Below the pieces are notes generated by a model, which saw only the letters and a list, made by a program, of their open reading frames with translations, had not been told where the DNA came from and searched no databases. 64,000 nucleotides of DNA, taken from Candidatus Desulfopertinax cowenii. Its GTDB lineage: Bacteria > Bacillota > Desulfotomaculia > Desulfotomaculales > Desulforudaceae. The position numbers and the translations under genes are program-made. The stretch lies in assembly GCA_001899445.1 (NCBI GenBank), contig MPOA01000002.1, positions 62,001 to 126,000 on the forward strand. Reading direction: 5' to 3'. This document shows positions 1-64,000 of the stretch, one piece after another; position 1 is the stretch's first letter, and each line of letters starts with the position of its first letter.

Positions 1-155
1 GGGCTAATCCGGCCGCGTCCTCGTCGGCGGCAGCGCCGACCTCACTTGTGCCGGCTGACCGTTACCGGCGCTACGCAATGGCCACGGCCGGAAACACTGC
101 AACGAACGATTTTCGTCCTTCGTTGGTGCCGCCCGTTAGGGCGGCATGGGGGGTC
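1..155. other. Unassigned sequence at window edge
   Basis: No coding region or RNA gene is recognisable here. The only clear structure is a perfect 8-bp inverted repeat with a 4-nt loop at 127-146 (TGCCGCCC/GGGCGGCA). It is not followed by a T-tract, so I do not call it a terminator. The stretch could be the tail of an upstream feature outside the window. Confidence 0.5.
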
Positions 156-386
156 TGCTGAAAAACTCAGTCTGCCGTGCTGAGGATTTTATCGGAGGTC
201 ACATTGGGAGCTTATTCAAGAAACGAGCGAAGCCGAGGGATAACGGCGACCGACTGTCTGAGGCCGCGAAGCGGGCGAGCCTCTAACGCCGCCCGAGGCG
301 AGCGAGTTCATTCCTTAGCGCGGACTCGAGTAGCCGGAGATAATGCCTCAGCACGGCAGACGAGGTGTAGATAGTTTTTTTCAGCA
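156..386. repeat. Candidate miniature inverted-repeat element
   Basis: The ends are complementary. TCTGCCGTGCTGAGG at 171-185 is the exact reverse complement of 346-360. Further out, TGCTGAAAAA at 156-165 pairs with TTTTTCAGCA at 377-386, separated from the inner arm by unequal spacers. The interior is GC-rich, rich in CGAG/GCGAG words and has no credible gene. Size (about 230 bp) and terminal inverted repeats resemble a non-autonomous element, but no target-site duplication was identified. A structured RNA is the alternative. Confidence 0.4.
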
Positions 387-413
387 AAATTTGAGTAAAA
401 AATAGGGCCGGGG

Positions 414-442
414 TTGAATAAATAAACACCCTTATGTATAAT
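414..442 (+). promoter_or_regulatory. Sigma-A promoter of the arginine operon
   Basis: TTGAAT at 414-419 and a perfect TATAAT at 437-442 are separated by 17 bp, about 30 bp upstream of the argC start. The AT-rich words TTGAATAAAT and TGTATAATTATG overlapping it loosely resemble half-sites of an ArgR/AhrC box (TGAAT-type), so arginine repression here is plausible but inferred. Confidence 0.75.
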
Positions 443-471
443 TATGAGCATTACTTTTGGGGGTGGAGCAG

Positions 472-1512
472 TTGATCAAGGTTGGGATTATCGGGTCCAC
501 CGGCTACACAGGCGCCGAACTGGTGCGCCTCCTTTCCCGCCACCCGCACGCGGAAATCGTTGGCCTGACCTCCCGTACTTACAGCGGCGAGCCTTACTGG
601 CGGGTTTACCCGCATCTCAAGGGGTATACCGACCTGCAGTGCGAGGAGCTGGACCTGCCGCGCTTGGTCGACCGGGCGGACGTAATCTTCACCGCCTTGC
701 CGCACGGGCATTCCGTGGAGGTGGCGCGGGAGGTGCTTTCCCGGGGTAAGAAACTGATCGACCTGGGCGCCGACTTCCGGTTCAGCGCGCGGGAGGTGTA
801 CGAGTCCTGGTACCGAGTGCCCCATACCGCTCCGGAACTCCTGGAACGGGCGGTATACGGCCTGTCCGAGATCAACCGGGACGCCATCCGGGGCGCCGAT
901 CTGGTGGCCAACCCGGGCTGCTATCCCACGGCCTCCGTCCTAGGCCTGGCACCCTTACTGGCCAAGGGCCTCATTGACACCCGGGAGATCGTGATCGATG
1001 CCAAATCTGGTGTTTCGGGTGCCGGCCGGGGCTTCTCCCAGAAAACCCACTTTTCGGAAACGAACGAAAACTTCCAGGCCTACGGCGTGGCTGGGCACCG
1101 GCACACCCCGGAGATCGAGGAACAGCTGGGCCGCCTGGCGGGCCGGGAAATCACCGTTTCCTTTACCCCCCACCTGGTGCCCATGGTACGGGGTATCCTG
1201 GCTACCATTTACACCAGGCCCACGGTCCTGCCGGAGGCGGAGGAGCTTTACGCGCTTTACATGGACTTTTACCGGGAAGAATCGTTTGTGCGGTTGCTAC
1301 CGCCCGGGGTGCTGCCCCAGACCAAGGCGGTGGCCGGCACCAACCACTGCGACCTCGCCCTGGTTCCCGATCCGCGCACCGGCCGGATTGTGATCCTGGC
1401 CGCTATCGACAACCTGGTCAAGGGCGCTTCCGGCCAGGCGGTGCAGAACATGAACCTCATCTTTGACCTTGACGAAACCACGGGGCTGGTTTTCCCCGGG
1501 TTGTATCCCTAG
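472..1512 (+). CDS. argC: N-acetyl-gamma-glutamyl-phosphate reductase
   Basis: ArgC reduces N-acetylglutamyl 5-phosphate to the semialdehyde with NADPH, the third step of arginine synthesis. The protein (346 aa, normal length) opens with a Rossmann motif GIIGSTGYTGAEL and carries the catalytic cysteine near residue 150 in NPGCYPT. I chose TTG at 472 (MIKVGIIG, the family's usual start) behind a GGGGGTGGAG ribosome-binding site; a TTG at 457 would place that site inside the gene. It is the first gene of argCJBDFGH. Its TAG stop overlaps the Shine-Dalgarno site of argJ. Confidence 0.95.
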   Translation: MIKVGIIGSTGYTGAELVRLLSRHPHAEIVGLTSRTYSGEPYWRVYPHLKGYTDLQCEELDLPRLVDRADVIFTALPHGHSVEVAREVLSRGKKLIDLGADFRFSAREVYESWYRVPHTAPELLERAVYGLSEINRDAIRGADLVANPGCYPTASVLGLAPLLAKGLIDTREIVIDAKSGVSGAGRGFSQKTHFSETNENFQAYGVAGHRHTPEIEEQLGRLAGREITVSFTPHLVPMVRGILATIYTRPTVLPEAEELYALYMDFYREESFVRLLPPGVLPQTKAVAGTNHCDLALVPDPRTGRIVILAAIDNLVKGASGQAVQNMNLIFDLDETTGLVFPGLYP

Positions 1513-1528
1513 GAGGGTGGAGGTAAAC

Positions 1529-2743
1529 TTGGAGCTTGAGTGGCTGGACAATGGCGGCATAACAGCGGCAAAGGGGTTTCAGGCCAGCGGTACGCACGCC
1601 GGGTTGAAGCGCAACAAGAAAGACCTGGCGCTGATTTTTTCGGAGGTGCCCGGTGCGGCGGCCGGGGTGTTCACCGCCAACCAGGTCAAGGGCGCGCCCC
1701 TGCTGATTTCCATGCCCCGGGTGCGCGCGGGGCGCCTGCAGGCGATGATCATCAACAGTGGTAACGCCAACACCTGCAACGGCCCGGCCGGCCTGGAGGA
1801 CGCCCAGGAGATGGGCCGCCTGACGGCCGAAGCGCTTGGTATTCCGGAAGAAACGGTGCTGGTCAGCTCGACCGGCGTGATCGGGCAGCGGCTGCCGCTG
1901 GCGAAGATCGCGGCCGGTATTCCGGAGGCGGTGCGCCGCTTAAGCCCCGCCGGGGGCCTGGACGCCGCCGAAGCGATCATGACCACCGATACCGTGCCCA
2001 AACAGGCTGCGCTACGGTTCGCGCCCGCCCCCGGGGAACCGCCGGTCACCATTGGCGGCATCGCCAAGGGTTCAGGGATGATCCATCCCCAGATGGCTAC
2101 CATGCTGGCCTTCATTGGCACCGACGCCTACGTGGCGCCGCCCCACCTGCAGGAGGCGTTACGGTTCGCGGTGGACCGGTCCTTCAACATGATCAGCGTG
2201 GACGGGGACACCAGCACCAACGACATGGTGGTGATCCTGGCCAACGGGCAATCCGGGGGCGCCGCGCTTCTTCCCGGTACGCCCCGGTTTGACCGGTTCC
2301 GGGAGGCGCTGGCCGCACTTTGCGGCCGGCTAGCGCGGGCGATTGCCCGCGACGGGGAAGGGGCGACCCGGCTCCTGGAGGTCCGGGTAAAGGGGGCGCG
2401 TACCGAGCAGGACGCCCGGCTGGCCGCCCGCGCCATCGTTGCGTCCAACCTGGTGAAGACGGCTGTTTTCGGCAATGATGCCAACTGGGGCCGGATCATC
2501 TGCGCCGCCGGTTACTCGGGCGCGGCTTTCGACCCCAACCGGTTCGACGTGTACCTGGGCGACCTGCCGGTGGCCCGGGACGGCGGAGGGTTGGACTTCG
2601 ACGAGGAGCAGGCCAGCCGGCTGCTGGCCCGGGACCCGGTGGTAATCACGGTGGACCTTCGGGGCGGGGAGGGCACGGCCACGGCGTGGGGTTGCGATTT
2701 CTCCTACGACTACGTGCGGATCAACGCCAACTATCGAACATAA
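1529..2743 (+). CDS. argJ: Glutamate N-acetyltransferase / amino-acid acetyltransferase
   Basis: ArgJ moves the acetyl group from N-acetylornithine to glutamate, recycling it; some family members also use acetyl-CoA and start the pathway. The 404-aa protein shows the autoproteolysis motif [14 protein letters not shown], where cleavage between Ala and Thr (about residue 191) frees the nucleophilic threonine of the beta chain. TTG at 1529 is preceded by GGAGGT at 1519-1524. No argA or argE homologue is visible in the window, which fits the cyclic pathway. Whether this enzyme is mono- or bifunctional cannot be read from sequence. Confidence 0.95.
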
Positions 2744-2769
2744 ACGTAAGTGGAAAGCGGGGAAAAGCG

Positions 2770-3660
2770 GTGACCCTGACGGCAATCGAGAAGGCGGACA
2801 TCCTGGTGGAGGCGCTGCCCTACATCGAGAAGTTTTACGGGAAGATCGTGGTCATCAAGTACGGTGGGCACGCTATGGTCAACTGTGCGCTGAAGCAGGC
2901 GGTGATGAAGGACATCGTGCTGATGAAGTACGTGGGCATGCACCCGGTGCTGGTGCACGGGGGCGGTCCGGACATCACCGGTATGCTCCAGAAGCTGGGC
3001 AAGAAGACCGACTTCGTTGGCGGCCTGCGGGTGACCGACCGGGAGACCATGGAGATCGTGGAGATGGTGCTGGTTGGCAAAGTCAACAAGCAGATCGTCG
3101 GGCTGATCAACCAGACCGGCGGCCACGCTGTCGGGCTGTGCGGCAAGGACGCCAACCTCTTCGAGGCCGCCAAGAAGATGCCCGAGGTCAAGACCCCGGA
3201 CGGTGGCTGGGAAAAGGTCGATATCGGCTTCGTGGGTGAGGTCGCCCGCGTAAACCCCGGCATCGTCCGGAATGTAATCAAGGAAGGGTACATCCCGGTC
3301 ATCGCGCCCACCGCGGTTGGCCCGGGCGGGGAAAGCTACAACATCAACGCCGATTACGTGGCCGGCCGGCTGGCCGCTGCGCTCCAGGCCGAGAAGCTGG
3401 TGCTGCTCACCGACGTGGAGGGGGTCATGCGGCGGCCGAACGACACGGATTCCCGGATTTCCCGGATCCGGGTGGGCGAGGTCGACGGGTTGATCAAGTC
3501 CGGCGTGATCACCGGGGGAATGATCCCGAAGATCGAGGCCTGCCTGGACGCCCTGCGGGGCGGGGTGAACCGGGCCCATATCCTGGACGGCCGGGTGCCG
3601 CACGCCATCTTGCTGGAGGTCTTCACCGACGAGGGCATCGGCACCATGGTGTTACCTTAA
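2770..3660 (+). CDS. argB: Acetylglutamate kinase
   Basis: ArgB phosphorylates N-acetylglutamate with ATP. The 296-aa protein belongs to the amino acid kinase fold: the N-terminal KYGGHAM and [12 protein letters not shown] motifs bind phosphate and substrate, and TDVEGV lies in the C-terminal ATP lobe. GTG at 2770 ([12 protein letters not shown]) follows a weak GGGGA site; longer upstream reading would run into argJ. The helical N-terminal extension before the first strand is typical of arginine-sensitive hexameric kinases, so feedback inhibition by arginine is likely (family knowledge). It lies 26 nt after argJ. Confidence 0.95.
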
Positions 3661-3686
3661 AGAATACAGGAGTCGGGGGTGAAAAC

Positions 3687-4895
3687 TTGATCCAGGACGA
3701 GATCATCGCCCAGGCGGACCGTTATCTGATGCGTACCTACGGCCGGTTCCCGCTGGCCCTGGTGCGGGGCGAGGGTGCCTACGTGTGGGACGCCGCGGGC
3801 AACCGCTACCTAGACTTCGTCTCCGGCCTGGCCGTCAACGCGCTGGGCCACTGCCACCCGCGGGTGGTGGAAGCCGTCCATGCGCAGGCCGGCCAACTGA
3901 TCCACTGTTCCAACCTGTACCACATTGAGCCGCAAGTACGCCTGGCCCGACTGCTGGTGGAAAACTCGGTCCTGGACCGCGTTTTCTTCTGCAACAGCGG
4001 GGCCGAGGCGGTGGAGGCGGCCATCAAGCTGGCCCGTAAGTGGGCCAAAAAGCGGTACGGGCCGGAGCGGTACCAGATCATCACCGCCCTGCAATCCTTT
4101 CACGGCCGAACCCTGGCCGCGATCACGGCCACCGGCCAGCCCAAGTACCAGCGAGGCTTTGAGCCGTTGCCGCCGGGATTCCGGTACGTGCCCTTCAACG
4201 ACCTGGAGGCACTCCGGGACGCCGTCGGGGAAAGCACCTGCGCCGTCATGCTGGAACCGGTCCAGGGCGAGGGCGGGGTGAACGTTGCCGATTCCGATTA
4301 CCTACGGGGCGTACGCGTGCTCTGTGACGAGCGGGGTCTCCTGCTAATCCTCGACGAGGTACAGACCGGCCTCGGCCGCACGGGGCGGTTCTTCGCCCAC
4401 GAGCACTACGGGATCGAACCGGACATCATGGCCCTGGCCAAGGCGCTCGGCGGTGGGTTCCCGATCGGGGCTGTCCTGGCCCGGGAGGAAGTGGCCGGGG
4501 CGTTCACGCCGGGCGACCACGCCTCCACCTTCGGGGGCAACCCGTTGGCTTGCGCGGCCGCGCTGGCCGCCGTCCAAACCATCCTGGCGGACGGCTTCCT
4601 GGAACAGGTGCACCGCGTGGCCGGCCACTTCCGCTCGCGGCTGGCGGAACTGCAGGACCGTTTCCCGGTGATCCGAGAGGTCCGCGGCCTGGGGCTCTTG
4701 GTGGGCGCCGAACTGGACGCCCCGGTTGGAAAGGCCGTGCTGGAGCGCTGCCGGGAGCGGGGACTCTTAATCAATTGCATCGGGGACAGCATCCTGCGGT
4801 TCATTCCACCGCTGATCGTGACGGAGACCGAGGTGGACGCCGCGGTGAATATCCTCGCCGCCGCCCTGGCGGCCGAAAGCGAGGGAAAATCTTGA
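3687..4895 (+). CDS. argD: Acetylornithine aminotransferase
   Basis: A class III PLP aminotransferase (402 aa) that converts N-acetylglutamate semialdehyde to N-acetylornithine. Visible are CNSGAEAVEAAIK, SFHGRT, the cofactor-binding aspartate of LILDEVQTG (about residue 223) and the Schiff-base lysine of ALAKALGGGFP (about residue 252). TTG at 3687 follows GGGGGTGA. Members of this family may also act on succinyldiaminopimelate in lysine synthesis. The stop codon overlaps the argF start in a TTGA, indicating translational coupling. Confidence 0.95.
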   Translation: MIQDEIIAQADRYLMRTYGRFPLALVRGEGAYVWDAAGNRYLDFVSGLAVNALGHCHPRVVEAVHAQAGQLIHCSNLYHIEPQVRLARLLVENSVLDRVFFCNSGAEAVEAAIKLARKWAKKRYGPERYQIITALQSFHGRTLAAITATGQPKYQRGFEPLPPGFRYVPFNDLEALRDAVGESTCAVMLEPVQGEGGVNVADSDYLRGVRVLCDERGLLLILDEVQTGLGRTGRFFAHEHYGIEPDIMALAKALGGGFPIGAVLAREEVAGAFTPGDHASTFGGNPLACAAALAAVQTILADGFLEQVHRVAGHFRSRLAELQDRFPVIREVRGLGLLVGAELDAPVGKAVLERCRERGLLINCIGDSILRFIPPLIVTETEVDAAVNILAAALAAESEGKS

Positions 4896-5821
4896 CCGAC
4901 CTGAAGGGACGCGACTTTCTTTCCATCCTAGATTTGTCAGTCGAGGAATTGGAGGCGGTCCTCAAGCTGGCCCGGGACCTAAAAAACAAACAAAAAGCCG
5001 GCGAGGCGCACCCGCTGTGCGCCGGCAAGGCGCTGGCCATGATTTTCCAAAAACCCTCAACCCGTACCCGGGTCTCCTTCGAGGTGGGCATGTTCCAGCT
5101 CGGGGGGCACGCCCTGTACCTAAACGCCGGGGACCTGCAGCTGGGCCGTGGCGAGACGCTGGCCGACACCGCTCGGGCGCTCTCCCGTTTCGTGGACGGG
5201 ATCATGATCCGCACCTTTGAGCAGTTCGACGTGGAGGAACTGGCCCGCCACGCCACCGTGCCGGTGATTAACGGCCTCACCGACTGGGAGCACCCCTGCC
5301 AGGTCCTGGCCGACCTCCTGACCGTCCTGGAACACAAGGGCCGACTGGCCGGAATCAAGCTGGCGTACGTTGGCGACGGCAACAATGTCGCCCACTCCCT
5401 GCTCCTGGGTGGGGCGCGTACCGGGATGCGTATCGCTGTGGCTACGCCCCCGGGCTATGCGCCCGACCCGGAACTGGTGCACCGGGCGGCGGCTGAGGCG
5501 GTGCAGAGCGGCGGCGAAATCGAGCTGACCGCCGACCCGGTGGGTGCGGTGCGGGACGCGGATGTGGTGGTCACCGACACCTGGGCCTCCATGGGCCAAG
5601 AGGCGGAACATGACACCCGAGTCGCGGTGTTCCGCCCCTACCAGGTGAACGAGGCCTTGGTGAAACATGCCCGACCGGACTACATCTTCATGCACTGCCT
5701 GCCAGCCCACCGGGGCGAGGAAGTGACGGACGAGATCATAGACGGCCCCAGAAGCGTCGTCTGGGACGAGGCCGAAAACCGGCTCCACGTTCAAAAGGCG
5801 CTCCTGGCGCTGCTGCTTTAA
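4892..5821 (+). CDS. argF: Ornithine carbamoyltransferase
   Basis: ArgF makes citrulline from ornithine and carbamoyl phosphate. The 309-aa protein has the carbamoyl-phosphate motif STRTRVSFE and the ornithine-loop motif HCLPAHRGEE near the C-terminus. The start TTG at 4892 overlaps the argD stop by 4 nt, with GAGGGA 5 nt upstream. Carbamoyl phosphate synthase (carAB) is not in the window, so that substrate must come from elsewhere. Confidence 0.95.
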   Translation: MTDLKGRDFLSILDLSVEELEAVLKLARDLKNKQKAGEAHPLCAGKALAMIFQKPSTRTRVSFEVGMFQLGGHALYLNAGDLQLGRGETLADTARALSRFVDGIMIRTFEQFDVEELARHATVPVINGLTDWEHPCQVLADLLTVLEHKGRLAGIKLAYVGDGNNVAHSLLLGGARTGMRIAVATPPGYAPDPELVHRAAAEAVQSGGEIELTADPVGAVRDADVVVTDTWASMGQEAEHDTRVAVFRPYQVNEALVKHARPDYIFMHCLPAHRGEEVTDEIIDGPRSVVWDEAENRLHVQKALLALLL

Positions 5822-5866
5822 AAGCTTTAGAATCCGTTAACTTACGAGGGGAGATTAGAGATAAAG

Positions 5867-7066
5867 ATGGCGAAAGTGATACTGGCCTATTCCGGCGGGC
5901 TCGACACCTCGATCATCATCCCCTGGCTCAAGGAAAATTACGATTACGAGGTTATCGCCATGGTCGCGGACCTGGGGCAGGGGGAAGACTACGGAAAGAT
6001 CCGCAAGAAGGCGCTCAGGAGCGGGGCTTCCAGGGTGTACGTCAAGGACGTCAAGCGGGAGTTCGTGGAGGATTATCTTTTTCCTTTGGTGCGGTCGGGC
6101 GCCGTGTACGAGGGCAAGTACCTGTTGGGCACTTCGGTCGCCCGGCCGCTGATTGCCAAGTGCCTGGTGGAAGTCGCTGAGGCCGAGGGCGCGGAGGCCA
6201 TTGCCCACGGGGCGACCGGCAAGGGCAACGACCAGGTGCGGTTTGAAGTGAGCATTCGGGCGCTCAACCCGGACCTGAAGGTGATCGCGCCTTGGCGTGA
6301 GTGGCATATCCGCTCCCGCCAGCAGGCCATGGAATACGCAGCGGCGCGCGGTATCCCGGTGCCGGCCACCAAAGAGCGCCCGTTTAGCGTGGACCGGAAC
6401 CTTTGGCACCTGAGCCACGAGGGGGGGTTGCTGGAGGACCCGGGCAACGCGCCCCCGGACGACTTGTACGTAACGGTGACTGCGCCTGAGCGGGCACCTG
6501 ATGCGCCGCAGTACGTAGAAATCGAGTTTGAAGAGGGCTTCCCGCGGCGGGTCGACGGTGCGGAACTGGACCCCGTCAGCCTGCTGGAGCGGCTGAACTC
6601 TATCGGTGGAGCGTACGGCGTCGGGATCGTGGACATGGTGGAAAACCGCCTGGTGGGGATGAAGTCGCGGGGCATCTACGAGACCCCTGGCGGCACCATC
6701 CTGGTGGCCGCCCACCGCGAACTGGAACTTCTGACTCTGGACCGGAACACTCTGCACTTTAAGGACATGGCGGCCATCCGCTACTCCGAACTGGTGTACG
6801 ACGGCCTCTGGTTCACGCCCCTCCGGGAGGCACTGGACGCCTTCGTGGCTGTGACCCAGAAGCCGGTCACCGGGCGGGTGCGGCTGAAACTGTACAAAGG
6901 AAACTGCGTCCCGGCCGGTACCTGGTCGCCATACTCTCTGTATGACCAGGAACTGTCCACCTTCGAGGAGGACAACATCTACGACCAGCGGGACGCGACC
7001 GGGTTCATCAACCTGTTCGGGCTGCCGGTGAAGATGCAGGCCTTGATCCGCAAACGGAACAGCTAA
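5867..7066 (+). CDS. argG: Argininosuccinate synthase
   Basis: ArgG condenses citrulline and aspartate using ATP. The 399-aa protein begins [14 protein letters not shown], the PP-loop ATP-pyrophosphatase signature, and keeps [14 protein letters not shown] in the middle. ATG at 5867 lies downstream of GAGGGGAG with a rather long spacing of about 13 nt. It follows argF by 45 nt and has no evident terminator before it, so it is probably in the same transcript. Confidence 0.96.
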
Positions 7067-7089
7067 ACCATTCGGGAGGGAAAACAGTC

Positions 7090-8499
7090 TTGTCCAAACT
7101 GTGGGGCGGCCGATTTCGGAAGGGAACAGATCCGCTGGTGGAGGAGTTTCATTCTTCGCTTTCCTTTGACCGGCGCCTGTACCGGTACGACATTCAGGGT
7201 AGCATTGCCCACGTGCGGATGCTCGGTCACGCCAAAATCATCACGCCGAAAGAAGCCGAGACGCTGGTGGCTGGCCTACGCGCGGTTCTGGCTGACCTTG
7301 ACGCCGGCCGGGTGGAGTTTTCACCGCGGGAGGACGAGGACATCCACAGCCTGGTGGAACGGCTACTGGTTGACCGGGTGGGGGAGGTGGGCAAGAAGCT
7401 GCACACCGCCCGCAGCCGTAACGACCAGGTAGCGCTGGACGTCCGGATGTACCTGAAGGACGAGATTATGATCATCCGGGGTCTGCTGGACGACCTGCAA
7501 CGCACCCTCCTGGATCTGGCCGAGAGACACACCGACACCCTGCTGCCGGGCTACACCCACTTGCAGCGGGCGCAGCCGGTCAGCCTGGCTCACCACCTGC
7601 TGGCCTATGTGGAAATGTTCCACCGGGACGCCGAACGGCTTTCTGACTGCTACCGGCGGACCGACGTCATGCCCCTGGGCGCCGGGGCGCTGGCCGGAAC
7701 CGTGTTCCCCATCGACCGGGAAATCGTCGCCCGGGAGCTGGGCTTCGCCGCTGTAACGGAGAACAGCCTGGACGCCGTCGCGGATCGGGACTTCGCCGTG
7801 GAGTTCTGCGCGGCGGCCGCCCTGATCATGGTCCACCTGAGCCGCTTTTGCGAGGAGTTGGTGCTGTGGTCCACCGCCGAGTTCGGCTTCGTGGAGCTGG
7901 ACGACGCCTTTGCCACCGGGAGCAGCATGATGCCGCAAAAGAAGAACCCAGATATGGCTGAATTGATCCGGGGGAAGTCGGGACGGGTCTTCGGTGACCT
8001 CCAGGCACTCCTGACCATGCTGAAGGGTTTGCCGCTGGCCTACAACAAGGACATGCAGGAGGACAAGGAGGCGCTGTTCGACGCCGTGGACACGGTGAAG
8101 AAGTGCCTGCTGGTGTTCACCGGCATGGTGCGCACCCTGCGGTTCCGGGAGGCGGCTATGGACCAGGCGGCCCGAGGCGGCTTCACCAACGCCACCGACC
8201 TGGCCGACTACCTGGCCGGGCGGGGGGTGTCCTTCCGCGAGGCGCACGAGATCGTGGGCCGGGTGGTGTTATACGCTCTGGAGCACGGGAAGAACCTCGA
8301 GGAGATCACCCTGGACGAGTACCGGCGTTTCTCCGAGGCCGTCCGGGAGGACGTCTACGCGGCCATCCGGGTCGAAAACTGCCTCGCCGCCCGCAAGGCG
8401 CGTGGCGGCCCGGCACCCGCTACCGTTCGCGCCGCCATCGCCCGCGCCCGCGCGCGCCTGCGGCAAACACAAAAAAATACAACCTGCTCTACCTATTAG
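7090..8499 (+). CDS. argH: Argininosuccinate lyase
   Basis: ArgH splits argininosuccinate into arginine and fumarate and closes the operon. The 469-aa protein belongs to the fumarase/aspartase superfamily, with the signature GSSMMPQKKNPD around residue 280. TTG at 7090 sits 9 nt after GGGAGGG. The tail is rich in Ala/Arg and reads through a hairpin (8482-8506) that serves the opposite strand: the stop codon TAG lies in that hairpin. Confidence 0.95.
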   Translation: MSKLWGGRFRKGTDPLVEEFHSSLSFDRRLYRYDIQGSIAHVRMLGHAKIITPKEAETLVAGLRAVLADLDAGRVEFSPREDEDIHSLVERLLVDRVGEVGKKLHTARSRNDQVALDVRMYLKDEIMIIRGLLDDLQRTLLDLAERHTDTLLPGYTHLQRAQPVSLAHHLLAYVEMFHRDAERLSDCYRRTDVMPLGAGALAGTVFPIDREIVARELGFAAVTENSLDAVADRDFAVEFCAAAALIMVHLSRFCEELVLWSTAEFGFVELDDAFATGSSMMPQKKNPDMAELIRGKSGRVFGDLQALLTMLKGLPLAYNKDMQEDKEALFDAVDTVKKCLLVFTGMVRTLRFREAAMDQAARGGFTNATDLADYLAGRGVSFREAHEIVGRVVLYALEHGKNLEEITLDEYRRFSEAVREDVYAAIRVENCLAARKARGGPAPATVRAAIARARARLRQTQKNTTCSTY

Positions 8500-8506
8500 A
8501 GCAGGT
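8470..8506 (-). terminator. Intrinsic terminator of azlCD, inside the argH 3' end
   Basis: ACCTGCTCT at 8482-8490 pairs perfectly with AGAGCAGGT at 8498-8506 around a 7-nt loop. On the minus strand the stem is followed by TGTATTTTTTTG (8480 down to 8469), an intrinsic terminator for leftward transcription from azlCD. On the plus strand no T-run follows, so argH is not obviously terminated by it. The stem overlaps the last argH codons and its stop. Confidence 0.65.
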
Positions 8507-8694
8507 CTGATGTTCGCTGGGCCTCCCCCGTAGAGCAGCTTGGAAGCTCCGCCACGCGCTACGGTGAGAAACCAACGCTTGGTGTAATATTCCCTGTTGG
8601 CGGTACAGGGGCTGCAGCCTTTCTGTTTATTGATTTTATCATGATGGGCCCCGAAAGGCCAGCTCAAGTTTCCGGTTTCCGGGTTAAATCTTTG
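8507..8694. other. Unassigned spacer between argH and azlD
   Basis: About 190 nt with no gene or RNA family I recognise. The minus strand carries the untranslated 3' region of azlCD up to the terminator. The plus strand can be read without a stop for a while, but the translation resembles nothing I know. Confidence 0.4.
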
Positions 8695-9018
8695 TTAGAT
8701 GCCCGGCAGGTAGGTTTGCAGCAGGATGGCGGCGACCAGGCCGACGCCTACCGTCAGCAGTAGATTCTTGGTCTTGGCGGCCACCAGGAAGCAGGGGACG
8801 GCCGCTAGCAGGTAGTGGTTGGTAAGGCTCAGGTCGAAGGTCCCGTCGCGCAGCAGGAGTTCCGGCGCCAGCAGGGCGGCCAGCACCGCCACCGGCACGA
8901 ACCGCAGCCAGCGGATGAAGCCCTCCGGAATCTTTCCCTGGGCGAGCACCGCCAGCGGCAGCGCCCGCGGCAGGTAGGTGACTGCGCCCATGGCAATGAT
9001 TATCCAGAGCTTTTCCAT
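8695..9018 (-). CDS. azlD: AzlD family branched-chain amino acid exporter subunit
   Basis: A 107-aa integral membrane protein with about four hydrophobic segments, starting MEKLWIIIAMGAVTYLPRAL; the TYLPR motif is typical of AzlD. With AzlC it forms a two-component exporter for branched-chain amino acids and analogues (known for Bacillus AzlCD and related BrnFE). I chose ATG at 9018; the start codon overlaps the azlC end by 19 nt. It lies next to the ilv/leu operon, which fits the substrate class. Confidence 0.85.
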   Translation of the reverse strand: MEKLWIIIAMGAVTYLPRALPLAVLAQGKIPEGFIRWLRFVPVAVLAALLAPELLLRDGTFDLSLTNHYLLAAVPCFLVAAKTKNLLLTVGVGLVAAILLQTYLPGI

Positions 9019-9773
9019 TTTTCCCACCCCGAAGCGATCGTGGCCGAGAGTATCGTGGCTAGGATGATGTTCCAGTTTCCCTCTAGCAGTTGGCCCAGCA
9101 GGAGCGACAATCCCCCGGCCAGCACGCCGGCGCAAAGGAGCAACCGGTCACTTAACTGCATGACCAACAGGCAGATAAACATGGCCGGCAGGGCGAACCC
9201 CAGGGGCAATTGTTCGATCCCCGGTACGATACTCCCAAACAGTACCCCGATGACCGTACCGGCTATCCAGGCCGCGTAGGCGGCGAAGTTCGTACCGTAC
9301 ATGAACCAGTGGTGGCGCGGCCGTTCCCGGTACACCGTACTGTTCAGCGCGAAGGTTTCGTCGGTAATACCCCACCCCAGCAGGGCGTAGCTGTGAACTC
9401 GCAGGCCCCGCAGGTGGGGGGCCAGCGAAGCACTCATCAGGATGTGCCGGAGGTTCACCAGGAAAGTGGTCAGGATGATGGTGGCCGGGCTCATGGCCGC
9501 CGCGAACATGCCGGCGGCGATGAACTGAGACGCCCCGGCGAACACGATCACGGACATGGCTATTGTTTCCAGGATGGTCAGGCCGGCCTCCCCGGCCATG
9601 ATGCCGAAAGCCATGGCCAGGACCACGTACCCGAGCATGATCGGTACCGCATGGCTGACGCCCGCGGCCAGTTCCGCGGCCAGATTTGCGGCTTCCGTTC
9701 TTACAGTTGCCTCCGTCCGCAAAGCCCAAATTCGTCCTTTCCCCAAGATACCTCTCCATTTTAACACAATCAC
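9000..9773 (-). CDS. azlC: AzlC family branched-chain amino acid permease
   Basis: Large subunit of the AzlCD exporter, about 257 aa if read from GTG 9773, with multiple transmembrane helices. The family core AVPIMLGYVVLAMAFGIMA, the VFAGASQF segment and a LRHILMSASLAP motif are visible. The start is uncertain: in-frame TTG codons downstream would give a length nearer 235 aa and better match the family. It overlaps azlD by 19 nt, so the two are coupled. Transcription runs away from the T-box promoter at 9950. Confidence 0.85.
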   Translation of the reverse strand: MIVLKWRGILGKGRIWALRTEATVRTEAANLAAELAAGVSHAVPIMLGYVVLAMAFGIMAGEAGLTILETIAMSVIVFAGASQFIAAGMFAAAMSPATIILTTFLVNLRHILMSASLAPHLRGLRVHSYALLGWGITDETFALNSTVYRERPRHHWFMYGTNFAAYAAWIAGTVIGVLFGSIVPGIEQLPLGFALPAMFICLLVMQLSDRLLLCAGVLAGGLSLLLGQLLEGNWNIILATILSATIASGWEKWKSSG

Positions 9774-9949
9774 GGTTCATTTGCGACGGGCAGCCTTGTA
9801 ATTGCAAGGTCCCTGTCGAAACCCGCCCCAAATACGCCCCAAATATATATCCCGCCGGGGTAGAATGTTTTCGCCTCTGCCCTGAAAGGGCCTATTCATT
9901 TTTACTTCCGAACAGCGCAAATGGCTCTGGATGAATACGAAAAAAGACA

Positions 9950-9978
9950 TTGACAGGATACGTGGATATTTGTATACT
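9950..9978 (+). promoter_or_regulatory. Sigma-A promoter of the ilv-leu operon
   Basis: TTGACA at 9950-9955 and TATACT at 9973-9978 with an exact 17-bp spacer. This near-consensus promoter lies directly upstream of the T-box leader, so strong constitutive initiation is expected, with control exerted by the leader RNA. Confidence 0.85.
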
Positions 9979-9984
9979 GGACCA

Positions 9985-10305
9985 TATCTTTTTAGAGCGT
10001 GTTAAAGGCGAGGAAGGGGACGCGGGACCTGTCCGTCGGCCGTTCCAGAGAGCCGGGGGAGCTGAAAACCGGTGCGGGACGCAGGTCCAAAGATCACCCT
10101 GGAGCCGGGGACCGAAAGTGGGGCGTGAGGGAGCGTCTAGCCAGTAGGTTGCCACCGGGTTGGTGACCCGTTATCCCAACCACGTGCTAAAGCGGCACGG
10201 AAAGAGCGGCCGTCTCCAAAGTAACGGTGCGGCAAGCAGGGTGGTACCGCGCGAGCGCAGCCTTTCGTCCCTGGCAGTCGTCGCTGCCTGGGCGGGAGGC
10301 TTAAC
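9985..10305 (+). ncRNA. T-box leader, isoleucine specifier
   Basis: The universal T-box sequence AGGGTGGTACCGCG is at 10238-10251 and binds the acceptor end of uncharged tRNA. Stem I landmarks are visible: AGAGAGCCGGGGG followed by GCTGAAAACCGG near 10050, and a specifier loop in which AGATCACCCTGGAG offers AUC (10093-10095), an isoleucine codon. The terminator alternative is formed by 10261-10277 with 10284-10299. The leader should raise expression when tRNA-Ile is uncharged. Downstream genes make Ile, Val and Leu, which agrees. Confidence 0.92.
10261..10299 (+). terminator. T-box regulated terminator hairpin
   Basis: CCTTTCGTCCCTGGCAG (10261-10277) pairs with CTGCCTGGGCGGGAGG (10284-10299), with a few mismatches and G-U pairs. 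The left arm overlaps the region that would pair with the T-box bulge in the antiterminator. The following tract CTTAACTTGTTTCC is a poor U-run, so termination may be inefficient or aided by a factor. Confidence 0.7.
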
Positions 10306-10357
10306 TTGTTTCCGGGATTCAGGCCAAGCAACATGGATTCAGTGGGGGAGATGGCAG

Positions 10358-11239
10358 ATGGGGCTTATCATCTACGTCAACGGGGAGTTTGTTCCGGAAG
10401 AAAAAGCCGTAGTCTCCGTGTTTGACCATGGGCTCCTGTACGGAGACGGGATCTTCGAGGGTATCCGGGCCTATCACAACCGGGTGTTCAAACTCAAGGA
10501 CCACATCGACCGTCTCTACGACTCGGCGAAGGCAATTCTGCTGGAGATTCCCCTGACCAGGGAGGAAATGACCGAGGTCGTCCTGGAAACCATGCGTCGT
10601 AACGGCCTGCGCGAGGGGTACATCCGCCTGTTGGTGACCCGTGGGGTTGGTGATCTGGGCCTGGACCCAAAGAAGTGTAAACGGGCGGGCGTGATCTGCA
10701 TCGGCGCCTCCATCCAGCTCTACCCGGAGGAGTTTTACGAAAAAGGCCTGGAGATTATTACCGTACCTACCCGGCGTAACCTGGCCGAGGCGGTCAACCC
10801 GCGGATCAAGTCCCTTAACTACCTGAACAACATCCTGGCCAAGATCGAGGCCTCGCTGGCTGGGGTGAGCGAGGCGGTGATGCTGAACGCCGAGGGTTAC
10901 GTGGCCGAGGCCACCGGGGACAACATCTTCGTTGTGAAGAACGGCGTGCTGATCACGCCGCCGTCCCACGTGGGCGTCCTGGAGGGCATCACCCGGAACA
11001 CGGTGCTGGACCTGGCCCGCACCCGGGGGATCCCGGTGGAGGAGAAGCTGTTTACCCGGTACGACATTTACACCGCCGACGAGTGTTTCCTAACCGGAAC
11101 GGCGGCCGAGGTGATTCCGGTGATCAAGGTGGACGCCCGGGTGATCGGGAGCGGTGCGCCCGGCGAAATTACCCGGGACCTGATCCACGATTTCCGTGAA
11201 CTGACCAAGACCGACGGCCCCTTAATCTTTACGGAGTAA
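10358..11239 (+). CDS. ilvE: Branched-chain amino acid aminotransferase
   Basis: A class IV PLP aminotransferase (293 aa) that makes Ile, Val and Leu from their 2-oxo acids with glutamate. It has FDHGLLYGDGIFEGIRAY at the N-terminus and the PLP lysine in RIKSLNYLNN. ATG at 10358 (MGLIIYVNGEF) lies 7 nt after GGGGGAG; an open frame extends upstream but only through the T-box. As first gene of the operon it is directly controlled by the isoleucine T-box. Confidence 0.93.
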   Translation: MGLIIYVNGEFVPEEKAVVSVFDHGLLYGDGIFEGIRAYHNRVFKLKDHIDRLYDSAKAILLEIPLTREEMTEVVLETMRRNGLREGYIRLLVTRGVGDLGLDPKKCKRAGVICIGASIQLYPEEFYEKGLEIITVPTRRNLAEAVNPRIKSLNYLNNILAKIEASLAGVSEAVMLNAEGYVAEATGDNIFVVKNGVLITPPSHVGVLEGITRNTVLDLARTRGIPVEEKLFTRYDIYTADECFLTGTAAEVIPVIKVDARVIGSGAPGEITRDLIHDFRELTKTDGPLIFTE

Positions 11240-11247
11240 TACGTTAA

Positions 11248-11316
11248 GGGGGGGGGGCAGACCTGACCATGGATTATGGAGAACGGGAATTTTGAAGTTT
11301 TTGAGGTCTGACCCCC
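11248..11316. repeat. REP-like inverted repeat between ilvE and ilvD
   Basis: A run of ten G at 11248-11257 plus CAGACCT (to 11264) pairs with AGGTCTGACCCCC at 11304-11316 with one unpaired base, enclosing about 39 nt of AT-richer sequence. The long GC-clamped palindrome resembles REP/MITE-type intergenic repeats. It sits just ahead of the ilvD ribosome-binding site: the CCCCC of its right arm could also pair with the GGGGG of that site at 11326-11330. Confidence 0.55.
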
Positions 11317-11335
11317 GATGAAGTAGGGGGTATAT

Positions 11336-13006
11336 ATGCGCAGTGACGTGGTGAAGAAAGGTTTGGAGAAGGCGCCCCACCGTTCGCTCTTGCGGGCGCT
11401 GGGGTTCACCGACGCCGAGATGTCCCGGCCTCTGATCGGGGTCGTGAACTCGGAGAGCGAGATCGTGCCGGGCCACCTGCACCTGGGGGAACTAGCCCGG
11501 GCCGTCAAGGACGGCGTTCGGATGAACGGGGGGGTGCCCGTTTCCTTCGGCGGGATTGCCGTCTGTGACGGTTTGGCCATGGGGCACGAGGGGATGAAGT
11601 ACTCCCTGCCCAGCCGGGAACTGATCGCGGACAGCATCGAGGTCATGGCCCGGGCGCACGCCTTTGACGGCCTGGTTTTTATAACCGCCTGCGATAAGAT
11701 CGTACCCGGGATGTTGATGGCCGCGGCGCGGCTGGATCTGCCCTGCCTGGTGGTCAGCGGGGGGCCGATGCTGGCCGGGAACTTCCGGGGCCGCGCGGTG
11801 TCCCTGAGCAGCGTCTTCGAGGGGGTGGGCGCCGTCAAGGCCGGCCGGATGACCGAGGCGGAGCTGGCCGAACTGGAGGAAGCAGCCTGCCCGGGCTGCG
11901 GTTCCTGCGCCGGGATGTTCACCGCCAACTCCATGAACTGCCTGACCGAGGCACTGGGAATTGCGCTCCCCGGCAATGGCACCATTCCCGCCGTCAGCGC
12001 GGCGCGCCGCCGCCTGGCCAAGGAAGCGGGGATGCAGGCGGTCGAACTGGTGCGGCGGGACCTGCGGCCGTCCAGGATCATGACCCCGGCCGCCTTCGAA
12101 AACGCGCTAACGGTGGACATGGCCCTGGGCTGCTCGACCAACACCGTGCTGCACCTGTTGGCCATTGCCCATGAGGCCGGAGTGGCTATCGACCTGAAAC
12201 TGGTCAACGAAATCAGCGCCCGCACCCCCAACCTCTGCCGGTTGAGTCCGGCCGGGCCGTTCCACCTGCAGGACCTGGACGAGGCCGGGGGTATCCCGGT
12301 AGTGCTGGCCGAACTGGACGGCAAGGGGCTCATCAACCGGGAGGCGCTGACCGTCACCGGCCGGACGGTGGCCGAGAACTTCGCCGGCTGCCGGAACCGG
12401 CGGCCCGACATGGTCCGCTCCGCGGCGGAGCCGTACGCTCCGAGCGGCGGCCTGGCCATCCTCTGGGGTAACCTGGCGCCGGACGGCGCCGTGGTGAAGG
12501 CTTCAGCCGTGGCGCCGGAGATGATGCGCCACCGCGGCCCGGCCCGGGTCTTCGACTCCGAGGAGGCGGCCGTGGAGGCGATCCTGGAGGGGAGCATCAA
12601 GAGCGGCGAAGTGGTGGTGATCCGCTACGAGGGTCCCAAAGGCGGTCCGGGAATGCGGGAGATGTTGACCCCCACTGCCGCGTTGGCCGGCATGGGCCTG
12701 GACCGCGAGGTCGCCCTGCTGACCGACGGCCGGTTTTCGGGCGCTACCCGCGGCGCGGCGATCGGCCATATTTCGCCCGAGGCCCAGGAGGGCGGCCCTA
12801 TCGCCGCCCTGCGGGACGGGGACCTGATCGAGATCAACATTCTGGAACGGACCCTGAGCGTGGACCTGGACGCTGGGGAGCTGGCGCGGCGGCTGGCGGC
12901 GTGGGATCCACCGGCGCCAAAGGTGGAAAAGGGCTATCTGGCCCGCTATGCGCGGCGCGTGCGTTCGGCCTCCACCGGGGCCATTGTCCGGGACGATCCG
13001 GAATGA
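11336..13006 (+). CDS. ilvD: Dihydroxy-acid dehydratase
   Basis: IlvD is an iron-sulfur enzyme that dehydrates 2,3-dihydroxy acids to 2-oxo acids for Ile and Val. The 556-aa protein carries the family cysteines in the [11 protein letters not shown] and [17 protein letters not shown] motifs, and the GRFSGATRG signature near the C-terminus. ATG at 11336 follows a GGGGG site. The gene lies 96 nt after ilvE, the space being filled by an inverted repeat. The stop is 11 nt before the ilvB start. Confidence 0.96.
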
Positions 13007-13017
13007 GGAGTGAGAAG

Positions 13018-14673
13018 ATGCTTACCGGGGGACAAATACTGGTTGAATGCCTAAGGAACGAAGGGGTGGACACCATCTTTGGCTACCCCGGGGGCGCGGT
13101 GCTGCCCATCTACGACGCCCTTTACGACGCCGATATCCGCCACATCCTGACCAGACACGAGCAGGGGGCGGCGCACGCGGCCGACGGTTACGCGCGGGCC
13201 ACCGGTCGCCCGGGGGTTTGTCTCGCCACGTCCGGTCCCGGGGCCACCAACCTGGTGACCGGGCTCGCCACCGCGTCCATGGACTCGGTGCCCATGGTGG
13301 CGCTGACCGGCCAGGTTCCGACCAGCCTATTGGGGAAGGACTCCTTCCAGGAGGCTGACATTACGGGGATCTCCATGCCGATCACCAAGCACAACTATCT
13401 GGTGCGGGACGTAAACGACCTGCCGCGGATCATCAAGGAGGCGTTCTATATTGCCACCACCGGCCGGCCCGGCCCGGTGCTGATCGACATTCCCCGGGAC
13501 GTTTCGGCGGCGAAAACCGAGTACCGCGATCCTGGCCCTATTGGCCTGCGCGGTTATCAGCCCCGGCTGGCCGGCGAACCGGCGAAGATCGCCGCCGCGG
13601 CTAAGGCCATCGCCAAGGCCCGGCGCCCCGTGATCTACGCCGGGGGCGGCGTGATCAACTCGGGGGCGGCTGGACAGCTCCGGAAGCTGGCCGAAACGCT
13701 TATGGCCCCGGTGGTGGTTACGCTGATGGGCCTGGGCGGCTTCCCGGCCGACCACCCGCTTTACCTGGGCATGCTGGGTATGCACGGGTCCCGGTACGCC
13801 AACTACGCGGTCAGCGAGTGCGACCTGCTGCTGGCGATCGGGGTCCGCTTTGACGACCGGGTGACCGGCAAAGTGGAGACCTTCGCGCCCCACGCCACCA
13901 TCATTCACATCGACATTGACCAGGCCGAACTGGGCAAGAACGTGTCGGTGGACATCGCCATCGCGGGCGACGTGCGCACCGTGCTGGTGGACCTGTTGAA
14001 ACACCTGACCAGCAACCCCGACCCGGCCTGGAACGAAAAGATCCAGCACTGGAAGAAAGAATACCCGTTGGACTACCGGAAAGAGGGGATGCGCCCGCAG
14101 GCCGTGATCAGGGAGATCGCGGAGGTGACCGCTGGCCGGCCAGTCCGGATCACCACCGAGGTAGGACAGAACCAGATGTGGACCGCTCAGTATTTTCCCT
14201 TCACCCGCCCGCGCAGCTTTATTTCTTCGGGTGGCTTGGGTACCATGGGCTACGGTTTTCCGGCCGCCATCGGGGTGCAGGTGGCCTGCCCCGACGAGCT
14301 GGTTTTCGATATTGCCGGGGACGGCAGCATCCAGATGAACATCCAGGAACTGGCCACCGCGGTGAACTACGAACTGCCCATCAACGTGGCCATCCTGGAT
14401 AATGGTTACCTGGGCATGGTCCGGCAGTGGCAGGAACTGTTCTACAACCGCCGCTATTCGCAGACCGAGCTGCGGAACCCGGATTTCGTGAAGATCGCCG
14501 AGGCCTACGGCGCCGAGGCTCTCCGGGTGGAGAAGGTGACGGAAATCCGCCCGGCCCTGGAGCAGGCCGTCGCCTCCTCGAAGCCGGTGCTGCTGGACTT
14601 TATTATCGAGCGCGAGGAGAACGTGATGCCGATGGTTCCGCCTGGGGAATCTATCAACAAGATGCTGGGCTAG
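13018..14673 (+). CDS. ilvB: Acetolactate synthase, large subunit
   Basis: A thiamine-diphosphate enzyme (551 aa) that forms acetolactate or acetohydroxybutyrate. The order is an N-terminal Pyr domain with [14 protein letters not shown] and the catalytic glutamate in [16 protein letters not shown], a central domain with FDDRVTGK, then a C-terminal PP domain with [14 protein letters not shown] and the Mg2+-binding [14 protein letters not shown] at 13018 follows GAGGAG by 7 nt; an ATG at 13003 overlapping the ilvD stop is less likely. It pairs with ilvN downstream. Confidence 0.95.
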
Positions 14674-14711
14674 CCGGCATTATCCCGGGGACGGCAAGGA
14701 GGGGAGACCAG

Positions 14712-15209
14712 ATGCGCAGTACCTTTTCGGTTCTAGTGGAGAACAATCCAGGGGTCCTGGCCCGGGTGGCCGGTCTTTTTAGCCGCCGGGGCTACAATAT
14801 CGACAGCCTGTCGGTCAGCCGCACCGACGACCCCACCATTTCCCGGATGACCATTGTGGTGGAGGGGGACGAAACCATTCTGGATCAGGTGGCCAAGCAA
14901 CTGCGGAAACTGGTGGACGTAATTCGGGTGCGGGACATCACCAACGATCCCTACGTGGACCGCGAACTGGTCCTCATTAAGGTGAACGCGGACTCGGCCA
15001 AACGGGGGGAAATCATGCAGATTGTAGAGATCTTCCGGGGCCGAATCGTGGACGTGGGGGAGCACACCTGTATCGTTGAGGTGACCGGCGACGAAGGCAA
15101 GATCAACGCCATCGAGAGTGCCCTCAAGCCGTTCGGAATTGTCGAACTAGTGCGCACCGGGAGGGTGGCCTTGCAGCGGGGGACCCAAACCGTCCTCGTG
15201 GAAGAATGA
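14712..15209 (+). CDS. ilvN: Acetolactate synthase, small regulatory subunit
   Basis: The regulatory subunit (165 aa), with an N-terminal ACT domain beginning STFSVLVENNPGVLARVAGLF and a C-terminal ACT-like half, the usual length for the full-size form. It binds valine or related end products and inhibits IlvB. ATG at 14712 follows a strong AAGGAGGGGAG site and comes 38 nt after ilvB. Confidence 0.95.
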   Translation: MRSTFSVLVENNPGVLARVAGLFSRRGYNIDSLSVSRTDDPTISRMTIVVEGDETILDQVAKQLRKLVDVIRVRDITNDPYVDRELVLIKVNADSAKRGEIMQIVEIFRGRIVDVGEHTCIVEVTGDEGKINAIESALKPFGIVELVRTGRVALQRGTQTVLVEE

Positions 15210-15317
15210 TCCTGGTTAACTTGCGGGAAAAGCCGGGAAGCCGTTTTAAGTGCTGTTTTGCTACTTGGATGGCGGCTTCGCCCGAGGATAAAATTTATGG
15301 AGGGGAAGTGCTCTCTA

Positions 15318-16304
15318 ATGAAAGTGTATTACGATGCTGATGCCCGTCTAGAACTGCTGGCGGGCAAGACGGTAGCGGTGATCGGCTACGGCAGCCAGGG
15401 ACACGCCCAGGCCCAGAACCTAAACGACAGCGGCGTCTCCGTGGTGGTCGGGTTGCGGCCAGGCAGCCCCAGCCAAGCCCGAGCCGAGGCCGACGGCCTG
15501 CGGGTACTCCCGGTGCCGGAAGCGGCCGCGGCCGGAGATATCATCCAGATCCTGGTGCCGGACGAGCACCAGGCCGTGCTGTACAAGACCGACATCGCGC
15601 CACACCTGACGGCGGGCAAGGCGCTGATGTTTTCACATGGTTTCAACATCCACTTTAAACAGATCGTGCCGCCGGCTGACGTGGACGTGTTTATGGTGGC
15701 GCCCAAGAGCCCGGGCCGGATGGTGCGCCGGCTCTACCAGGAAGGGAAGGGCGTGCCCGGGCTGATCGCGGTGCACCAGGATGCCAGCGGCCAGGCGCGC
15801 GACCTGGCGCTGGCCTACGCGCGGGCGATCGGCTGCACCCGGGCCGGGGTGTTTGAAACCACTTTCCGCGAAGAGACCGAAACCGACCTGTTCGGCGAGC
15901 AGTGCGTGCTCTGCGGCGGGGTGACCGAACTGATCAAGGCCGGGTTTGAGACCCTGGTCGAGGCCGGTTATTCCCCCGAGATCGCTTACTTCGAGTGCCT
16001 GCACGAGCTGAAGCTGATTGTTGACCTGATCAACGAGGGCGGGCTGACCAAAATGCGCCAGAACGTTAGCAATACTGCCGAATACGGCGACTACATGGTC
16101 GGTTCGCGGATCATCAACGAGGACGTGCGCGCGGAGATGCGGGCCGTACTGGCCGAGATCCAGAGCGGCATTTTCGCCAAGGAGTGGATCCTGGAGAACC
16201 AGGCGGGGCAGCCGTCCTTCAAGGCCATGCGCCGCCAGGAGCAGGAGCACCTGATCGAGGAAGTGGGCGTCGAACTCCGGAAGATGATGCCCTGGCTAAA
16301 GTAG
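15318..16304 (+). CDS. ilvC: Ketol-acid reductoisomerase (class I)
   Basis: IlvC isomerises and reduces acetolactate or acetohydroxybutyrate. The 328-aa protein has an N-terminal Rossmann motif [15 protein letters not shown] followed by the cofactor loop GLRPGSPS, whose arginine and serines suggest NADPH preference. The C-terminal knotted domain has the Mg2+-binding acidic residues in ETDLFGEQ and CLHELKLI. Length fits class I. ATG at 15318 follows GGAGGGGA by about 11 nt. Confidence 0.95.
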
Positions 16305-16333
16305 TCTTTCTTGGTGGGAGAGGGGGCTAGACC

Positions 16334-17863
16334 ATGAGTGAGCACGTCTACATTTTTGATACCACCCTGCGAGACGGAGAGCAGTCCCCGGGGGTGAACC
16401 TGAACATCCGTGAAAAGCTCCAGATCGCCCACCAGCTGGCCAGGCTGAACGTGGACGTGATCGAAGCCGGCTTCCCCTTCGCCTCCGCCGGCGACTTCCG
16501 GGCGGTGCAGTCCGTAGCGCGCGAGGTGCGCGGCGTGACCGTGGCCGGGCTGGCCCGGGCCAGGGCGTCGGACATCGACCGGGCGTGGGAGGCGCTGCGG
16601 GAGGCCGAACAGCCCCGGATTCACACCTTCATCGCCACCTCGGACATCCACATGCAGCACAAGCTACGGATGAACCGGGACGCGGTCCTGGAGGCGGCCG
16701 TGGAGGCGGTGAAACGCGCCAAGGGCTACACCAGCGACGTGGAGTTTTCAGCCGAGGACGCCTTTCGTTCTGACCTGGAGTTCCTCTGCCGGGTGCTGGC
16801 GGCGGTCATCGCCGCCGGGGCGACTACCGTGAATATCCCCGACACCGTGGGCTATGCCATGCCCGACGAGTTCGGGGAATTCATCCGCCAAGTGCAGGAG
16901 CGCACGCCCGGGATCGAAAAGGTGGTGGTCAGCGTGCACTGCCACAACGACCTGGGCCTGGCAGTGGCCAACTCCCTGGCCGCCGTGAAAAGCGGTGCCC
17001 GCCAGGTGGAATGCACCGTTAACGGCATCGGGGAGCGGGCCGGTAACGCCGCCCTGGAGGAAGTGGTCATGGCCCTGTATACCCGCCGGGAGAAGTACGG
17101 CCTGACCACTGGGATCCACACCAACGAAATTTACCACACCTCCAAGCTAATCAGCACCGTAACCGGCATGCCGGTCCAGTTCAACAAGGCCATTGTGGGC
17201 AAGAATGCTTTCCTGCACGAGTCGGGAATTCACCAGGATGGCGTGCTGAAAGAACGGACCACCTACGAGATCATCAACCCGTCCCTGGTGGGCATCACCT
17301 GCACCAACCTGGTGCTGGGCAAGCACTCGGGCCGCCACGCCTTCCGGCAGCGGCTGGCCGAGTTGGGCTTCGAACTTTCCGAGGACGAGCTAAACCAGGC
17401 CTTCGTCCGGTTCAAGGAACTGGCGGATACCAAGAAGCAGATCACTGACGAAGACCTGGAGGCAATCCTGGAAGAGACAATCCGCCAAGTACCGGCCACC
17501 TTCGAACTGGACTACCTGCACGTGTTCAGCGGTACCACCGTGAAACCGACGGCGGTGATCGGCCTGTTGATCGAGGGCGAGTTTGTCCAGGAGACGGCCT
17601 GCGGCAACGGCCCGGTGGACGCGGCCTACAAGGCCATTGAGAAGGCCACGGGCCGGAAATACGCGCTGGTTAGCTACGTGATCGACGCGGTCACCGGTGG
17701 CACCGACGCCCTGGCCAATGTGACCCTCAAGGTGCGGGACAAGGATAACCGCGTTTATACCGGCCGGGGTGTTTCCACCGATGTGCTCGAAGCAAGCGCT
17801 CGGGCCTACGTGAACGTGATGAACAGGATCGTGTACGACCAGAAAACGCGCAAGCAGGATTGA
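16334..17863 (+). CDS. leuA: 2-Isopropylmalate synthase
   Basis: LeuA condenses 2-oxoisovalerate with acetyl-CoA, the first leucine step. The 509-aa protein has the DRE-TIM barrel start [14 protein letters not shown], the metal-binding [13 protein letters not shown], the [12 protein letters not shown] linker motif and a C-terminal LeuA allosteric domain (from about residue 380) that senses leucine. ATG is at 16334. The TGA stop is embedded in the leuC ribosome-binding site GAGGTGAAAA. Confidence 0.95.
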
Positions 17864-17875
17864 GGTGAAAAACCG

Positions 17876-19138
17876 ATGGGCATGACCATCACCGAGAAGG
17901 TACTGGCCCGGGCGGCTAGGCGGGACCGGGTCGCGCCGGGCGAGCTGATCTCGGCCCGGGTGGACGTCGTGCTGGGCAACGACATCACGGCGCCCCTGGC
18001 CATCCGGGAGTTTCGAAAGATTGGGGTGGACCGGGTGTTCGACCCGGAGCGGGTGATTTTGGTGCCCGACCACTTTGTGCCCAACAAGGACATCCAGTCG
18101 GCCGAACAGGCCAAAGAAATGCGGGACTTCGCCCGTGAACAGGGTCTGACTAACTACTTCGAAATCGGGCGCATGGGTATCGAGCACTGCCTGCTGCCCG
18201 AACAGGGCCTGGTGGGCCCGGGCGACGTGGTGATCGGGGCGGACTCCCACACCTGCACCTACGGCGCCCTCGGGGCGTTTGCCACCGGCGTGGGCAGCAC
18301 CGACCTGGCGGCGGCCATGGCCCTGGGCGAGACCTGGTTCAAGGTGCCCGCGTCCATCAAGTTCATCTACGAGGGCGAACTACCCGAGTGGGTGGGCGGC
18401 AAAGACCTGATCCTTCACACCATCGGGGATATCGGCGTGGAGGGGGCGCTCTACCAGGCCATGGAGTTCACCGGGCCGGCCATCGAGAACCTGTCCATGG
18501 ACGGACGGTTCACCATGGCCAACATGGCCATCGAGGCCGGGGCGAAGAACGGAATTATCGCTCCTGACGGGCGGACCATCGAGTACGTCCGCGGCCGGGC
18601 CCAGCGTCCCTACGAAATCTTCCAAAGCGACCCGGATGCCGAGTATGCCCGGGTCATCACCTACGACGTGAGCCAGATCGAGCCCCAGGTGGCCTTCCCG
18701 CATTCGCCGGATAACACCCGGCCGGTGACCGAAGCCGGGCAGGTGGAGATCGACCAGGTGGTGATTGGCTCCTGCACCAACGGTCGACTGGAGGACTTGC
18801 GGCTGGCGGCCCGGGTGCTGATGCGGCACCGGGTGCACAAAAACGTGCGTTTGATCGTTATCCCCGGCACCCAGGAAATCTACCGCCGGGCCATGGACGA
18901 GGGACTCCTGGCCGTCTTCATCCGGGCCGGCGGCGCGGTGAGCACGCCCACCTGCGGTCCGTGCCTGGGCGGCCACATGGGCGTACTGGCCCGGGGTGAG
19001 CGGGCGGTAGCCACCACCAACCGCAACTTCGTGGGCCGCATGGGTCACCCCGAGAGCGAAGTGTACCTGGCCAATCCGGCGGTGGCGGCTGCCTCGGCGA
19101 TTTTGGGCCGGATTGCCCATCCGAATGAGGTGACATAA
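17876..19138 (+). CDS. leuC: 3-Isopropylmalate dehydratase, large subunit
   Basis: Aconitase-family large subunit (420 aa, the shorter prokaryotic type). It carries [18 protein letters not shown], the first cluster cysteine in [11 protein letters not shown] and the CGPCLGG pair, binding a [4Fe-4S] cluster. With LeuD it isomerises 2- to 3-isopropylmalate; in organisms using citramalate the same pair also converts citramalate, which is relevant because cimA lies two genes downstream. ATG at 17876, with a second possible ATG at 17882. Confidence 0.93.
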
Positions 19139-19139
19139 C

Positions 19140-19631
19140 ATGCTATTGGAAGGAAAAGCGTGGAAGTTCGGCGACAACATCGATACCGACGTGATCATCC
19201 CCGCCCGTTATCTGAGCACCTCCGACCCGGCCGAACTGGCCCGGCACTGTATGGAGGACGCCGACCCGGGGTTCCCCGGGAAGGTGCGCCCGGGCGATAT
19301 CATCGTAGGCGGCCGCAACTTCGGCTGCGGTAGTTCTCGGGAGCACGCGCCGCTGGCCATCAAGGGCGCCGGCGTATCCTGCGTGATTGCCCGGACCTTT
19401 GCCCGGATCTTTTACCGGAACGCCTTCAACATCGGCCTGCCGATCCTGGAGTGCCCGGCGGCGGTGGACGGCATCCGCACCGGCGACCGGGTGGCGGTGG
19501 ACACCGCCTCCGGCACTATCAGGAACCTGACCACGGGCGAGGAATTTGCGGCCAAGCCGATCCCCCCGTTCATGCAGGAAATCATTAATTCGGGGGGCTT
19601 GATTGCGTACGTGCGGCGTAAATTGACCTGA
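19140..19631 (+). CDS. leuD: 3-Isopropylmalate dehydratase, small subunit
   Basis: The 163-aa swivel domain partner of LeuC. It starts with a [18 protein letters not shown] segment and has [15 protein letters not shown], typical of the family. ATG at 19140 starts one base after the leuC stop, so the two subunits are coupled. leuB, which often follows, is absent here. Confidence 0.94.
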
Positions 19632-19683
19632 GCGCACTTTTTAAGATATTAGCCGTAGGCCGGCAAAAAGGAGCACGATCTCC

Positions 19684-21276
19684 ATGACCGTGATCCAGAT
19701 TTACGATACTACGCTGAGAGATGGCACTCAAGGCGAGGGTATTTCCTTTTCGGTGGAAGACAAAATCAAAATCGCCCGCCAGTTGGACCGGCTGGGCGTT
19801 CATTACGTGGAAGGCGGCTGGCCCGGTTCAAACCCTAAGGACATGGAATTTTTCCAGCGCGTCCGGGATGAGCAGTTCCGGAACACCAAGATCAGCGCTT
19901 TCGGCAGTACCCGGAAAGCGGGCCGCCCCGCGTCCGTGGATCCCAACCTGCGGGCGATCGTGGACTGCGGGGTGCGCGTAGCGGCCATTTTCGGCAAGAG
20001 CTGGGACTTTCACGTTTACCGGGTGTTGGGGACCACCCTGGAGGAAAATCTGGCCATGGTCCGGGATTCGGTGGCCTTTCTGAAAAGTCACGGGCTGGAG
20101 GTTATTTTCGACGCCGAACATTTCTTCGATGGCTTTCGGGCGAATCCCCAGTACGCCATGGCCGTAGTGCGGGCGGCGCAAAACGCCGGAGCCGACACCG
20201 TTGTGCTCTGTGACACCAACGGGGGCACTTTGCCTACTGAATTAAAGGAGATTATGACTTACACGGGCCAGGCGCTGGAGGTGCCCCTGGGCATCCACGC
20301 CCATAACGACGGTGGTCTGGCGGTGGCCAACTCCATCCTGGCCGTGGAGGCCGGTTGCACTCAGATCCAGGGGACCGTCAACGGTTACGGAGAGCGCTGC
20401 GGCAACGTCGACTTGTGCACCGTCATCCCGAACCTGGTATTCAAGAAGCGGCTGCCGTGCATTCCCGAGGAGAACCTGGTGTACCTGACCGACCTGTCCC
20501 GCTACGTGAGTGAGCTGGCCAATATGAGCCCGGATGTGCGCCAGCCCTTCGTTGGAACCAGTGCCTTTGCCCACAAGGGTGGGGTGCACGTGAACGCCCT
20601 GCTCAAGGACTCCCAGACCTACGAACACATCCCGCCGGAGAGCGTCGGCAACAAGCGGCGGGTGCTAGTATCCGAACTCTCGGGCCTGTCGAACCTGGTA
20701 TACAAATACCGCGAGCTGAACCTGGGGCTGGAGGAGGACAGCGCCGAGTGCCGGCGGATCCTGAGCGAACTCAAGGACCTGGAGCACCAGGGGTTCCAGT
20801 TCGAGGGCGCCGAGGGCTCCTTCGAGCTGCTGCTACGCAAGGCCTACAACGGCTACCGCAAACCGTTTATCCTGGAGACTATGCGGATTCTCACCGAACT
20901 GCGGGACGAGGGCCACGTGTACAGTGAGGCGATCATCAAGCTTCGCGTCAACGACCAGGTGGTGCATACCGCGGCCGAGGGGAACGGCCCGGTGAACGCG
21001 CTGGACGCCGCCCTGCGTAAGGCGCTGGAGGAATTCTACCCCGCCATCCGGCGGATGAAGCTGCACGACTACAAGGTGCGCGTGCTGAACGAGAAGTCGG
21101 GCACCGGGGCAGTGGTCCGGGTGCTGATCGAAACCGGAGACGGCCGGAAATCCTGGGGTACGGTGGGAGTTTCCGCCAACATCATCGAGGCCAGCTGGCA
21201 GGCCCTGGCAGACAGTTTCGCCTACGGAATCCTCAAACTCGGCGAAAACAGTGACTCCGAAGCCAAGGCGCCGTAA
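19684..21276 (+). CDS. cimA: (R)-citramalate synthase
   Basis: A DRE-TIM metallolyase (530 aa) of the CimA family. The start IYDTTLRDGTQGEGISFSVEDK, VEGGWPGSNPKD and HAHNDGGLAVANS are characteristic and differ from LeuA. It condenses pyruvate and acetyl-CoA to citramalate, the threonine-independent entry to isoleucine, and has a C-terminal LeuA-type regulatory domain. ATG at 19684 follows AAAAGGAG. A second isopropylmalate-synthase-like function cannot be excluded, but leuA is already present. Confidence 0.9.
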   Translation: MTVIQIYDTTLRDGTQGEGISFSVEDKIKIARQLDRLGVHYVEGGWPGSNPKDMEFFQRVRDEQFRNTKISAFGSTRKAGRPASVDPNLRAIVDCGVRVAAIFGKSWDFHVYRVLGTTLEENLAMVRDSVAFLKSHGLEVIFDAEHFFDGFRANPQYAMAVVRAAQNAGADTVVLCDTNGGTLPTELKEIMTYTGQALEVPLGIHAHNDGGLAVANSILAVEAGCTQIQGTVNGYGERCGNVDLCTVIPNLVFKKRLPCIPEENLVYLTDLSRYVSELANMSPDVRQPFVGTSAFAHKGGVHVNALLKDSQTYEHIPPESVGNKRRVLVSELSGLSNLVYKYRELNLGLEEDSAECRRILSELKDLEHQGFQFEGAEGSFELLLRKAYNGYRKPFILETMRILTELRDEGHVYSEAIIKLRVNDQVVHTAAEGNGPVNALDAALRKALEEFYPAIRRMKLHDYKVRVLNEKSGTGAVVRVLIETGDGRKSWGTVGVSANIIEASWQALADSFAYGILKLGENSDSEAKAP

Positions 21277-21350
21277 AGCGCCGTTTCCATTTATCGGAGA
21301 ACTCCGGATCCGAACACGTTTTAAACCATCTACATACCATGTACCAAGCC

Positions 21351-21379
21351 TTGAAAGCGTGAAAAATGTGTGGTAAAGT
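21351..21379 (+). promoter_or_regulatory. Probable promoter of glmM
   Basis: TTGAAA at 21351-21356, a 17-bp spacer and TAAAGT at 21374-21379 preceded by TGG (extended -10 form). It lies 35 bp ahead of the glmM start and after the last ilv-leu gene. Confidence 0.5.
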
Positions 21380-21414
21380 TGAGCTGGTTGGCAATCTGGA
21401 GGCGTTTTACATAA

Positions 21415-22770
21415 ATGGGGACTCTATTCGGTACTGACGGCGTCCGGGGCTTGGCCAACCGGGAACTTTCGCCTGAACTGGCCTTCAAGCTCGGCCGAGC
21501 CGGCGCCTATGTATTACGTGAGGAAACCGGAACCCGCGCGCTGGTGATCGGCCGGGACACCCGGCTTTCAGGGGATATGTTGGAGGGGGCACTCATCGCC
21601 GGCATCTGCTCGGTCGGGGTGGACGTTCTGCGGGCGGGCGTGCTGCCCACACCTGCCATTGCCTATCTGTCCCGCACGCTGGATGCCGGCGGCGTGGTTA
21701 TCTCGGCTTCCCACAACGCTTACGAGGACAACGGCATCAAGTTCTTCGGGACCAACGGCTACAAGCTGCCCGATGCGCTGGAGGCGCGCATTGAACGCCT
21801 TGTCCTGGACGAGACCGCCATGCTGCCTACGCCCGCCGGGGCGGACATCGGCCGGGTGCGGGAGATCCCGGACGCCGGAGAGCGGTACGTCCGGTTCGCC
21901 TGCGGCACGGGACCGCCTGACCTGGGTGGTTTGCGGATCATAGTGGACTGCGCCCACGGGGCCGCCTACGAGGTGGCGCCCCAGGTGCTGGGCCGGCTCG
22001 GCGCCACCGTCATCCCGATCTTCAACACACCCGACGGGACCAACATCAACGCGGGCTGCGGTTCCACCCACCCGGAGGTGCTGCAACGGGCGGTGGTGGC
22101 CGAGGGGGCGGATCTTGGCCTGGCCTTCGACGGTGACGCCGACCGGTTGATCGCGGTTGACGAGCGGGGCCAGCTGGTGGACGGCGATCACCTCATGGTG
22201 ATTTGTGGCAAGTACATGTGGCAACGCGGGTGCCTGGCCAAGGACACCCTGGTGATCACGGTGATGAGCAACCTAGGGCTGCACCTGGCCCTGCGGAAGG
22301 CCGGCATCCGGATCCTGCAGACCAAGGTGGGCGACCGCTACGTCCTGGCGGAGATGCTCCGGGCGGGCTGCTGCCTGGGCGGTGAGCAGTCGGGGCACAT
22401 TATCTTCCTGGAATACAACACCACCGGCGATGGGATCATCACGGCGCTGCAATTGCTAAAAGTGATGCGCGAGACCGAGGAGCCCCTGTCGCGCCTGGCC
22501 GCCCAGATGGAACGGCTGCCCCAGCTGCTACGGAACGTGCGGGTTCAGGACCGGGCCGCGGTCATGGCCAGCCCGGTGCTGGCCGAGGCCATCGCCCGTT
22601 ACGAGCACGGCCTCAACGGCGAGGGCCGCATCCTGGTCCGGCCGTCGGGTACCGAACCGCTGGTAAGGGTGATGGCCGAAGCCCGGAACGAGGCTATCCT
22701 GGAGGAGGTGGTGGAGGAACTGGTCCGGGTCGTCAGGCAAATCGACCGGGAACTGACCGTGGTCAGCTGA
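21415..22770 (+). CDS. glmM: Phosphoglucosamine mutase
   Basis: GlmM interconverts glucosamine-6-phosphate and glucosamine-1-phosphate for peptidoglycan precursor synthesis. The 451-aa protein has the phosphoserine loop [17 protein letters not shown] (about residue 100), the metal loop FDGDADRLI, the sugar loop GGEQSGHII and the C-terminal phosphate motif [15 protein letters not shown] at 21415, with TGGAGG some 11 nt upstream. It precedes glmS, so two consecutive amino-sugar steps are adjacent. Confidence 0.96.
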
Positions 22771-22810
22771 ACAGATGAGCTGACTGACTGGCCGGAAAAC
22801 CGCATAGCAA

Positions 22811-22980
22811 GCGCCTGGACCTGGGACTCGGGGGGCGAGTACCAGGTTGACGAGGGGGAGGTTTATCGAAGGATTCGGCGGATGCCTCCCGGCCCTGGTC
22901 ACGGCCGTCAGCGGCGTTACAAAACCGCCGGGCAACCGGCGGGACAAAAGCGCCAGGTGACCGAAGGCAAAACGGGATCG
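22811..22980 (+). ncRNA. glmS ribozyme
   Basis: The leader of glmS contains the conserved self-cleaving core: AGCGCC at the cleavage site (between 22810 and 22811), then GACGAGGGGGAGGTTTATCGAA (22840-22861), TTCGGCGGATGCCTCCCGGC (22865-22884), and a 3' part with further helices to about 22980. Known glmS ribozymes cleave their mRNA when glucosamine-6-phosphate binds, lowering GlmS. The 3' boundary is approximate. Open reading through this region is not coding. Confidence 0.93.
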
Positions 22981-23016
22981 CAAAGCCTGGGGGGACGGGT
23001 GCGCCTTTGTCCCTTT

Positions 23017-23056
23017 GTCGGCATATGCCTGCTGTGCTTTTTGCCGGCATTTTTTA
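23017..23056 (+). terminator. Possible hairpin with T-tract before glmS
   Basis: GTCGGC (23017-23022) can pair with GCCGGC (23043-23048), followed by ATTTTTTATTT. It lies between the ribozyme and the glmS start. The stem is short and the loop is 20 nt, so this may simply be AT-rich leader sequence. Confidence 0.3.
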
Positions 23057-23085
23057 TTTGGCTTCAAAGGGGGTTTTGCGCAAAT

Positions 23086-24915
<1,830 letters not shown>

Positions 24916-24936
24916 CTTTTGCCGGTGGTGAATGCC

Positions 24937-24969
24937 GGGGCGGTTGGCCACCGTTAGGCCGACCGCCCC
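24937..24969. terminator. Hairpin between convergent glmS and the MNT gene
   Basis: A 13-bp stem, GGGGCGGTTGGCC (24937-24949) with GGCCGACCGCCCC (24957-24969), with one G-T-type pair and a 7-nt loop. It is followed on the plus strand by TTGGCGATTTTTAT. It probably terminates glmS transcription; the stop codon of the opposing gene lies in the loop. Confidence 0.6.
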
Positions 24970-25721
24970 TTGGCGATTTTTATCTCTCCCAGATCTAGAT
25001 GCCGCAGGTCTTTTGCCTCCGCTTGGATTTTGCCGATCACGGTAACCGGGGAGGCAGGTCTTGGCCTGTCGCTTGTGCTGGCGGGGGTCCTCCCGAAGAA
25101 GATACAGAAACAACTGCCTGCGGGCCAATAGGCGAGGTCCCCTTCATCCACCTCATCTTGCAGGACTTCATTTTCCGCCGTGACCGGGATCCGGAAATAA
25201 ATCTCGTCACCCCAGTAGCTTCCCGAGGCCTGGAGTGGCAAAGCATCGTAGATTGCCTGCGCCGTTTTTGTATTGTTCAACCGCGCCTTGAACACCTTAC
25301 CGCCGATTGTTATTTTAATGTCTTTTTCTTCCATAATGTCTCCCTCCGTACTTTGGTCCGTCCAGGGGTAAACCCAGACCGTTTCCCGCTGCAGCGTGCG
25401 GGGAAAACCACGCCCCTCTTTTTGCAGGGCCTCCCATTCAGACGCCGTGTAAACCAGAAGGTCGGCGGGCACCGGAAGCAGAGTGGTGTCGAACTTCAGC
25501 CCCCGTTTCTCAAAGGGCTGGTCGGTGTCGGCCACGATCACCACCAGGTCGAGGTCGCTGCCTACGCCCCAGTCGTCGCGCGCGTACGAGCCGAAATAAC
25601 CTACACGCAGTACGTCGCGGCACTCTTCGGCCACCGCCCTGGCCCACTGCTGTACCGCTTTCCGTACCCGGGAAGCATCAGGCCATTTCAGCGTGGGCGA
25701 ACTCAATGATCTCACGGGCAT
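24954..25721 (-). CDS. MNT nucleotidyltransferase in-frame with cyclophilin-like domain
   Basis: The N-terminal part (to about residue 129) is a minimal nucleotidyltransferase with the motif GS-x10-DxD (FGSYARDDWGVGSDLDLVV), as in MntA antitoxins that AMPylate HEPN toxins. The frame then passes without a stop into a second unit (25334 down to 24954, 126 aa) resembling the TM1367-type cyclophilin-like fold (IKITIGGKVFKARL, GSYWGDEIYFRIP). That second unit has its own ATG at 25334 and RBS. Either this is a genuine fusion, or the MNT stop was lost and both products exist. The start is uncertain: ATG 25721 or TTG 25706, both overlapping the HEPN gene end. Confidence 0.75.
   Translation of the reverse strand: MPVRSLSSPTLKWPDASRVRKAVQQWARAVAEECRDVLRVGYFGSYARDDWGVGSDLDLVVIVADTDQPFEKRGLKFDTTLLPVPADLLVYTASEWEALQKEGRGFPRTLQRETVWVYPWTDQSTEGDIMEEKDIKITIGGKVFKARLNNTKTAQAIYDALPLQASGSYWGDEIYFRIPVTAENEVLQDEVDEGDLAYWPAGSCFCIFFGRTPASTSDRPRPASPVTVIGKIQAEAKDLRHLDLGEIKIAKGRSA
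25332..25347 (-). promoter_or_regulatory. Internal RBS and start codon of the cyclophilin-like unit
   Basis: On the minus strand GGAGGGAGA lies 3-4 nt ahead of ATG at 25334 (MEEKDIKITIGG), within the open frame of the nucleotidyltransferase. It strongly suggests that the cyclophilin-like domain is, or was, translated separately. Confidence 0.65.
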
Positions 25722-26067
25722 AGGCCAGGGCCTCCTTGCTCTGCAGTGCGCCGTAATGTTCAAACGGTGCACCTTCCGGGTGCCCGTTCGGGTAGCGCGT
25801 GGGGATGTAGTACCCGTCCAGGACGCGGGCCTTGTCCGCCAGGGCGGCGTCTACCACTACTGTCTCGGGGAGATCGCGCAAAAGCCGGGCGATCACATGG
25901 CCCCGGGCCTCCTGGCCCAGGTGCAGGTGCAAAGCCTTGACGGCCTTTTCGGCGGCCTGATGCGCAGCGAAACAAGCCCACTCGTGACGGCGCATCCGCC
26001 GGGAATCTTCGGCCTGTTCCAGGTCCCGCAACGCCTGTTTAAACCAGTCCCGAGCACGATTGGCCAC
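25678..26067 (-). CDS. HEPN domain protein, probable toxin of HEPN/MNT pair
   Basis: A 129-aa all-helical HEPN protein: ARDWFKQALRDLEQAEDS at the start, CFAAHQAAEKAVKALHL in the middle and YYIPTRYPNGHPEGAPFEHY near residue 90. RYPNGH fits an R-x4-H spacing, but the tyrosine of the HepT RX4HXY motif is lacking, so RNase activity is uncertain. GTG at 26067 lies 8 nt after a perfect AAGGAGGT, which decides the start. It overlaps the MNT gene downstream, the typical toxin-antitoxin order. Confidence 0.8.
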   Translation of the reverse strand: MANRARDWFKQALRDLEQAEDSRRMRRHEWACFAAHQAAEKAVKALHLHLGQEARGHVIARLLRDLPETVVVDAALADKARVLDGYYIPTRYPNGHPEGAPFEHYGALQSKEALAYAREIIEFAHAEMA

Positions 26068-26165
26068 CGTCTCTGACCTCCTTTTCGGGGCTCTTTCCTG
26101 GGGCTTTTTGGCAGTCCACACCTATATGTTAACACAGTTGGGCAGACTTTTGCTATTACTAGGGG

Positions 26166-26957
26166 TCAACCCGATTTCAAGGTAATGAGAACAATCTCCG
26201 GCCTATTGTTGAACCTTACCGGCAAAACACTTTCACCTAAGCCACCGTTAACAATCATGGTTGTAGAACCAGAGCTATACATTCCGTAGTCAAATTTAGG
26301 GAAAAATCCTTGCCCAGGCGCGACTACGGCCCCCAAAAAGGGAAGCCTAATTTGTCCCCCGTGAGTATGTCCTACTAATACCAGGTCAATGCTTGATTTA
26401 ACTGCAGAAGGGAATATGTTTGGCGCATGGGCAAGCAATATTCTTGGTGCAGAACCAACGTTCACGAGCGCCGTATCCAAACGATCTCTGCCTAGATACG
26501 GATCATCTACACCCAGTATCCAAATATGTGAATGACCCCTATGAAATTTGCAAGAACTGTTCTCTAAGATTTGTACTCCTAGTGACTGTAGAGGAGATCT
26601 GATTTGATAATTAGTCCACCACTCATGATTGCCAGGAACAAAAAATATCGGCGTTGGTTTTAAACTGCTCACTAGGGTAATTGCTGGACCTATCTCAGGA
26701 TTACCCTTAGCTACCAAGTCACCTGTAATTGCGACTAAGTCAAAGTTTTGTTTTTTAACTAAATCTACTAACTGGCTTTGGCTGTCGCCATATTCTTTGC
26801 TATGTAAATCACTTAAATGGAGAATCGTAAAACTGCGAAAATCTGATGGTAGATTCGGGATAACGATCGTGTATCTTTTAACTGAAATAGAATGTGTTTC
26901 GAAATACAAGTACGAGAGTAGTCCGACTCCACCCAAAACAAATGCTCTACGAGACAT
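26166..26957 (-). CDS. Metallophosphoesterase, YkuE/PhoD-like, membrane anchored
   Basis: A calcineurin-like phosphoesterase of 263 aa. ATG at 26957 begins a short basic stretch SRRAF and a hydrophobic segment LGGVGLLSYLYF, a signal or anchor. Metal-binding motifs follow in order: LHLSDLHSKEYG, ITGDLV, VPGNHEWW and VLVGHTHGGQ. Related enzymes act on lipid or nucleotide phosphates outside the membrane; the substrate is unknown. The gene is markedly richer in A+T than its neighbours, suggesting acquisition. The reading frame stays open 126 codons upstream of this start, without family similarity. Confidence 0.85.
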   Translation of the reverse strand: MSRRAFVLGGVGLLSYLYFETHSISVKRYTIVIPNLPSDFRSFTILHLSDLHSKEYGDSQSQLVDLVKKQNFDLVAITGDLVAKGNPEIGPAITLVSSLKPTPIFFVPGNHEWWTNYQIRSPLQSLGVQILENSSCKFHRGHSHIWILGVDDPYLGRDRLDTALVNVGSAPRILLAHAPNIFPSAVKSSIDLVLVGHTHGGQIRLPFLGAVVAPGQGFFPKFDYGMYSSGSTTMIVNGGLGESVLPVRFNNRPEIVLITLKSG

Positions 26958-27353
26958 GCGCTTGACTTCCAACCAAAAACCCCCTTGTTGCTTCAACACA
27001 ATTTGTCGCTGACTGACACGCGCCAATGTTGCGGTCATTGACCGGACGGATGACACCGGGAACCGTGGAAGTAGTGTCCTGCTCATTCCAGCGGTCCCCA
27101 ATCGCCTTTGGGTTAGCTTACCATAGAGAACCCACCGGGGCCAGCCCAGTCGTTTCTTGGAGCTTTGTCCCGGCGGGTCTGTCTTGAGGGCGTTCATGTG
27201 CTCCAAGCTAAAAAGTCCAAACACTTCGCGAGTCCAAGAAAAGAATTGCTCTTCGATAAAGTCATGTGCTATCCTGGCGTCAGGAATATCCTCTCCAGTA
27301 TTGGTGTTTTGTGCTAAATAAAGCACCCAAGGCAATGTTTCCAGGTATAGTAG
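26958..27353. other. Open but unrecognised stretch upstream of the phosphoesterase
   Basis: The minus frame of the phosphoesterase continues open to 27335. The translation (for instance HDFIEEQFFSWTREVFG, then a basic stretch) matches no family I know. It may be a remnant of another gene fused at an insertion boundary, or chance open frame. No promoter was found. Confidence 0.3.
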
Positions 27354-27500
27354 TTGCCGCGCTTTGCCCTACCCATCACCGCCGAAGGCGAGCTGCTTGG
27401 CCTGTTCGCCTTTGTCAGCGGTGGCCGGGGCACGGAGATAGACGCGGAGCATACCCTGGTGGAAGTAGGCCAGCGGCTTTTTTGCCCTGCACCTCTTAGG
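27354..27500 (+). pseudogene. C-terminal remnant of a GAF-like sensor gene
   Basis: The plus strand encodes FALPITAEGELLGLFAFVSG and then EIDAEHTLVEVGQRLF, resembling the last strands and helix of a GAF-type sensor domain. After a run of six T at 27478-27483 the frame is lost; shifting by one base gives a plausible continuation ALHLLGGKRV into the next gene. No start is present, and the sequence to its left is foreign-looking, so the N-terminal part appears deleted. Confidence 0.4.
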
Positions 27501-27510
27501 AGGCAAGCGC

Positions 27511-30057
27511 GTGACCCTGCGCAAGAAAGTATTAATCCCCGTCGCGGCCATGTTCGCCGGATTAATGGTCCTTCTTTACGGTGCCGCGCATTCTATCCTG
27601 CTGGATGGCTATCTGGAACTGGAGCAGGAGAAGACCCGCGAGGACGTCAACCGTGCCGTGAGCACCTTGACGGATAAACTCTGCGAGCTGAACCGGGGAG
27701 TCGGCGACTGGGCCGCCTGGGATGACACCTGTGCCTTCATGGCGGGCGACGACCCCGGTTACGTCAAGCGGAACCTCATCGAAGATACCTTCATCATTCT
27801 CCGGCTAAACTTCATGTTCTTTATTGATCCCGCGGGCCGGACGGTCTTCGCCCGGGCCTTCGACCTGGAAGCCGAAGAGTGGAGGCCCATTCCGCCTGCT
27901 TTTTGGGAACACCTGGGACCCGGCAGCCCCCTCCTCAACCACCCCGACCCGGAAAGCAGCGTCCAGGGCATCATCCTGCTCCCCGAAGGCCCCTTGCTCG
28001 TCGCCGCGCAGCCCATTCTCACCAGCGAAAGGGAAGGCCCGATCCGGGGCACGCTGATCTGGGGACGGTACCTGGATGCCGTAGCCGTGGAACGGCTGTC
28101 CGCGCTGACCCACCTCTCCCTCTCGGTGCACCGGCTCGATGACGCCCAGTTGCCCTCCGATCTGGAGCTCGTCCGGGCCGCCCTGTCCAAGGATACGGAA
28201 GTACTGGTCCGCTCCCTGGACGCCGACTCGGTCGCGGGTTACACGCTGTTGGAGGACATCTACGGCCGCCCCGTGCTCGTGCTGGAAGTGCTGCGGCCGC
28301 GGTCCATTTACCAGCAGGGATTAGCCAGCATCGGGTTTTTTATCTGGAGCTTTCTCTCGGTGAGCCTGGTGGTCAGCGCGGGGATCCTGCTGTTCCTGGA
28401 AAAGGCGGTCCTGTCCCGGCTGGCGCGGCTTAGCGCCGGCGTGGGCAGTATCGGCGCCAGCGGAGACCTGTCGACACGTCTCCACCTGCCGGGAAGCGAC
28501 GAACTCGCAAGCCTGGCCAACACCATAAACGGAATGGTGGCCACGCTGGAACACTCCCGAAACGAACTACGGCAGAACGAGGAGCACTACCGCAACCTGG
28601 CCCTCCAGCTGCAGACGGCGCACCGCCAACTGCTGGACATCATCGAGTTTCTGCCCGACGCCACCTTTGTCATCGACCGGGATCACAAGGTGATCGCCTG
28701 GAACTGCGCCATGGAGGAACTGACCGGGGTCGCGAAAGAGGACATCCTGGGCAGGGGCGGTTTTGCCTACGCCCCACCCTTTTACGGCCGGCCGCGGCCG
28801 ATGCTGATCGACTTCGTGGGCACCAAGGACCCGGAGATCGGGCGCTGGTACAAACACTACGAAATCAAGGGGGATACCGTCTACGCCGAAGACTACGCGC
28901 CTCTTGCCTACGGCGGGCGGGGCGCTTTCCTGTGGGCGAAGGCCTCGGTGCTCTTTGACAGCCGGGGAGACCGGGTGGGCGCCATCGAATCCATCCGGGA
29001 TATCACCGACCGCAAGCAAATGGAGGAGCGACTCAAGTACCTGAGCCTGCACGATTCCCTGACCGGCCTGTACAACCGGGCCTACTTCGAGCAGGAAATG
29101 CGGCGCCTGGAGACCGGACGCCGCGTTCCGGTTGGCCTCATCGTTTGCGACGTGGACGGGCTCAAGCTGGTCAACGACTCCCTGGGACACACCACCGGAG
29201 ACGCCCTGTTGGTGGCGGCCGCCGGCGTCCTCAAGGAGTCCTTCCGCGCCGAGGACGTGGTGGCCCGCGTGGGCGGGGATGAATTCGCCGTGTTGCTTCC
29301 CGGATGTGACGGAGCGGCCGTGGAAGCCTCCTGCCGGCGGATCCGGGAAGCCGTCGCGCGGTACAACCGGGAAAACCCGGACCTCCCCTTGAGCGTGTCC
29401 ACCGGTGCGGCGGTGAGCAGCGAGGGGCCCATAAACATGGACGATCTCTTCCGGGAAGCCGACAGCGCCATGTATCGCGAGAAACTGCACCACAGCCAAA
29501 GCGCGCGCAGCACCATCGTGCAGATCTTGATGAAGGTGCTGGAGGCCCGCGACTACATCACCGAAGGCCATAGTGACCGGCTGGAGAAACTGGTGGTCCG
29601 CATGGCCCGGGCCCTGGACCTTCCCGAACGCAGCATCGCCGACTTGCGGCTCCTGGCCCGCTTTCACGACATCGGCAAGGTGGGCATCCCCGACCGCATC
29701 CTCTTCAAAGAGGGGCCGCTCAGCCCCGAGGAAAAGAGGGAAATGCAGCGGCACGCCAAACTCGGCCACCGCATTGCGCTTTCTGCGCCCAACCTGGCCC
29801 CGATTGCCGATCTCATCCTCAAGCACCAAGAATGGTGGAACGGTGAGGGTTATCCCCTGGGGCTTAAGGGAGAAGAGATCCCCCTGGAGTGCCGCATCCT
29901 GGCCATTGCCGACGCCTACGACGTCATGACCAACGATCGCCCCTACCGCAAGGCGCTGACGCCCGCGCAGGCGAAGGCCGAACTCAAAAGGTACGCCGGC
30001 ACCCAATTCGACCCCCGGCTGGTAGAGATGTTCCTGCAAATACTCGAACCGGAATAA
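27511..30057 (+). CDS. CHASE4-HAMP-PAS-GGDEF-HD-GYP signalling protein
   Basis: An 848-aa membrane protein of cyclic-di-GMP signalling. A transmembrane helix at about 8-28 and another at 275-297 flank an extracellular CHASE4-like sensor. HAMP (about 298-350), PAS (380-500), GGDEF (510-665) and HD-GYP (680-848) follow. The active site GGDEF is intact and preceded five residues earlier by an RAED inhibitory site. The HD domain has FHDIGKVGIPD and GEGYPLGLKGEE, with KHQE where HHE is common. It could therefore both make and degrade c-di-GMP. GTG at 27511 follows AGGAGG by 7 nt. Confidence 0.9.
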   Translation: MTLRKKVLIPVAAMFAGLMVLLYGAAHSILLDGYLELEQEKTREDVNRAVSTLTDKLCELNRGVGDWAAWDDTCAFMAGDDPGYVKRNLIEDTFIILRLNFMFFIDPAGRTVFARAFDLEAEEWRPIPPAFWEHLGPGSPLLNHPDPESSVQGIILLPEGPLLVAAQPILTSEREGPIRGTLIWGRYLDAVAVERLSALTHLSLSVHRLDDAQLPSDLELVRAALSKDTEVLVRSLDADSVAGYTLLEDIYGRPVLVLEVLRPRSIYQQGLASIGFFIWSFLSVSLVVSAGILLFLEKAVLSRLARLSAGVGSIGASGDLSTRLHLPGSDELASLANTINGMVATLEHSRNELRQNEEHYRNLALQLQTAHRQLLDIIEFLPDATFVIDRDHKVIAWNCAMEELTGVAKEDILGRGGFAYAPPFYGRPRPMLIDFVGTKDPEIGRWYKHYEIKGDTVYAEDYAPLAYGGRGAFLWAKASVLFDSRGDRVGAIESIRDITDRKQMEERLKYLSLHDSLTGLYNRAYFEQEMRRLETGRRVPVGLIVCDVDGLKLVNDSLGHTTGDALLVAAAGVLKESFRAEDVVARVGGDEFAVLLPGCDGAAVEASCRRIREAVARYNRENPDLPLSVSTGAAVSSEGPINMDDLFREADSAMYREKLHHSQSARSTIVQILMKVLEARDYITEGHSDRLEKLVVRMARALDLPERSIADLRLLARFHDIGKVGIPDRILFKEGPLSPEEKREMQRHAKLGHRIALSAPNLAPIADLILKHQEWWNGEGYPLGLKGEEIPLECRILAIADAYDVMTNDRPYRKALTPAQAKAELKRYAGTQFDPRLVEMFLQILEPE

Positions 30058-30094
30058 ACACAATGGTCGATTTTAGGCTTCGGAACCGGCGAAT

Positions 30095-30123
30095 TTGTCT
30101 ACCGGCCATAATTCCAGTATAAT
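30095..30123 (+). promoter_or_regulatory. Promoter of the nitroreductase gene
   Basis: TTGTCT at 30095-30100 and a perfect TATAAT at 30118-30123, 17 bp apart, 33 bp upstream of the start codon. Confidence 0.7.
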
Positions 30124-30156
30124 TAGCCAAATACCATTGTTTGGGAGGAAAAGCAC

Positions 30157-30720
30157 TTGGAACTGATTGAGGCGATCAGGACTCGGCGGAGTATTCGGAG
30201 GTTTAAGGACGAGCAGATTCCGGAGCAGACGATCAGGGAACTGCTGGAACTGGCCATTTGGGCGCCTAACGGCATGAACCGCCAACCCTGGGTCTTTGCC
30301 GTGGTACAGGACCGGGAATTCCTGCAGCGGCTCTCCGAACAGGCCAAAGCGTCCCTGTTGGAAAGGGTTGAGGCACTACCCGTCCTGGAGCGGTATAGCC
30401 GTTTAATGGCCAACCCGAAATTTAACGTTTTTTACAATGCGCCTACCCTGGTGTTGATTTACGGTGACACCGGGGCGCTGACGTTCAGGTACGATTGTAG
30501 TCTGGCCGCCCACAATCTAATGCTGGCCGCCTGGGACCGGGGCATCGGCAGCTGCTGGATTGGTTTTGCCCACTTTGTCTGTGACACGCCCGAGCTGAAG
30601 GAAGAGTTCAACGTTCCCAAGGACCACGAACTGGTGGCTTCGATCATCCTGGGCTACCCTGAGACTGTTCCTTCCAAAGGCAAGAGACGGGAACCCCACA
30701 TCGTTAGTTGGAAAAAATAA
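30157..30720 (+). CDS. Nitroreductase family protein
   Basis: An FMN-dependent oxidoreductase of 187 aa. The N-terminal RTRRSIRRFKDEQIP and APNGMNRQPW motifs bind FMN phosphate; the central ALTFRYDCSLAAHNLMLAAWDRGIGSCWIG matches the family. Substrate unknown; such enzymes reduce nitro compounds, quinones or flavins. TTG at 30157 follows GGGAGGAA by 6 nt. Its 3' end overlaps the convergent adaptor gene by 17 nt. Confidence 0.9.
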   Translation: MELIEAIRTRRSIRRFKDEQIPEQTIRELLELAIWAPNGMNRQPWVFAVVQDREFLQRLSEQAKASLLERVEALPVLERYSRLMANPKFNVFYNAPTLVLIYGDTGALTFRYDCSLAAHNLMLAAWDRGIGSCWIGFAHFVCDTPELKEEFNVPKDHELVASIILGYPETVPSKGKRREPHIVSWKK

Positions 30721-31879
30721 TGGGCTTTACCCGCGAGTTTTCGGCCAAATCTAAACTGCCGTCCCCGATGACTATTTCTCCGGTCTCCAGTCCGCTGACG
30801 ATTTCGATGTACTGGCCGTCACTGATGCCTGTTTCGACCAGCCGGTGTTGTATCCGGCCTTCCACAACGGCCAGCACCATTTTTTGGCCGTCAGCGGTGG
30901 TGCGCACCGCCTGGCGGGGCACGGCCGCTACGTTCTCCCGGCGGTGGGTTTCGATGGCGACGGTAACTTCGTAACCCGGTTTCAGGACGGAACGGTCCTC
31001 CAGGGAAATCAGCACCGGCACTCGCCGTTGGGTGACGCCCAGGGGCGAGTGCTTTTCCTCGGCCCGGGGATAAATCTTGCGTACCTCCCCTGCCAGCGCT
31101 TCAGTGCCCAATGCCGGTGCCGTGACGGTTACTTTCTGCCCCACTGTAATTTCCGGCAGGTCGTCACTCAGGATGTCCGCCTTAACTTCCAGTTGGTCGA
31201 TCGGGGCGACGGTCGCCACCAGGTAACCCGGGGGCAGCGTTTGGTTTTCCTTGACCAGCAGGCTCAGCACGACGCCGCCGGCGGGGCTCTTCACCACCAG
31301 CTGCTGTTCCTGGGCGGTGAGGCGCTGCAGGGATTGGTTCAGGCGGGCCGCCTGGGCCAGGATACCGTCCAGATGAGCCTGCTGCTCTTTCAGATTCTGT
31401 TCCAGGGTTTCCACCAGCAGCTGGGCCTGCTCGTACTCCATCCGGGGGGCGGCATCGGCTTCCAGGAGTTTTTCGGTACGGGCCAGGTTGTCCCGGGCCT
31501 CCCTGAGCTGCAGTTCGGTACGGGCAATCCCGGCTTCAGTGGCGGCGATGGTGGCGTTGGCCTGGTCCAGTTGGGTACGCATCTCGTTGAGCTGTAGGGC
31601 TAGGTCCAGGCTTTCCAGCACCAGCAGGGTTTCTCCTTCTTTGACCGCCTGGCCGGTTTGCACCGCCACCCGCACCACCCGGCCGCCCGCGGCGGTGTAC
31701 ACGTTGTACTCCCGGGCGGGCTGTACGTACCCGGTGTCTTTTACGGTCTGAACAATGTCCCGCCTTTCGACTTCGACCGTTTCTACCTCCACGGCGCCGC
31801 CCACGAGTGCGCTTGCCGCCGCTGCACCCGCCATGCCGATGGCCGTGACTGCCAGTAAAACCTTCTTCCACAGTTTCAT
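30704..31879 (-). CDS. HlyD/RND-type periplasmic adaptor of ABC efflux system
   Basis: A 391-aa membrane-fusion protein: N-terminal membrane anchor (LWKKVLLAVTAIGMAGAAAAS), a barrel-sandwich half with GRVVRVAVQTGQAVKEGE, a long coiled-coil hairpin (about 90-190), then beta-barrel and membrane-proximal domains ending in a DGQYIEIVSGLETGE segment. It couples to the MacB-like permease upstream. ATG at 31879 follows GGGGGA by 5 nt; a TTG at 31897 overlapping the permease stop is possible but lacks a site. Confidence 0.88.
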   Translation of the reverse strand: MKLWKKVLLAVTAIGMAGAAAASALVGGAVEVETVEVERRDIVQTVKDTGYVQPAREYNVYTAAGGRVVRVAVQTGQAVKEGETLLVLESLDLALQLNEMRTQLDQANATIAATEAGIARTELQLREARDNLARTEKLLEADAAPRMEYEQAQLLVETLEQNLKEQQAHLDGILAQAARLNQSLQRLTAQEQQLVVKSPAGGVVLSLLVKENQTLPPGYLVATVAPIDQLEVKADILSDDLPEITVGQKVTVTAPALGTEALAGEVRKIYPRAEEKHSPLGVTQRRVPVLISLEDRSVLKPGYEVTVAIETHRRENVAAVPRQAVRTTADGQKMVLAVVEGRIQHRLVETGISDGQYIEIVSGLETGEIVIGDGSLDLAENSRVKPIIFSN

Positions 31880-31893
31880 GCGGATCCCCCTTA

Positions 31894-34277
31894 TCAATCT
31901 CTGTTTTTAAGTACCTCCACCAGATCCAGCCGCGCCACGCCCCTGGCGGCGAACCGGTGCGCCACCAGGATGAATAGTATCCCGCCCAGGGCGGCGAACA
32001 GATAAGTTTGTAAGCTGATCACCACCGGCAAGGTGTAAAGATCAGTGCTTTGGGCTTGGGCGGCGATGATCCCCCGCGCCAGCAGGTAACCGAAAGGCAG
32101 GCCCAGCACCACGCCCACAGCGGACTGCAGCACCGTTTCCTTCAACAACAGACCGGAAACCTCCCCGGAGGTGAAACCTACCACCCGCAGCGAAGCCAAC
32201 TCCCTCCGGCGTTCGCTAAAACTGACGACTGCTGTGTTGTACACGATGGCGAAGCCCAGGACCACGGCGAAACCGATCATAATGCTTACCGAGTAGATCA
32301 TCAGGTCGAGCACCTTGGTAATGTTATCCAGTTCTTTTTGCCGGCTCATGATTGCGGCCACCCCGGTCATGTCGTTAAGACTGGCCTCCACCGCCGGGGC
32401 AAGGCCGGGATCGACCTGCAGCATCACCCCGGAGACCAGGTTCCGTTCCTGCAGCGCCCGATTGGCCTGTTCCAGGGAGACGAAGGCCCCGCTGCCGACC
32501 AACTGCTGGTTGATACCGATAACCGTGAAGTCCTCGTACCGGGAAGGACCCATTTCCAGGAGGGTCTCCACCGTCACCCGGTCACCCACCTGCACCTCCA
32601 GTTTCGCCGCCGTTCGCTCGTTGAGGATCATTCCGGCCTCCGGCACCGGGAGGGTGCGGCCGGTTTTGGTGACCAGGGTGCGCATGGTGGCGTCGGGGGG
32701 CAGGCCCACCAGCACCTCGTCCTCGGAGCGGCCCGCGAATTGTATCCGAACCGGCACCTGCAACAGAGGCTCCGCCCTCAGCACCCCGTCCAGGCGGGTG
32801 ATGCTTGCTATTTCCCTTTCGTGCACCGGCGTGGTGAAGTGTACCAGGTAGTCGTAGTCCTGGTCTTGGTAAAAGTGCCGCTGCAGCATGTAACCAACGG
32901 AATCGTTGGTGGAGAAGGCCACCACCAGCATGCCCACAGCGAAAACCACCCCGACCAGGGTCAGCGCGAACCGGGTCCGGTTGCGGCTGATGGTCCGCAG
33001 GCCGAGGCGCCAGGTGAGATTCAGCCTGGCCCACAGCCAGGACCAGCGTTCCAGCAGGGCCTTCCTGCCGCTCTTTGGCGGTTCCGGACGCATGGATTCG
33101 GCGGGATTGATGCCCACCACGCCCCGGGACGCGATCAACCCGGCCAGGGTGCCCACGCCCAGGCTGAGCAGAAAACCGTAGGCGATGGCGGTCAGGTTGA
33201 CCCCGCTGAGGGTCTCCGGCAGGTTGATGAACTGAGCGTAAAGCTGCGACAGACCGGAGGCGACCAGCAGGCCGAGCAGACTACCCAGTACGGCACCCAC
33301 AACGGCGACCGCCAAGGCGTAGCCGGTGTAGTGCAGCATGATCTGGCGGTTGTTGTAACCCAGGGCCTTCATGATTCCGATCTGCAGGCGCTGCGCCTTG
33401 ACGATCCGGCCCAGCAGGATGAACTGGATGCCGGCGGCGATGCCCAGGAAGACGATCGGCAGGATGATCGCACTGGCCCGGAGGCCGTCCAACTCCGCCT
33501 GCATGACGGCGTGGCTCAGCTGCTGGTCCCGGGGGTAGCTGGACAGGTTGCCGTAGGGTTCCAGGATTTCTTTAACGGCGGCGGCCACCTGCTCCCCGTC
33601 CGCCCCCGGGGCCAGCTGCAGCACTACTTGGTTGATCTGGCCGGACAGGTTCAGTAGCTGCTGCGCCTGGTGGTGGGGGAGCATGATGATACCGAAGGTC
33701 TCCGGTTCCGGCATCAGGGTGGCGCTGTCCTTGATGGGGTAGATGAACTCTGGGCTGGTGGCGGTGCCGACGACGGTCAGCGGGACCCGCTGGCCTCCGA
33801 CCACCACGTTCAGGGTGTCGCCCGGACCCAGGCTGTTGGCCGCGGCGTACTGGGGATCTATCAGGACTTCCACCCCGCCGCCCTGGGGATAGCGGTCGAA
33901 AAGACGGCCGGTGAGCAGATGGAGGCGGTTGACCTCCGTCTCCATGGGCATGGGGCAGCTGACCAGGCGGGCGGTGGCCCGCTGGTTGTCCGCCTTGAGC
34001 AGCGGTACGTCGGTCTGGATCCGGCCGGTGGCGTTGGCCACACCAGGCAGCGCCTCGATTTGCCGGACCACTTGCTGGGGTGCCCGGACCACGTGGAAGT
34101 AGTAGTCGGCGAAGTTGTTCTCCCGGTAGAATGCTTCCTGCGACTGGTGTAGGTTAAGATAGGCGGTACCCATGGAGATGTACACCGCAATTCCCAGCGT
34201 GACCACCGCCACCACCGCCAGGAACTGGCCTTTGGTGCTCCGGATGGTCCGGGCAAGTTTTCTGGTGAGAGCGTTCA

Positions 34278-34284
<7 letters not shown>
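31894..34284 (-). CDS. ABC transporter permease, FtsX/MacB type
   Basis: A 796-aa permease with duplicated architecture: an N-terminal transmembrane helix, a large extracytoplasmic domain (about 45-260), three helices, a second extracytoplasmic domain (about 470-650) and three C-terminal helices. LGRIVKAQRLQIGIMKALGY and SERRRELASLRVVGFT are the cytoplasmic motifs of FtsX domains. It should form a dimer with the ATPase encoded upstream. The start overlaps the ATPase stop; ATG 34284 (4 nt after AAGGA) or ATG 34278 are both possible. Confidence 0.9.
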
Positions 34285-35003
<719 letters not shown>

Positions 35004-35009
35004 GGTTTA

Positions 35010-35504
35010 TTACCCATCCTTTACTGTTTTTGGAGTGTTCCTGAAGATTTCACCTCTTCGCCAGCGCTTGTACTGTTCGTCGATATCTGCCAGGTACCAG
35101 TCCACGAAATCCAGGTAATCCTTCAAGCCCTGCAGATTTTCTGTGGCTTTCCGGTTGTGGGGTGAAACGGAACCCAGACCGTAGTCGATCAATCGCTGCC
35201 ATTCCCGGATGGATTTGGTTTTGTTGCGCAGGACGTTGATGAGATTGCGGGTGGCAGCCTGGTAATAGGCTCTGCGTTCACCTGGGATACTTACTTTTTC
35301 AAAAATCCCGATCGCCTGTCCCTGGCGCACGGTCAGGGAGGCGGTGGCCTTGCTGAACAGCAGGTCCCTGGAGATTTGATCCAGGTTTCTCGGTCTGTCT
35401 GCCAACAATAGATAACCCAGAACCCGGCCCAGAGTTCTTGAACCGGCGGACTTTTCCACCAGTAGTCCCAGCTCTTCTATAAAACGCAATTCCCCGCTTT
35501 TCAT
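35010..35504 (-). CDS. GbsR/MarR-type transcriptional regulator
   Basis: A 164-aa protein (MKSGELRFIEELGLL) with a winged-helix region RTLGRVLGYLLLADRPRNLDQISRDLLFSKATASLTVR, followed by helices as in GbsR-like regulators. It is first in the regulator-ATPase-permease-adaptor operon and probably controls it through the AT-rich palindrome at 35537-35563. GGGAGGT lies upstream; a GTG at 35510 would also be well spaced. The inducer is unknown. Confidence 0.82.
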   Translation of the reverse strand: MKSGELRFIEELGLLVEKSAGSRTLGRVLGYLLLADRPRNLDQISRDLLFSKATASLTVRQGQAIGIFEKVSIPGERRAYYQAATRNLINVLRNKTKSIREWQRLIDYGLGSVSPHNRKATENLQGLKDYLDFVDWYLADIDEQYKRWRRGEIFRNTPKTVKDG

Positions 35505-35529
35505 AACCACTGTTACCTCCCTAAAGCTT

Positions 35530-35563
35530 ATTATATATTTAATTAGTTTAATTTCAATTAAAT
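35530..35563 (-). promoter_or_regulatory. Promoter with overlapping palindromic operator
   Basis: On the minus strand TTGAAA (35557-35552), a 16-bp spacer and TATAAT (35535-35530) form a good promoter. It overlaps a perfect inverted repeat ATTTAATT (35537-35544) / AATTAAAT (35556-35563), with a further TTTAATT inside. A MarR-type regulator encoded immediately downstream would plausibly bind here (inference). Confidence 0.65.
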
Positions 35564-35699
35564 AATTTTACCTCCCAGGGATGGGAAGCGGTCTGTAGCG
35601 TCCCGGGTGGCAAAGGTTGATAATCCGTCCGGTTTTTATTAGGCTTATAAGGGTAGAACCAGAATCAACGTTTTTCGGAAAGGACCAGGTTTCAGGTTT

Positions 35700-36134
35700 A
35701 TGGGTGATTATCACGACGAAGCAACCGTAGAGCGGATTGGCCGGGCGATCAGCTTGGGCGAACAGTTCCAGGGTGCAGTGGCCCGGACAGCGGAAGAATT
35801 CGAGAAAATACCGGCCTTTATCCGGCCGTTCGCGGAGAAACGGTTCCGGGACAAGACCGGCCGGAGCATTGAGGAGTGGGCACACAGCGCGAACGACCTG
35901 GTGGAACAATTGGAGAAAATGGCGGCGGCGGACGCGGCGGCCTGGGCGGAGTTTCGCGGTTATTACCCGCGACTCCGGGAGTTGTTGGTTCAGCTGGGCG
36001 ACTATTGCCGGGCGGTACCGGGCGAACTGGCCTTGTTTACCAGGGACGCGGAAAAACTACGCAAGGTGCAGCAGGTGATGGACGAGCGCGAAGCGCTACT
36101 CCGGTCCCTGGTGGCGGCACTGGACGAGCTTTAA
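35700..36134 (+). CDS. Hypothetical helical protein
   Basis: A 144-aa soluble protein, mostly amphipathic helix (SLGEQFQGAVARTAEEFEKI, LVEQLEKMAAADAAAW), rich in Glu, Arg and Ala, with no motif or family I recognise. GAAAGGA lies about 16 nt upstream of ATG 35700, a wide spacing, so the start is not certain. It stands alone between the divergent ABC operon and the DNA methyltransferase. Confidence 0.6.
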   Translation: MGDYHDEATVERIGRAISLGEQFQGAVARTAEEFEKIPAFIRPFAEKRFRDKTGRSIEEWAHSANDLVEQLEKMAAADAAAWAEFRGYYPRLRELLVQLGDYCRAVPGELALFTRDAEKLRKVQQVMDEREALLRSLVAALDEL

Positions 36135-36180
36135 GGGGACGGTCCGAATTGAAATTTGCCAAATAATAGAGGTTCGGGTT

Positions 36181-37002
36181 TTGACGGCCGGGAGGGTAAA
36201 ACAGGGAAGGGGGCAAAAGCGCCCGGCGATGGACGGTAAGACCTGGCTGCGCTATTCCATTAGCATCTGGGACGACCTGGTTAAGACCGGCGAGGAACGG
36301 CAGTACGATCACCCGGCCATGTTTCCGTCCGGACTCACGGACCGCCTGCTGGAGATTTTCGGTCCGGGTCGGGGCGGACTGGTGCTGGACCCGTTCATGG
36401 GGAGCGGGAGCACCCTGTGTTCGGCCTACCGTCACGGCTGCAACTCCGTCGGCTTTGAGCTGTCCGGGCGGTTCATCGAGCTGGCTCGCCAAAGACTGGC
36501 CGCCCTGGGGGCGGCGCCCGGCGACACCTTTTACCCGCGGATCATTCGGGACGACAGCCGGCGGCTCCTCGAATACGTGGTACCCGCGTCGGTTGGCCTC
36601 TGCGTGACGTCACCGCCGTACTGGGATATCCTGAGCCAGCGGCGCACGGCCGACGGCAAGTCCATCCGCAATTACGGCAACGAGTCGCGGGACCTGGCCC
36701 GGATCTCCGACTATGGCGAGTTTTTGGAGGCCCTGCGCGAGGTATTCGCCGCCGTTTACCACTCCCTGGTCTCCGGAGCTTACTGCATCGTAGTCGTAAT
36801 GGACATCCGAAAAAAGGCCGATTTTTATCCGTTGCACATGGATATCACCCGGAGACTCCGGGAGGTCGGTTTTGTCCTGGATGACATCATCATTTGGGAC
36901 CGGCGCCAGGAGTACAATAATCTGCGCCCCCTGGGTTATCCCCACGTCTTCCGCGTGAACAAGGTCCACGAGTTCATTCTGATCTTCCAGAAGCGCGCTT
37001 GA
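36181..37002 (+). CDS. DNA methyltransferase (N4-cytosine or N6-adenine), orphan
   Basis: A 273-aa SAM-dependent DNA methylase. Motif I, LDPFMGSGST (about 69-78), precedes motif IV, TSPPYW (143-148), with no large target-recognition domain between or after. TSPPY is common in N4-cytosine enzymes. No restriction endonuclease is adjacent, so it looks like a solitary methylase. TTG at 36181 is 7 nt after AGAGGT; an internal ATG at 36229 lacks a well-placed site. The end overlaps the convergent methyltransferase gene by 29 nt. Confidence 0.85.
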   Translation: MTAGRVKQGRGQKRPAMDGKTWLRYSISIWDDLVKTGEERQYDHPAMFPSGLTDRLLEIFGPGRGGLVLDPFMGSGSTLCSAYRHGCNSVGFELSGRFIELARQRLAALGAAPGDTFYPRIIRDDSRRLLEYVVPASVGLCVTSPPYWDILSQRRTADGKSIRNYGNESRDLARISDYGEFLEALREVFAAVYHSLVSGAYCIVVVMDIRKKADFYPLHMDITRRLREVGFVLDDIIIWDRRQEYNNLRPLGYPHVFRVNKVHEFILIFQKRA

Positions 37003-37597
37003 ACTCCCACACCCCGAAGTCGCCCTGTTCAAAGTAGCGGGCAAGTTCCAGCCCGGCCACGGCCGCCTGCGCGGGCAGGTCGGAGTTGACGAACTCCTTG
37101 TAGTGGCTTCGCTCCAACCACTCGATGAAGGCGTACCGCAACCGGTACCGGCCAGGGGCGTAGTCGATGACCACGACCCGCTCGGTGACCAACTGGGCGA
37201 TGGTGGACAGGAGCAGTGGGCGGTCCACCGCGGGCAGCACGTGCAGGAGAAAAGCGGTGAACGCGTAGTGAAAGCTGCCGTAGGCCTCCGGAGTAAGGTC
37301 AAAGGCGTTCTCCTGCCGGAAGGTGACGTTGGTGAAACCACGCGCCGCCACTTTCTTAGTGGCGCGGGCCAGCATCCGGGCGGCGAAGTCGATGGATACC
37401 ACTCTTTGCATCACCGCGGCCAGGGGAATGGTCAGGTTCCCGGTACCGCAACCGACCTCCAGCGCCGACTTTCCCGGTTCGATCTTCAGCCGGTGCAGCA
37501 TTTCCCGGTACGGCTTGATGTTGTGGGTGGCGAATAGGTCGTAAACCGGAACGATCCGGTCGTAAAAGCTGGCCGGCGTCTGTTTGATATTCCGCAC
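36974..37597 (-). CDS. Class I SAM-dependent methyltransferase
   Basis: A 207-aa Rossmann methyltransferase: SAM-binding motif ALEVGCGTGNLTIPLA near residue 45, acidic strand end VVSIDFAARML, then FRQENAFDL. It resembles small-molecule or quinone-type methyltransferases (FYDRIVPVYDLFATHN start), but the substrate cannot be named. GTG at 37597 follows GGGGTGAAA. It is convergent with the DNA methylase. Confidence 0.85.
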   Translation of the reverse strand: MRNIKQTPASFYDRIVPVYDLFATHNIKPYREMLHRLKIEPGKSALEVGCGTGNLTIPLAAVMQRVVSIDFAARMLARATKKVAARGFTNVTFRQENAFDLTPEAYGSFHYAFTAFLLHVLPAVDRPLLLSTIAQLVTERVVVIDYAPGRYRLRYAFIEWLERSHYKEFVNSDLPAQAAVAGLELARYFEQGDFGVWEFKRASGRSE

Positions 37598-37721
37598 GTC
37601 TTTTTCACCCCTGGGTCAGTTTTGCGCAAGAAGTTGATATCTGCTGCCCATTTCGGTGCCTGCCGGCTTGGTTCCTGCCTGAATCCCCGATGGGGTTTGC
37701 GGATCCTGCAGGCGCGAATTA

Positions 37722-37757
37722 TCCCACCCTTTCCGGTTCCGAATCCGGAGGGTGGGA
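37722..37757. repeat. Inverted repeat in intergenic region
   Basis: TCCCACCCT (37722-37730) and AGGGTGGGA (37749-37757) form a perfect 9-bp stem enclosing a smaller self-complementary core (TTCCGGTTCC GAATCCGG). It lies between divergent genes in a 253-nt space (37598-37850) that shows no gene. It could be an operator or a repeat element; no T-tract follows. Confidence 0.45.
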
Positions 37758-37850
37758 CAATTTCCGTCCGCCCGGGGAGGAACCGCTTCCCTTGCCTGAA
37801 CGTCTATTTACATATAAGGTATATTTGAGCAGACGGAAAGGCGGGATAAT

Positions 37851-38258
37851 TTGGATCATCCGACCCTAAGGCGCGATGCCAGGCGCGATGCCGCCGGCCG
37901 AAAAAGAAGACTCAATCCCTTCTGGAAGCAACTCGGCCTGATCCTGGGACCGGTAGTGGTCTGGGTGGGGCTGCTGTACGGCGCCTATTACTACGCCACC
38001 GATTACATCGATCGTTCTGTCCGGAGCGTGCAGGAAACTAACGCCCTGCACGTGCAGGCCCTGAGCGAGCGGCTGGACGCGCTCCAGGTGGAAATGGAAA
38101 ACGTGAAGGAGGCGTTGGCCGATACCGACCAAGTACTGGCCCGGTCGGACCAGACCCGGGAAGCCCTACACCAGCGGATCGACGAACTGGACCGCCAGCT
38201 GGAGCAGCTGGAGGAAAGTCTGAACGTCCTAAGGAAGTCGCCCGATGTATCGCGTTAA
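37851..38258 (+). CDS. Membrane-anchored coiled-coil protein
   Basis: A 135-aa protein: basic N-terminus, one transmembrane helix (about 28-50: LGLILGPVVVWVGLLYGAYY) and a coiled coil from residue 58 to 130 with heptad-like Leu spacing. No known family. TTG at 37851 is preceded by GGAAAGGCGGG. The end overlaps the next gene by 14 nt. That gene has the same layout (membrane helix then coiled coil), so the two may interact. Confidence 0.7.
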   Translation: MDHPTLRRDARRDAAGRKRRLNPFWKQLGLILGPVVVWVGLLYGAYYYATDYIDRSVRSVQETNALHVQALSERLDALQVEMENVKEALADTDQVLARSDQTREALHQRIDELDRQLEQLEESLNVLRKSPDVSR

Positions 38259-39282
38259 CCTGTTTTTTCTGTTCCTGTTGGCACCGGTGCTCGGGGCGGT
38301 GATCGCCCTCTCGTCCCTTGGCCAGAACGCCGCCGGCCTGACCCTGCCCGTCGTGCAGCTCGAACCGGCCGTCGCGGCGCTGCACGAAGAGGTGCAGCAC
38401 CTGCAGTACACCATCGGTTTCGTCCGCGAGTCCCTGGAGGAGCAGCAGCAGCGCTACGAGGAGCAGCAGCGTCTCCTGCAGGCCCTGGCCGAGAAAACCA
38501 GGGAACACAAGCGGCTCTCCGACGCCATTTACGAGCAGCACATCCTGGACAAGCTGGGGCCGCCGGTGCGGGTGCACCGTTCCCCGCGGGTGGAAGTAAA
38601 AGTGTTCCAACTCAAGGGTATTGGTTACCGCGGGTACATCGCCAAGGTGAAGCCCTTCGACCCCGCGGTGCTGCGGGTGACCTATCAGCCCGGACCGGGT
38701 GAGACCACCAGCGCCGCCGTCAGGCGCACCGGGGCGATCATGGGCATCAACGGGGGCGGTTTTTACCGCGCGCCCAGCGGCGGGGAAATACACACCCTGC
38801 CCATCGGGAACACCATGGTGGATGGAAAACTGATCGGAGGCTTCCAGCCCTCCCGCGAGGATCTTTTCTTTGCCGGCTTTGACCGCCGGGGGCGCCTGGT
38901 GGGCGGCGTTTTCCACGACCGCAACGCGCTGCTCGCGACCGGCGCCCGCCAGGGCGTGAGTTTTGTGCCAATTTTGATCCGGGACCGAAAGCCCGTGCCG
39001 ATCCCCGAAATGTGGCGGAACCAGCGGCAGCCGCGCACCATCCTGGGCGAGTACGCCAACGGCGATCTAATTTTCATCGTCGTCGACGGGCGGCAGGCCG
39101 ACTGGTCAAGCGGCGTGACCCTGGAGGACCTGCAGCTCACCCTGATTGAATTCGGGGTGATCGACGCCTACAACCTGGACGGCGGAGGTTCAAGCGTCTT
39201 CGTCTTCGACAACGAAGTCCTGAACCGCCCCTCGGATGGCCGCGAGCGGGCGATCGCTACCAGTATCGTTGTGCTGCCCTGA
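38245..39282 (+). CDS. Phosphodiester glycosidase (NAGPA domain) family protein
   Basis: A 345-aa exported protein: N-terminal hydrophobic segment (VNLFFLFLLAPVLGAVIAL), a coiled coil (about 45-95) and a C-terminal NAGPA-type domain with GAIMGINGGGFYR, LGEYANGDLIFIVVDGRQ and AYNLDGGGSSVFV. Domains of this family cleave phosphodiester-linked sugars, and many bacterial ones accompany exopolysaccharide or cell-wall metabolism. ATG at 38245 follows AAGGAAG and overlaps the preceding gene, implying coupling. Confidence 0.85.
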   Translation: MYRVNLFFLFLLAPVLGAVIALSSLGQNAAGLTLPVVQLEPAVAALHEEVQHLQYTIGFVRESLEEQQQRYEEQQRLLQALAEKTREHKRLSDAIYEQHILDKLGPPVRVHRSPRVEVKVFQLKGIGYRGYIAKVKPFDPAVLRVTYQPGPGETTSAAVRRTGAIMGINGGGFYRAPSGGEIHTLPIGNTMVDGKLIGGFQPSREDLFFAGFDRRGRLVGGVFHDRNALLATGARQGVSFVPILIRDRKPVPIPEMWRNQRQPRTILGEYANGDLIFIVVDGRQADWSSGVTLEDLQLTLIEFGVIDAYNLDGGGSSVFVFDNEVLNRPSDGRERAIATSIVVLP

Positions 39283-39431
39283 AAATGGCTTTCCGGGAGC
39301 GCGCGCCCGGGCGTGGTGTTGTTAGCACGACCGGTGCTTCGTGCATGCGCGGCAGAGGAATTTGATTCGGTTGCTAGAATGTTATCTATTGCTGAAAGTA
39401 CGATCTGGGCCCCGGGGAGTGATGGTAAGCG

Positions 39432-40145
39432 GTGCAAGAATACGTAATCCACCCGCTGGTGGTGGGCGCCAATGAGACCGACCAGGGGATAATGACCTAC
39501 CTGCGCGGGTATGGGCGGCGCATCTGGATCCCGATCTACGTCTTCTACCTTGAGGGCGGGGACCAGAAGATCCTGGTGGACACCGGTCTAGAACAGTTCA
39601 TGGTACCGCCGGAGGTCGGAGAGAAATACGGCCTGAATATCCTAAGTTTTGAAGAGGCGCTGGCCACGGTGAACCTCAAGCCCGAAGAAGTCGACATCAT
39701 CATTCACACCCACTTGCATAACGACCACTGCGAGAACGACTATAAGTGTCCGAATGCCAAGGTGTACGTCCAGCAGGCGGAGTTGGATTTCTTTCACGAT
39801 CCGCATCCCATAGACCACCGCTACTACCCGGACGTCCTGGACGGCGTCAATGTGGTTACGGTGGAGGGGGACCAGGAAATCGTTGACGGCATCAGCGTCA
39901 TCCTGACCCCCGGGCACACGCCGGGTGGCCAGTCGGTGGTGGTGAACACGGCGCAAGGGAAAGCGATCATCACCGGCTTCTGCTGCAACAGCGAGAATTT
40001 CCCCCAGCGCGGGCCGGTGGTCACGCCGGGAGTCCATCTCAACGCGATTGACGCCTGGGAGAGTGCCCGGCGCATCAAGGAAATGGCGGATATCCTGATT
40101 CCGCTGCACGATCTGTCCGTCGGACAGCGCGCCACGATTCCGTAA
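39432..40145 (+). CDS. Metallo-beta-lactamase fold hydrolase, lactonase-like
   Basis: A 237-aa enzyme with the zinc motif HTHLHNDHCEN (HxHxDH), LTPGHTPGGQSV, an aspartate-containing strand ILVDTGLEQF and a C-terminal PLHD. The spacing resembles N-acyl homoserine lactonases, but this fold includes many other hydrolases, so the substrate is open. GTG at 39432 has only a distant GGGGAG upstream. It stands alone with a 149-nt upstream spacer. Confidence 0.82.
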   Translation: MQEYVIHPLVVGANETDQGIMTYLRGYGRRIWIPIYVFYLEGGDQKILVDTGLEQFMVPPEVGEKYGLNILSFEEALATVNLKPEEVDIIIHTHLHNDHCENDYKCPNAKVYVQQAELDFFHDPHPIDHRYYPDVLDGVNVVTVEGDQEIVDGISVILTPGHTPGGQSVVVNTAQGKAIITGFCCNSENFPQRGPVVTPGVHLNAIDAWESARRIKEMADILIPLHDLSVGQRATIP

Positions 40146-40232
40146 CCGGCGGGTTCCCGAACCTCTACTACGTGTCTCCGGGCCGGACCCGGGCAGAGGC
40201 CGCCGCCCGGCAACGAAAGGATGGGAAACATA

Positions 40233-41111
40233 ATGGGGTTCAACAAAAAAACGGTTCTGATTGCCCTGGTGATCAGCTTGTTGGTTCTCGGCGCCGGCTG
40301 CTGGGGCGGCGGTGACGGGGAGACACCGCCTGACGATCCGCCCAACGGCTCGGCCGGGACCGCCGAAGTGACGGTCTACTTCTTCAACGGCGAGGGCGAA
40401 CTGGTCCCCGTGGTCCGGGAGGTTGCCCTGGACGAGGACACCCCCGAGAACCGGCTGCGGGCGGCGGTGGATGAGCTGCTCAAAGGGCCCGCGGCGGAGG
40501 AAGCGGACCGGCTTTACAGCCAGATTCCGGAGAATGTGGAGCTCTTGGGCGTCGAAATCAGCCGTCCGTACGCCACCCTGGACTTCAGCGCGGAGCTGGA
40601 GCAAATGGGGGGCACGACCCGGGTGTTCGGCACGCTGGACCAGCTAACCTGGACCGCCACCACCCTAGACGAAGTTAGCGGCTTGATCCTGGAAGTGGAA
40701 GGGGAACGGGTCGGAACCGATGAGCACCTCTTTACGGGTGAAGGTGTACTGTTTGACAGGCTCTACCGTCCGGCCGCCGGCGATTGGGCCCGGGAAGCCT
40801 CCCCGGCCAAGTGCCTGGAGACCTTCCTGGTGACCATCGGCCCCAACGTGGAGGAGATGTGGAGCTGGATGGGGCCCCGGGCCCGGGAGCTGTACGGCAC
40901 GCCGGAGAACATCGATTGGACGGCCTTGGCCGAGGACCTCGGCAGTTGGCGCGACTACGAGGTTGTAGAGGAAATCATCAGGGATGACGTGGCCACGGTG
41001 ACCATCAAGGGAGACCGGGTGGTGGAGGGAACACCGGAACCCGACGCCGCTTACCCGGCGCGCATGGTCCGCGAGGACGGCATCTGGAAGTGGGACCTGC
41101 GGGCGGACTAA
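40233..41111 (+). CDS. GerMN domain lipoprotein
   Basis: A 292-aa lipoprotein. The signal peptide KKTVLIALVISLLVLGAGC ends at the lipobox cysteine (residue 23), followed by a Gly/Pro-rich linker. A GerMN domain (about 45-150) includes TVYFFNGEGELVPVVREV and AVDELLKGP. The second half (about 170-292) is an unassigned alpha/beta region ending in WKWDL, like an NTF2-type fold. GerM-like proteins act in spore or cell-envelope assembly. ATG at 40233 follows AAAGGATGGGA; ATG 40221 is also possible. Confidence 0.85.
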   Translation: MGFNKKTVLIALVISLLVLGAGCWGGGDGETPPDDPPNGSAGTAEVTVYFFNGEGELVPVVREVALDEDTPENRLRAAVDELLKGPAAEEADRLYSQIPENVELLGVEISRPYATLDFSAELEQMGGTTRVFGTLDQLTWTATTLDEVSGLILEVEGERVGTDEHLFTGEGVLFDRLYRPAAGDWAREASPAKCLETFLVTIGPNVEEMWSWMGPRARELYGTPENIDWTALAEDLGSWRDYEVVEEIIRDDVATVTIKGDRVVEGTPEPDAAYPARMVREDGIWKWDLRAD

Positions 41112-41246
41112 AGGCCGGTCAAGTATCCTGTTCTACATTTTGGATTCTTCACCTTTCGGAAACCGTACCGGACTTTGTCCGGCATCCGGTCACCGCTATT
41201 TTCCCCGGTGTTCCGGTGCATACTAGCGGGAATCGGCGGTGAGGGG

Positions 41247-41348
41247 GTGGACCCAGTAGTACTGCGCCTGTGGATGCCGGTAATCATTACGGTCGTGTGT
41301 TTTCTCCTGATGTTCCTGCTGACCGCGGCCGTGAAGTATTGGCTGTAA
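41247..41348 (+). CDS. Small single-pass membrane protein
   Basis: A 33-codon frame from GTG 41247 to TAA 41348: a short N-terminus (VDPVVLRLWMP), one hydrophobic helix (VIITVVCFLLMFLLTAAV) and a KYWL tail. The GGTGAGG in front is very close to the start codon, and ATG 41274 is an alternative, so translation is unproven. Upstream (41112-41246) I see only a short hairpin, CCGGAC/GTCCGG at 41168-41182. Confidence 0.45.
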   Translation: MDPVVLRLWMPVIITVVCFLLMFLLTAAVKYWL

Positions 41349-41354
41349 CGTGAA

Positions 41355-41390
41355 GCGGCGCCGCGCGCCCACAGGACGCGCCAGCGCCGC
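41355..41390. terminator. GC-rich hairpin between convergent genes
   Basis: GCGGCGC (41355-41361) pairs with GCGCCGC (41384-41390), with further partial pairing inside. It lies just past the clpB stop on the minus strand. No T-tract follows on either strand, so intrinsic termination is doubtful. Confidence 0.35.
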
Positions 41391-41419
41391 AGCAGCTTGA
41401 AGCATCAGACACCGCTGCA

Positions 41420-44017
41420 TCAGGCGGCGGTGCCGCCCGGTCTGAAGGACAGCGTGCCGCCCTCGCCGAGTTCCACCCGGACCGTCTGTCCGGGCGCGAT
41501 TTCGCCGGCCAGCAGGGCCTTGGCCATCGCGTTCTCCAGGCGCTTCTGGATCACCCGCTTTAGGGGTCGCGCCCCGTAAACCGGGTCGTAGCCCTCCCGG
41601 GCCAGCAGATCCTTCACTTCCGGCGCGACCTCCAGGCGGATGTGCTGTTTCGCCAGCCTGGCGGCCAGGCGTTCAAGCTGGATGTCCACGATGGCCTCCA
41701 GGTGCTTGTCGGTCAGGGACTCGAACACCAGGATTTCGTCGATCCGGTTAAGAAACTCCGGTCGGAAGTGGTGCCGCAGGGTCTCCAGCACCCGGTCCTC
41801 GATCTCGCTCCAGGGCCGCCCGGCCAGTTCCCGGAAGTATTGACTACCCACGTTGGAGGTCATGATCACCACGGTGTTGGTGAAGTCCACCGTCCGGCCG
41901 TGGCCATCGGTCAGCCGGCCGTCGTCCAGCAGCTGGAGCAGGATGTTGAAGACCTCCGGGTGCGCTTTCTCGATCTCGTCGAAGAGCAGCACCGCGTAGG
42001 GCCGCCGGCGGACGGTCTCGGTCAGCTGTCCGCCCTCCTCGTACCCGACGTAGCCGGGCGGGGCGCCGATCAGGCGCGCCACGGCGTGTTTCTCCATGTA
42101 TTCGCTCATGTCGAACCGCTGCAGGGCGCGCTCGTCGTTGAACAGGAATTCGGCCAGCGCCTTGGCCAGCTCCGTTTTGCCGACCCCGGTCGGCCCCAGG
42201 AACAGGAAGGAGCCCATGGGCCGGTGCGGGTCCCCGATGCCGGCGCGCGCCCGGCGGATGGCGTCCGCCACGGCGGACACGGCGTGGTGCTGCCCCACCA
42301 CCCGGCGGTGCAGGTTCTCCTCGAGCCGGATCAGTTTTTCGGTTTCGCCCTCCAGCATCCGGGACACCGGAATGCCGGTCCACTTGGCCACGATCTCGGC
42401 CACGTCCTGTTCGTCCACTTCCTCCTTTAGGAGCCGGCTGCCCTTGTTTTCCAAGCGGGTTTTCAATTCGGCCAGTTCCTTTTGCAGTCCGGGGATGATC
42501 CCGTAGCGGATTTCAGCCACCCGGGTGAAGTCGGCATTCCGCTCGGCTATTTCCTCCTCGTTGCGGGCCTGCTCGATGCGCTTCTTGATCAGCCGGCTCT
42601 GCTCGATCAGGTTCTTTTCTTCCTCCCACTGGGCCTGGAGCTTGGCCAGCCGTTCCTCCGTCCGGTTTTTTTCCTCATCCAGCCGGGCCAGTCGTTCCCG
42701 GCTCGCCTGGTCGTCTTCTTTTAAGAGTGCCTGCCGCTCCACCTCCAGCTGGCGCAAGCGCCGGTCCACTTCATCGATCTCCGCCGGCCGGGAGTCCAAC
42801 TCGGTTCGGAGCTTGGAGGCGGCCTCGTCGATCAGGTCGATGGCCTTGTCCGGCAGGAACCGTTCGGTGATATACCGGTCGGAGAGGGTGGCGGCCGCCA
42901 CTAGGGCGGTGTCCTTGATCCGCACGCCGTGGTGCACCTCGTACCGCTCCTTCAGGCCGCGCAGGATGGCGATGGTGTCGGTGACGTCCGGCTCGCCGAC
43001 GTACACCGGCTGGAAGCGCCGTTCCAGCGCGGGGTCCTTCTCGATGTACTTACGGTACTCGTCCAGGGTAGTGGCGCCGATGCAGCGCAACTCCCCCCGG
43101 GCCAGCGCCGGTTTCAGCATGTTGGCGGCGTCGATCGCCCCCTCGGCCTTGCCGGCCCCCACCAGGGTATGGAGCTCGTCGATGAACAGGATGACCTCGC
43201 CGTGTCGTTCGCGGATCTCCTTGAGCACGGCCTTCAGCCGGTCTTCGAACTCGCCCCGGTACTTGGCGCCGGCCACCAGGGCGCCGAGGTCGAAGGACAG
43301 CAGGCGCTTGTTTTTCAGAGTCTCCGGCACATCCCCGGCGGCGATCCGGCGCGCCAGCCCCTCGGCGATGGCCGTTTTGCCCACGCCCGGTTCACCAATG
43401 AGCACCGGGTTGTTCTTGGTGCGCCGGGACAGCACCTGCATCACCCGCCGGATTTCTTCGTCCCGGCCGATCACCGGGTCCAGTTTGTTCTGCGCGGCCA
43501 GTTCGGTCAGGTCCTGGGTGAACCGGGCCAGGGCCTGGTACTTGTCCTCGGGGTTCGGGTCGGTAACCCGCTGGGTGCCCCGAATCTCCTTCAGCGTCTG
43601 GTAGATGCGGTCGGGGGTGACGCCGTGTTCCCGGAGCAGCCGGGCGGCGTCCCCGCCCTCCCTGGCGGCCAGGGCGAGCAGCAGGTGTTCGGTGCTCAAA
43701 AACTCATCCTTGAGTTTCTGGGCCTCGTTCCAGGCTCGTTCCACCGCCTGCTGCACGACCGGCGTGACGTACACTTGGCCGGTGGCCGCGCCGGAAACCC
43801 GGGGCTTACGGGCCAATTCCGCCCGCACTTTTTCCAGGAGAGCGGTCGGGTTCACCTCCAGGCGCTGCAGGATCAAGTGGATCGTGCTTTGGTCCGGCTG
43901 CAGCAGCCCGGTAAGCAGGTGTTCCCCGTCGAGCGCTTGGTGGTTGTATTGTTCCGCTGCGGCCCGGGCGGCCTCAAAGGCCTCCTGGGCGCGGATGGTC
44001 AGCTTGTCTAAACGCAT
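41420..44017 (-). CDS. clpB: ATP-dependent disaggregase ClpB
   Basis: An 865-aa Hsp100 protein: N-terminal repeat domain (1-145), first AAA+ domain with Walker A GEPGVGKT (about 208) and [16 protein letters not shown], the coiled-coil M-domain (about 410-525) that distinguishes ClpB from ClpA/C, and a second AAA+ domain with [16 protein letters not shown] and the [17 protein letters not shown] pore loop. It resolubilises aggregates with DnaK/DnaJ. ATG follows AAGGAGGT. It is the last gene of the hspR operon. Confidence 0.96.
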
Positions 44018-44059
44018 GGTGGCACCTCCTTGAAACCAAACTAAGATTTGACATCACCT

Positions 44060-45004
44060 TTAAATCGCCAGATCTGCCCGGGGGTTGAACCCGGAAACTT
44101 TTTGCAGCTGGGCGAGCAGCTCCTTCTCCCGGGCGCTCAGCATTTCCGGGATCCGCAGTTCCAGGCGCACCAGCAGGTTGCCGGCCGGCTCCCCGCCCGC
44201 GGCAGGCAGGCCAAGTCCCTTCAGCCGCAGGGTGGTGCCGTTCTGGCTGCCGGGCGGCACGTTAACGCTTACCGTGCCCTTAAAGAAGGGAAACTCCACG
44301 CGAGCGCCCAGGGTAGCCTCGGTCACCGTTACTGGCAGGGTGCACTCCAGGTCCCGCCCGTTCAAGCGGAAGAAGTGGTGGGGTCGGATCCGGATCTGCA
44401 CGTAGAGGCCGCCGGCCGGATCGCCGCCGATGCCCGGCACCTTGATCCGGGTGCCGTCCCCGGTGCCCGGGGGGATGCGCAGTTGGAAAGTGCGCCCGTT
44501 GAACCGAATGGACTTTTCGGTACCCAGGTACGCCTCCCGCAGGCTGATCTCCAGGGTACCCTCCAGGTCTTGGCTGCGGTACATGGTTTCGCGGGCGCTG
44601 TACGATCCGTAGTCCGCAAAGAAGTCATCCACGGCCCCGGAGAAAAACATTTTGAAGAAATCGCTGAACCCTTCGGCGCCCGGGCTGCCGAAAGTAAACC
44701 GGATTCCCTGGCCGCCGCTCTGACTCCGTCGCCAGGGGCCGGCGTGCCGGTAACTGTCCGTGGCCCAGTCGAACCCGAAAGCCCGGCGCCAATTCCTGGG
44801 GATGGCGTCGTATTTCGCGCGTTTCTCCGGATTGCCCAGCACCTCGTAGGCCTCGCTGATTTCCTTGAACCGGGCGGCCGCGCTGGGTTCCTTGCTCCGG
44901 TCGGGATGGTATTTCCGCGCTAGCTTGCGGTAGGCTTCCTTAATCTGTTTCTGGTCGGCCTTGCGGTCCACGCCCAGGATGGCGTAGTAGTCTTTGTATT
45001 CCAA
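44060..45004 (-). CDS. cbpA: DnaJ-class co-chaperone, CbpA type
   Basis: A 314-aa J-protein. The J-domain (1-70) contains the HPD motif at residues 33-35; a Gly/Phe-containing linker follows, then two C-terminal substrate domains (from about 140, DLEGTLEISLREAYLGTEKS). The CxxCxGxG zinc finger of DnaJ proper is missing, which makes it CbpA-like. ATG at 45004 follows AAAGGAGGT at a wide spacing. It stimulates DnaK, which is not in the window. Confidence 0.92.
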   Translation of the reverse strand: MEYKDYYAILGVDRKADQKQIKEAYRKLARKYHPDRSKEPSAAARFKEISEAYEVLGNPEKRAKYDAIPRNWRRAFGFDWATDSYRHAGPWRRSQSGGQGIRFTFGSPGAEGFSDFFKMFFSGAVDDFFADYGSYSARETMYRSQDLEGTLEISLREAYLGTEKSIRFNGRTFQLRIPPGTGDGTRIKVPGIGGDPAGGLYVQIRIRPHHFFRLNGRDLECTLPVTVTEATLGARVEFPFFKGTVSVNVPPGSQNGTTLRLKGLGLPAAGGEPAGNLLVRLELRIPEMLSAREKELLAQLQKVSGFNPRADLAI

Positions 45005-45034
45005 CCCGGCACACCTCCTTTGCCCTGGGTATTT

Positions 45035-45064
45035 AAGAAAAAGGCGAGGGAGCGTTCCCTCGCC
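45035..45064 (-). terminator. Intrinsic terminator between hsp20 and the dnaJ-type gene
   Basis: GGCGAGGGA (45043-45051) pairs perfectly with TCCCTCGCC (45056-45064) around a 4-nt loop. On the minus strand it is followed by TTTTTCTT. It sits 38 nt upstream of the cbpA start, so it should reduce read-through from hspR-hsp20 into cbpA-clpB. Confidence 0.8.
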
Positions 45065-45131
45065 GTCGGCCTGTTCAAACCGTCAGGTCTGCGCAAGATT
45101 TCAAGCGCCGGGGGCGAAGTACCGGCTTGCT

Positions 45132-45569
45132 CTATTCCTGAATGTTGATCTTGATCTGCTTGGGTTTGGATTCGTCGGATTTAGGGAGGACCACCTCCAG
45201 TACCCCGCTACGCAGGGTGGCCTTGATGGCGTCCTGCTTGACCGGAATGCCCACCGTGAAACTCCTCTGAAACGTGCCGTAAGACCTCTCCGCCCGGAGC
45301 TGCCGGGCGCTCTCGGGCAACGTCTGCTTCCGTTCGCCCTGAATTATGAGCTGGTTTCCAAGCAATTGAACTTTGATGTCTTCCTGGCTGATTCCCGGCA
45401 CGTCGACGTAGACTACGACATTTTCCGCGGTCTCGAAAATGTCCGTGGCGCCGCATCCGTCACCGTAGCTCCGCTCAAAGTGCCGGGTCAGGCTGTCGTC
45501 AAACAGGCGGTTTACCGCGTGCTGCAGATTCTGCAGGTCACGGAATGGATCCCACTTCATGAGGGTCAT
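45132..45569 (-). CDS. Small heat-shock protein, Hsp20 family
   Basis: A 145-aa alpha-crystallin-type chaperone: MTLMKWDPFRDLQNLQHAV at the N-terminus, the alpha-crystallin domain from about 42 to 135 (VVVYVDVPGISQEDIKVQL, SFTVGIPV, GVLEVVLPK) and an IKINIQE tail with the IxI motif for oligomerisation. AGGAGGTGA lies 8 nt upstream. Second gene of the hspR operon. Confidence 0.93.
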   Translation of the reverse strand: MTLMKWDPFRDLQNLQHAVNRLFDDSLTRHFERSYGDGCGATDIFETAENVVVYVDVPGISQEDIKVQLLGNQLIIQGERKQTLPESARQLRAERSYGTFQRSFTVGIPVKQDAIKATLRSGVLEVVLPKSDESKPKQIKINIQE

Positions 45570-45637
45570 AACTGCTCACCTCCTGATTTTTATTTCTTTG
45601 CTTTTTTGCCGCGGTTATCGTTTTCCCCCGGCGCCGG

Positions 45638-45919
45638 TTAACGTTTTCCCGCCCCGGTGATTACCGGACCAATTATTTCCTCCAGTTGCAGGATAATCTT
45701 CACGCCGGCCAGATTCACCCCTTTAACCTGCGTCAGGTAACGCACTCTTTGGATTAGCTCCAGGTCCTTCTTGGAGTATAGCCGGTTGTTTCCCCTGGTC
45801 CGGGCCGGGCAGATCAGGCCGTACTCCTCGTAAATTCTTAGCGTGCGGGGATGAATGTCCAGCATTTCAGCCACGATACCGATGGCGTAAACCGGCGCCT
45901 TATCACCAATCTCGACCAC
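45638..45919 (-). CDS. hspR: HspR-like MerR family heat-shock repressor
   Basis: A 93-aa MerR regulator: YAIGIVAEMLDIHPRTLRIYEEYGLICPARTRGNNRLYS is the winged helix of the HspR group, followed by a short helical tail. GTG at 45919 has GGAGGG 7 nt upstream and is the best start; an ATG at 45949 would lie almost at the transcription start. It heads the operon hspR-hsp20-cbpA-clpB and probably represses it, with DnaK as co-repressor in known systems. Confidence 0.85.
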   Translation of the reverse strand: MVEIGDKAPVYAIGIVAEMLDIHPRTLRIYEEYGLICPARTRGNNRLYSKKDLELIQRVRYLTQVKGVNLAGVKIILQLEEIIGPVITGAGKR

Positions 45920-45960
45920 TGATCTACCCTCCATATTTATACCATACATCTCAACTTAAT

Positions 45961-45990
45961 TATATATAACCTAACAATATTATTGTCAAG
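45961..45990 (-). promoter_or_regulatory. Heat-shock operon promoter with HAIR-like palindrome
   Basis: On the minus strand TTGACA (45989-45984), 17 bp and TATATA (45966-45961). The -35 is embedded in CTTGACA-N7-TGTTAGG, an imperfect inverted repeat (5 of 7 positions) with the same 7-bp spacing as the HAIR operator CTTGAGT-N7-ACTCAAG of HspR. Repressor binding would mask the -35. Confidence 0.6.
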
Positions 45991-46226
45991 TAACCGGCGT
46001 GCTATACGCGGCTGAATGCCGCCGTTTTGACGCTTAAGCGCCGGTTGGCTCGGTGGTGCTGCGCCGGGCTTTCTGTTTTGCCCTGTAACAAGGCCGTGGC
46101 GTTCTGACTTTTCCCCGGTGGAACGAAGGGTTTTGCTGCCCGGCGTAGAAAAATTTTTTGTTTGGGTGCTGGGTACAGTAGAAAGTGTCTCCGGGCACCT
46201 CTGTCCGGTAGCGTATTCAAATAGGG

Positions 46227-46730
46227 GTGTTGGCTATCGTTATCGGGGTCGTTTCTGACACCCACATTCCGTCGCGGGCCTGGGAACTCCCCCAGCTGTT
46301 ACTCAAGACCTTCACGGGGGTGGACCTGATCATTCACGCCGGGGACATCACCATGCTTCGCGTGTTGGATGAGCTGGGCCGCCTCGCCCCGGTGGTAGCG
46401 GTGGCCGGGAACATGGATTCCCGGGAGGTCTGTGAAAAGCTGGGCAAGACCAGGCTTTTGGAACTGGAAGGCTTCCGCATCGGGGTGCTGCACGGACACG
46501 GGGGGTACGGGAATATCCGCAGCCGGGTCCTGGCTGCTTTCCCCGACGTGGACTGCATCGTGTTCGGTCACACCCACGCGCCGTGCTGCGAAAGGCACGA
46601 CGACGTGTTATTGTTTAACCCAGGTTCGCCAACGGACCGCCGGCAGCAGCCCCGGGCCTCTTTCGGCCTGCTGCACCTGGGGCGGGGAGAAATCCGGGGT
46701 GAGATAATCTTTCTGGATGGAGGGAACTGA
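46227..46730 (+). CDS. YfcE/MJ0936-type metallophosphodiesterase
   Basis: A 167-aa calcineurin-like phosphodiesterase with ordered metal motifs VVSDTHIPS, IIHAGDIT, VAGNMDSR, LHGHGG and FGHTHAP. Family members hydrolyse simple phosphodiesters. The start is uncertain: GTG 46227 or TTG 46230, both close to an AGGGG. Upstream, 46000-46226 contains nothing I can assign. Confidence 0.88.
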   Translation: MLAIVIGVVSDTHIPSRAWELPQLLLKTFTGVDLIIHAGDITMLRVLDELGRLAPVVAVAGNMDSREVCEKLGKTRLLELEGFRIGVLHGHGGYGNIRSRVLAAFPDVDCIVFGHTHAPCCERHDDVLLFNPGSPTDRRQQPRASFGLLHLGRGEIRGEIIFLDGGN

Positions 46731-46736
46731 CCCGTT

Positions 46737-47033
46737 ATGGGCGACTTACGATTTATAATGAAGCGAAAAGCCACCTTGAAGGACGCGGTGGATATTTTCC
46801 TGGACAGCCCGGACCTGGTGCCCATTTTCGTCATCGCCGGGAAGGGAGACTATGCGATCCAGGTCCAAGAGGACGAGCAACTGTACCTGGTGGTGGAGAC
46901 GAAGGGGCAGGGGATCGTGCTCGCCAAGCTCCCGCCGGACCTGGTGCGTCTGCTCCCCGTCGTGGACGAAGACGAGCGCTATCGGGCGGAACGTTTCATC
47001 CGGCAGCGGATCCGCGAGGCTGGGTTGGCCTAA
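46737..47033 (+). CDS. Hypothetical protein
   Basis: A 98-aa protein of mixed alpha/beta character (FVIAGKGDYAIQVQEDEQLYLVVE) with a charged C-terminus; no family recognised. It starts 6 nt after the phosphodiesterase gene with GGAGGG at 46719-46724, so the two are probably co-transcribed. An internal ATG at 46758 is an alternative start. The stop codon lies in a three-copy decamer repeat. Confidence 0.65.
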   Translation: MGDLRFIMKRKATLKDAVDIFLDSPDLVPIFVIAGKGDYAIQVQEDEQLYLVVETKGQGIVLAKLPPDLVRLLPVVDEDERYRAERFIRQRIREAGLA

Positions 47034-47053
47034 GTTGGCCTAAGTTGGCCTAA
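47024..47053. repeat. Three tandem copies of a 10-bp unit
   Basis: GTTGGCCTAA is repeated three times without interruption (47024-47033, 47034-47043, 47044-47053). The first copy contains the stop of the upstream gene and the third contains the stop of the opposing epimerase gene, so the array separates two converging genes. Confidence 0.85.
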
Positions 47054-47979
47054 GGTGCAGAATTCCTCCCTAGCACCTCGCTCAGAGCCGCTTCCAGGGT
47101 GGGGAACCGGTGTTTGAAGCCCAGGCCCTCCAACCGGCGCGGCAGTGCCCGCTGGCCGGTGAGCAATAGGTCGGCCATTTCACCGAGTCCCAGGCGCAGG
47201 GCCAGGGACGGTACCGGGATAAAGGCGGGCCGGTTCAGCAGGCGGCCCAGGATCCGGGCGAAGTCGCGGTTGCGGACCGGGTGGGGGCTGGTGATATTCA
47301 GCGGACCGCGGACCGTTTCGTTTTCCAGCGCCAGTACAATCGCCGACACCACGTCGTCCATGTGCACCCAGGACAGCCACTGCCGGCCGTTGCCCAGCGG
47401 GCCGCCGAGACCGAGCCGGAAGACCGGGAGCATCCTCCCCAGGAGACCGCCATCCCGGCCCAGCACCATCCCCAGCCGAGCGAGCGTCACCCGTACGCCC
47501 AGTGGCTCGGCGGCCCAGGCTTCGGTTTCCCACGCCACGCAAACCCGGGCCAGGAAATCGCTCCCCGCCGGAGAATCCTCGTCCAGGTCCTCGTCGCCCC
47601 GGGGCCCGTAATAGCCCACGGCCGAGGCGCTCACCAGCACCCGAGGGCGCTCGCCACCAGCTGCCGCCAGGGCCGATACCAAGCTGCGGGTTGGCACCAC
47701 CCTGCTGTCCAGAATCCGCTGCTTCCGGGCCTCGGTCCAGCGGCCAATGGCGATGGATTCGCCGACCAGGTTTACCACCGCGTCCTTTCCGGCGAACAGC
47801 GCCGGCGACGGCCGGGCCGGGTTCCATTGGGCCACCTCGGCCCCGGCAGGCGCTGGCGCACCGCCGCCCGCCCGTCGGGACAACACGGTCACCCGGTGTC
47901 CGGCTGCGGCTAGTTTTCGGGCCAACGTCCGGCCCACAAAACCGGTGCCGCCGGTGATCACTACGTGCAGGTTGATCAA
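47050..47979 (-). CDS. TIGR01777 family NAD-dependent epimerase/dehydratase
   Basis: A 309-aa extended short-chain dehydrogenase of the YfcH/SulA-like group: N-terminal VVITGGTGFVGRTLAR, then LVGESIAIGRWTEARKQRILDSRV, the active-site region SASAVGYYGPRGDE and the C-terminal DUF1731-type tail ending with RFPTLEAALSEVL. Its role is unknown. TTG at 47979 abuts AAGGGGG, so translation might begin at a codon slightly inside. Confidence 0.85.
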   Translation of the reverse strand: MINLHVVITGGTGFVGRTLARKLAAAGHRVTVLSRRAGGGAPAPAGAEVAQWNPARPSPALFAGKDAVVNLVGESIAIGRWTEARKQRILDSRVVPTRSLVSALAAAGGERPRVLVSASAVGYYGPRGDEDLDEDSPAGSDFLARVCVAWETEAWAAEPLGVRVTLARLGMVLGRDGGLLGRMLPVFRLGLGGPLGNGRQWLSWVHMDDVVSAIVLALENETVRGPLNITSPHPVRNRDFARILGRLLNRPAFIPVPSLALRLGLGEMADLLLTGQRALPRRLEGLGFKHRFPTLEAALSEVLGRNSAP

Positions 47980-48007
47980 CCCCCTTTAAGTGCAAACCAA
48001 TCCGATC

Positions 48008-48100
48008 CTTGGTTCAGCATGTTTAACGTCTTACCTTGCGATCCTTCCCCGGTACAGCTACGCGGTAGCGTTCTTGGTTCAGCAGGCTTAACGCCTTACC
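48008..48100. repeat. 28-bp imperfect direct repeats
   Basis: The 28-bp block starting CTTGGTTCAGCATG at 48008-48035 recurs as CTTGGTTCAGCAGG at 48073-48100, with 25 of 28 positions the same. Between them is a small hairpin GCTAC-GCG-GTAGC. They lie in the leader region upstream of the FtsA-like gene. Confidence 0.7.
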
Positions 48101-48132
48101 AGGCCGACGGAAAACGCTTAATGCTTAATTGA

Positions 48133-48160
48133 TTGAAAGGGTTTGTCGAATTGCTATAGA
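48133..48160 (+). promoter_or_regulatory. Possible promoter of the FtsA-like gene
   Basis: TTGAAA, a spacer of about 16 bp and TATAGA in the stretch ending GCTATAGAATTT. It lies some 45 bp ahead of the start codon. Moderate match only. Confidence 0.4.
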
Positions 48161-48200
48161 ATTTACCAATAATAATAACACAAAAGGCTGGTTTGGTGGC

Positions 48201-50258
48201 ATGATCTTTCCAGAAAATCCGAGCCGGGAAATCTTTGCGCTGGACATCGGCACCCGCACGATCATTGGTGTGGTGGGACTGCGGGAGGAAAACCGGTTCC
48301 GCATCCTGGCCCAGGCCCTGGCGGAACACGACTCCCGGGCGATGTTCGGTGGTCAGATCCACGACATCCCGCGGGTGGCCGGGGTGGTGTCCCGGGTAAA
48401 GGCCGAGCTGGAGGAAAAGGTCGGCTACCGGCTCACCGAGGTGGCCATCGCGGCCGCCGGCCGTTCCCTGCGGACCAGGAGATGCAGTTTCCAGAAACAG
48501 GTGGAAGAAAACGCCGAGATCGGGGACAACCTGATCCGCAGCCTGGAGCTGGCCGCCCTGCGCCAGGCCCAGGAGGAACTGAATGGAGACGTCGCCCACC
48601 AGGAATCCTATTACTGCGTTGGACACTATCCGGTCAGCTATTTCCTGGACGACCTCGTGGTCACCAACCTGCTGGGGCACCGGGGACGGACCATTGGGGT
48701 GGAGCTGATCGCCACCTTCCTGCCCGCCTCGGTGGTAAACAGCCTGTTTGCGGTGCTGCGCCGTGCTGAACTGGAGCCGGTGAGTCTCACCCTGGAGCCC
48801 ATCGCCGCCATGGAAGTGGCCATTCCGTCCGGAATGCGGCTTTTAAACCTGGCGCTGGTGGACATCGGTGCCGGAACCTCGGACATCGCCATCGCCCGGA
48901 ATGGCACCGTCGTCGCCTACGGGATGGTTCCGGTGGCCGGCGACGAGCTGACCGAAGCCATTGTTGAGGGCTGCCTGGTGGATTTCGATACGGCGGAAAG
49001 GATCAAGCGCTTGTTGGGCCAGCCCGGAGAAATCAGATACGCCGACATCCTCGGCGGGCAGCAAACGGCTTCCCAGTCGGAGATTTTGGCCGTGCTGGAC
49101 CCGGTGCTGGAGAAACTGGCCGACGACATCGGGGCGATGATCCTGGAGCTGAACGGCGGTCAGCCGCCCAAGTCGGTGATCTGCATCGGCGGCGGGGTGC
49201 AGGTGCCCGGCCTGACAGACAAGATCGCCGCCCGACTAGCGATTCCCGGAAAACTGGTGGGGATTCGCGGCCGCGAGATAATTCAGAACCTGGAAACACC
49301 CGCCGAGGACGATCTCGGCGGTCCGGCGGGGGTAACCGTCGTGGGCATCGGCGTTCTGGCTCTAGAAAAGATGGGCTATTCCTTCATCAACGTCACGGTC
49401 AACCGGGAGAAATACCGAGTGTTCAACACCCGGAGCCTCAACGTAGCCGCCGTCCTAGGCCAGGCCCGATTTGACCCCCAGCGCCTGGTTGCGCGTAACG
49501 GAAAGGATCTGTGCTTCAACCTCAACGGCAAGGAAGAACTGGTGCTGGGTGAACTCTCTCGTCCGGCCCTGGTGTACGTGAACGGCACCCGGGCCAACCT
49601 GCAGACTCCGGTCGGCGACGGCGATGAGATCGAGGTGGTGGAGGCGACCGACGGGCGGGACGCCCAGGCCTTCGTCAAGGATTACCTGTTGGACGAGTGG
49701 ACCGTACGGTTTACGGTGAACGGCCGGGAAATGACGGCTGGACCCGTATGCATCTTGAACGACCGCATCGTCTCGCCGGAGACCGAAATCAGGGACGGGG
49801 ACCGGCTGTATATCCAGAGAGAGCAGACGGTGGGCAGGCTAGCCAAAACCCTGGGATTTGATCTTGCGGCCTGCGAGGTGCTGGTAAACGGAACTCCGGT
49901 CGCGGAGAAACACCCGGTGAAAAACGGCGACGAAATCATTGTGATCCCGCTGGAGGACGGTGGCACCGTTTCCGTGCCAGGTGGCATCAAGGTGACCGTG
50001 AACGGGGAACCGGTTCACCTGGCGGGTGATCAGCATATCTTCGCCGACGTCCTGATTCACCTCGATCTGGACTCCACCCGGATGAGGGGTGTGCCGGTCT
50101 TGAGGCTGAACGGGAGACGGGCGGGCTATACCGACATTCTTAAGGACGGCGATGAAATTATCATTTCCTGGAACGATTCCACTAATTGCCGAGGTGAATC
50201 GGGCGGTTCCGGGCCCACCGGTGCAGGTTTTCGCCCGGGAGGCCCGAATACTTCTTGA
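48201..50258 (+). CDS. FtsA/PilM-like ATPase with C-terminal beta-grasp-like repeats
   Basis: A 685-aa protein. Residues 1-395 are an actin-fold ATPase of the FtsA/PilM group: phosphate motif FALDIGTRTIIGVVG, an SHS2/1C-like insert, phosphate 2 LALVDIGAGTSDIAIARNG and adenosine motif CIGGGVQVPG. After a linker, residues of about 420-670 show four units each ending in an N-G or N-D turn and a GDEI/GDRL strand (VNGTRANL...GDGDEIEV, LNDRIVSP...RDGDRLYI, VNGTPVAE...KNGDEIIV, LNGRRAGY...KDGDEIII), like ThiS/MoaD-type folds. No FtsZ gene is near and it lacks an obvious amphipathic tail. ATG 48201 has only weak RBS sequence. Confidence 0.82.
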   Translation: MIFPENPSREIFALDIGTRTIIGVVGLREENRFRILAQALAEHDSRAMFGGQIHDIPRVAGVVSRVKAELEEKVGYRLTEVAIAAAGRSLRTRRCSFQKQVEENAEIGDNLIRSLELAALRQAQEELNGDVAHQESYYCVGHYPVSYFLDDLVVTNLLGHRGRTIGVELIATFLPASVVNSLFAVLRRAELEPVSLTLEPIAAMEVAIPSGMRLLNLALVDIGAGTSDIAIARNGTVVAYGMVPVAGDELTEAIVEGCLVDFDTAERIKRLLGQPGEIRYADILGGQQTASQSEILAVLDPVLEKLADDIGAMILELNGGQPPKSVICIGGGVQVPGLTDKIAARLAIPGKLVGIRGREIIQNLETPAEDDLGGPAGVTVVGIGVLALEKMGYSFINVTVNREKYRVFNTRSLNVAAVLGQARFDPQRLVARNGKDLCFNLNGKEELVLGELSRPALVYVNGTRANLQTPVGDGDEIEVVEATDGRDAQAFVKDYLLDEWTVRFTVNGREMTAGPVCILNDRIVSPETEIRDGDRLYIQREQTVGRLAKTLGFDLAACEVLVNGTPVAEKHPVKNGDEIIVIPLEDGGTVSVPGGIKVTVNGEPVHLAGDQHIFADVLIHLDLDSTRMRGVPVLRLNGRRAGYTDILKDGDEIIISWNDSTNCRGESGGSGPTGAGFRPGGPNTS

Positions 50259-50292
50259 TGGTGTGCAGAACAAGGGGAGAGGATGAGGGACA

Positions 50293-51039
50293 TTGGCTAA
50301 TAAGAGGCGGGTCGCTTACACCGGGAGCCCGATCTTCGAGGCGCACGAAAAGTTCAGGTTCTCATGCCACGCGGGACTACCGTGTTACAACCAGTGCTGC
50401 CGGGATATTGACATTTTTCTTTCACCGTATGACGTCGTCCGGATGAAGAACCGACTGGGACTGACCTCCGGGGAATTCCTGAACACCTATACCACCCGGG
50501 TGACCAGCCGGAGCGGTTTGTATTTCGTGCGGCTGAACATGCGTGATGACGACCTGAAGTGTCACTTCGTCACGCCTAAAGGATGCGTGATCTATCCGGA
50601 CCGGCCCTGGGCCTGCCGGCTGGCACCCATCGACGTCAACGACCAGGGCGGCTACTTTTTTCTCTTCAGTGATTCCCAGTGTATGGGGATGAGAGAGACT
50701 ACCGAATGGACGGTGGAGACCTGGATGGAAGACCAGGGCATGTTGATTTACGAAGAGTTGGAAGCGGTGTTCCGGGAACTGCCGCCGCGCATCCGGTTCA
50801 CCGGGATGCCCACCCTGGACAGACACATCGCCGAAATGTACTTCATGGCCTGCTACGACGTCGACCGGTTCCGGAAGTTTATCTTCGAGAGCAAATTTCT
50901 CAGGGAGTACCAGGTTCCGGACGAGGTGGCCGAACGGATACGCACCGATGACGTGGAGTTGATGAAATACGGATTCGCGTGGCTTGCGGACGGGGTGGAC
51001 GTGGCCAAGACCATCGAACTCCGGGACCAAGTTTTCTGA
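50293..51039 (+). CDS. YkgJ family cysteine cluster protein
   Basis: A 248-aa protein with the YkgJ zinc/iron-chelating domain: CHAGLPCYNQCCRDIDIFLS near the N-terminus, then CHFVTPKGCVIYPDRPWACRLAPI, and a later cysteine in SDSQCMGM. The C-x5-C-x3-CC arrangement suggests a metal site. TTG at 50293 follows GAGGATGAGGG. Role unknown; it sits 34 nt after the FtsA-like gene and may share its transcript. Confidence 0.87.
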   Translation: MANKRRVAYTGSPIFEAHEKFRFSCHAGLPCYNQCCRDIDIFLSPYDVVRMKNRLGLTSGEFLNTYTTRVTSRSGLYFVRLNMRDDDLKCHFVTPKGCVIYPDRPWACRLAPIDVNDQGGYFFLFSDSQCMGMRETTEWTVETWMEDQGMLIYEELEAVFRELPPRIRFTGMPTLDRHIAEMYFMACYDVDRFRKFIFESKFLREYQVPDEVAERIRTDDVELMKYGFAWLADGVDVAKTIELRDQVF

Positions 51040-51263
51040 TCTTGCGCGCCGTCTTCCGGCCTTATAGGTATTTCCCCGGCACCAGGTATTTGGGCGCCTG
51101 GGCGATTACTGGTGCCCTGGTAAGTGTGCCCTGGGCCTTACGGACGGCGTCCAGGATATGTTTCAGGTCGTGGTGCGTAACCTTACGCAGTTTTGGGTTG
51201 TTAGTCAACACTCACTCATTGGGCGGGTTTCTTTGGGGTGCGTTTTCTGTAGGGGGATTGGGA

Positions 51264-51942
51264 TTGCGGTTGCCGGGTGAGCTGTCGGCTTTGTTGATTG
51301 CGGTAATGCTAGCGGGGCTCCTGGCCGCCGGATGCGGTGCCGAACCTGGGAGAGGGCTGGTCCGGTGGGCTGCGGGTGGAGGTGCCTGAGTACCACTCAC
51401 CCCACGACCTCAATGGAAACGGCGTGCCCACCTCGCTGGATATCGTGGCTGGTGCCCGGGGCGAGGTGGAAAAGCGCACTCGTTACAACGCCGCCTACTT
51501 CGCCGGTGGCTATCCCCCCGACGGCCAGGGGGCCTGCACCGATATCATCTGGATCGCCCTGCAGCACGCCGGGTACGACCTGAAAGCGGCGCTTGACGCC
51601 GACATTGCCGCTTTCCCGGAGGATTACCCGCAGGCGTTCCCGCCCGATCCAAACATCGACTTCCGCCGGGTGTCAAACCAGGTGGTCTTCTTTAAAAAGT
51701 ACGGTGTCAGCCTGACTACCGAGGTCAGGCCCGGCGACGTAGAAAATCTCCTAAAATGGCAGGCGGGAGATATCGTGGTATTCGGCCCGCCCTACGAACA
51801 TATCGGGATTATCTCGGACCGGCGCCAGGCCGACGGGGTACCCCTGGTGATCCACAACGGGGGTCCGGTGGCCAGCGAGAGCGATGCTTTGCGCCGCTGG
51901 CCCAGCCCGGTCACCCATCACTTCCGCTTCCCGCCGTGGTAA
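51264..51942 (+). pseudogene. DUF1287 lipoprotein, frameshifted
   Basis: From TTG 51264 (6 nt after AGGGGGA) one frame encodes a lipoprotein signal peptide, RLPGELSALLIAVMLAGLLAAGC. The DUF1287 domain (LNGNGVPTSLDIVAGARGEVEK, CTDIIWIALQHAGYDLKAALDAD, WQAGDIVVFGPPYEHIGIISD, HNGG) lies in the next frame from 51337 to 51942. The shift falls near CTGGGAGAGGGC (51346-51357). Either the gene is broken, the sequence has one base too many, or only the domain is made from GTG 51337 without export. The fragment 51040-51263 upstream has nothing I recognise. Confidence 0.7.
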
Positions 51943-51958
51943 GCTATTTAGAATAGCT
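51942..51958. terminator. Small hairpin between convergent genes
   Basis: AGCTATT and AATAGCT form a perfect 7-bp stem with loop TAG, directly after the DUF1287 stop and 25 nt before the end of the opposing selenoprotein gene. No T-run follows on either strand, so it is a weak terminator candidate. Confidence 0.3.
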
Positions 51959-51982
51959 AACAAACACTACAGTTCTGACAGC

Positions 51983-52567
51983 TTACAGTGCCGGACCGAT
52001 AAGGTTTTCGGCCAGATAGAGGGTGTCCGCAAAGTGTTTGGGGCCCCAACCAACCGAACTGTGTTTTACTTTCCCCTCCCGGTCCAGGAAGACGCTCGTG
52101 GGGAGGCCCTGGACCTGGTACAGCCGGTGCACCTGCCAGTCGGGGTCCAAGAGCGCGGTTGCGGCCAGGTTGTGTTGTTTAATGAAGGATTCTAGCCGGT
52201 CCGGACGGTCGCTTGAAACCAGGACCACGTCCAGTCCCCGCTCCCGCCATTCGGCCATGTAGGGCTGCAACTGCAGCGCCTCGTCAACGCAAGGCCCTCA
52301 CCCCATAGAGAAAAACAGCATCAGCACCGCCCGGCCTTCGAAGTCGCCCGGCACGGTTACCTCCCCGCCGGCTAGGGCCGGCAGGCGGAACGCCGGTGCC
52401 GGTTGGCCCGGTTCCGGCCAGTCCAGGGGCGGTTTCAGTTCCGACTCGGACCCGGCCGGCGCTGGCGGTTCCTTGGCGCCGGGGGCTGGGTCGCGCGAAC
52501 CGCACGCTGCTCCCAGGAATAACAGGCTCAGCAGGGCGACGGCTACCAGCAGGCTGCGAAAACTCAC
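51983..52567 (-). CDS. TlpA-like thioredoxin lipoprotein, probable selenoprotein
   Basis: One frame runs from GTG 52567 to 51983, interrupted only by TGA at 52300-52298. Before it: a signal peptide and lipobox (LLSLLFLGAACGS), a Pro/Ala-rich linker and PAFRLPALAGGEV with GRAVLMLFFSMG. After it: GPCVDEALQLQPYMAEW, VVLVSSDRP and GLPTSVFLDREGKV, the rest of a TlpA/AhpC-like fold. TGA thus takes the first Cys position of CGPC (U90-G-P-C93). A stem-loop follows 20 nt later. Selenocysteine insertion explains all of this; a nonsense mutation is the alternative. GTG follows GGGGTGA. It is last of a three-gene redox module. Confidence 0.82.
52264..52277 (-). promoter_or_regulatory. Candidate bacterial SECIS hairpin
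   Basis: In the mRNA, 20 nt after the UGA, GCUGC pairs with GCAGC around the tetraloop AGUU; outside, G-C and G-U pairs continue after a C-C mismatch. A G within the first two loop bases and a loop 16-37 nt from the UGA are the published properties of bacterial SECIS elements, and both hold here. Confidence 0.6.
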
Positions 52568-52641
52568 GATGTCACCCCCTTGGATGATGGTATTGAAACC
52601 CTTGGTTTTGTTCTTTGAAAACTTAACAGTGCCCGGTCTCG

Positions 52642-53550
52642 TCAGTTGTTTAAGCGGCATTTAACCGCGGCCCGCGGTTTAGACCGCTCGGTGTCCACAG
52701 GCTGGTCCTGCGGCGCTGGCCGGGCGGTGAAGGCCAGCGCCGCCGTGGGGCAGGCCCGGACGCATTCCAGGCAGCGGACGCACTCCGGGTGGTTCGGCGA
52801 CCGGTCCACCGCCAGCTGGAGCGGGCAGGCCTCTCGGCAGGTGTGGCACTGCCGGCAGCGGCCGGCATCATGCCGGATCCGCCATAGACTCACCGGGTTG
52901 AACAAGCCGTAGAAAGCGCCCAGGGGACAGGCCGTCCGGCAGAAAGGTCGATACACGAACCGCATGGCCACCAGAAAGGCGGCCAACACCGCCACTTTCC
53001 AGATAAACAGCGGTCCCATCAGCGCCCGGAGCGCCGGGTCCCGGAGGCCCACCAGCAGCCCCGCTTCCAGCGTCCCCGCCGGGCAAACGTAGGTGCAGAA
53101 ATAGGGGGCACCCAGCCCGGTGCTGCTGTTGATCAGGAGCACGGGCAGGAACAGGACGGCGGCCAGCATCAGGTACTTGATCCAGAGCAGCGGCCGGGGC
53201 ACCGGCAGCCGGCAGACACGGGGGCGGGCCAGCACCTCCTGGAGCAAGCCGAACGGGCACAGCCAGCCGCACACCAGGCGCCCGCCGAGCGCGCCGGCCG
53301 TGGTCACCACCCCAGCCACGTACAGGGACACGCTGTGGCCGGACATGGCCAGCATGACCTGATAGGAGCCAACCGGGCAGGCGCCCAGGGCGCCCGGACA
53401 GGAATAGCAGTTGAGAAAGGGGACGCAGACCTGTTTGACCGGACCCTGGTAGATCCGCCCCTCGGCGAACCCGGTCAAATGGGCGTTGGCGGCCAGCGCA
53501 GCGGCGAACTGCACCAGGCGCCGCCGCGGGTTTAACGGATGCCGATGCAT
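52642..53550 (-). CDS. Polyferredoxin-like 4Fe-4S membrane protein (NapH/NosR type)
   Basis: A 302-aa membrane protein with several helices and cysteine clusters on both faces: CVPFLNCYSCPGALGACPVG and CGWLCPFG, then CTYVCPAGTLE, CRTACPLGAFYG and two C-terminal ferredoxin motifs CRQCHTCREACP and CVRCLECVRACP. It could move electrons across the membrane to the lipoprotein encoded downstream. ATG at 53550 (MHRHPLNPRRRLVQF) overlaps the preceding miniprotein gene by 19 nt. No good RBS is visible, suggesting coupling. Confidence 0.88.
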   Translation of the reverse strand: MHRHPLNPRRRLVQFAAALAANAHLTGFAEGRIYQGPVKQVCVPFLNCYSCPGALGACPVGSYQVMLAMSGHSVSLYVAGVVTTAGALGGRLVCGWLCPFGLLQEVLARPRVCRLPVPRPLLWIKYLMLAAVLFLPVLLINSSTGLGAPYFCTYVCPAGTLEAGLLVGLRDPALRALMGPLFIWKVAVLAAFLVAMRFVYRPFCRTACPLGAFYGLFNPVSLWRIRHDAGRCRQCHTCREACPLQLAVDRSPNHPECVRCLECVRACPTAALAFTARPAPQDQPVDTERSKPRAAVKCRLNN

Positions 53551-53672
53551 TCCAGGCAAATCATCACGGCTTTCTGCATCACGTCCGCTGCCTCGCCGCG
53601 GGCCAGGCCGGCCAGAAGCATGCAAATTCCGGCGGCAGCCAGGCCATAGGAGATCCAGCGCTGGTCTTTCAC
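53532..53672 (-). CDS. CD1871A family CxxC miniprotein
   Basis: A 46-aa protein: VKDQRWISYGLAAAGICMLLAG forms one membrane helix, and the C-terminus has MQKAVMICLECIGIR with the CLEC (CxxC) motif that defines this family. GTG at 53672 follows GGTGGAG. It is immediately followed, with overlap, by the 4Fe-4S membrane protein gene. The family is usually found beside such proteins, which supports the call. Confidence 0.82.
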   Translation of the reverse strand: MKDQRWISYGLAAAGICMLLAGLARGEAADVMQKAVMICLECIGIR

Positions 53673-53893
53673 GCCCACTCCACCTTTCACCGGCTATAGG
53701 CTATATTTAACCTTGTGGTCCGAAACTCCTCCTGCGGCCCCCACGGTAATTCTGGTAATTCTTAAAGTACAGGTGTGCTTACATGGCTTAATTAAAATGT
53801 TTGATTACAGGTGCAAGTGAACCTTAAAGTCCGGCGAAACCCACGTCCTGTTCGACCCGAATGAGCACGGCAAGTCTACCTTGTAACCCGGGG
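53673..53893. other. Intergenic region upstream of the redox module
   Basis: About 220 nt without a recognisable gene. AT-rich words near 53700 and 53790 could contain a leftward promoter for the redox module, but I found no convincing -35/-10 pair. Confidence 0.4.
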
Positions 53894-54676
53894 TTATAAC
53901 TTGCGGGGGAGGGAGACGGTGAAACGCGTACCGGTGCCCTCGCGGCTTCGTACGGTGATTGTACCCCCGTGCTCGCTGACCAGCTGGTGGCAGATGAACA
54001 GTCCCAGCCCGGTACCCGTTTTCTTGGTGCTGAAAAACGGTGTTCCGATGTTTTTCAAAACGTTTTCCGGGATACCGCAGCCGGTGTCCTCGATGTTGAC
54101 CCGGATGGTCCGGTCGGCGGAGACCGTCGATACGGTCAGCACTCGCGGCCGGTCCTGGTATTCCATGGCCTCGATCGCGTTGTTGATGAGGTTGAGCAGA
54201 ACCTGCTTGATTTTGTCCCGGTCAATCAGCACGGTGGGAATCTCCCGGAGGTGTTTCCGCACTTCGACCCGGCTGAGGAAACAGCGGCTGTCGACCAAGG
54301 CGAGGGTCTCCCGGACCAGTACGTTCAGATCAACCTCGACGATTTGGGGGGCGTGAGGCCGGGCCATCCTCACGAACTCGCCGATCAAGTTGTTCATGCG
54401 GTCGACTTCGTGAACCAGGACCTTCAAGTAACCCCGGCTCTTTTCGTCGGTCACCAGGCCGTCGAGCAGCTGGCAGAATCCCCTGATACTCGCCAGTGGG
54501 TTGCGGATCTCGTGGGCCAGCCCGGCGGCCAGTTGGCCGAGAACGGCCAGCCTTTCCTGCCGGGCGAGGGCTTCATGCTGCTCGTTCAGCCGGGTGGCGT
54601 ATTCGGCCAGCGGGCAATGCTGCCGATCGCCGCAGTAGGCCGTTCCTTGCGGCGGAACCAGGTTGTCTGGTCGCAT
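53894..54676 (-). CDS. Soluble sensor histidine kinase
   Basis: A 260-aa kinase: a short N-terminal segment with cysteines (TAYCGDRQHCPLAEY), HisKA H-box LAAGLAHEIRNPLASIRG, then HATPase with N-box LINNAIEAM, G1 DTGCGIPENVL and G2 GTGLGLFICHQL. No transmembrane or PAS domain. This layout resembles orphan kinases of the KinB/Spo0 phosphorelay type, but no partner regulator is adjacent. ATG at 54676 lies 7 nt after AAGGAGTG. Confidence 0.88.
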   Translation of the reverse strand: MRPDNLVPPQGTAYCGDRQHCPLAEYATRLNEQHEALARQERLAVLGQLAAGLAHEIRNPLASIRGFCQLLDGLVTDEKSRGYLKVLVHEVDRMNNLIGEFVRMARPHAPQIVEVDLNVLVRETLALVDSRCFLSRVEVRKHLREIPTVLIDRDKIKQVLLNLINNAIEAMEYQDRPRVLTVSTVSADRTIRVNIEDTGCGIPENVLKNIGTPFFSTKKTGTGLGLFICHQLVSEHGGTITVRSREGTGTRFTVSLPRKL

Positions 54677-55074
54677 ACCGTCCACTCCTTTGCCAGACGC
54701 TGGACCTTAGATGCTATTGACCGGCCATAGGTAGCCTCCCGGGATACAAAACCGACCGTAGTGGTGTGGGCAACGTCCAAAAGACCCGGGTTCAGGGAGG
54801 CCTAGTCGCGGACGCAAATACCATTTATTTCATGTTAAGGTGTTTCTTGAATTCGCGGTTGGCCGGTATTATCCTTCAGGGACACAGAAAATTCAATTAA
54901 CCAACCGGGCCGCGCTTCTTTAATCATTTCCCACAATATGTCAACCCGGCCGGTGATGCGGTATAATAGGGCTATACTCAATGGAATGACCACACCCAAG
55001 CCCAAAAACGCACCCCCGAGGTGCTGCGGCATAAAGGGCTGTCTTAACCAAGAATTCAGGGCGGGTGATGTCGC
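54677..55074. other. 398-nt intergenic region with a possible promoter
   Basis: No gene is supported. TATAAT at 54961-54966 on the plus strand, without a good -35, could drive the DUF218 gene about 110 nt downstream. A minus-strand frame (54835-55032) with a hydrophobic segment exists but lacks a ribosome-binding site. Confidence 0.4.
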
Positions 55075-55770
55075 TTGGCCGGAAGCAGGAAGAAGCGGAA
55101 ACGGGTGGAACCGGAGCCCGAGGCGCTGGTTGCCCCGGGCCGGTGCGCGGTGTGGAAGCGACGGTTTAAGGCGTTTATCGTCATTGCGGTCGTATTGGCC
55201 GCCGCCGTCTGGTGGTCGCTGCCCCATATCGGCCTCTTTCTGGTGGTGGCCGACGAGCCGCAGCCGGCCGAAGTGCTGCTGGTGCTCTCCGGAGACCGGG
55301 GAGAACGAATGGAGTATGCCTTCAGCCTTTACGAGGCGGGACTGGCCGATCTGTTCATCCTGAGCGGTGGACCCCTGTACGCCGATTTGAGCGAGGCCGA
55401 CCTGTTACGCCGGCACGCCGGGATTTTGGGGGTGCCGGACGAAAAGATCATCTTGGAGTCCAGGGCGGCCAACACCTACCAAAACGCCCTGTACACCAGG
55501 GAGTTGATGGAGCTCTACGGTCTGGAGTCGGCCCTGGTTGTCTCCTCGCCCTACCACATGCGCCGGGTCCGAGTGTTGTTCGACGAGGTGTACGCCGGTA
55601 GCGGCATTGAGCTGTTTTTCGTTCCGGTGGCCAACTCCTGGTTTGACCCCGAGTGCTGGTGGGAGACTTCCCAGGGTCGTAGGCTGGTATTCAGTGAATA
55701 CGCCAAACTGGCCTTTTTGCTGCTGCCCGAGCGCTGGCGTTCCTACTACTACGCCGGGCGGGCGGATTAA
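55075..55770 (+). CDS. YdcF/SanA-like DUF218 membrane protein
   Basis: A 231-aa protein with a basic N-terminus, one transmembrane helix (about 31-49: FIVIAVVLAAAVWWSLPHI) and a DUF218 domain: VLLVLSGDRGERMEYAFSLY, FILSGGPLYADLSEA, ILESRAANTYQNALYTRELM and VVSSPYHMRRVRVLF. Relatives function in envelope or polysaccharide maintenance; the activity is not known. TTG at 55075 follows GGGTGAT. Confidence 0.87.
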   Translation: MAGSRKKRKRVEPEPEALVAPGRCAVWKRRFKAFIVIAVVLAAAVWWSLPHIGLFLVVADEPQPAEVLLVLSGDRGERMEYAFSLYEAGLADLFILSGGPLYADLSEADLLRRHAGILGVPDEKIILESRAANTYQNALYTRELMELYGLESALVVSSPYHMRRVRVLFDEVYAGSGIELFFVPVANSWFDPECWWETSQGRRLVFSEYAKLAFLLLPERWRSYYYAGRAD

Positions 55771-56011
55771 CTGCTGGCCGGTTCTGGCAGGAGGCCCAGA
55801 ATTTTATGGCCCCCGGGCCTGGGCAAAGGTGATTTACGGATAGGCGGCCCTGTAGTATTATAGGAAAACAAGGGAAAAACGGCAGAAAACACTCGGAATA
55901 CAGAATCCAAAATACCGAATTCAAAAATCCGGGCGCAAATATGCGCTTCCGCCTGCCGAATCGTTGAAACCCGAGATTGTCGTGATCTGTACACAGGGGA
56001 GAGTAAGTTGG

Positions 56012-57364
56012 TTGGGGCGTTTTTTCCAGAAAATTAAAATGATTGACAATCCGGTAACCAGGGTGCTTCTGGCCCAGGTGTTGATCTTTGGCCTACTCTT
56101 GTACTGGGATTCTTCTTTGTGGCCGGTGGTGCTTTTCCTGGTGCCGGCCAACGGCCTGGCGCTGTATTTCGCTCTCCAGGGATTCCAGGGCGGGCGGAAG
56201 ATCATCACGGTCAAACTCGACGATCAGCCGATCGACCCCACTCTCCAGATTGCCAGTGAAACCCTGCCCTACATGCGCCGCGGGCTGAACGAGGAAAGTG
56301 CCAAAAAGACCGCGCAGATCATCCAGAAGATCGGGGACGTACCCGCGGTGGCGATCACCGATCGGGAGCGGGTGCTGGCCTTCATCGGTCCCGGCTGTGA
56401 ACGTCATCCCCCGGGGGGCGAGATCGTCACCCAGGCCACCAAGGAGGTTATCGCCACCGGCCTGTTAAAGGTGGTGGAGAGGCAGGAGGACCTGAAGTGC
56501 CCGGTCCAGGACTGCCAGTGTCCCCTAGAGGGTGCCGTGATCGTGCCCCTGAAGCTGCGCGATGAAGTGGTGGGGACCATCAAGCTCTACCGGACCGAGA
56601 AGGGGCAGATTCCGTCCGGAGTGGTGAAACTGTCGGTGGGCATCGCCCAGCTGCTCGGGGTGCAGATGGAGCTGTCCGAACTGGATCGGCAGGCCCAGCT
56701 GGTGACCAGGGCCGAACTGGATGCGCTTCGGGCGCAGATCAACCCGCATTTCCTGTTCAATACCCTGAACACGATCATCATGTTTAGCCGCACCCATCCC
56801 GAAATCGCCCGCCGCCTGTTGATCCGACTGGCCGCCTTTTTCCGGCACGCCTTTAAGCGGACGGGGCATTTCAGTACCCTGGAGGAGGAACTGAAGTGTG
56901 TGGAAGCGTACGTGATCCTGGAGAAAGCCCGGTTCCGCGAGAAACTCCACATCGTGAAAGACGTGGACGAGAGTCTGCTGGGCTACCAGGTGCCGGTACT
57001 CACCCTCCAGCCGCTGGTTGAAAACGCGGTGAAACACGGGATCATGCCCAAGATGGGTAACGGTACGGTGAAGATCACCGTCAGCCGGGCCGGCGGCGAC
57101 ATGTTCGTGGAGATCAGCGACGACGGCGTGGGTATCCCCGACGATATTCTGCCCAAGGTTTTTAAGCCGGGATTCGGTTCGGGGAGCGGCGTCGGCTTGA
57201 GCAACGTGAGCGAACGCCTGAAAAGCCTTTTTGGGGCGGAGTACGGCCTGAGGCTGGAGAGTAAAGTCGGGGAGGGCACCAGGGCCTGTTTCCGGGTTCC
57301 CCTGGTGCAGAGTCCTCAGAAAAAGGGGTATGCGGACAATGAAGTTAAGGGCATTAATAGTTGA
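56012..57364 (+). CDS. LytS-type sensor histidine kinase
   Basis: A 450-aa kinase. Two hydrophobic segments (about 20-60) replace the five-helix domain of classical LytS. A GAF-type domain (about 75-240) contains the conserved CPVQDCQCPLEGAVIVPL. The phosphoacceptor is in LRAQINPHFLFNTLNTI, followed by HATPase (LQPLVENAVKHGI, DDGVGIPDD, GVGLSNVSERL). TTG at 56012 lies 7 nt after GGGGAGAG; the frame is also open from TTG 55964. The end overlaps the regulator start by 26 nt. Confidence 0.9.
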   Translation: MGRFFQKIKMIDNPVTRVLLAQVLIFGLLLYWDSSLWPVVLFLVPANGLALYFALQGFQGGRKIITVKLDDQPIDPTLQIASETLPYMRRGLNEESAKKTAQIIQKIGDVPAVAITDRERVLAFIGPGCERHPPGGEIVTQATKEVIATGLLKVVERQEDLKCPVQDCQCPLEGAVIVPLKLRDEVVGTIKLYRTEKGQIPSGVVKLSVGIAQLLGVQMELSELDRQAQLVTRAELDALRAQINPHFLFNTLNTIIMFSRTHPEIARRLLIRLAAFFRHAFKRTGHFSTLEEELKCVEAYVILEKARFREKLHIVKDVDESLLGYQVPVLTLQPLVENAVKHGIMPKMGNGTVKITVSRAGGDMFVEISDDGVGIPDDILPKVFKPGFGSGSGVGLSNVSERLKSLFGAEYGLRLESKVGEGTRACFRVPLVQSPQKKGYADNEVKGINS

Positions 57365-58094
57365 CGACGAATACCCGGCCCGCCAAGAAATGCGGTTCAT
57401 CCTCGGCAAATTCCCGGAGATCGAGGTCGTGGGCGAGGCGGCCAACGCCCAGGAGGCGCTGGCCCTGATCAAGGCCCTGGACTATTCCGTCCTCTTTCTC
57501 GACGTTTCGATGCCGGGCATGGACGGGCTGGAACTGGGCGCGGCGATCCGGGAACTGGAAGACCCGCCCTACGTGGTGTTTGTCACGGCCTATGACGAAT
57601 ACGCGCTGAAGGCCTTCGAGGTGGACGCCATTGATTACGTGCTGAAACCGATTGATGAGGCCCGGCTGCGGATGGCGATCAACAAGGTGATCCGGGCGAC
57701 CCAGGAGGCGGCTCCGGGTGCCGGGGTGGCGACAACCACCAAACCGGCGCCGGCAATCCGGATCGACCGGATCCCAGCGGAGCAGGACGGGAAGACCATT
57801 CTCGTGAGCGAGTCGGACATTGTCTATGCCTTTATCGAAAAGGATGCCGTCTATCTCCAGACTTACGATGAAAAGCTGCTGACCCGCTTTACGCTGAAGG
57901 AACTGGAAAGCCGCCTTGATCCAAACGTGTTTTTCCGAGCCCACCGGTGTTGCCTGGTTAATCTGCGCAAGGTGGATGAAATTATTCCGTTCTTCAATGG
58001 TACTTACATCCTAGTGGTGCACGACCGGCAGCGGAGCGAAGTGCCCTTAAGCCGCGCGCAGGCGAAGAAGCTACGCCAGATTCTCGGTTTTTAG
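57339..58094 (+). CDS. LytR/AlgR family response regulator
   Basis: A 251-aa regulator: receiver domain (1-120) with acidic pocket VDDE, phosphoacceptor VLFLDVSMPGMDG and the KPID lysine, then a LytTR DNA-binding domain (about 150-248: FIEKDAVYLQTYDEKLLTRFTLKELESRL, FFRAHRCCLVNLRKV). Cognate partner of the LytS kinase just upstream. ATG 57339 lies 10 nt after AAAAGGGG; the ATG at 57330 is too close to it. Targets are probably cell-wall or membrane-stress genes. Confidence 0.9.
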   Translation: MKLRALIVDDEYPARQEMRFILGKFPEIEVVGEAANAQEALALIKALDYSVLFLDVSMPGMDGLELGAAIRELEDPPYVVFVTAYDEYALKAFEVDAIDYVLKPIDEARLRMAINKVIRATQEAAPGAGVATTTKPAPAIRIDRIPAEQDGKTILVSESDIVYAFIEKDAVYLQTYDEKLLTRFTLKELESRLDPNVFFRAHRCCLVNLRKVDEIIPFFNGTYILVVHDRQRSEVPLSRAQAKKLRQILGF

Positions 58095-58104
58095 CGGGTA
58101 GTAA

Positions 58105-58191
58105 ACTGAGCAGGAGGGGACGTTTTTCATTGAACATTTGGCAAACCATCCCCGGCGACAGAGTAACGGACTGACCAGGAGGGAACGTTTT
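58105..58191 (+). repeat. Duplicated ribosome-binding region upstream of acpS
   Basis: A 22-bp block containing AGGAGGGG occurs at 58105-58126 and again, with 20 of 22 bases identical, at 58170-58191, where it is the acpS ribosome-binding site. Between them a 14-codon frame (TTG 58130 to TGA 58174) follows the first copy, so a leader peptide is possible. Confidence 0.55.
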
Positions 58192-58588
58192 GGTTTTCGG
58201 CATCGGCACCGATCTTATCTCCGTCGACCGGATCCGGCGGGCGGTGGAACGCACCGGCGGCCGCTTCTTGCTACGGGTATTTACCCCCGCGGAGCGCGAC
58301 CTCTGCCGGATGCGGCGTCAAGCCTACGAATGTTACGCGGTGCGTTTCGCGGCCAAGGAGGCGGTGTTGAAGGCGCTGGGCACGGGCCTTGTCGACTGCC
58401 GCTGGCACGATATTGAGATCTTAAACAGCCCCGGCGGCCGGCCGGTGGCTGTGCTTTCCGGGGGCGCGGCCCGGGCGGCGGCCCAGCGGGGCGTGGCCGA
58501 GGTGCTGGTGTCGTTGAGCCACGAGGGAGATCGTGCCCTGGCCTTCGCGGTCGCCGTCGGCGGGGTTTTTGATTCAGGGGAGGGATAG
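58190..58588 (+). CDS. acpS: Holo-[acyl-carrier-protein] synthase
   Basis: A 132-aa phosphopantetheinyl transferase that activates acyl carrier protein. Motifs: GIGTDLISVDRI (Mg2+-binding Asp), RFAAKEAVLKALGTG and VLVSLSHEGDRALAFAV. TTG at 58190 is 5 nt after AGGAGGGA. It precedes the NAD(P)HX repair gene by 2 nt, a common arrangement with nnr and alr. Confidence 0.94.
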   Translation: MVFGIGTDLISVDRIRRAVERTGGRFLLRVFTPAERDLCRMRRQAYECYAVRFAAKEAVLKALGTGLVDCRWHDIEILNSPGGRPVAVLSGGAARAAAQRGVAEVLVSLSHEGDRALAFAVAVGGVFDSGEG

Positions 58589-58590
58589 TT

Positions 58591-60195
58591 TTGCGGGTGG
58601 TTACCGCCGCCGAGATGCGGGAGATAGACCGGCGCGCCACCGCGGAATACGGGATCTCCGGACTGGTCCTGATGGAGAACGCGGGGTTTCGGGTGTTCGA
58701 GTGCGCGCGCCGGGTTCTGGGGGAACTAGAAGGGAAGCTGGTCGTGGTCCTGGCCGGCAAGGGCAACAACGGCGGTGACGCCCTGGTGGCCGCCCGCCAC
58801 TTGGTCCAGCACGGTGCCCAGGTGCGGGTGATCCTGGACGGTGACCCGGCAGTGGTGACCGGTGACGCGGGCGTCAACCTGGAGATCTGGCGGCGGCTGG
58901 GACAGCGCCTGTACCTGCTGCAGGACCGCAACGGCATCCAGGTGCTACAGCTGGCGCTGATGCAGGCCGACCTGGTGGTGGACGGGCTGTACGGCACCGG
59001 TTTCAAGGGGGGGGTCCGCGACCGGGCCCGCCGGGCGGTGGAAGCGATAAACGAGGTGGGCAAGCCGGTGATTGCCGTGGATATCCCCTCCGGGGTGGAG
59101 GCCGACACCGGGGCGGTGCGGGGTGTGGCGGTCAGGGCCGACCACACCGTTACCTTCGGATTGCCCAAGCTCGGCCTGGTCCTGGAACCAGGCGCGAGCT
59201 ACGCCGGAGAACTGCACGTGGTGGACATCTCCCTGCCCCGGGCGCTACTGGAGGCACCGGACGGCCGATACCTGTTGACCGCGGCCCTGGTCCGGAACTG
59301 GCTGCCCGCGCGGGCGCGAGACGCGCATAAGGGCCGTTTCGGCCACGTTCTGGTGGTGGCAGGCGCGCGGGGCATGCTGGGCGCGGCCTGCCTGGCCGCC
59401 AAGGCGGCCACCCGGAGCGGCGCGGGCCTGGTGACGCTGGCGGTGCCCCGCAGTCTACAGGAAACGGCCGCCGGGTTCCAGGCGGAAATCATGACTCTGG
59501 GGCTGCCCGAGACCGGGGCGGGTACCCTGAACCGTGCGGCCCGGGAACAGATCGAGGAGTACCTGGGCCGGGTCACCGTATTGGCTCTGGGGCCGGGCTT
59601 GTCCACGCATCCCGAGACCGCGGAACTGGTCCGGGAACTCCTGCCCGGGGTGCGCATTCCCTGTGTCCTGGACGCCGACGGCCTGAACGCTTTCGGAATG
59701 AAGGATCGGGGAACCGGCGCCGCGGCTCCGGAGATTGAAGGGGGATTTCCACCGGGCAGGCCGCATGCCGCCCCCCTGGTGATCACTCCCCACCCGGGGG
59801 AGATGGCCCGGCTGTTGGGTTCCCGGGTGACAGACGTGCAGGCTGACCGCCTGGGGACCGCCGAGCGGGCGGCCGGTGAGTGGCGGTGTACCTTGGTGCT
59901 GAAAGGCGCTCGGACCCTGGTGGCCGCCCCGGGCGGCCCCACCTACATCAACCCCACCGGAAACCCCGGGATGGCCACGGGCGGTTCCGGTGACGTGCTG
60001 ACCGGGATGATCGCCGGACTGATGGCCCAGGGACTGGCGCCGAAACAGGCGGCGGCCGCCGCTGCTTACCTGCACGGCCGGGCCGGCGACCTGGCGGCGG
60101 CCGAACGAGGCCAGGCACCCCTGCTGGCGGGTGACCTCCTGGAGAAGCTGCCGGCGGCCTTTAAAGAAGTGGAAGCAGGTGGTGCACGCGTTTGA
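58591..60195 (+). CDS. nnr: Bifunctional NAD(P)HX epimerase/dehydratase
   Basis: A 534-aa fusion that repairs hydrated NAD(P)H. The N-terminal YjeF_N epimerase (about 1-215) has VVLAGKGNNGGDALVAARHL and DGLYGTGFKGG. The C-terminal ADP-dependent dehydratase (about 225-525) has DAHKGRFGHVLVVAGARGMLGA, ITPHPGEMARL, LKGART and NPGMATGGSGDVLTGMIAGL. TTG start at 58591; the stop overlaps the alr start by 4 nt (TTGA). Confidence 0.95.
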   Translation: MRVVTAAEMREIDRRATAEYGISGLVLMENAGFRVFECARRVLGELEGKLVVVLAGKGNNGGDALVAARHLVQHGAQVRVILDGDPAVVTGDAGVNLEIWRRLGQRLYLLQDRNGIQVLQLALMQADLVVDGLYGTGFKGGVRDRARRAVEAINEVGKPVIAVDIPSGVEADTGAVRGVAVRADHTVTFGLPKLGLVLEPGASYAGELHVVDISLPRALLEAPDGRYLLTAALVRNWLPARARDAHKGRFGHVLVVAGARGMLGAACLAAKAATRSGAGLVTLAVPRSLQETAAGFQAEIMTLGLPETGAGTLNRAAREQIEEYLGRVTVLALGPGLSTHPETAELVRELLPGVRIPCVLDADGLNAFGMKDRGTGAAAPEIEGGFPPGRPHAAPLVITPHPGEMARLLGSRVTDVQADRLGTAERAAGEWRCTLVLKGARTLVAAPGGPTYINPTGNPGMATGGSGDVLTGMIAGLMAQGLAPKQAAAAAAYLHGRAGDLAAAERGQAPLLAGDLLEKLPAAFKEVEAGGARV

Positions 60196-61319
60196 AGGAA
60201 CACGCGGTCTGGGCGGAGGTAAACCTGTCGGCTCTGGCCCACAACCTCGGCGAGGTGCGGCGGCTGGTCGGCCGCGACACGGGAATCGCGGCCGTGGTAA
60301 AGGCCAACGCTTACGGCCACGGTCTGGTGGAAGCAGCCCGGACGCTGCTGGCCGCAGGCGCTGACAGCCTGGCGGTCGCCCGGATCGAGGAGGGGGTCGC
60401 CCTGCGCGAAGCTGGCATCGGTGCCGAAATCCTGGTGATGGGTTTCACGCCCCCGTCCCGGTATGACGCGGCCCTGAGGAATAAACTGGTACTTACCGTT
60501 TACGACCTGGACCTGGCCGAGCGGCTGTCGGACACGGCGGGGCGCCGAGGAGAGGTCGCCCGCGTGCATTTGGAGGTGGACACCGGCATGGGCCGGCTGG
60601 GAATCCCCGCCGACCGCGACGTGTACCGGAAGGTCGTGTCCATCGCCCTCCTGCCGCACCTGGAAATCGAGGGCCTGTACACCCACTTCGCCAACGCGGA
60701 TCGGACCGACAAGACCCACGCCCAGCACCAGCTGATGAAGTTCGTGGAAATCGCCTGCAGCCTGGGACAGGACGGGATAGACATCCCCCTGCTACACGCC
60801 GCCAACAGCGCGGCGCTGATCGACATGCCCGAAAGCCGCCTGAATATGGTCCGTCCGGGAATCATGCTTTACGGTCTTTATCCCTCGGCCGAGGTGGACA
60901 AGAACCAGGTGCGCCTGCGCCCGGCTATGACGCTGAAGGCTCAAGTAGGGTTCGTAAAGCGGGTGCCGGCGGGTTTTTGCGTGAGTTACGGTTCCACGTA
61001 TACCACCCCGGCACCTACCACCCTGGCTACCGTCCCCTGCGGCTACGGCGACGGATACAGCCGGCTGCTTTCCAACCGGGGTATGGTGCTGATCCGGGGA
61101 AAGCGCGCCCCGGTGGTCGGACGGGTGTGCATGGACCAGATCGTGGTTGACGTGGGACACATCCCGGACGTGGCGGTGGGTGACGAGGTAGTGCTGTTCG
61201 GGCGCCAGGGGGAGGCCGAGCTGTCCGTGGACGAGGTGGCGTCTCTGCTGGGTACCATCAACTACGAGGTGGTCTGCGCAGTCAGCGCCCGGGTGCCCCG
61301 CGTTTGCGTTCGGGACTGA
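60192..61319 (+). CDS. alr: Alanine racemase
   Basis: A PLP enzyme (375 aa) that makes D-alanine for peptidoglycan. The cofactor lysine is in AAVVKANAYGHG (about residue 38), the substrate/PLP region in HLEVDTGMGRLGI, and the catalytic tyrosine of the partner subunit in CVSYGSTYTT, with CGYGDGYSRLLSN after it. TTG at 60192 overlaps the nnr stop. Could alternatively supply D-Ala for sporulation; only one racemase is visible. Confidence 0.95.
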   Translation: MKEHAVWAEVNLSALAHNLGEVRRLVGRDTGIAAVVKANAYGHGLVEAARTLLAAGADSLAVARIEEGVALREAGIGAEILVMGFTPPSRYDAALRNKLVLTVYDLDLAERLSDTAGRRGEVARVHLEVDTGMGRLGIPADRDVYRKVVSIALLPHLEIEGLYTHFANADRTDKTHAQHQLMKFVEIACSLGQDGIDIPLLHAANSAALIDMPESRLNMVRPGIMLYGLYPSAEVDKNQVRLRPAMTLKAQVGFVKRVPAGFCVSYGSTYTTPAPTTLATVPCGYGDGYSRLLSNRGMVLIRGKRAPVVGRVCMDQIVVDVGHIPDVAVGDEVVLFGRQGEAELSVDEVASLLGTINYEVVCAVSARVPRVCVRD

Positions 61320-61457
61320 AACCCGGCCTATATTAAGCCCTCCGGAACGCCTGTCTGAATGCGTGGCCCACAGTTTGTGTGCTGTGCTCTTCCATTAATC
61401 CCCGCCTGTAAAAACGCATATCACAACGTGCTACGATATGGTTCGGAGGCGAAACCG

Positions 61458-62771
61458 TTGAGCCTGGAACCGCCCGCTGCGGAAGAACTCCAGAGAAAAA
61501 CCGGTCCGGTGCCGAAGGCAGGGCCCCGGCTGCTGGCTGCCCTGCGCCACCGAAATTTCCGCATCTACTGGCTGGGCCAGTCGGTGTCCCTGGTCGGGAC
61601 CTGGATCCAGAACGTCGCCCTGGCCTGGCTGGTACTGGAACTTACCAGCTCGGCCTTTCTCCTGGGACTGGTGAGTGCGGCGCAGTTTGCGCCTATCCTG
61701 TTGTTCAGCCTACTGGGCGGGGTGATCGCCGACCGTGTCGCCCGGCGCCGCCTGATTATCGCCACCCAGACATGTCTGATGCTGGTCGCCTTCGCCCTGG
61801 GCTTTTTGACGTTCACCGGGCTGGTCCAGTACTGGCACGTGTTGTCCCTAGCCTTCCTGGTGGGCACGGCGAACGCGATTGACATCCCGGCCCGCCAGTC
61901 CTTCCTGATCGATCTGGTCGGCCGGAAGGACCTGATGAACGCCATCGCCCTGCATTCCTCGGTGTTCAACGCTGCCCGGTTCGTGGGGCCGGCAGTGGGC
62001 GGGCTCTTGATCGCCGGTTTCAACCTCCCGGTCTGCTTTTTTATCAATGGGGCCAGCTTCATGGCGATGCTGGCCGGATTGTGCGTGCTCCGGGTCGGGG
62101 ACCGGGCCTCCGACGGCCGGGATATGAAGAAGGTGTGGTCTGAAATCGGCGAGGGTCTGGGCTACATCCGAACCACTCCGGCGGTGCTGTACCCGATCAT
62201 CCTGATGGCCGTGCTGAGCCTGTTTGCCTTCAATTTCAACGTGCTGGTTCCGGTTTACGCCCGGGACGTGTTACACCAGGATGCTGGGGGCTTCGGCTTT
62301 CTGACGGGTGCCCACGGCCTGGGCGCCCTGTTGGGGGCCTTCTACTTGGCGTACATCAGCCACCGGGGTCCGCAGGTCCGGGTGCTGATCGCCGGCGCGC
62401 TGGGTTTGTGCCTGGCCCAACTGGCCTTGGTTTCCGTCCACCTGTACTGGTTGGCGTGGCCCTTGTTGCTCGTTAGCGGCCTGGCGATGATGGTGTTTGC
62501 CGGCCTGGTGAACACCACGGTACAGCTGGCGGTGCCCGACCACCTGCGCGGGCGGGTCATGAGCGTGTATTCCCTGGTCTTTCTGGGGATGATGCCCTTT
62601 GGCAATCTGCTGGCCGGAGCGATGGCCTGGTTCTGGGGCGCGCCCGAGGCTTTCGCCCTAGGTTCGGTGTTAGGGTTGACCAGCCTGGCCCTGCTGGCAC
62701 GCCGGCTCCGGTCCGACGTAACTACCTGTGACGAAGGCCAGCGGCCGAGCGTTGGAAGCCGGAATCAGTAG
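61458..62771 (+). CDS. MFS transporter, EntS-like exporter
   Basis: A 437-aa major facilitator with about 10-12 transmembrane helices. The start RNFRIYWLGQSVSLVGTWIQNVALAWLV and the loop GGVIADRVARRRLI are typical of the MFS_3/EntS group, as is RARQ-like DIPARQSFLIDLVGR between helices 4 and 5. Probable drug or metabolite exporter; substrate unknown. I chose TTG 61458 with CGGAGGC about 9 nt upstream; the frame is open to 61359 without similarity. Confidence 0.88.
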   Translation: MSLEPPAAEELQRKTGPVPKAGPRLLAALRHRNFRIYWLGQSVSLVGTWIQNVALAWLVLELTSSAFLLGLVSAAQFAPILLFSLLGGVIADRVARRRLIIATQTCLMLVAFALGFLTFTGLVQYWHVLSLAFLVGTANAIDIPARQSFLIDLVGRKDLMNAIALHSSVFNAARFVGPAVGGLLIAGFNLPVCFFINGASFMAMLAGLCVLRVGDRASDGRDMKKVWSEIGEGLGYIRTTPAVLYPIILMAVLSLFAFNFNVLVPVYARDVLHQDAGGFGFLTGAHGLGALLGAFYLAYISHRGPQVRVLIAGALGLCLAQLALVSVHLYWLAWPLLLVSGLAMMVFAGLVNTTVQLAVPDHLRGRVMSVYSLVFLGMMPFGNLLAGAMAWFWGAPEAFALGSVLGLTSLALLARRLRSDVTTCDEGQRPSVGSRNQ

Positions 62772-62799
62772 GGGGCGGTACGTTGAGTGTAAGATTTAG

Positions 62800-62970
62800 G
62801 TAGATGTTGCACTGGGAGTGCTGGGCTTAGCTACTCTGTGGGAAGCCGCCTTTGCGGACGTGGGCGTGGCATTAATAGCTATTTTCAATGCTACCAGAAC
62901 CTTGCGGTACGCACGAGTATCCTCATTAAGTTTAATGCAAAAGGGGAGATATATCCCATATCGAATCTAG
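62800..62970 (+). pseudogene. C-terminal remnant of a P1B-type metal ATPase
   Basis: A frame bounded by stops encodes LGLATLWEAAFADVGVALIAIFNATRTLRY, matching the last transmembrane helix and tail of CadA/ZntA-type cation ATPases. The rest of the gene is absent: upstream lies the MFS gene. A deletion or rearrangement is therefore likely. The space 62772-62982 otherwise holds nothing I recognise. Confidence 0.6.
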
Positions 62971-62982
62971 GGGTGATCAGGG

Positions 62983-64000
62983 ATGAGGCGGATTTATCTT
63001 GACCACGCGGCTACGACCCCCGTAAGGCCTGAGGTTGCCGAGGTAATGACAAGATATTTGACTGCCAATTGGGGCAATCCCTCCAGTCCTCATTCAACCG
63101 GTCAAGAAGCCAGGAAGGGCATGGAGGATGCAAGAAAATACATCGCCAATCTGATTAATGCTTCTCCGGAAGAAATAATTTTTACCAGCGGAGGCACCGA
63201 AGCCGATAATTTTGCCCTCAAAGGCGTAACCTATGCCAGAAACAAGAAGCAGCATTTTATAACCACAAAGATAGAGCATCACGCCGTCCTTCACTGCGCG
63301 GAAGCGTTAGAAAAGGAGGGCCATGCCGTTACTTATCTTGACGTGGACAGCGACGGGCTGGTGGATCCGGACGATGTACGCCGCGCCATCCGCAAAGACA
63401 CGGCGTTAGTAAGCGTGATGCTCGCCAATAACGAAGTCGGCACGGTAGAACCGGTAGCGGAAATCGCGCGCATATGCCGTGAGCACGGTGTTCTGTTCCA
63501 TACCGACGCCGTTCAGGCCGTAGGCCAGATCCCAGTGGATGTCAAAGAACTCGGGGTGGATTTGTTGAGCATGTCCGCCCACAAGCTGTACGGGCCCAAA
63601 GGTATCGGGGCCCTCTATGTCCGCAAAGGAGTTAAGATCGCCCCCATATTGTACGGTGGAGCTCAAGAGCGCGGGAGAAGGCCGGGTACGGAAAACGTCC
63701 CGGGAATCGCCGGGTTTGGCAAGGCCGCGGAGCTGGCAGCGGCAGAATTAAACGAACACCGGGAAAAGCTGACCCGCCTGCGGGAAAAGCTCATAGAAGA
63801 GATATTCAGGCGCATCGAAGACGTTAAACTTAACGGCCACCGCCGGCGCCGCCTGCCGGGCAACGTCAACGTCAGCATCAAGTATGTAGAAGGTGAATCC
63901 ATACTTTTGAACCTCGACTTAAAGGGTATTGCCGCTTCCAGCGGCTCGGCGTGTATGTCCGGGACTCTCGAACCGTCCCACGTGCTGCTGGCTATGGGAA
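62983..64000 (+). CDS. Cysteine desulfurase, NifS/IscS family (partial)
   Basis: The first 339 codons of a PLP desulfurase; the gene continues past the window. It has YLDHAATTPVRPEV, FTSGGTEADNFALKG, HHAVLHCAEAL, the Schiff-base lysine in MSAHKLYGPKG and the catalytic cysteine loop SSGSACMSGTLEPSHVLLAMG, typical of NifS-like class I enzymes. It supplies sulfur for Fe-S clusters or tRNA thiolation; selenium delivery is also conceivable. ATG 62983 follows GGGGTGA. Codon use is less GC-rich than in the neighbours. Confidence 0.93.
   Translation, partial: MRRIYLDHAATTPVRPEVAEVMTRYLTANWGNPSSPHSTGQEARKGMEDARKYIANLINASPEEIIFTSGGTEADNFALKGVTYARNKKQHFITTKIEHHAVLHCAEALEKEGHAVTYLDVDSDGLVDPDDVRRAIRKDTALVSVMLANNEVGTVEPVAEIARICREHGVLFHTDAVQAVGQIPVDVKELGVDLLSMSAHKLYGPKGIGALYVRKGVKIAPILYGGAQERGRRPGTENVPGIAGFGKAAELAAAELNEHREKLTRLREKLIEEIFRRIEDVKLNGHRRRRLPGNVNVSIKYVEGESILLNLDLKGIAASSGSACMSGTLEPSHVLLAMG

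Follow-up and report, generated by a model that had tools for sequence, protein, structure and literature searches.

A predicted selenocysteine-containing TlpA/ResA-type lipoprotein in a conserved gene unit with a NapH-like membrane polyferredoxin and a CXXC mini-protein

The window analyzed here, a stretch of 64,000 nucleotides from Candidatus Desulfopertinax cowenii, carries on its minus strand a gene (51983 to 52567) for a TlpA/ResA-type lipoprotein of 194 amino acids, with a GTG start, a TAA stop and a predicted selenocysteine (Sec) at residue 90 in the motif UGPC. Directly before the GTG lies a strong ribosome-binding site with its spacer, GGGGGTGACATC (52568 to 52579, minus strand), and the frame opens with a putative signal peptide ending in the lipid-attachment residue Cys22 of LGAAC (52502 to 52567, minus strand). 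The lipobox was assigned from its motif, and Cys22 was invariant in the alignment of homologues. Translation confirmed that the sole in-frame stop between 52567 and 51983 is a single TGA (52300 to 52298, minus strand) at the first position of the CxxC motif, as the preliminary description of this DNA had stated; reading it as Sec yields FFSMG-U-GPC and the full 194 residues. That description had also claimed that similarity continues in the same frame on both sides of the TGA, and this proved correct. The Pfam AhpC-TSA match (PF00578; residues 53 to 169, E value of 5e-22, 78.5 bits against a cutoff of 26) crosses the TGA, as does a match to the Redoxin domain, and in the homologues the region after the UGA is intact, neither unrelated nor degenerate. 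The coding composition flanking the TGA showed a GC3 of 0.79 and 0.79 and a GC2 of 0.57 and 0.38. The window has 17 TGA codons in a U/CxxU/C context with open stretches on either side, and of these only the one studied here displayed a high GC3 together with a clearly lower GC2 on both sides. The convergent neighbor (51337 to 51942, plus strand), which has a DUF1287 domain (158 bits), lies outside the unit described below.

We searched the class and the phylum for homologues with an alignment and then read the loci found. UGA occurred at the same codon, in the same place of a UxxC motif, in 27 homologous loci, ranging from the organism's own genus to other families of the phylum and including single-contig genomes. 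When the read-through protein was compared with 60 relatives, TGA was present in seven of the eight best non-self matches. One scan of a collection of genome contigs gave two relatives, both with the UGA. A plasmid collection yielded nothing beyond generic proteins such as TlpA and Bcp, none of which reached 60% identity. The ratio of Sec to Cys forms is skewed toward Sec because the search alignment was built mostly from Sec forms. A tree of 51 proteins separated the 27 Sec rows and one Cys row from the rest by a branch with 98% SH-aLRT support. The Cys row (genome G023) nested within the Sec clade and grouped with the Sec rows of family f17 (91%), suggesting that in this lineage Cys most likely replaced Sec. 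In G023 and its congener G033, Cys aligns to the UGA position; at residue 90, homologues therefore carry one of the two residues, UGA or Cys, that the preliminary description had named as support for a selenoprotein. In G033 the Cys form (G033:C1:1730140-1730644) is split by a frame break, reflecting either a pseudogene or a sequencing error.

Downstream of the UGA lies a bacterial SECIS-type hairpin, GCUGC-AGUU-GCAGC (52264 to 52277, minus strand), whose AGUU loop spans 52272 to 52269 with its G at 52271. The preliminary description had placed a stem-loop with a G in its loop 20 nt after the UGA; the hairpin indeed starts 20 nt 3' of the UGA and is near-invariant in nucleotides across the phylum, being present in all 27 Sec loci with no more than two changed letters each. 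Standard pairs filled 135 of the 135 cells of the stem across these loci. A compensatory change was seen at one pair only (C-G to U-A in L067), with a wobble at the same pair in two loci, and shuffles did not single the hairpin out by covariation (64 of 500); with so little variation in the stem, the covariation is slight. Folding energy did not differ from chance either (z of -1.5, with 18 of 200 shuffles as good) and, since it is not significant alone, we took conservation as the evidence for the hairpin. In 24 loci, synonymous codon identity at codons +7 to +11 after the UGA was 0.84 to 1.00, an excess of 0.74 to 1.00 over expectation, while the excess at the remaining codons from -15 to +44 was mostly near zero and never above 0.6. 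The constrained stretch runs from the third base of codon +7 to the first base of codon +12 and thus coincides exactly with the hairpin, which codes for LQLQP (LQVQP in two loci). As the synonymous constraint is confined to the hairpin, LQLQP is probably a by-product of the RNA. The RNA signal would then dictate a protein motif: LQLQP stays with the UGA and is absent where Cys replaces Sec, the G023/G033 lineage having IALRD in its place and no such hairpin. The hairpin 14-mer occurs once in the window, at this site, against a chance expectation of 0.01 with one mismatch allowed; Rfam at the gathering threshold gave no RNA family match at the lipoprotein locus.

All four genes of the Sec machinery, whose presence the preliminary description had proposed to check, were found in the genome (1.78 Mb, 99.96% complete), so that a lack of selB or selC, which it had held to speak against Sec, does not apply. 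Besides selA, these are selB, which scored above its cutoff and adjoins selA on the same contig; selC, a tRNA-Sec with anticodon TCA; and selD, which scored above its cutoff and holds one in-frame TGA in its own coding frame. Formate dehydrogenase (TIGR01591), searched for as a second Sec marker, had no match in the genome, and selD with its in-frame TGA took its place as that marker.

These data bear on two readings in which the UGA would not specify Sec. One stop in an otherwise intact frame resembles a fresh nonsense mutation, and the gene might then be a pseudogene, derived by such a mutation or by a sequencing error from a Cys-containing TlpA gene. However, 27 loci from many families, single-contig genomes included, carry UGA at this very codon, the hairpin is under synonymous constraint and the coding composition is maintained on either side of the TGA; conservation thus refuted this reading, whose probability we regard as negligible. 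Just as improbable is a UGA that is reassigned or leaky, being read as Trp or by general read-through and not specifically as Sec. The open frame, and nothing further, favors it, whereas UGA serves as the normal stop of the NapH-like gene in the same operon and as the terminal stop of four Sec homologues of the lipoprotein, the UGA residue aligns with the catalytic Cys, and the genome has both the Sec machinery and the SECIS-type hairpin. We therefore rejected code reassignment and general read-through. On the evidence of the sequences, we consider it nearly certain that the lipoprotein gene encodes a functional selenoprotein and is not a broken gene.

An AlphaFold2 model of the lipoprotein, built from a ten-row alignment (pLDDT of 86.9), had ResA structures as its best PDB matches, with TM scores of up to 0.90, and DsbE-type proteins and Bcp peroxiredoxins ranked behind them. 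Sequence searches of solved structures agreed with this ranking, placing ResA and DsbE above the peroxiredoxins. Sec90 and Cys93 corresponded to the CxxC of ResA, and Glu96 to the Glu after the CxxC, which, in the active-site numbering of ResA, we take to be the position of E80. The predicted fold thus places the lipoprotein in the ResA/TlpA structural superfamily. With ResA, StoA, TlpA and DsbE it shares the fold, the position of the CxxC, membrane anchoring, the Glu three residues after the second Cys and the invariant Pro in a later GxP motif, but it has Sec for the first Cys, its apparent feeder is a NapH-like protein and not CcdA/DsbD, and it scored below every NCBIfam cutoff. Among the models that it did not reach were those for ResA (NF002854; 65.3 bits against 170), the WAxxUGC selenoprotein (NF041054; 28.1 against 300) and the SelL-related selenoprotein (NF040769; 36.2 against 120), and no curated NCBIfam model covers the subgroup.

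The PF00578 domain (78.5 bits) and the UGPC motif are those of the PF00578 selenoproteins with UxxC, and the features of bacterial selenoproteins in general, namely, the Sec machinery, UGA or Cys in homologues and a SECIS-type hairpin with a small G-bearing apical loop, are all present. Peroxiredoxin (Prx)-like selenoproteins of the UxxC PF00578 type are an established predicted family (PMC1088965, PMC9312934, PMC13188914), and the preliminary description, which had called a Sec-containing TlpA-type protein unusual, overstated the case for this reason. Compared by description (type WP_010940744.1), the Prx-like thiol:disulfide oxidoreductase selenoproteins have in common with our protein PF00578, a thioredoxin-type UxxC and a bacterial SECIS just after the UGA; the subgroup studied here differs in being a lipoprotein, encoded in an operon with a NapH-like protein and a CXXC mini-protein, and in its near-invariant LQLQP hairpin. 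A "distant Prx-like thiol:disulfide oxidoreductase" of Syntrophomonas wolfei, listed among selenoproteins in 2006 (Table 3 of PMC1794560), is likewise a predicted selenoprotein of Firmicutes/Clostridia and, judging from the similar wording of that entry, may belong to the same family; the part of the source available to us describes no operon or partner for it, unlike the lipoprotein here. The selenoprotein is therefore of a known type, and it is the conserved gene unit in which it is encoded that deserves further attention.

The lipoprotein gene is the third gene of this unit, in which a mini-protein gene comes first and a NapH-like gene second, both on the minus strand. The first (53532 to 53672) encodes a 46-amino-acid CXXC membrane mini-protein of the CD1871A family (NF040920; 52.9 bits, above the cutoff of 32), which has ICLECIG near its C terminus and terminates in ICLECIGIR; here, this family is placed in a redox operon. 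Its gene overlaps the start of the second gene (52642 to 53550; likely start, ATG at 53550; TGA stop), which encodes a NapH-like membrane polyferredoxin with a Fer4_5 domain (PF12801) above its cutoff and two C-terminal 4Fe-4S motifs. This protein did not reach the cutoff of the NapH/MauN model TIGR02163 (64.4 bits against 213), and Pfam detected no FMN-binding domain in it. Across 23 related NapH-like proteins, the Cys residues of the N-terminal CX5CX2CX6C motif, of the CX3CP-type motifs and of the two C-terminal 4Fe-4S motifs were invariant.

A NapH-like gene adjoins 23 of the 27 Sec genes. In three of the others (L068, L094 and L097) a contig end cuts the locus; the fourth, L088, is a solitary second Sec copy (L088; L148) without the other two genes, found in one genome where the other copy is accompanied by both partners. 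With the NapH-like alignment as query, a search across the class led to 30 loci that we read, 29 of them intact. The mini-protein and a thioredoxin-like lipoprotein were both encoded at 25 of the 29 intact loci, and neither was encoded at the remaining 4 (L144 to L147). In L121 the contig ends just past the NapH-like gene, and the mini-protein is present. The four loci L144 to L147 contain a NapH-like subfamily that has neither thioredoxin-like nor mini-protein neighbors and is flanked by other exported proteins. Taken together, these gene orders indicate a conserved three-gene set around the lipoprotein. This setting is a less expected result than the selenoprotein itself, and the preliminary description had passed over both partners. 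A literature search, with most subscription papers outside its scope, returned no mention of CD1871A and no description of the three-gene unit.

According to a published proposal, NapH-like proteins carry electrons through the membrane to partners on its extracytosolic side, which in that case are FMN-binding domains (PMC8238504). The protein studied here shares with these systems the PF12801 membrane iron-sulfur protein and a proposed extracytosolic redox partner, but it is paired with a thioredoxin-like lipoprotein and not with an FMN-binding domain. In the literature searched, we found no demonstration that a NapH-like protein hands electrons directly to a partner of the thioredoxin type. 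Many relatives without the Sec lipoprotein family have, as judged from coordinates, a ResA-type protein beside a DsbD_TM/CcdA gene, and DsbD_TM (CcdA/DsbD) is absent from the genome of the window. Among class members, DsbD_TM was absent from 13 of the 14 that carry the Sec lipoprotein and present in 50 of the 99 others (Fisher P value of 0.003, uncorrected for ancestry). A related second branch of this module is found alongside DsbD_TM in several genomes.

We propose that SelB and tRNA-Sec decode the UGA at 52300 to 52298, aided by the hairpin at 52277 to 52264, and that the resulting lipoprotein, with its ResA/TlpA-type thioredoxin fold, would sit on the outer face of the membrane, where Sec90 would attack and Cys93 would resolve. 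A donor in the cytoplasm or the membrane, ferredoxin or quinol, would supply electrons that cross via the iron-sulfur clusters of the NapH-like protein, and the CXXC mini-protein would probably relay them to the Sec-Cys pair, which would reduce disulfides, or possibly peroxides, outside the membrane. Within the three-gene unit the lipoprotein would act as terminal thiol/selenol reductant, and the unit would fill the role that CcdA/DsbD plays with ResA in other bacteria. We assign a probability of about 75% to this explanation as a whole, Sec decoding together with a three-gene unit acting as a surface reductase in place of CcdA. The Sec decoding and the conserved gene set are supported by the comparisons above, while the location, the electron path and the substrate are what we infer. 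As regards its parts, we moderately favor a NapH-fed extracytoplasmic disulfide reductase, and an obligatory relay function of the mini-protein can be suggested only tentatively. A similarly guarded view applies to the broader proposal that a three-part extracytoplasmic thiol-reduction system, made up of the mini-protein, the NapH-like protein and a thioredoxin-like lipoprotein of the Sec or Cys form, might replace CcdA/DsbD in anaerobic Firmicutes; in it, Fe-S clusters and not a thiol relay would cross the membrane, and two separate lipoprotein branches would bear Sec.

Other functions of the lipoprotein have to be weighed against that of a disulfide reductase. It might be a peroxiredoxin-like peroxidase recycled by the NapH-like protein and the mini-protein, given that AhpC-TSA is its best Pfam domain match, that Bcp structures match after ResA and that Sec is common in peroxidases; its motif, however, is the thioredoxin-type UxxC and not the peroxiredoxin TxxU (a distinction made in PMC1088965), and ResA and DsbE structures outrank peroxiredoxins in both sequence and fold, so we regard this function as unlikely. 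Still less probable is a direct equivalent of ResA acting as a reductase in cytochrome c maturation. Although the closest solved relatives are ResA proteins, the System II protein ResB is missing from the genome of the window and also from G001, G004, G006 and G058, among other carriers, which indicates that the lipoprotein does not serve System II cytochrome c maturation here. The operon offers a testable role for two proteins of unknown function, the CD1871A CXXC mini-protein and the NapH-like protein without FMN, and points to a way in which strict anaerobes that lack CcdA/DsbD could maintain exported thiols in the reduced state. Typical gene callers would split the lipoprotein gene into two fragments and, since no NCBIfam model covers the subgroup either, this family of surface selenoproteins, which spans the phylum, is probably misannotated.

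At some loci of the wider NapH set the lipoprotein is a Cys form, and at others it belongs to a second Sec branch (W[AST]TTUxxC..EMP), which was found in the same NapH/mini-protein unit at six loci (L130, L131, L132, L135, L138 and L140). The hairpin that follows the UGA in this branch is a different one, CAGCCCU-GGA-AGGGCUG, and showed matching changes on both arms in L135 and L140. A further candidate selenoprotein, below all NCBIfam cutoffs, is encoded in a genome of the same genus (L057:3497-4237, plus strand, G002); it has a thioredoxin-like domain followed by NHL-like sequence, and its in-frame TGA lies in WTYC-U-INC. Elsewhere in the window, a glmS ribozyme/riboswitch (22799 to 22965, plus strand; 101 bits) heads an open frame at 22882 to 24915.
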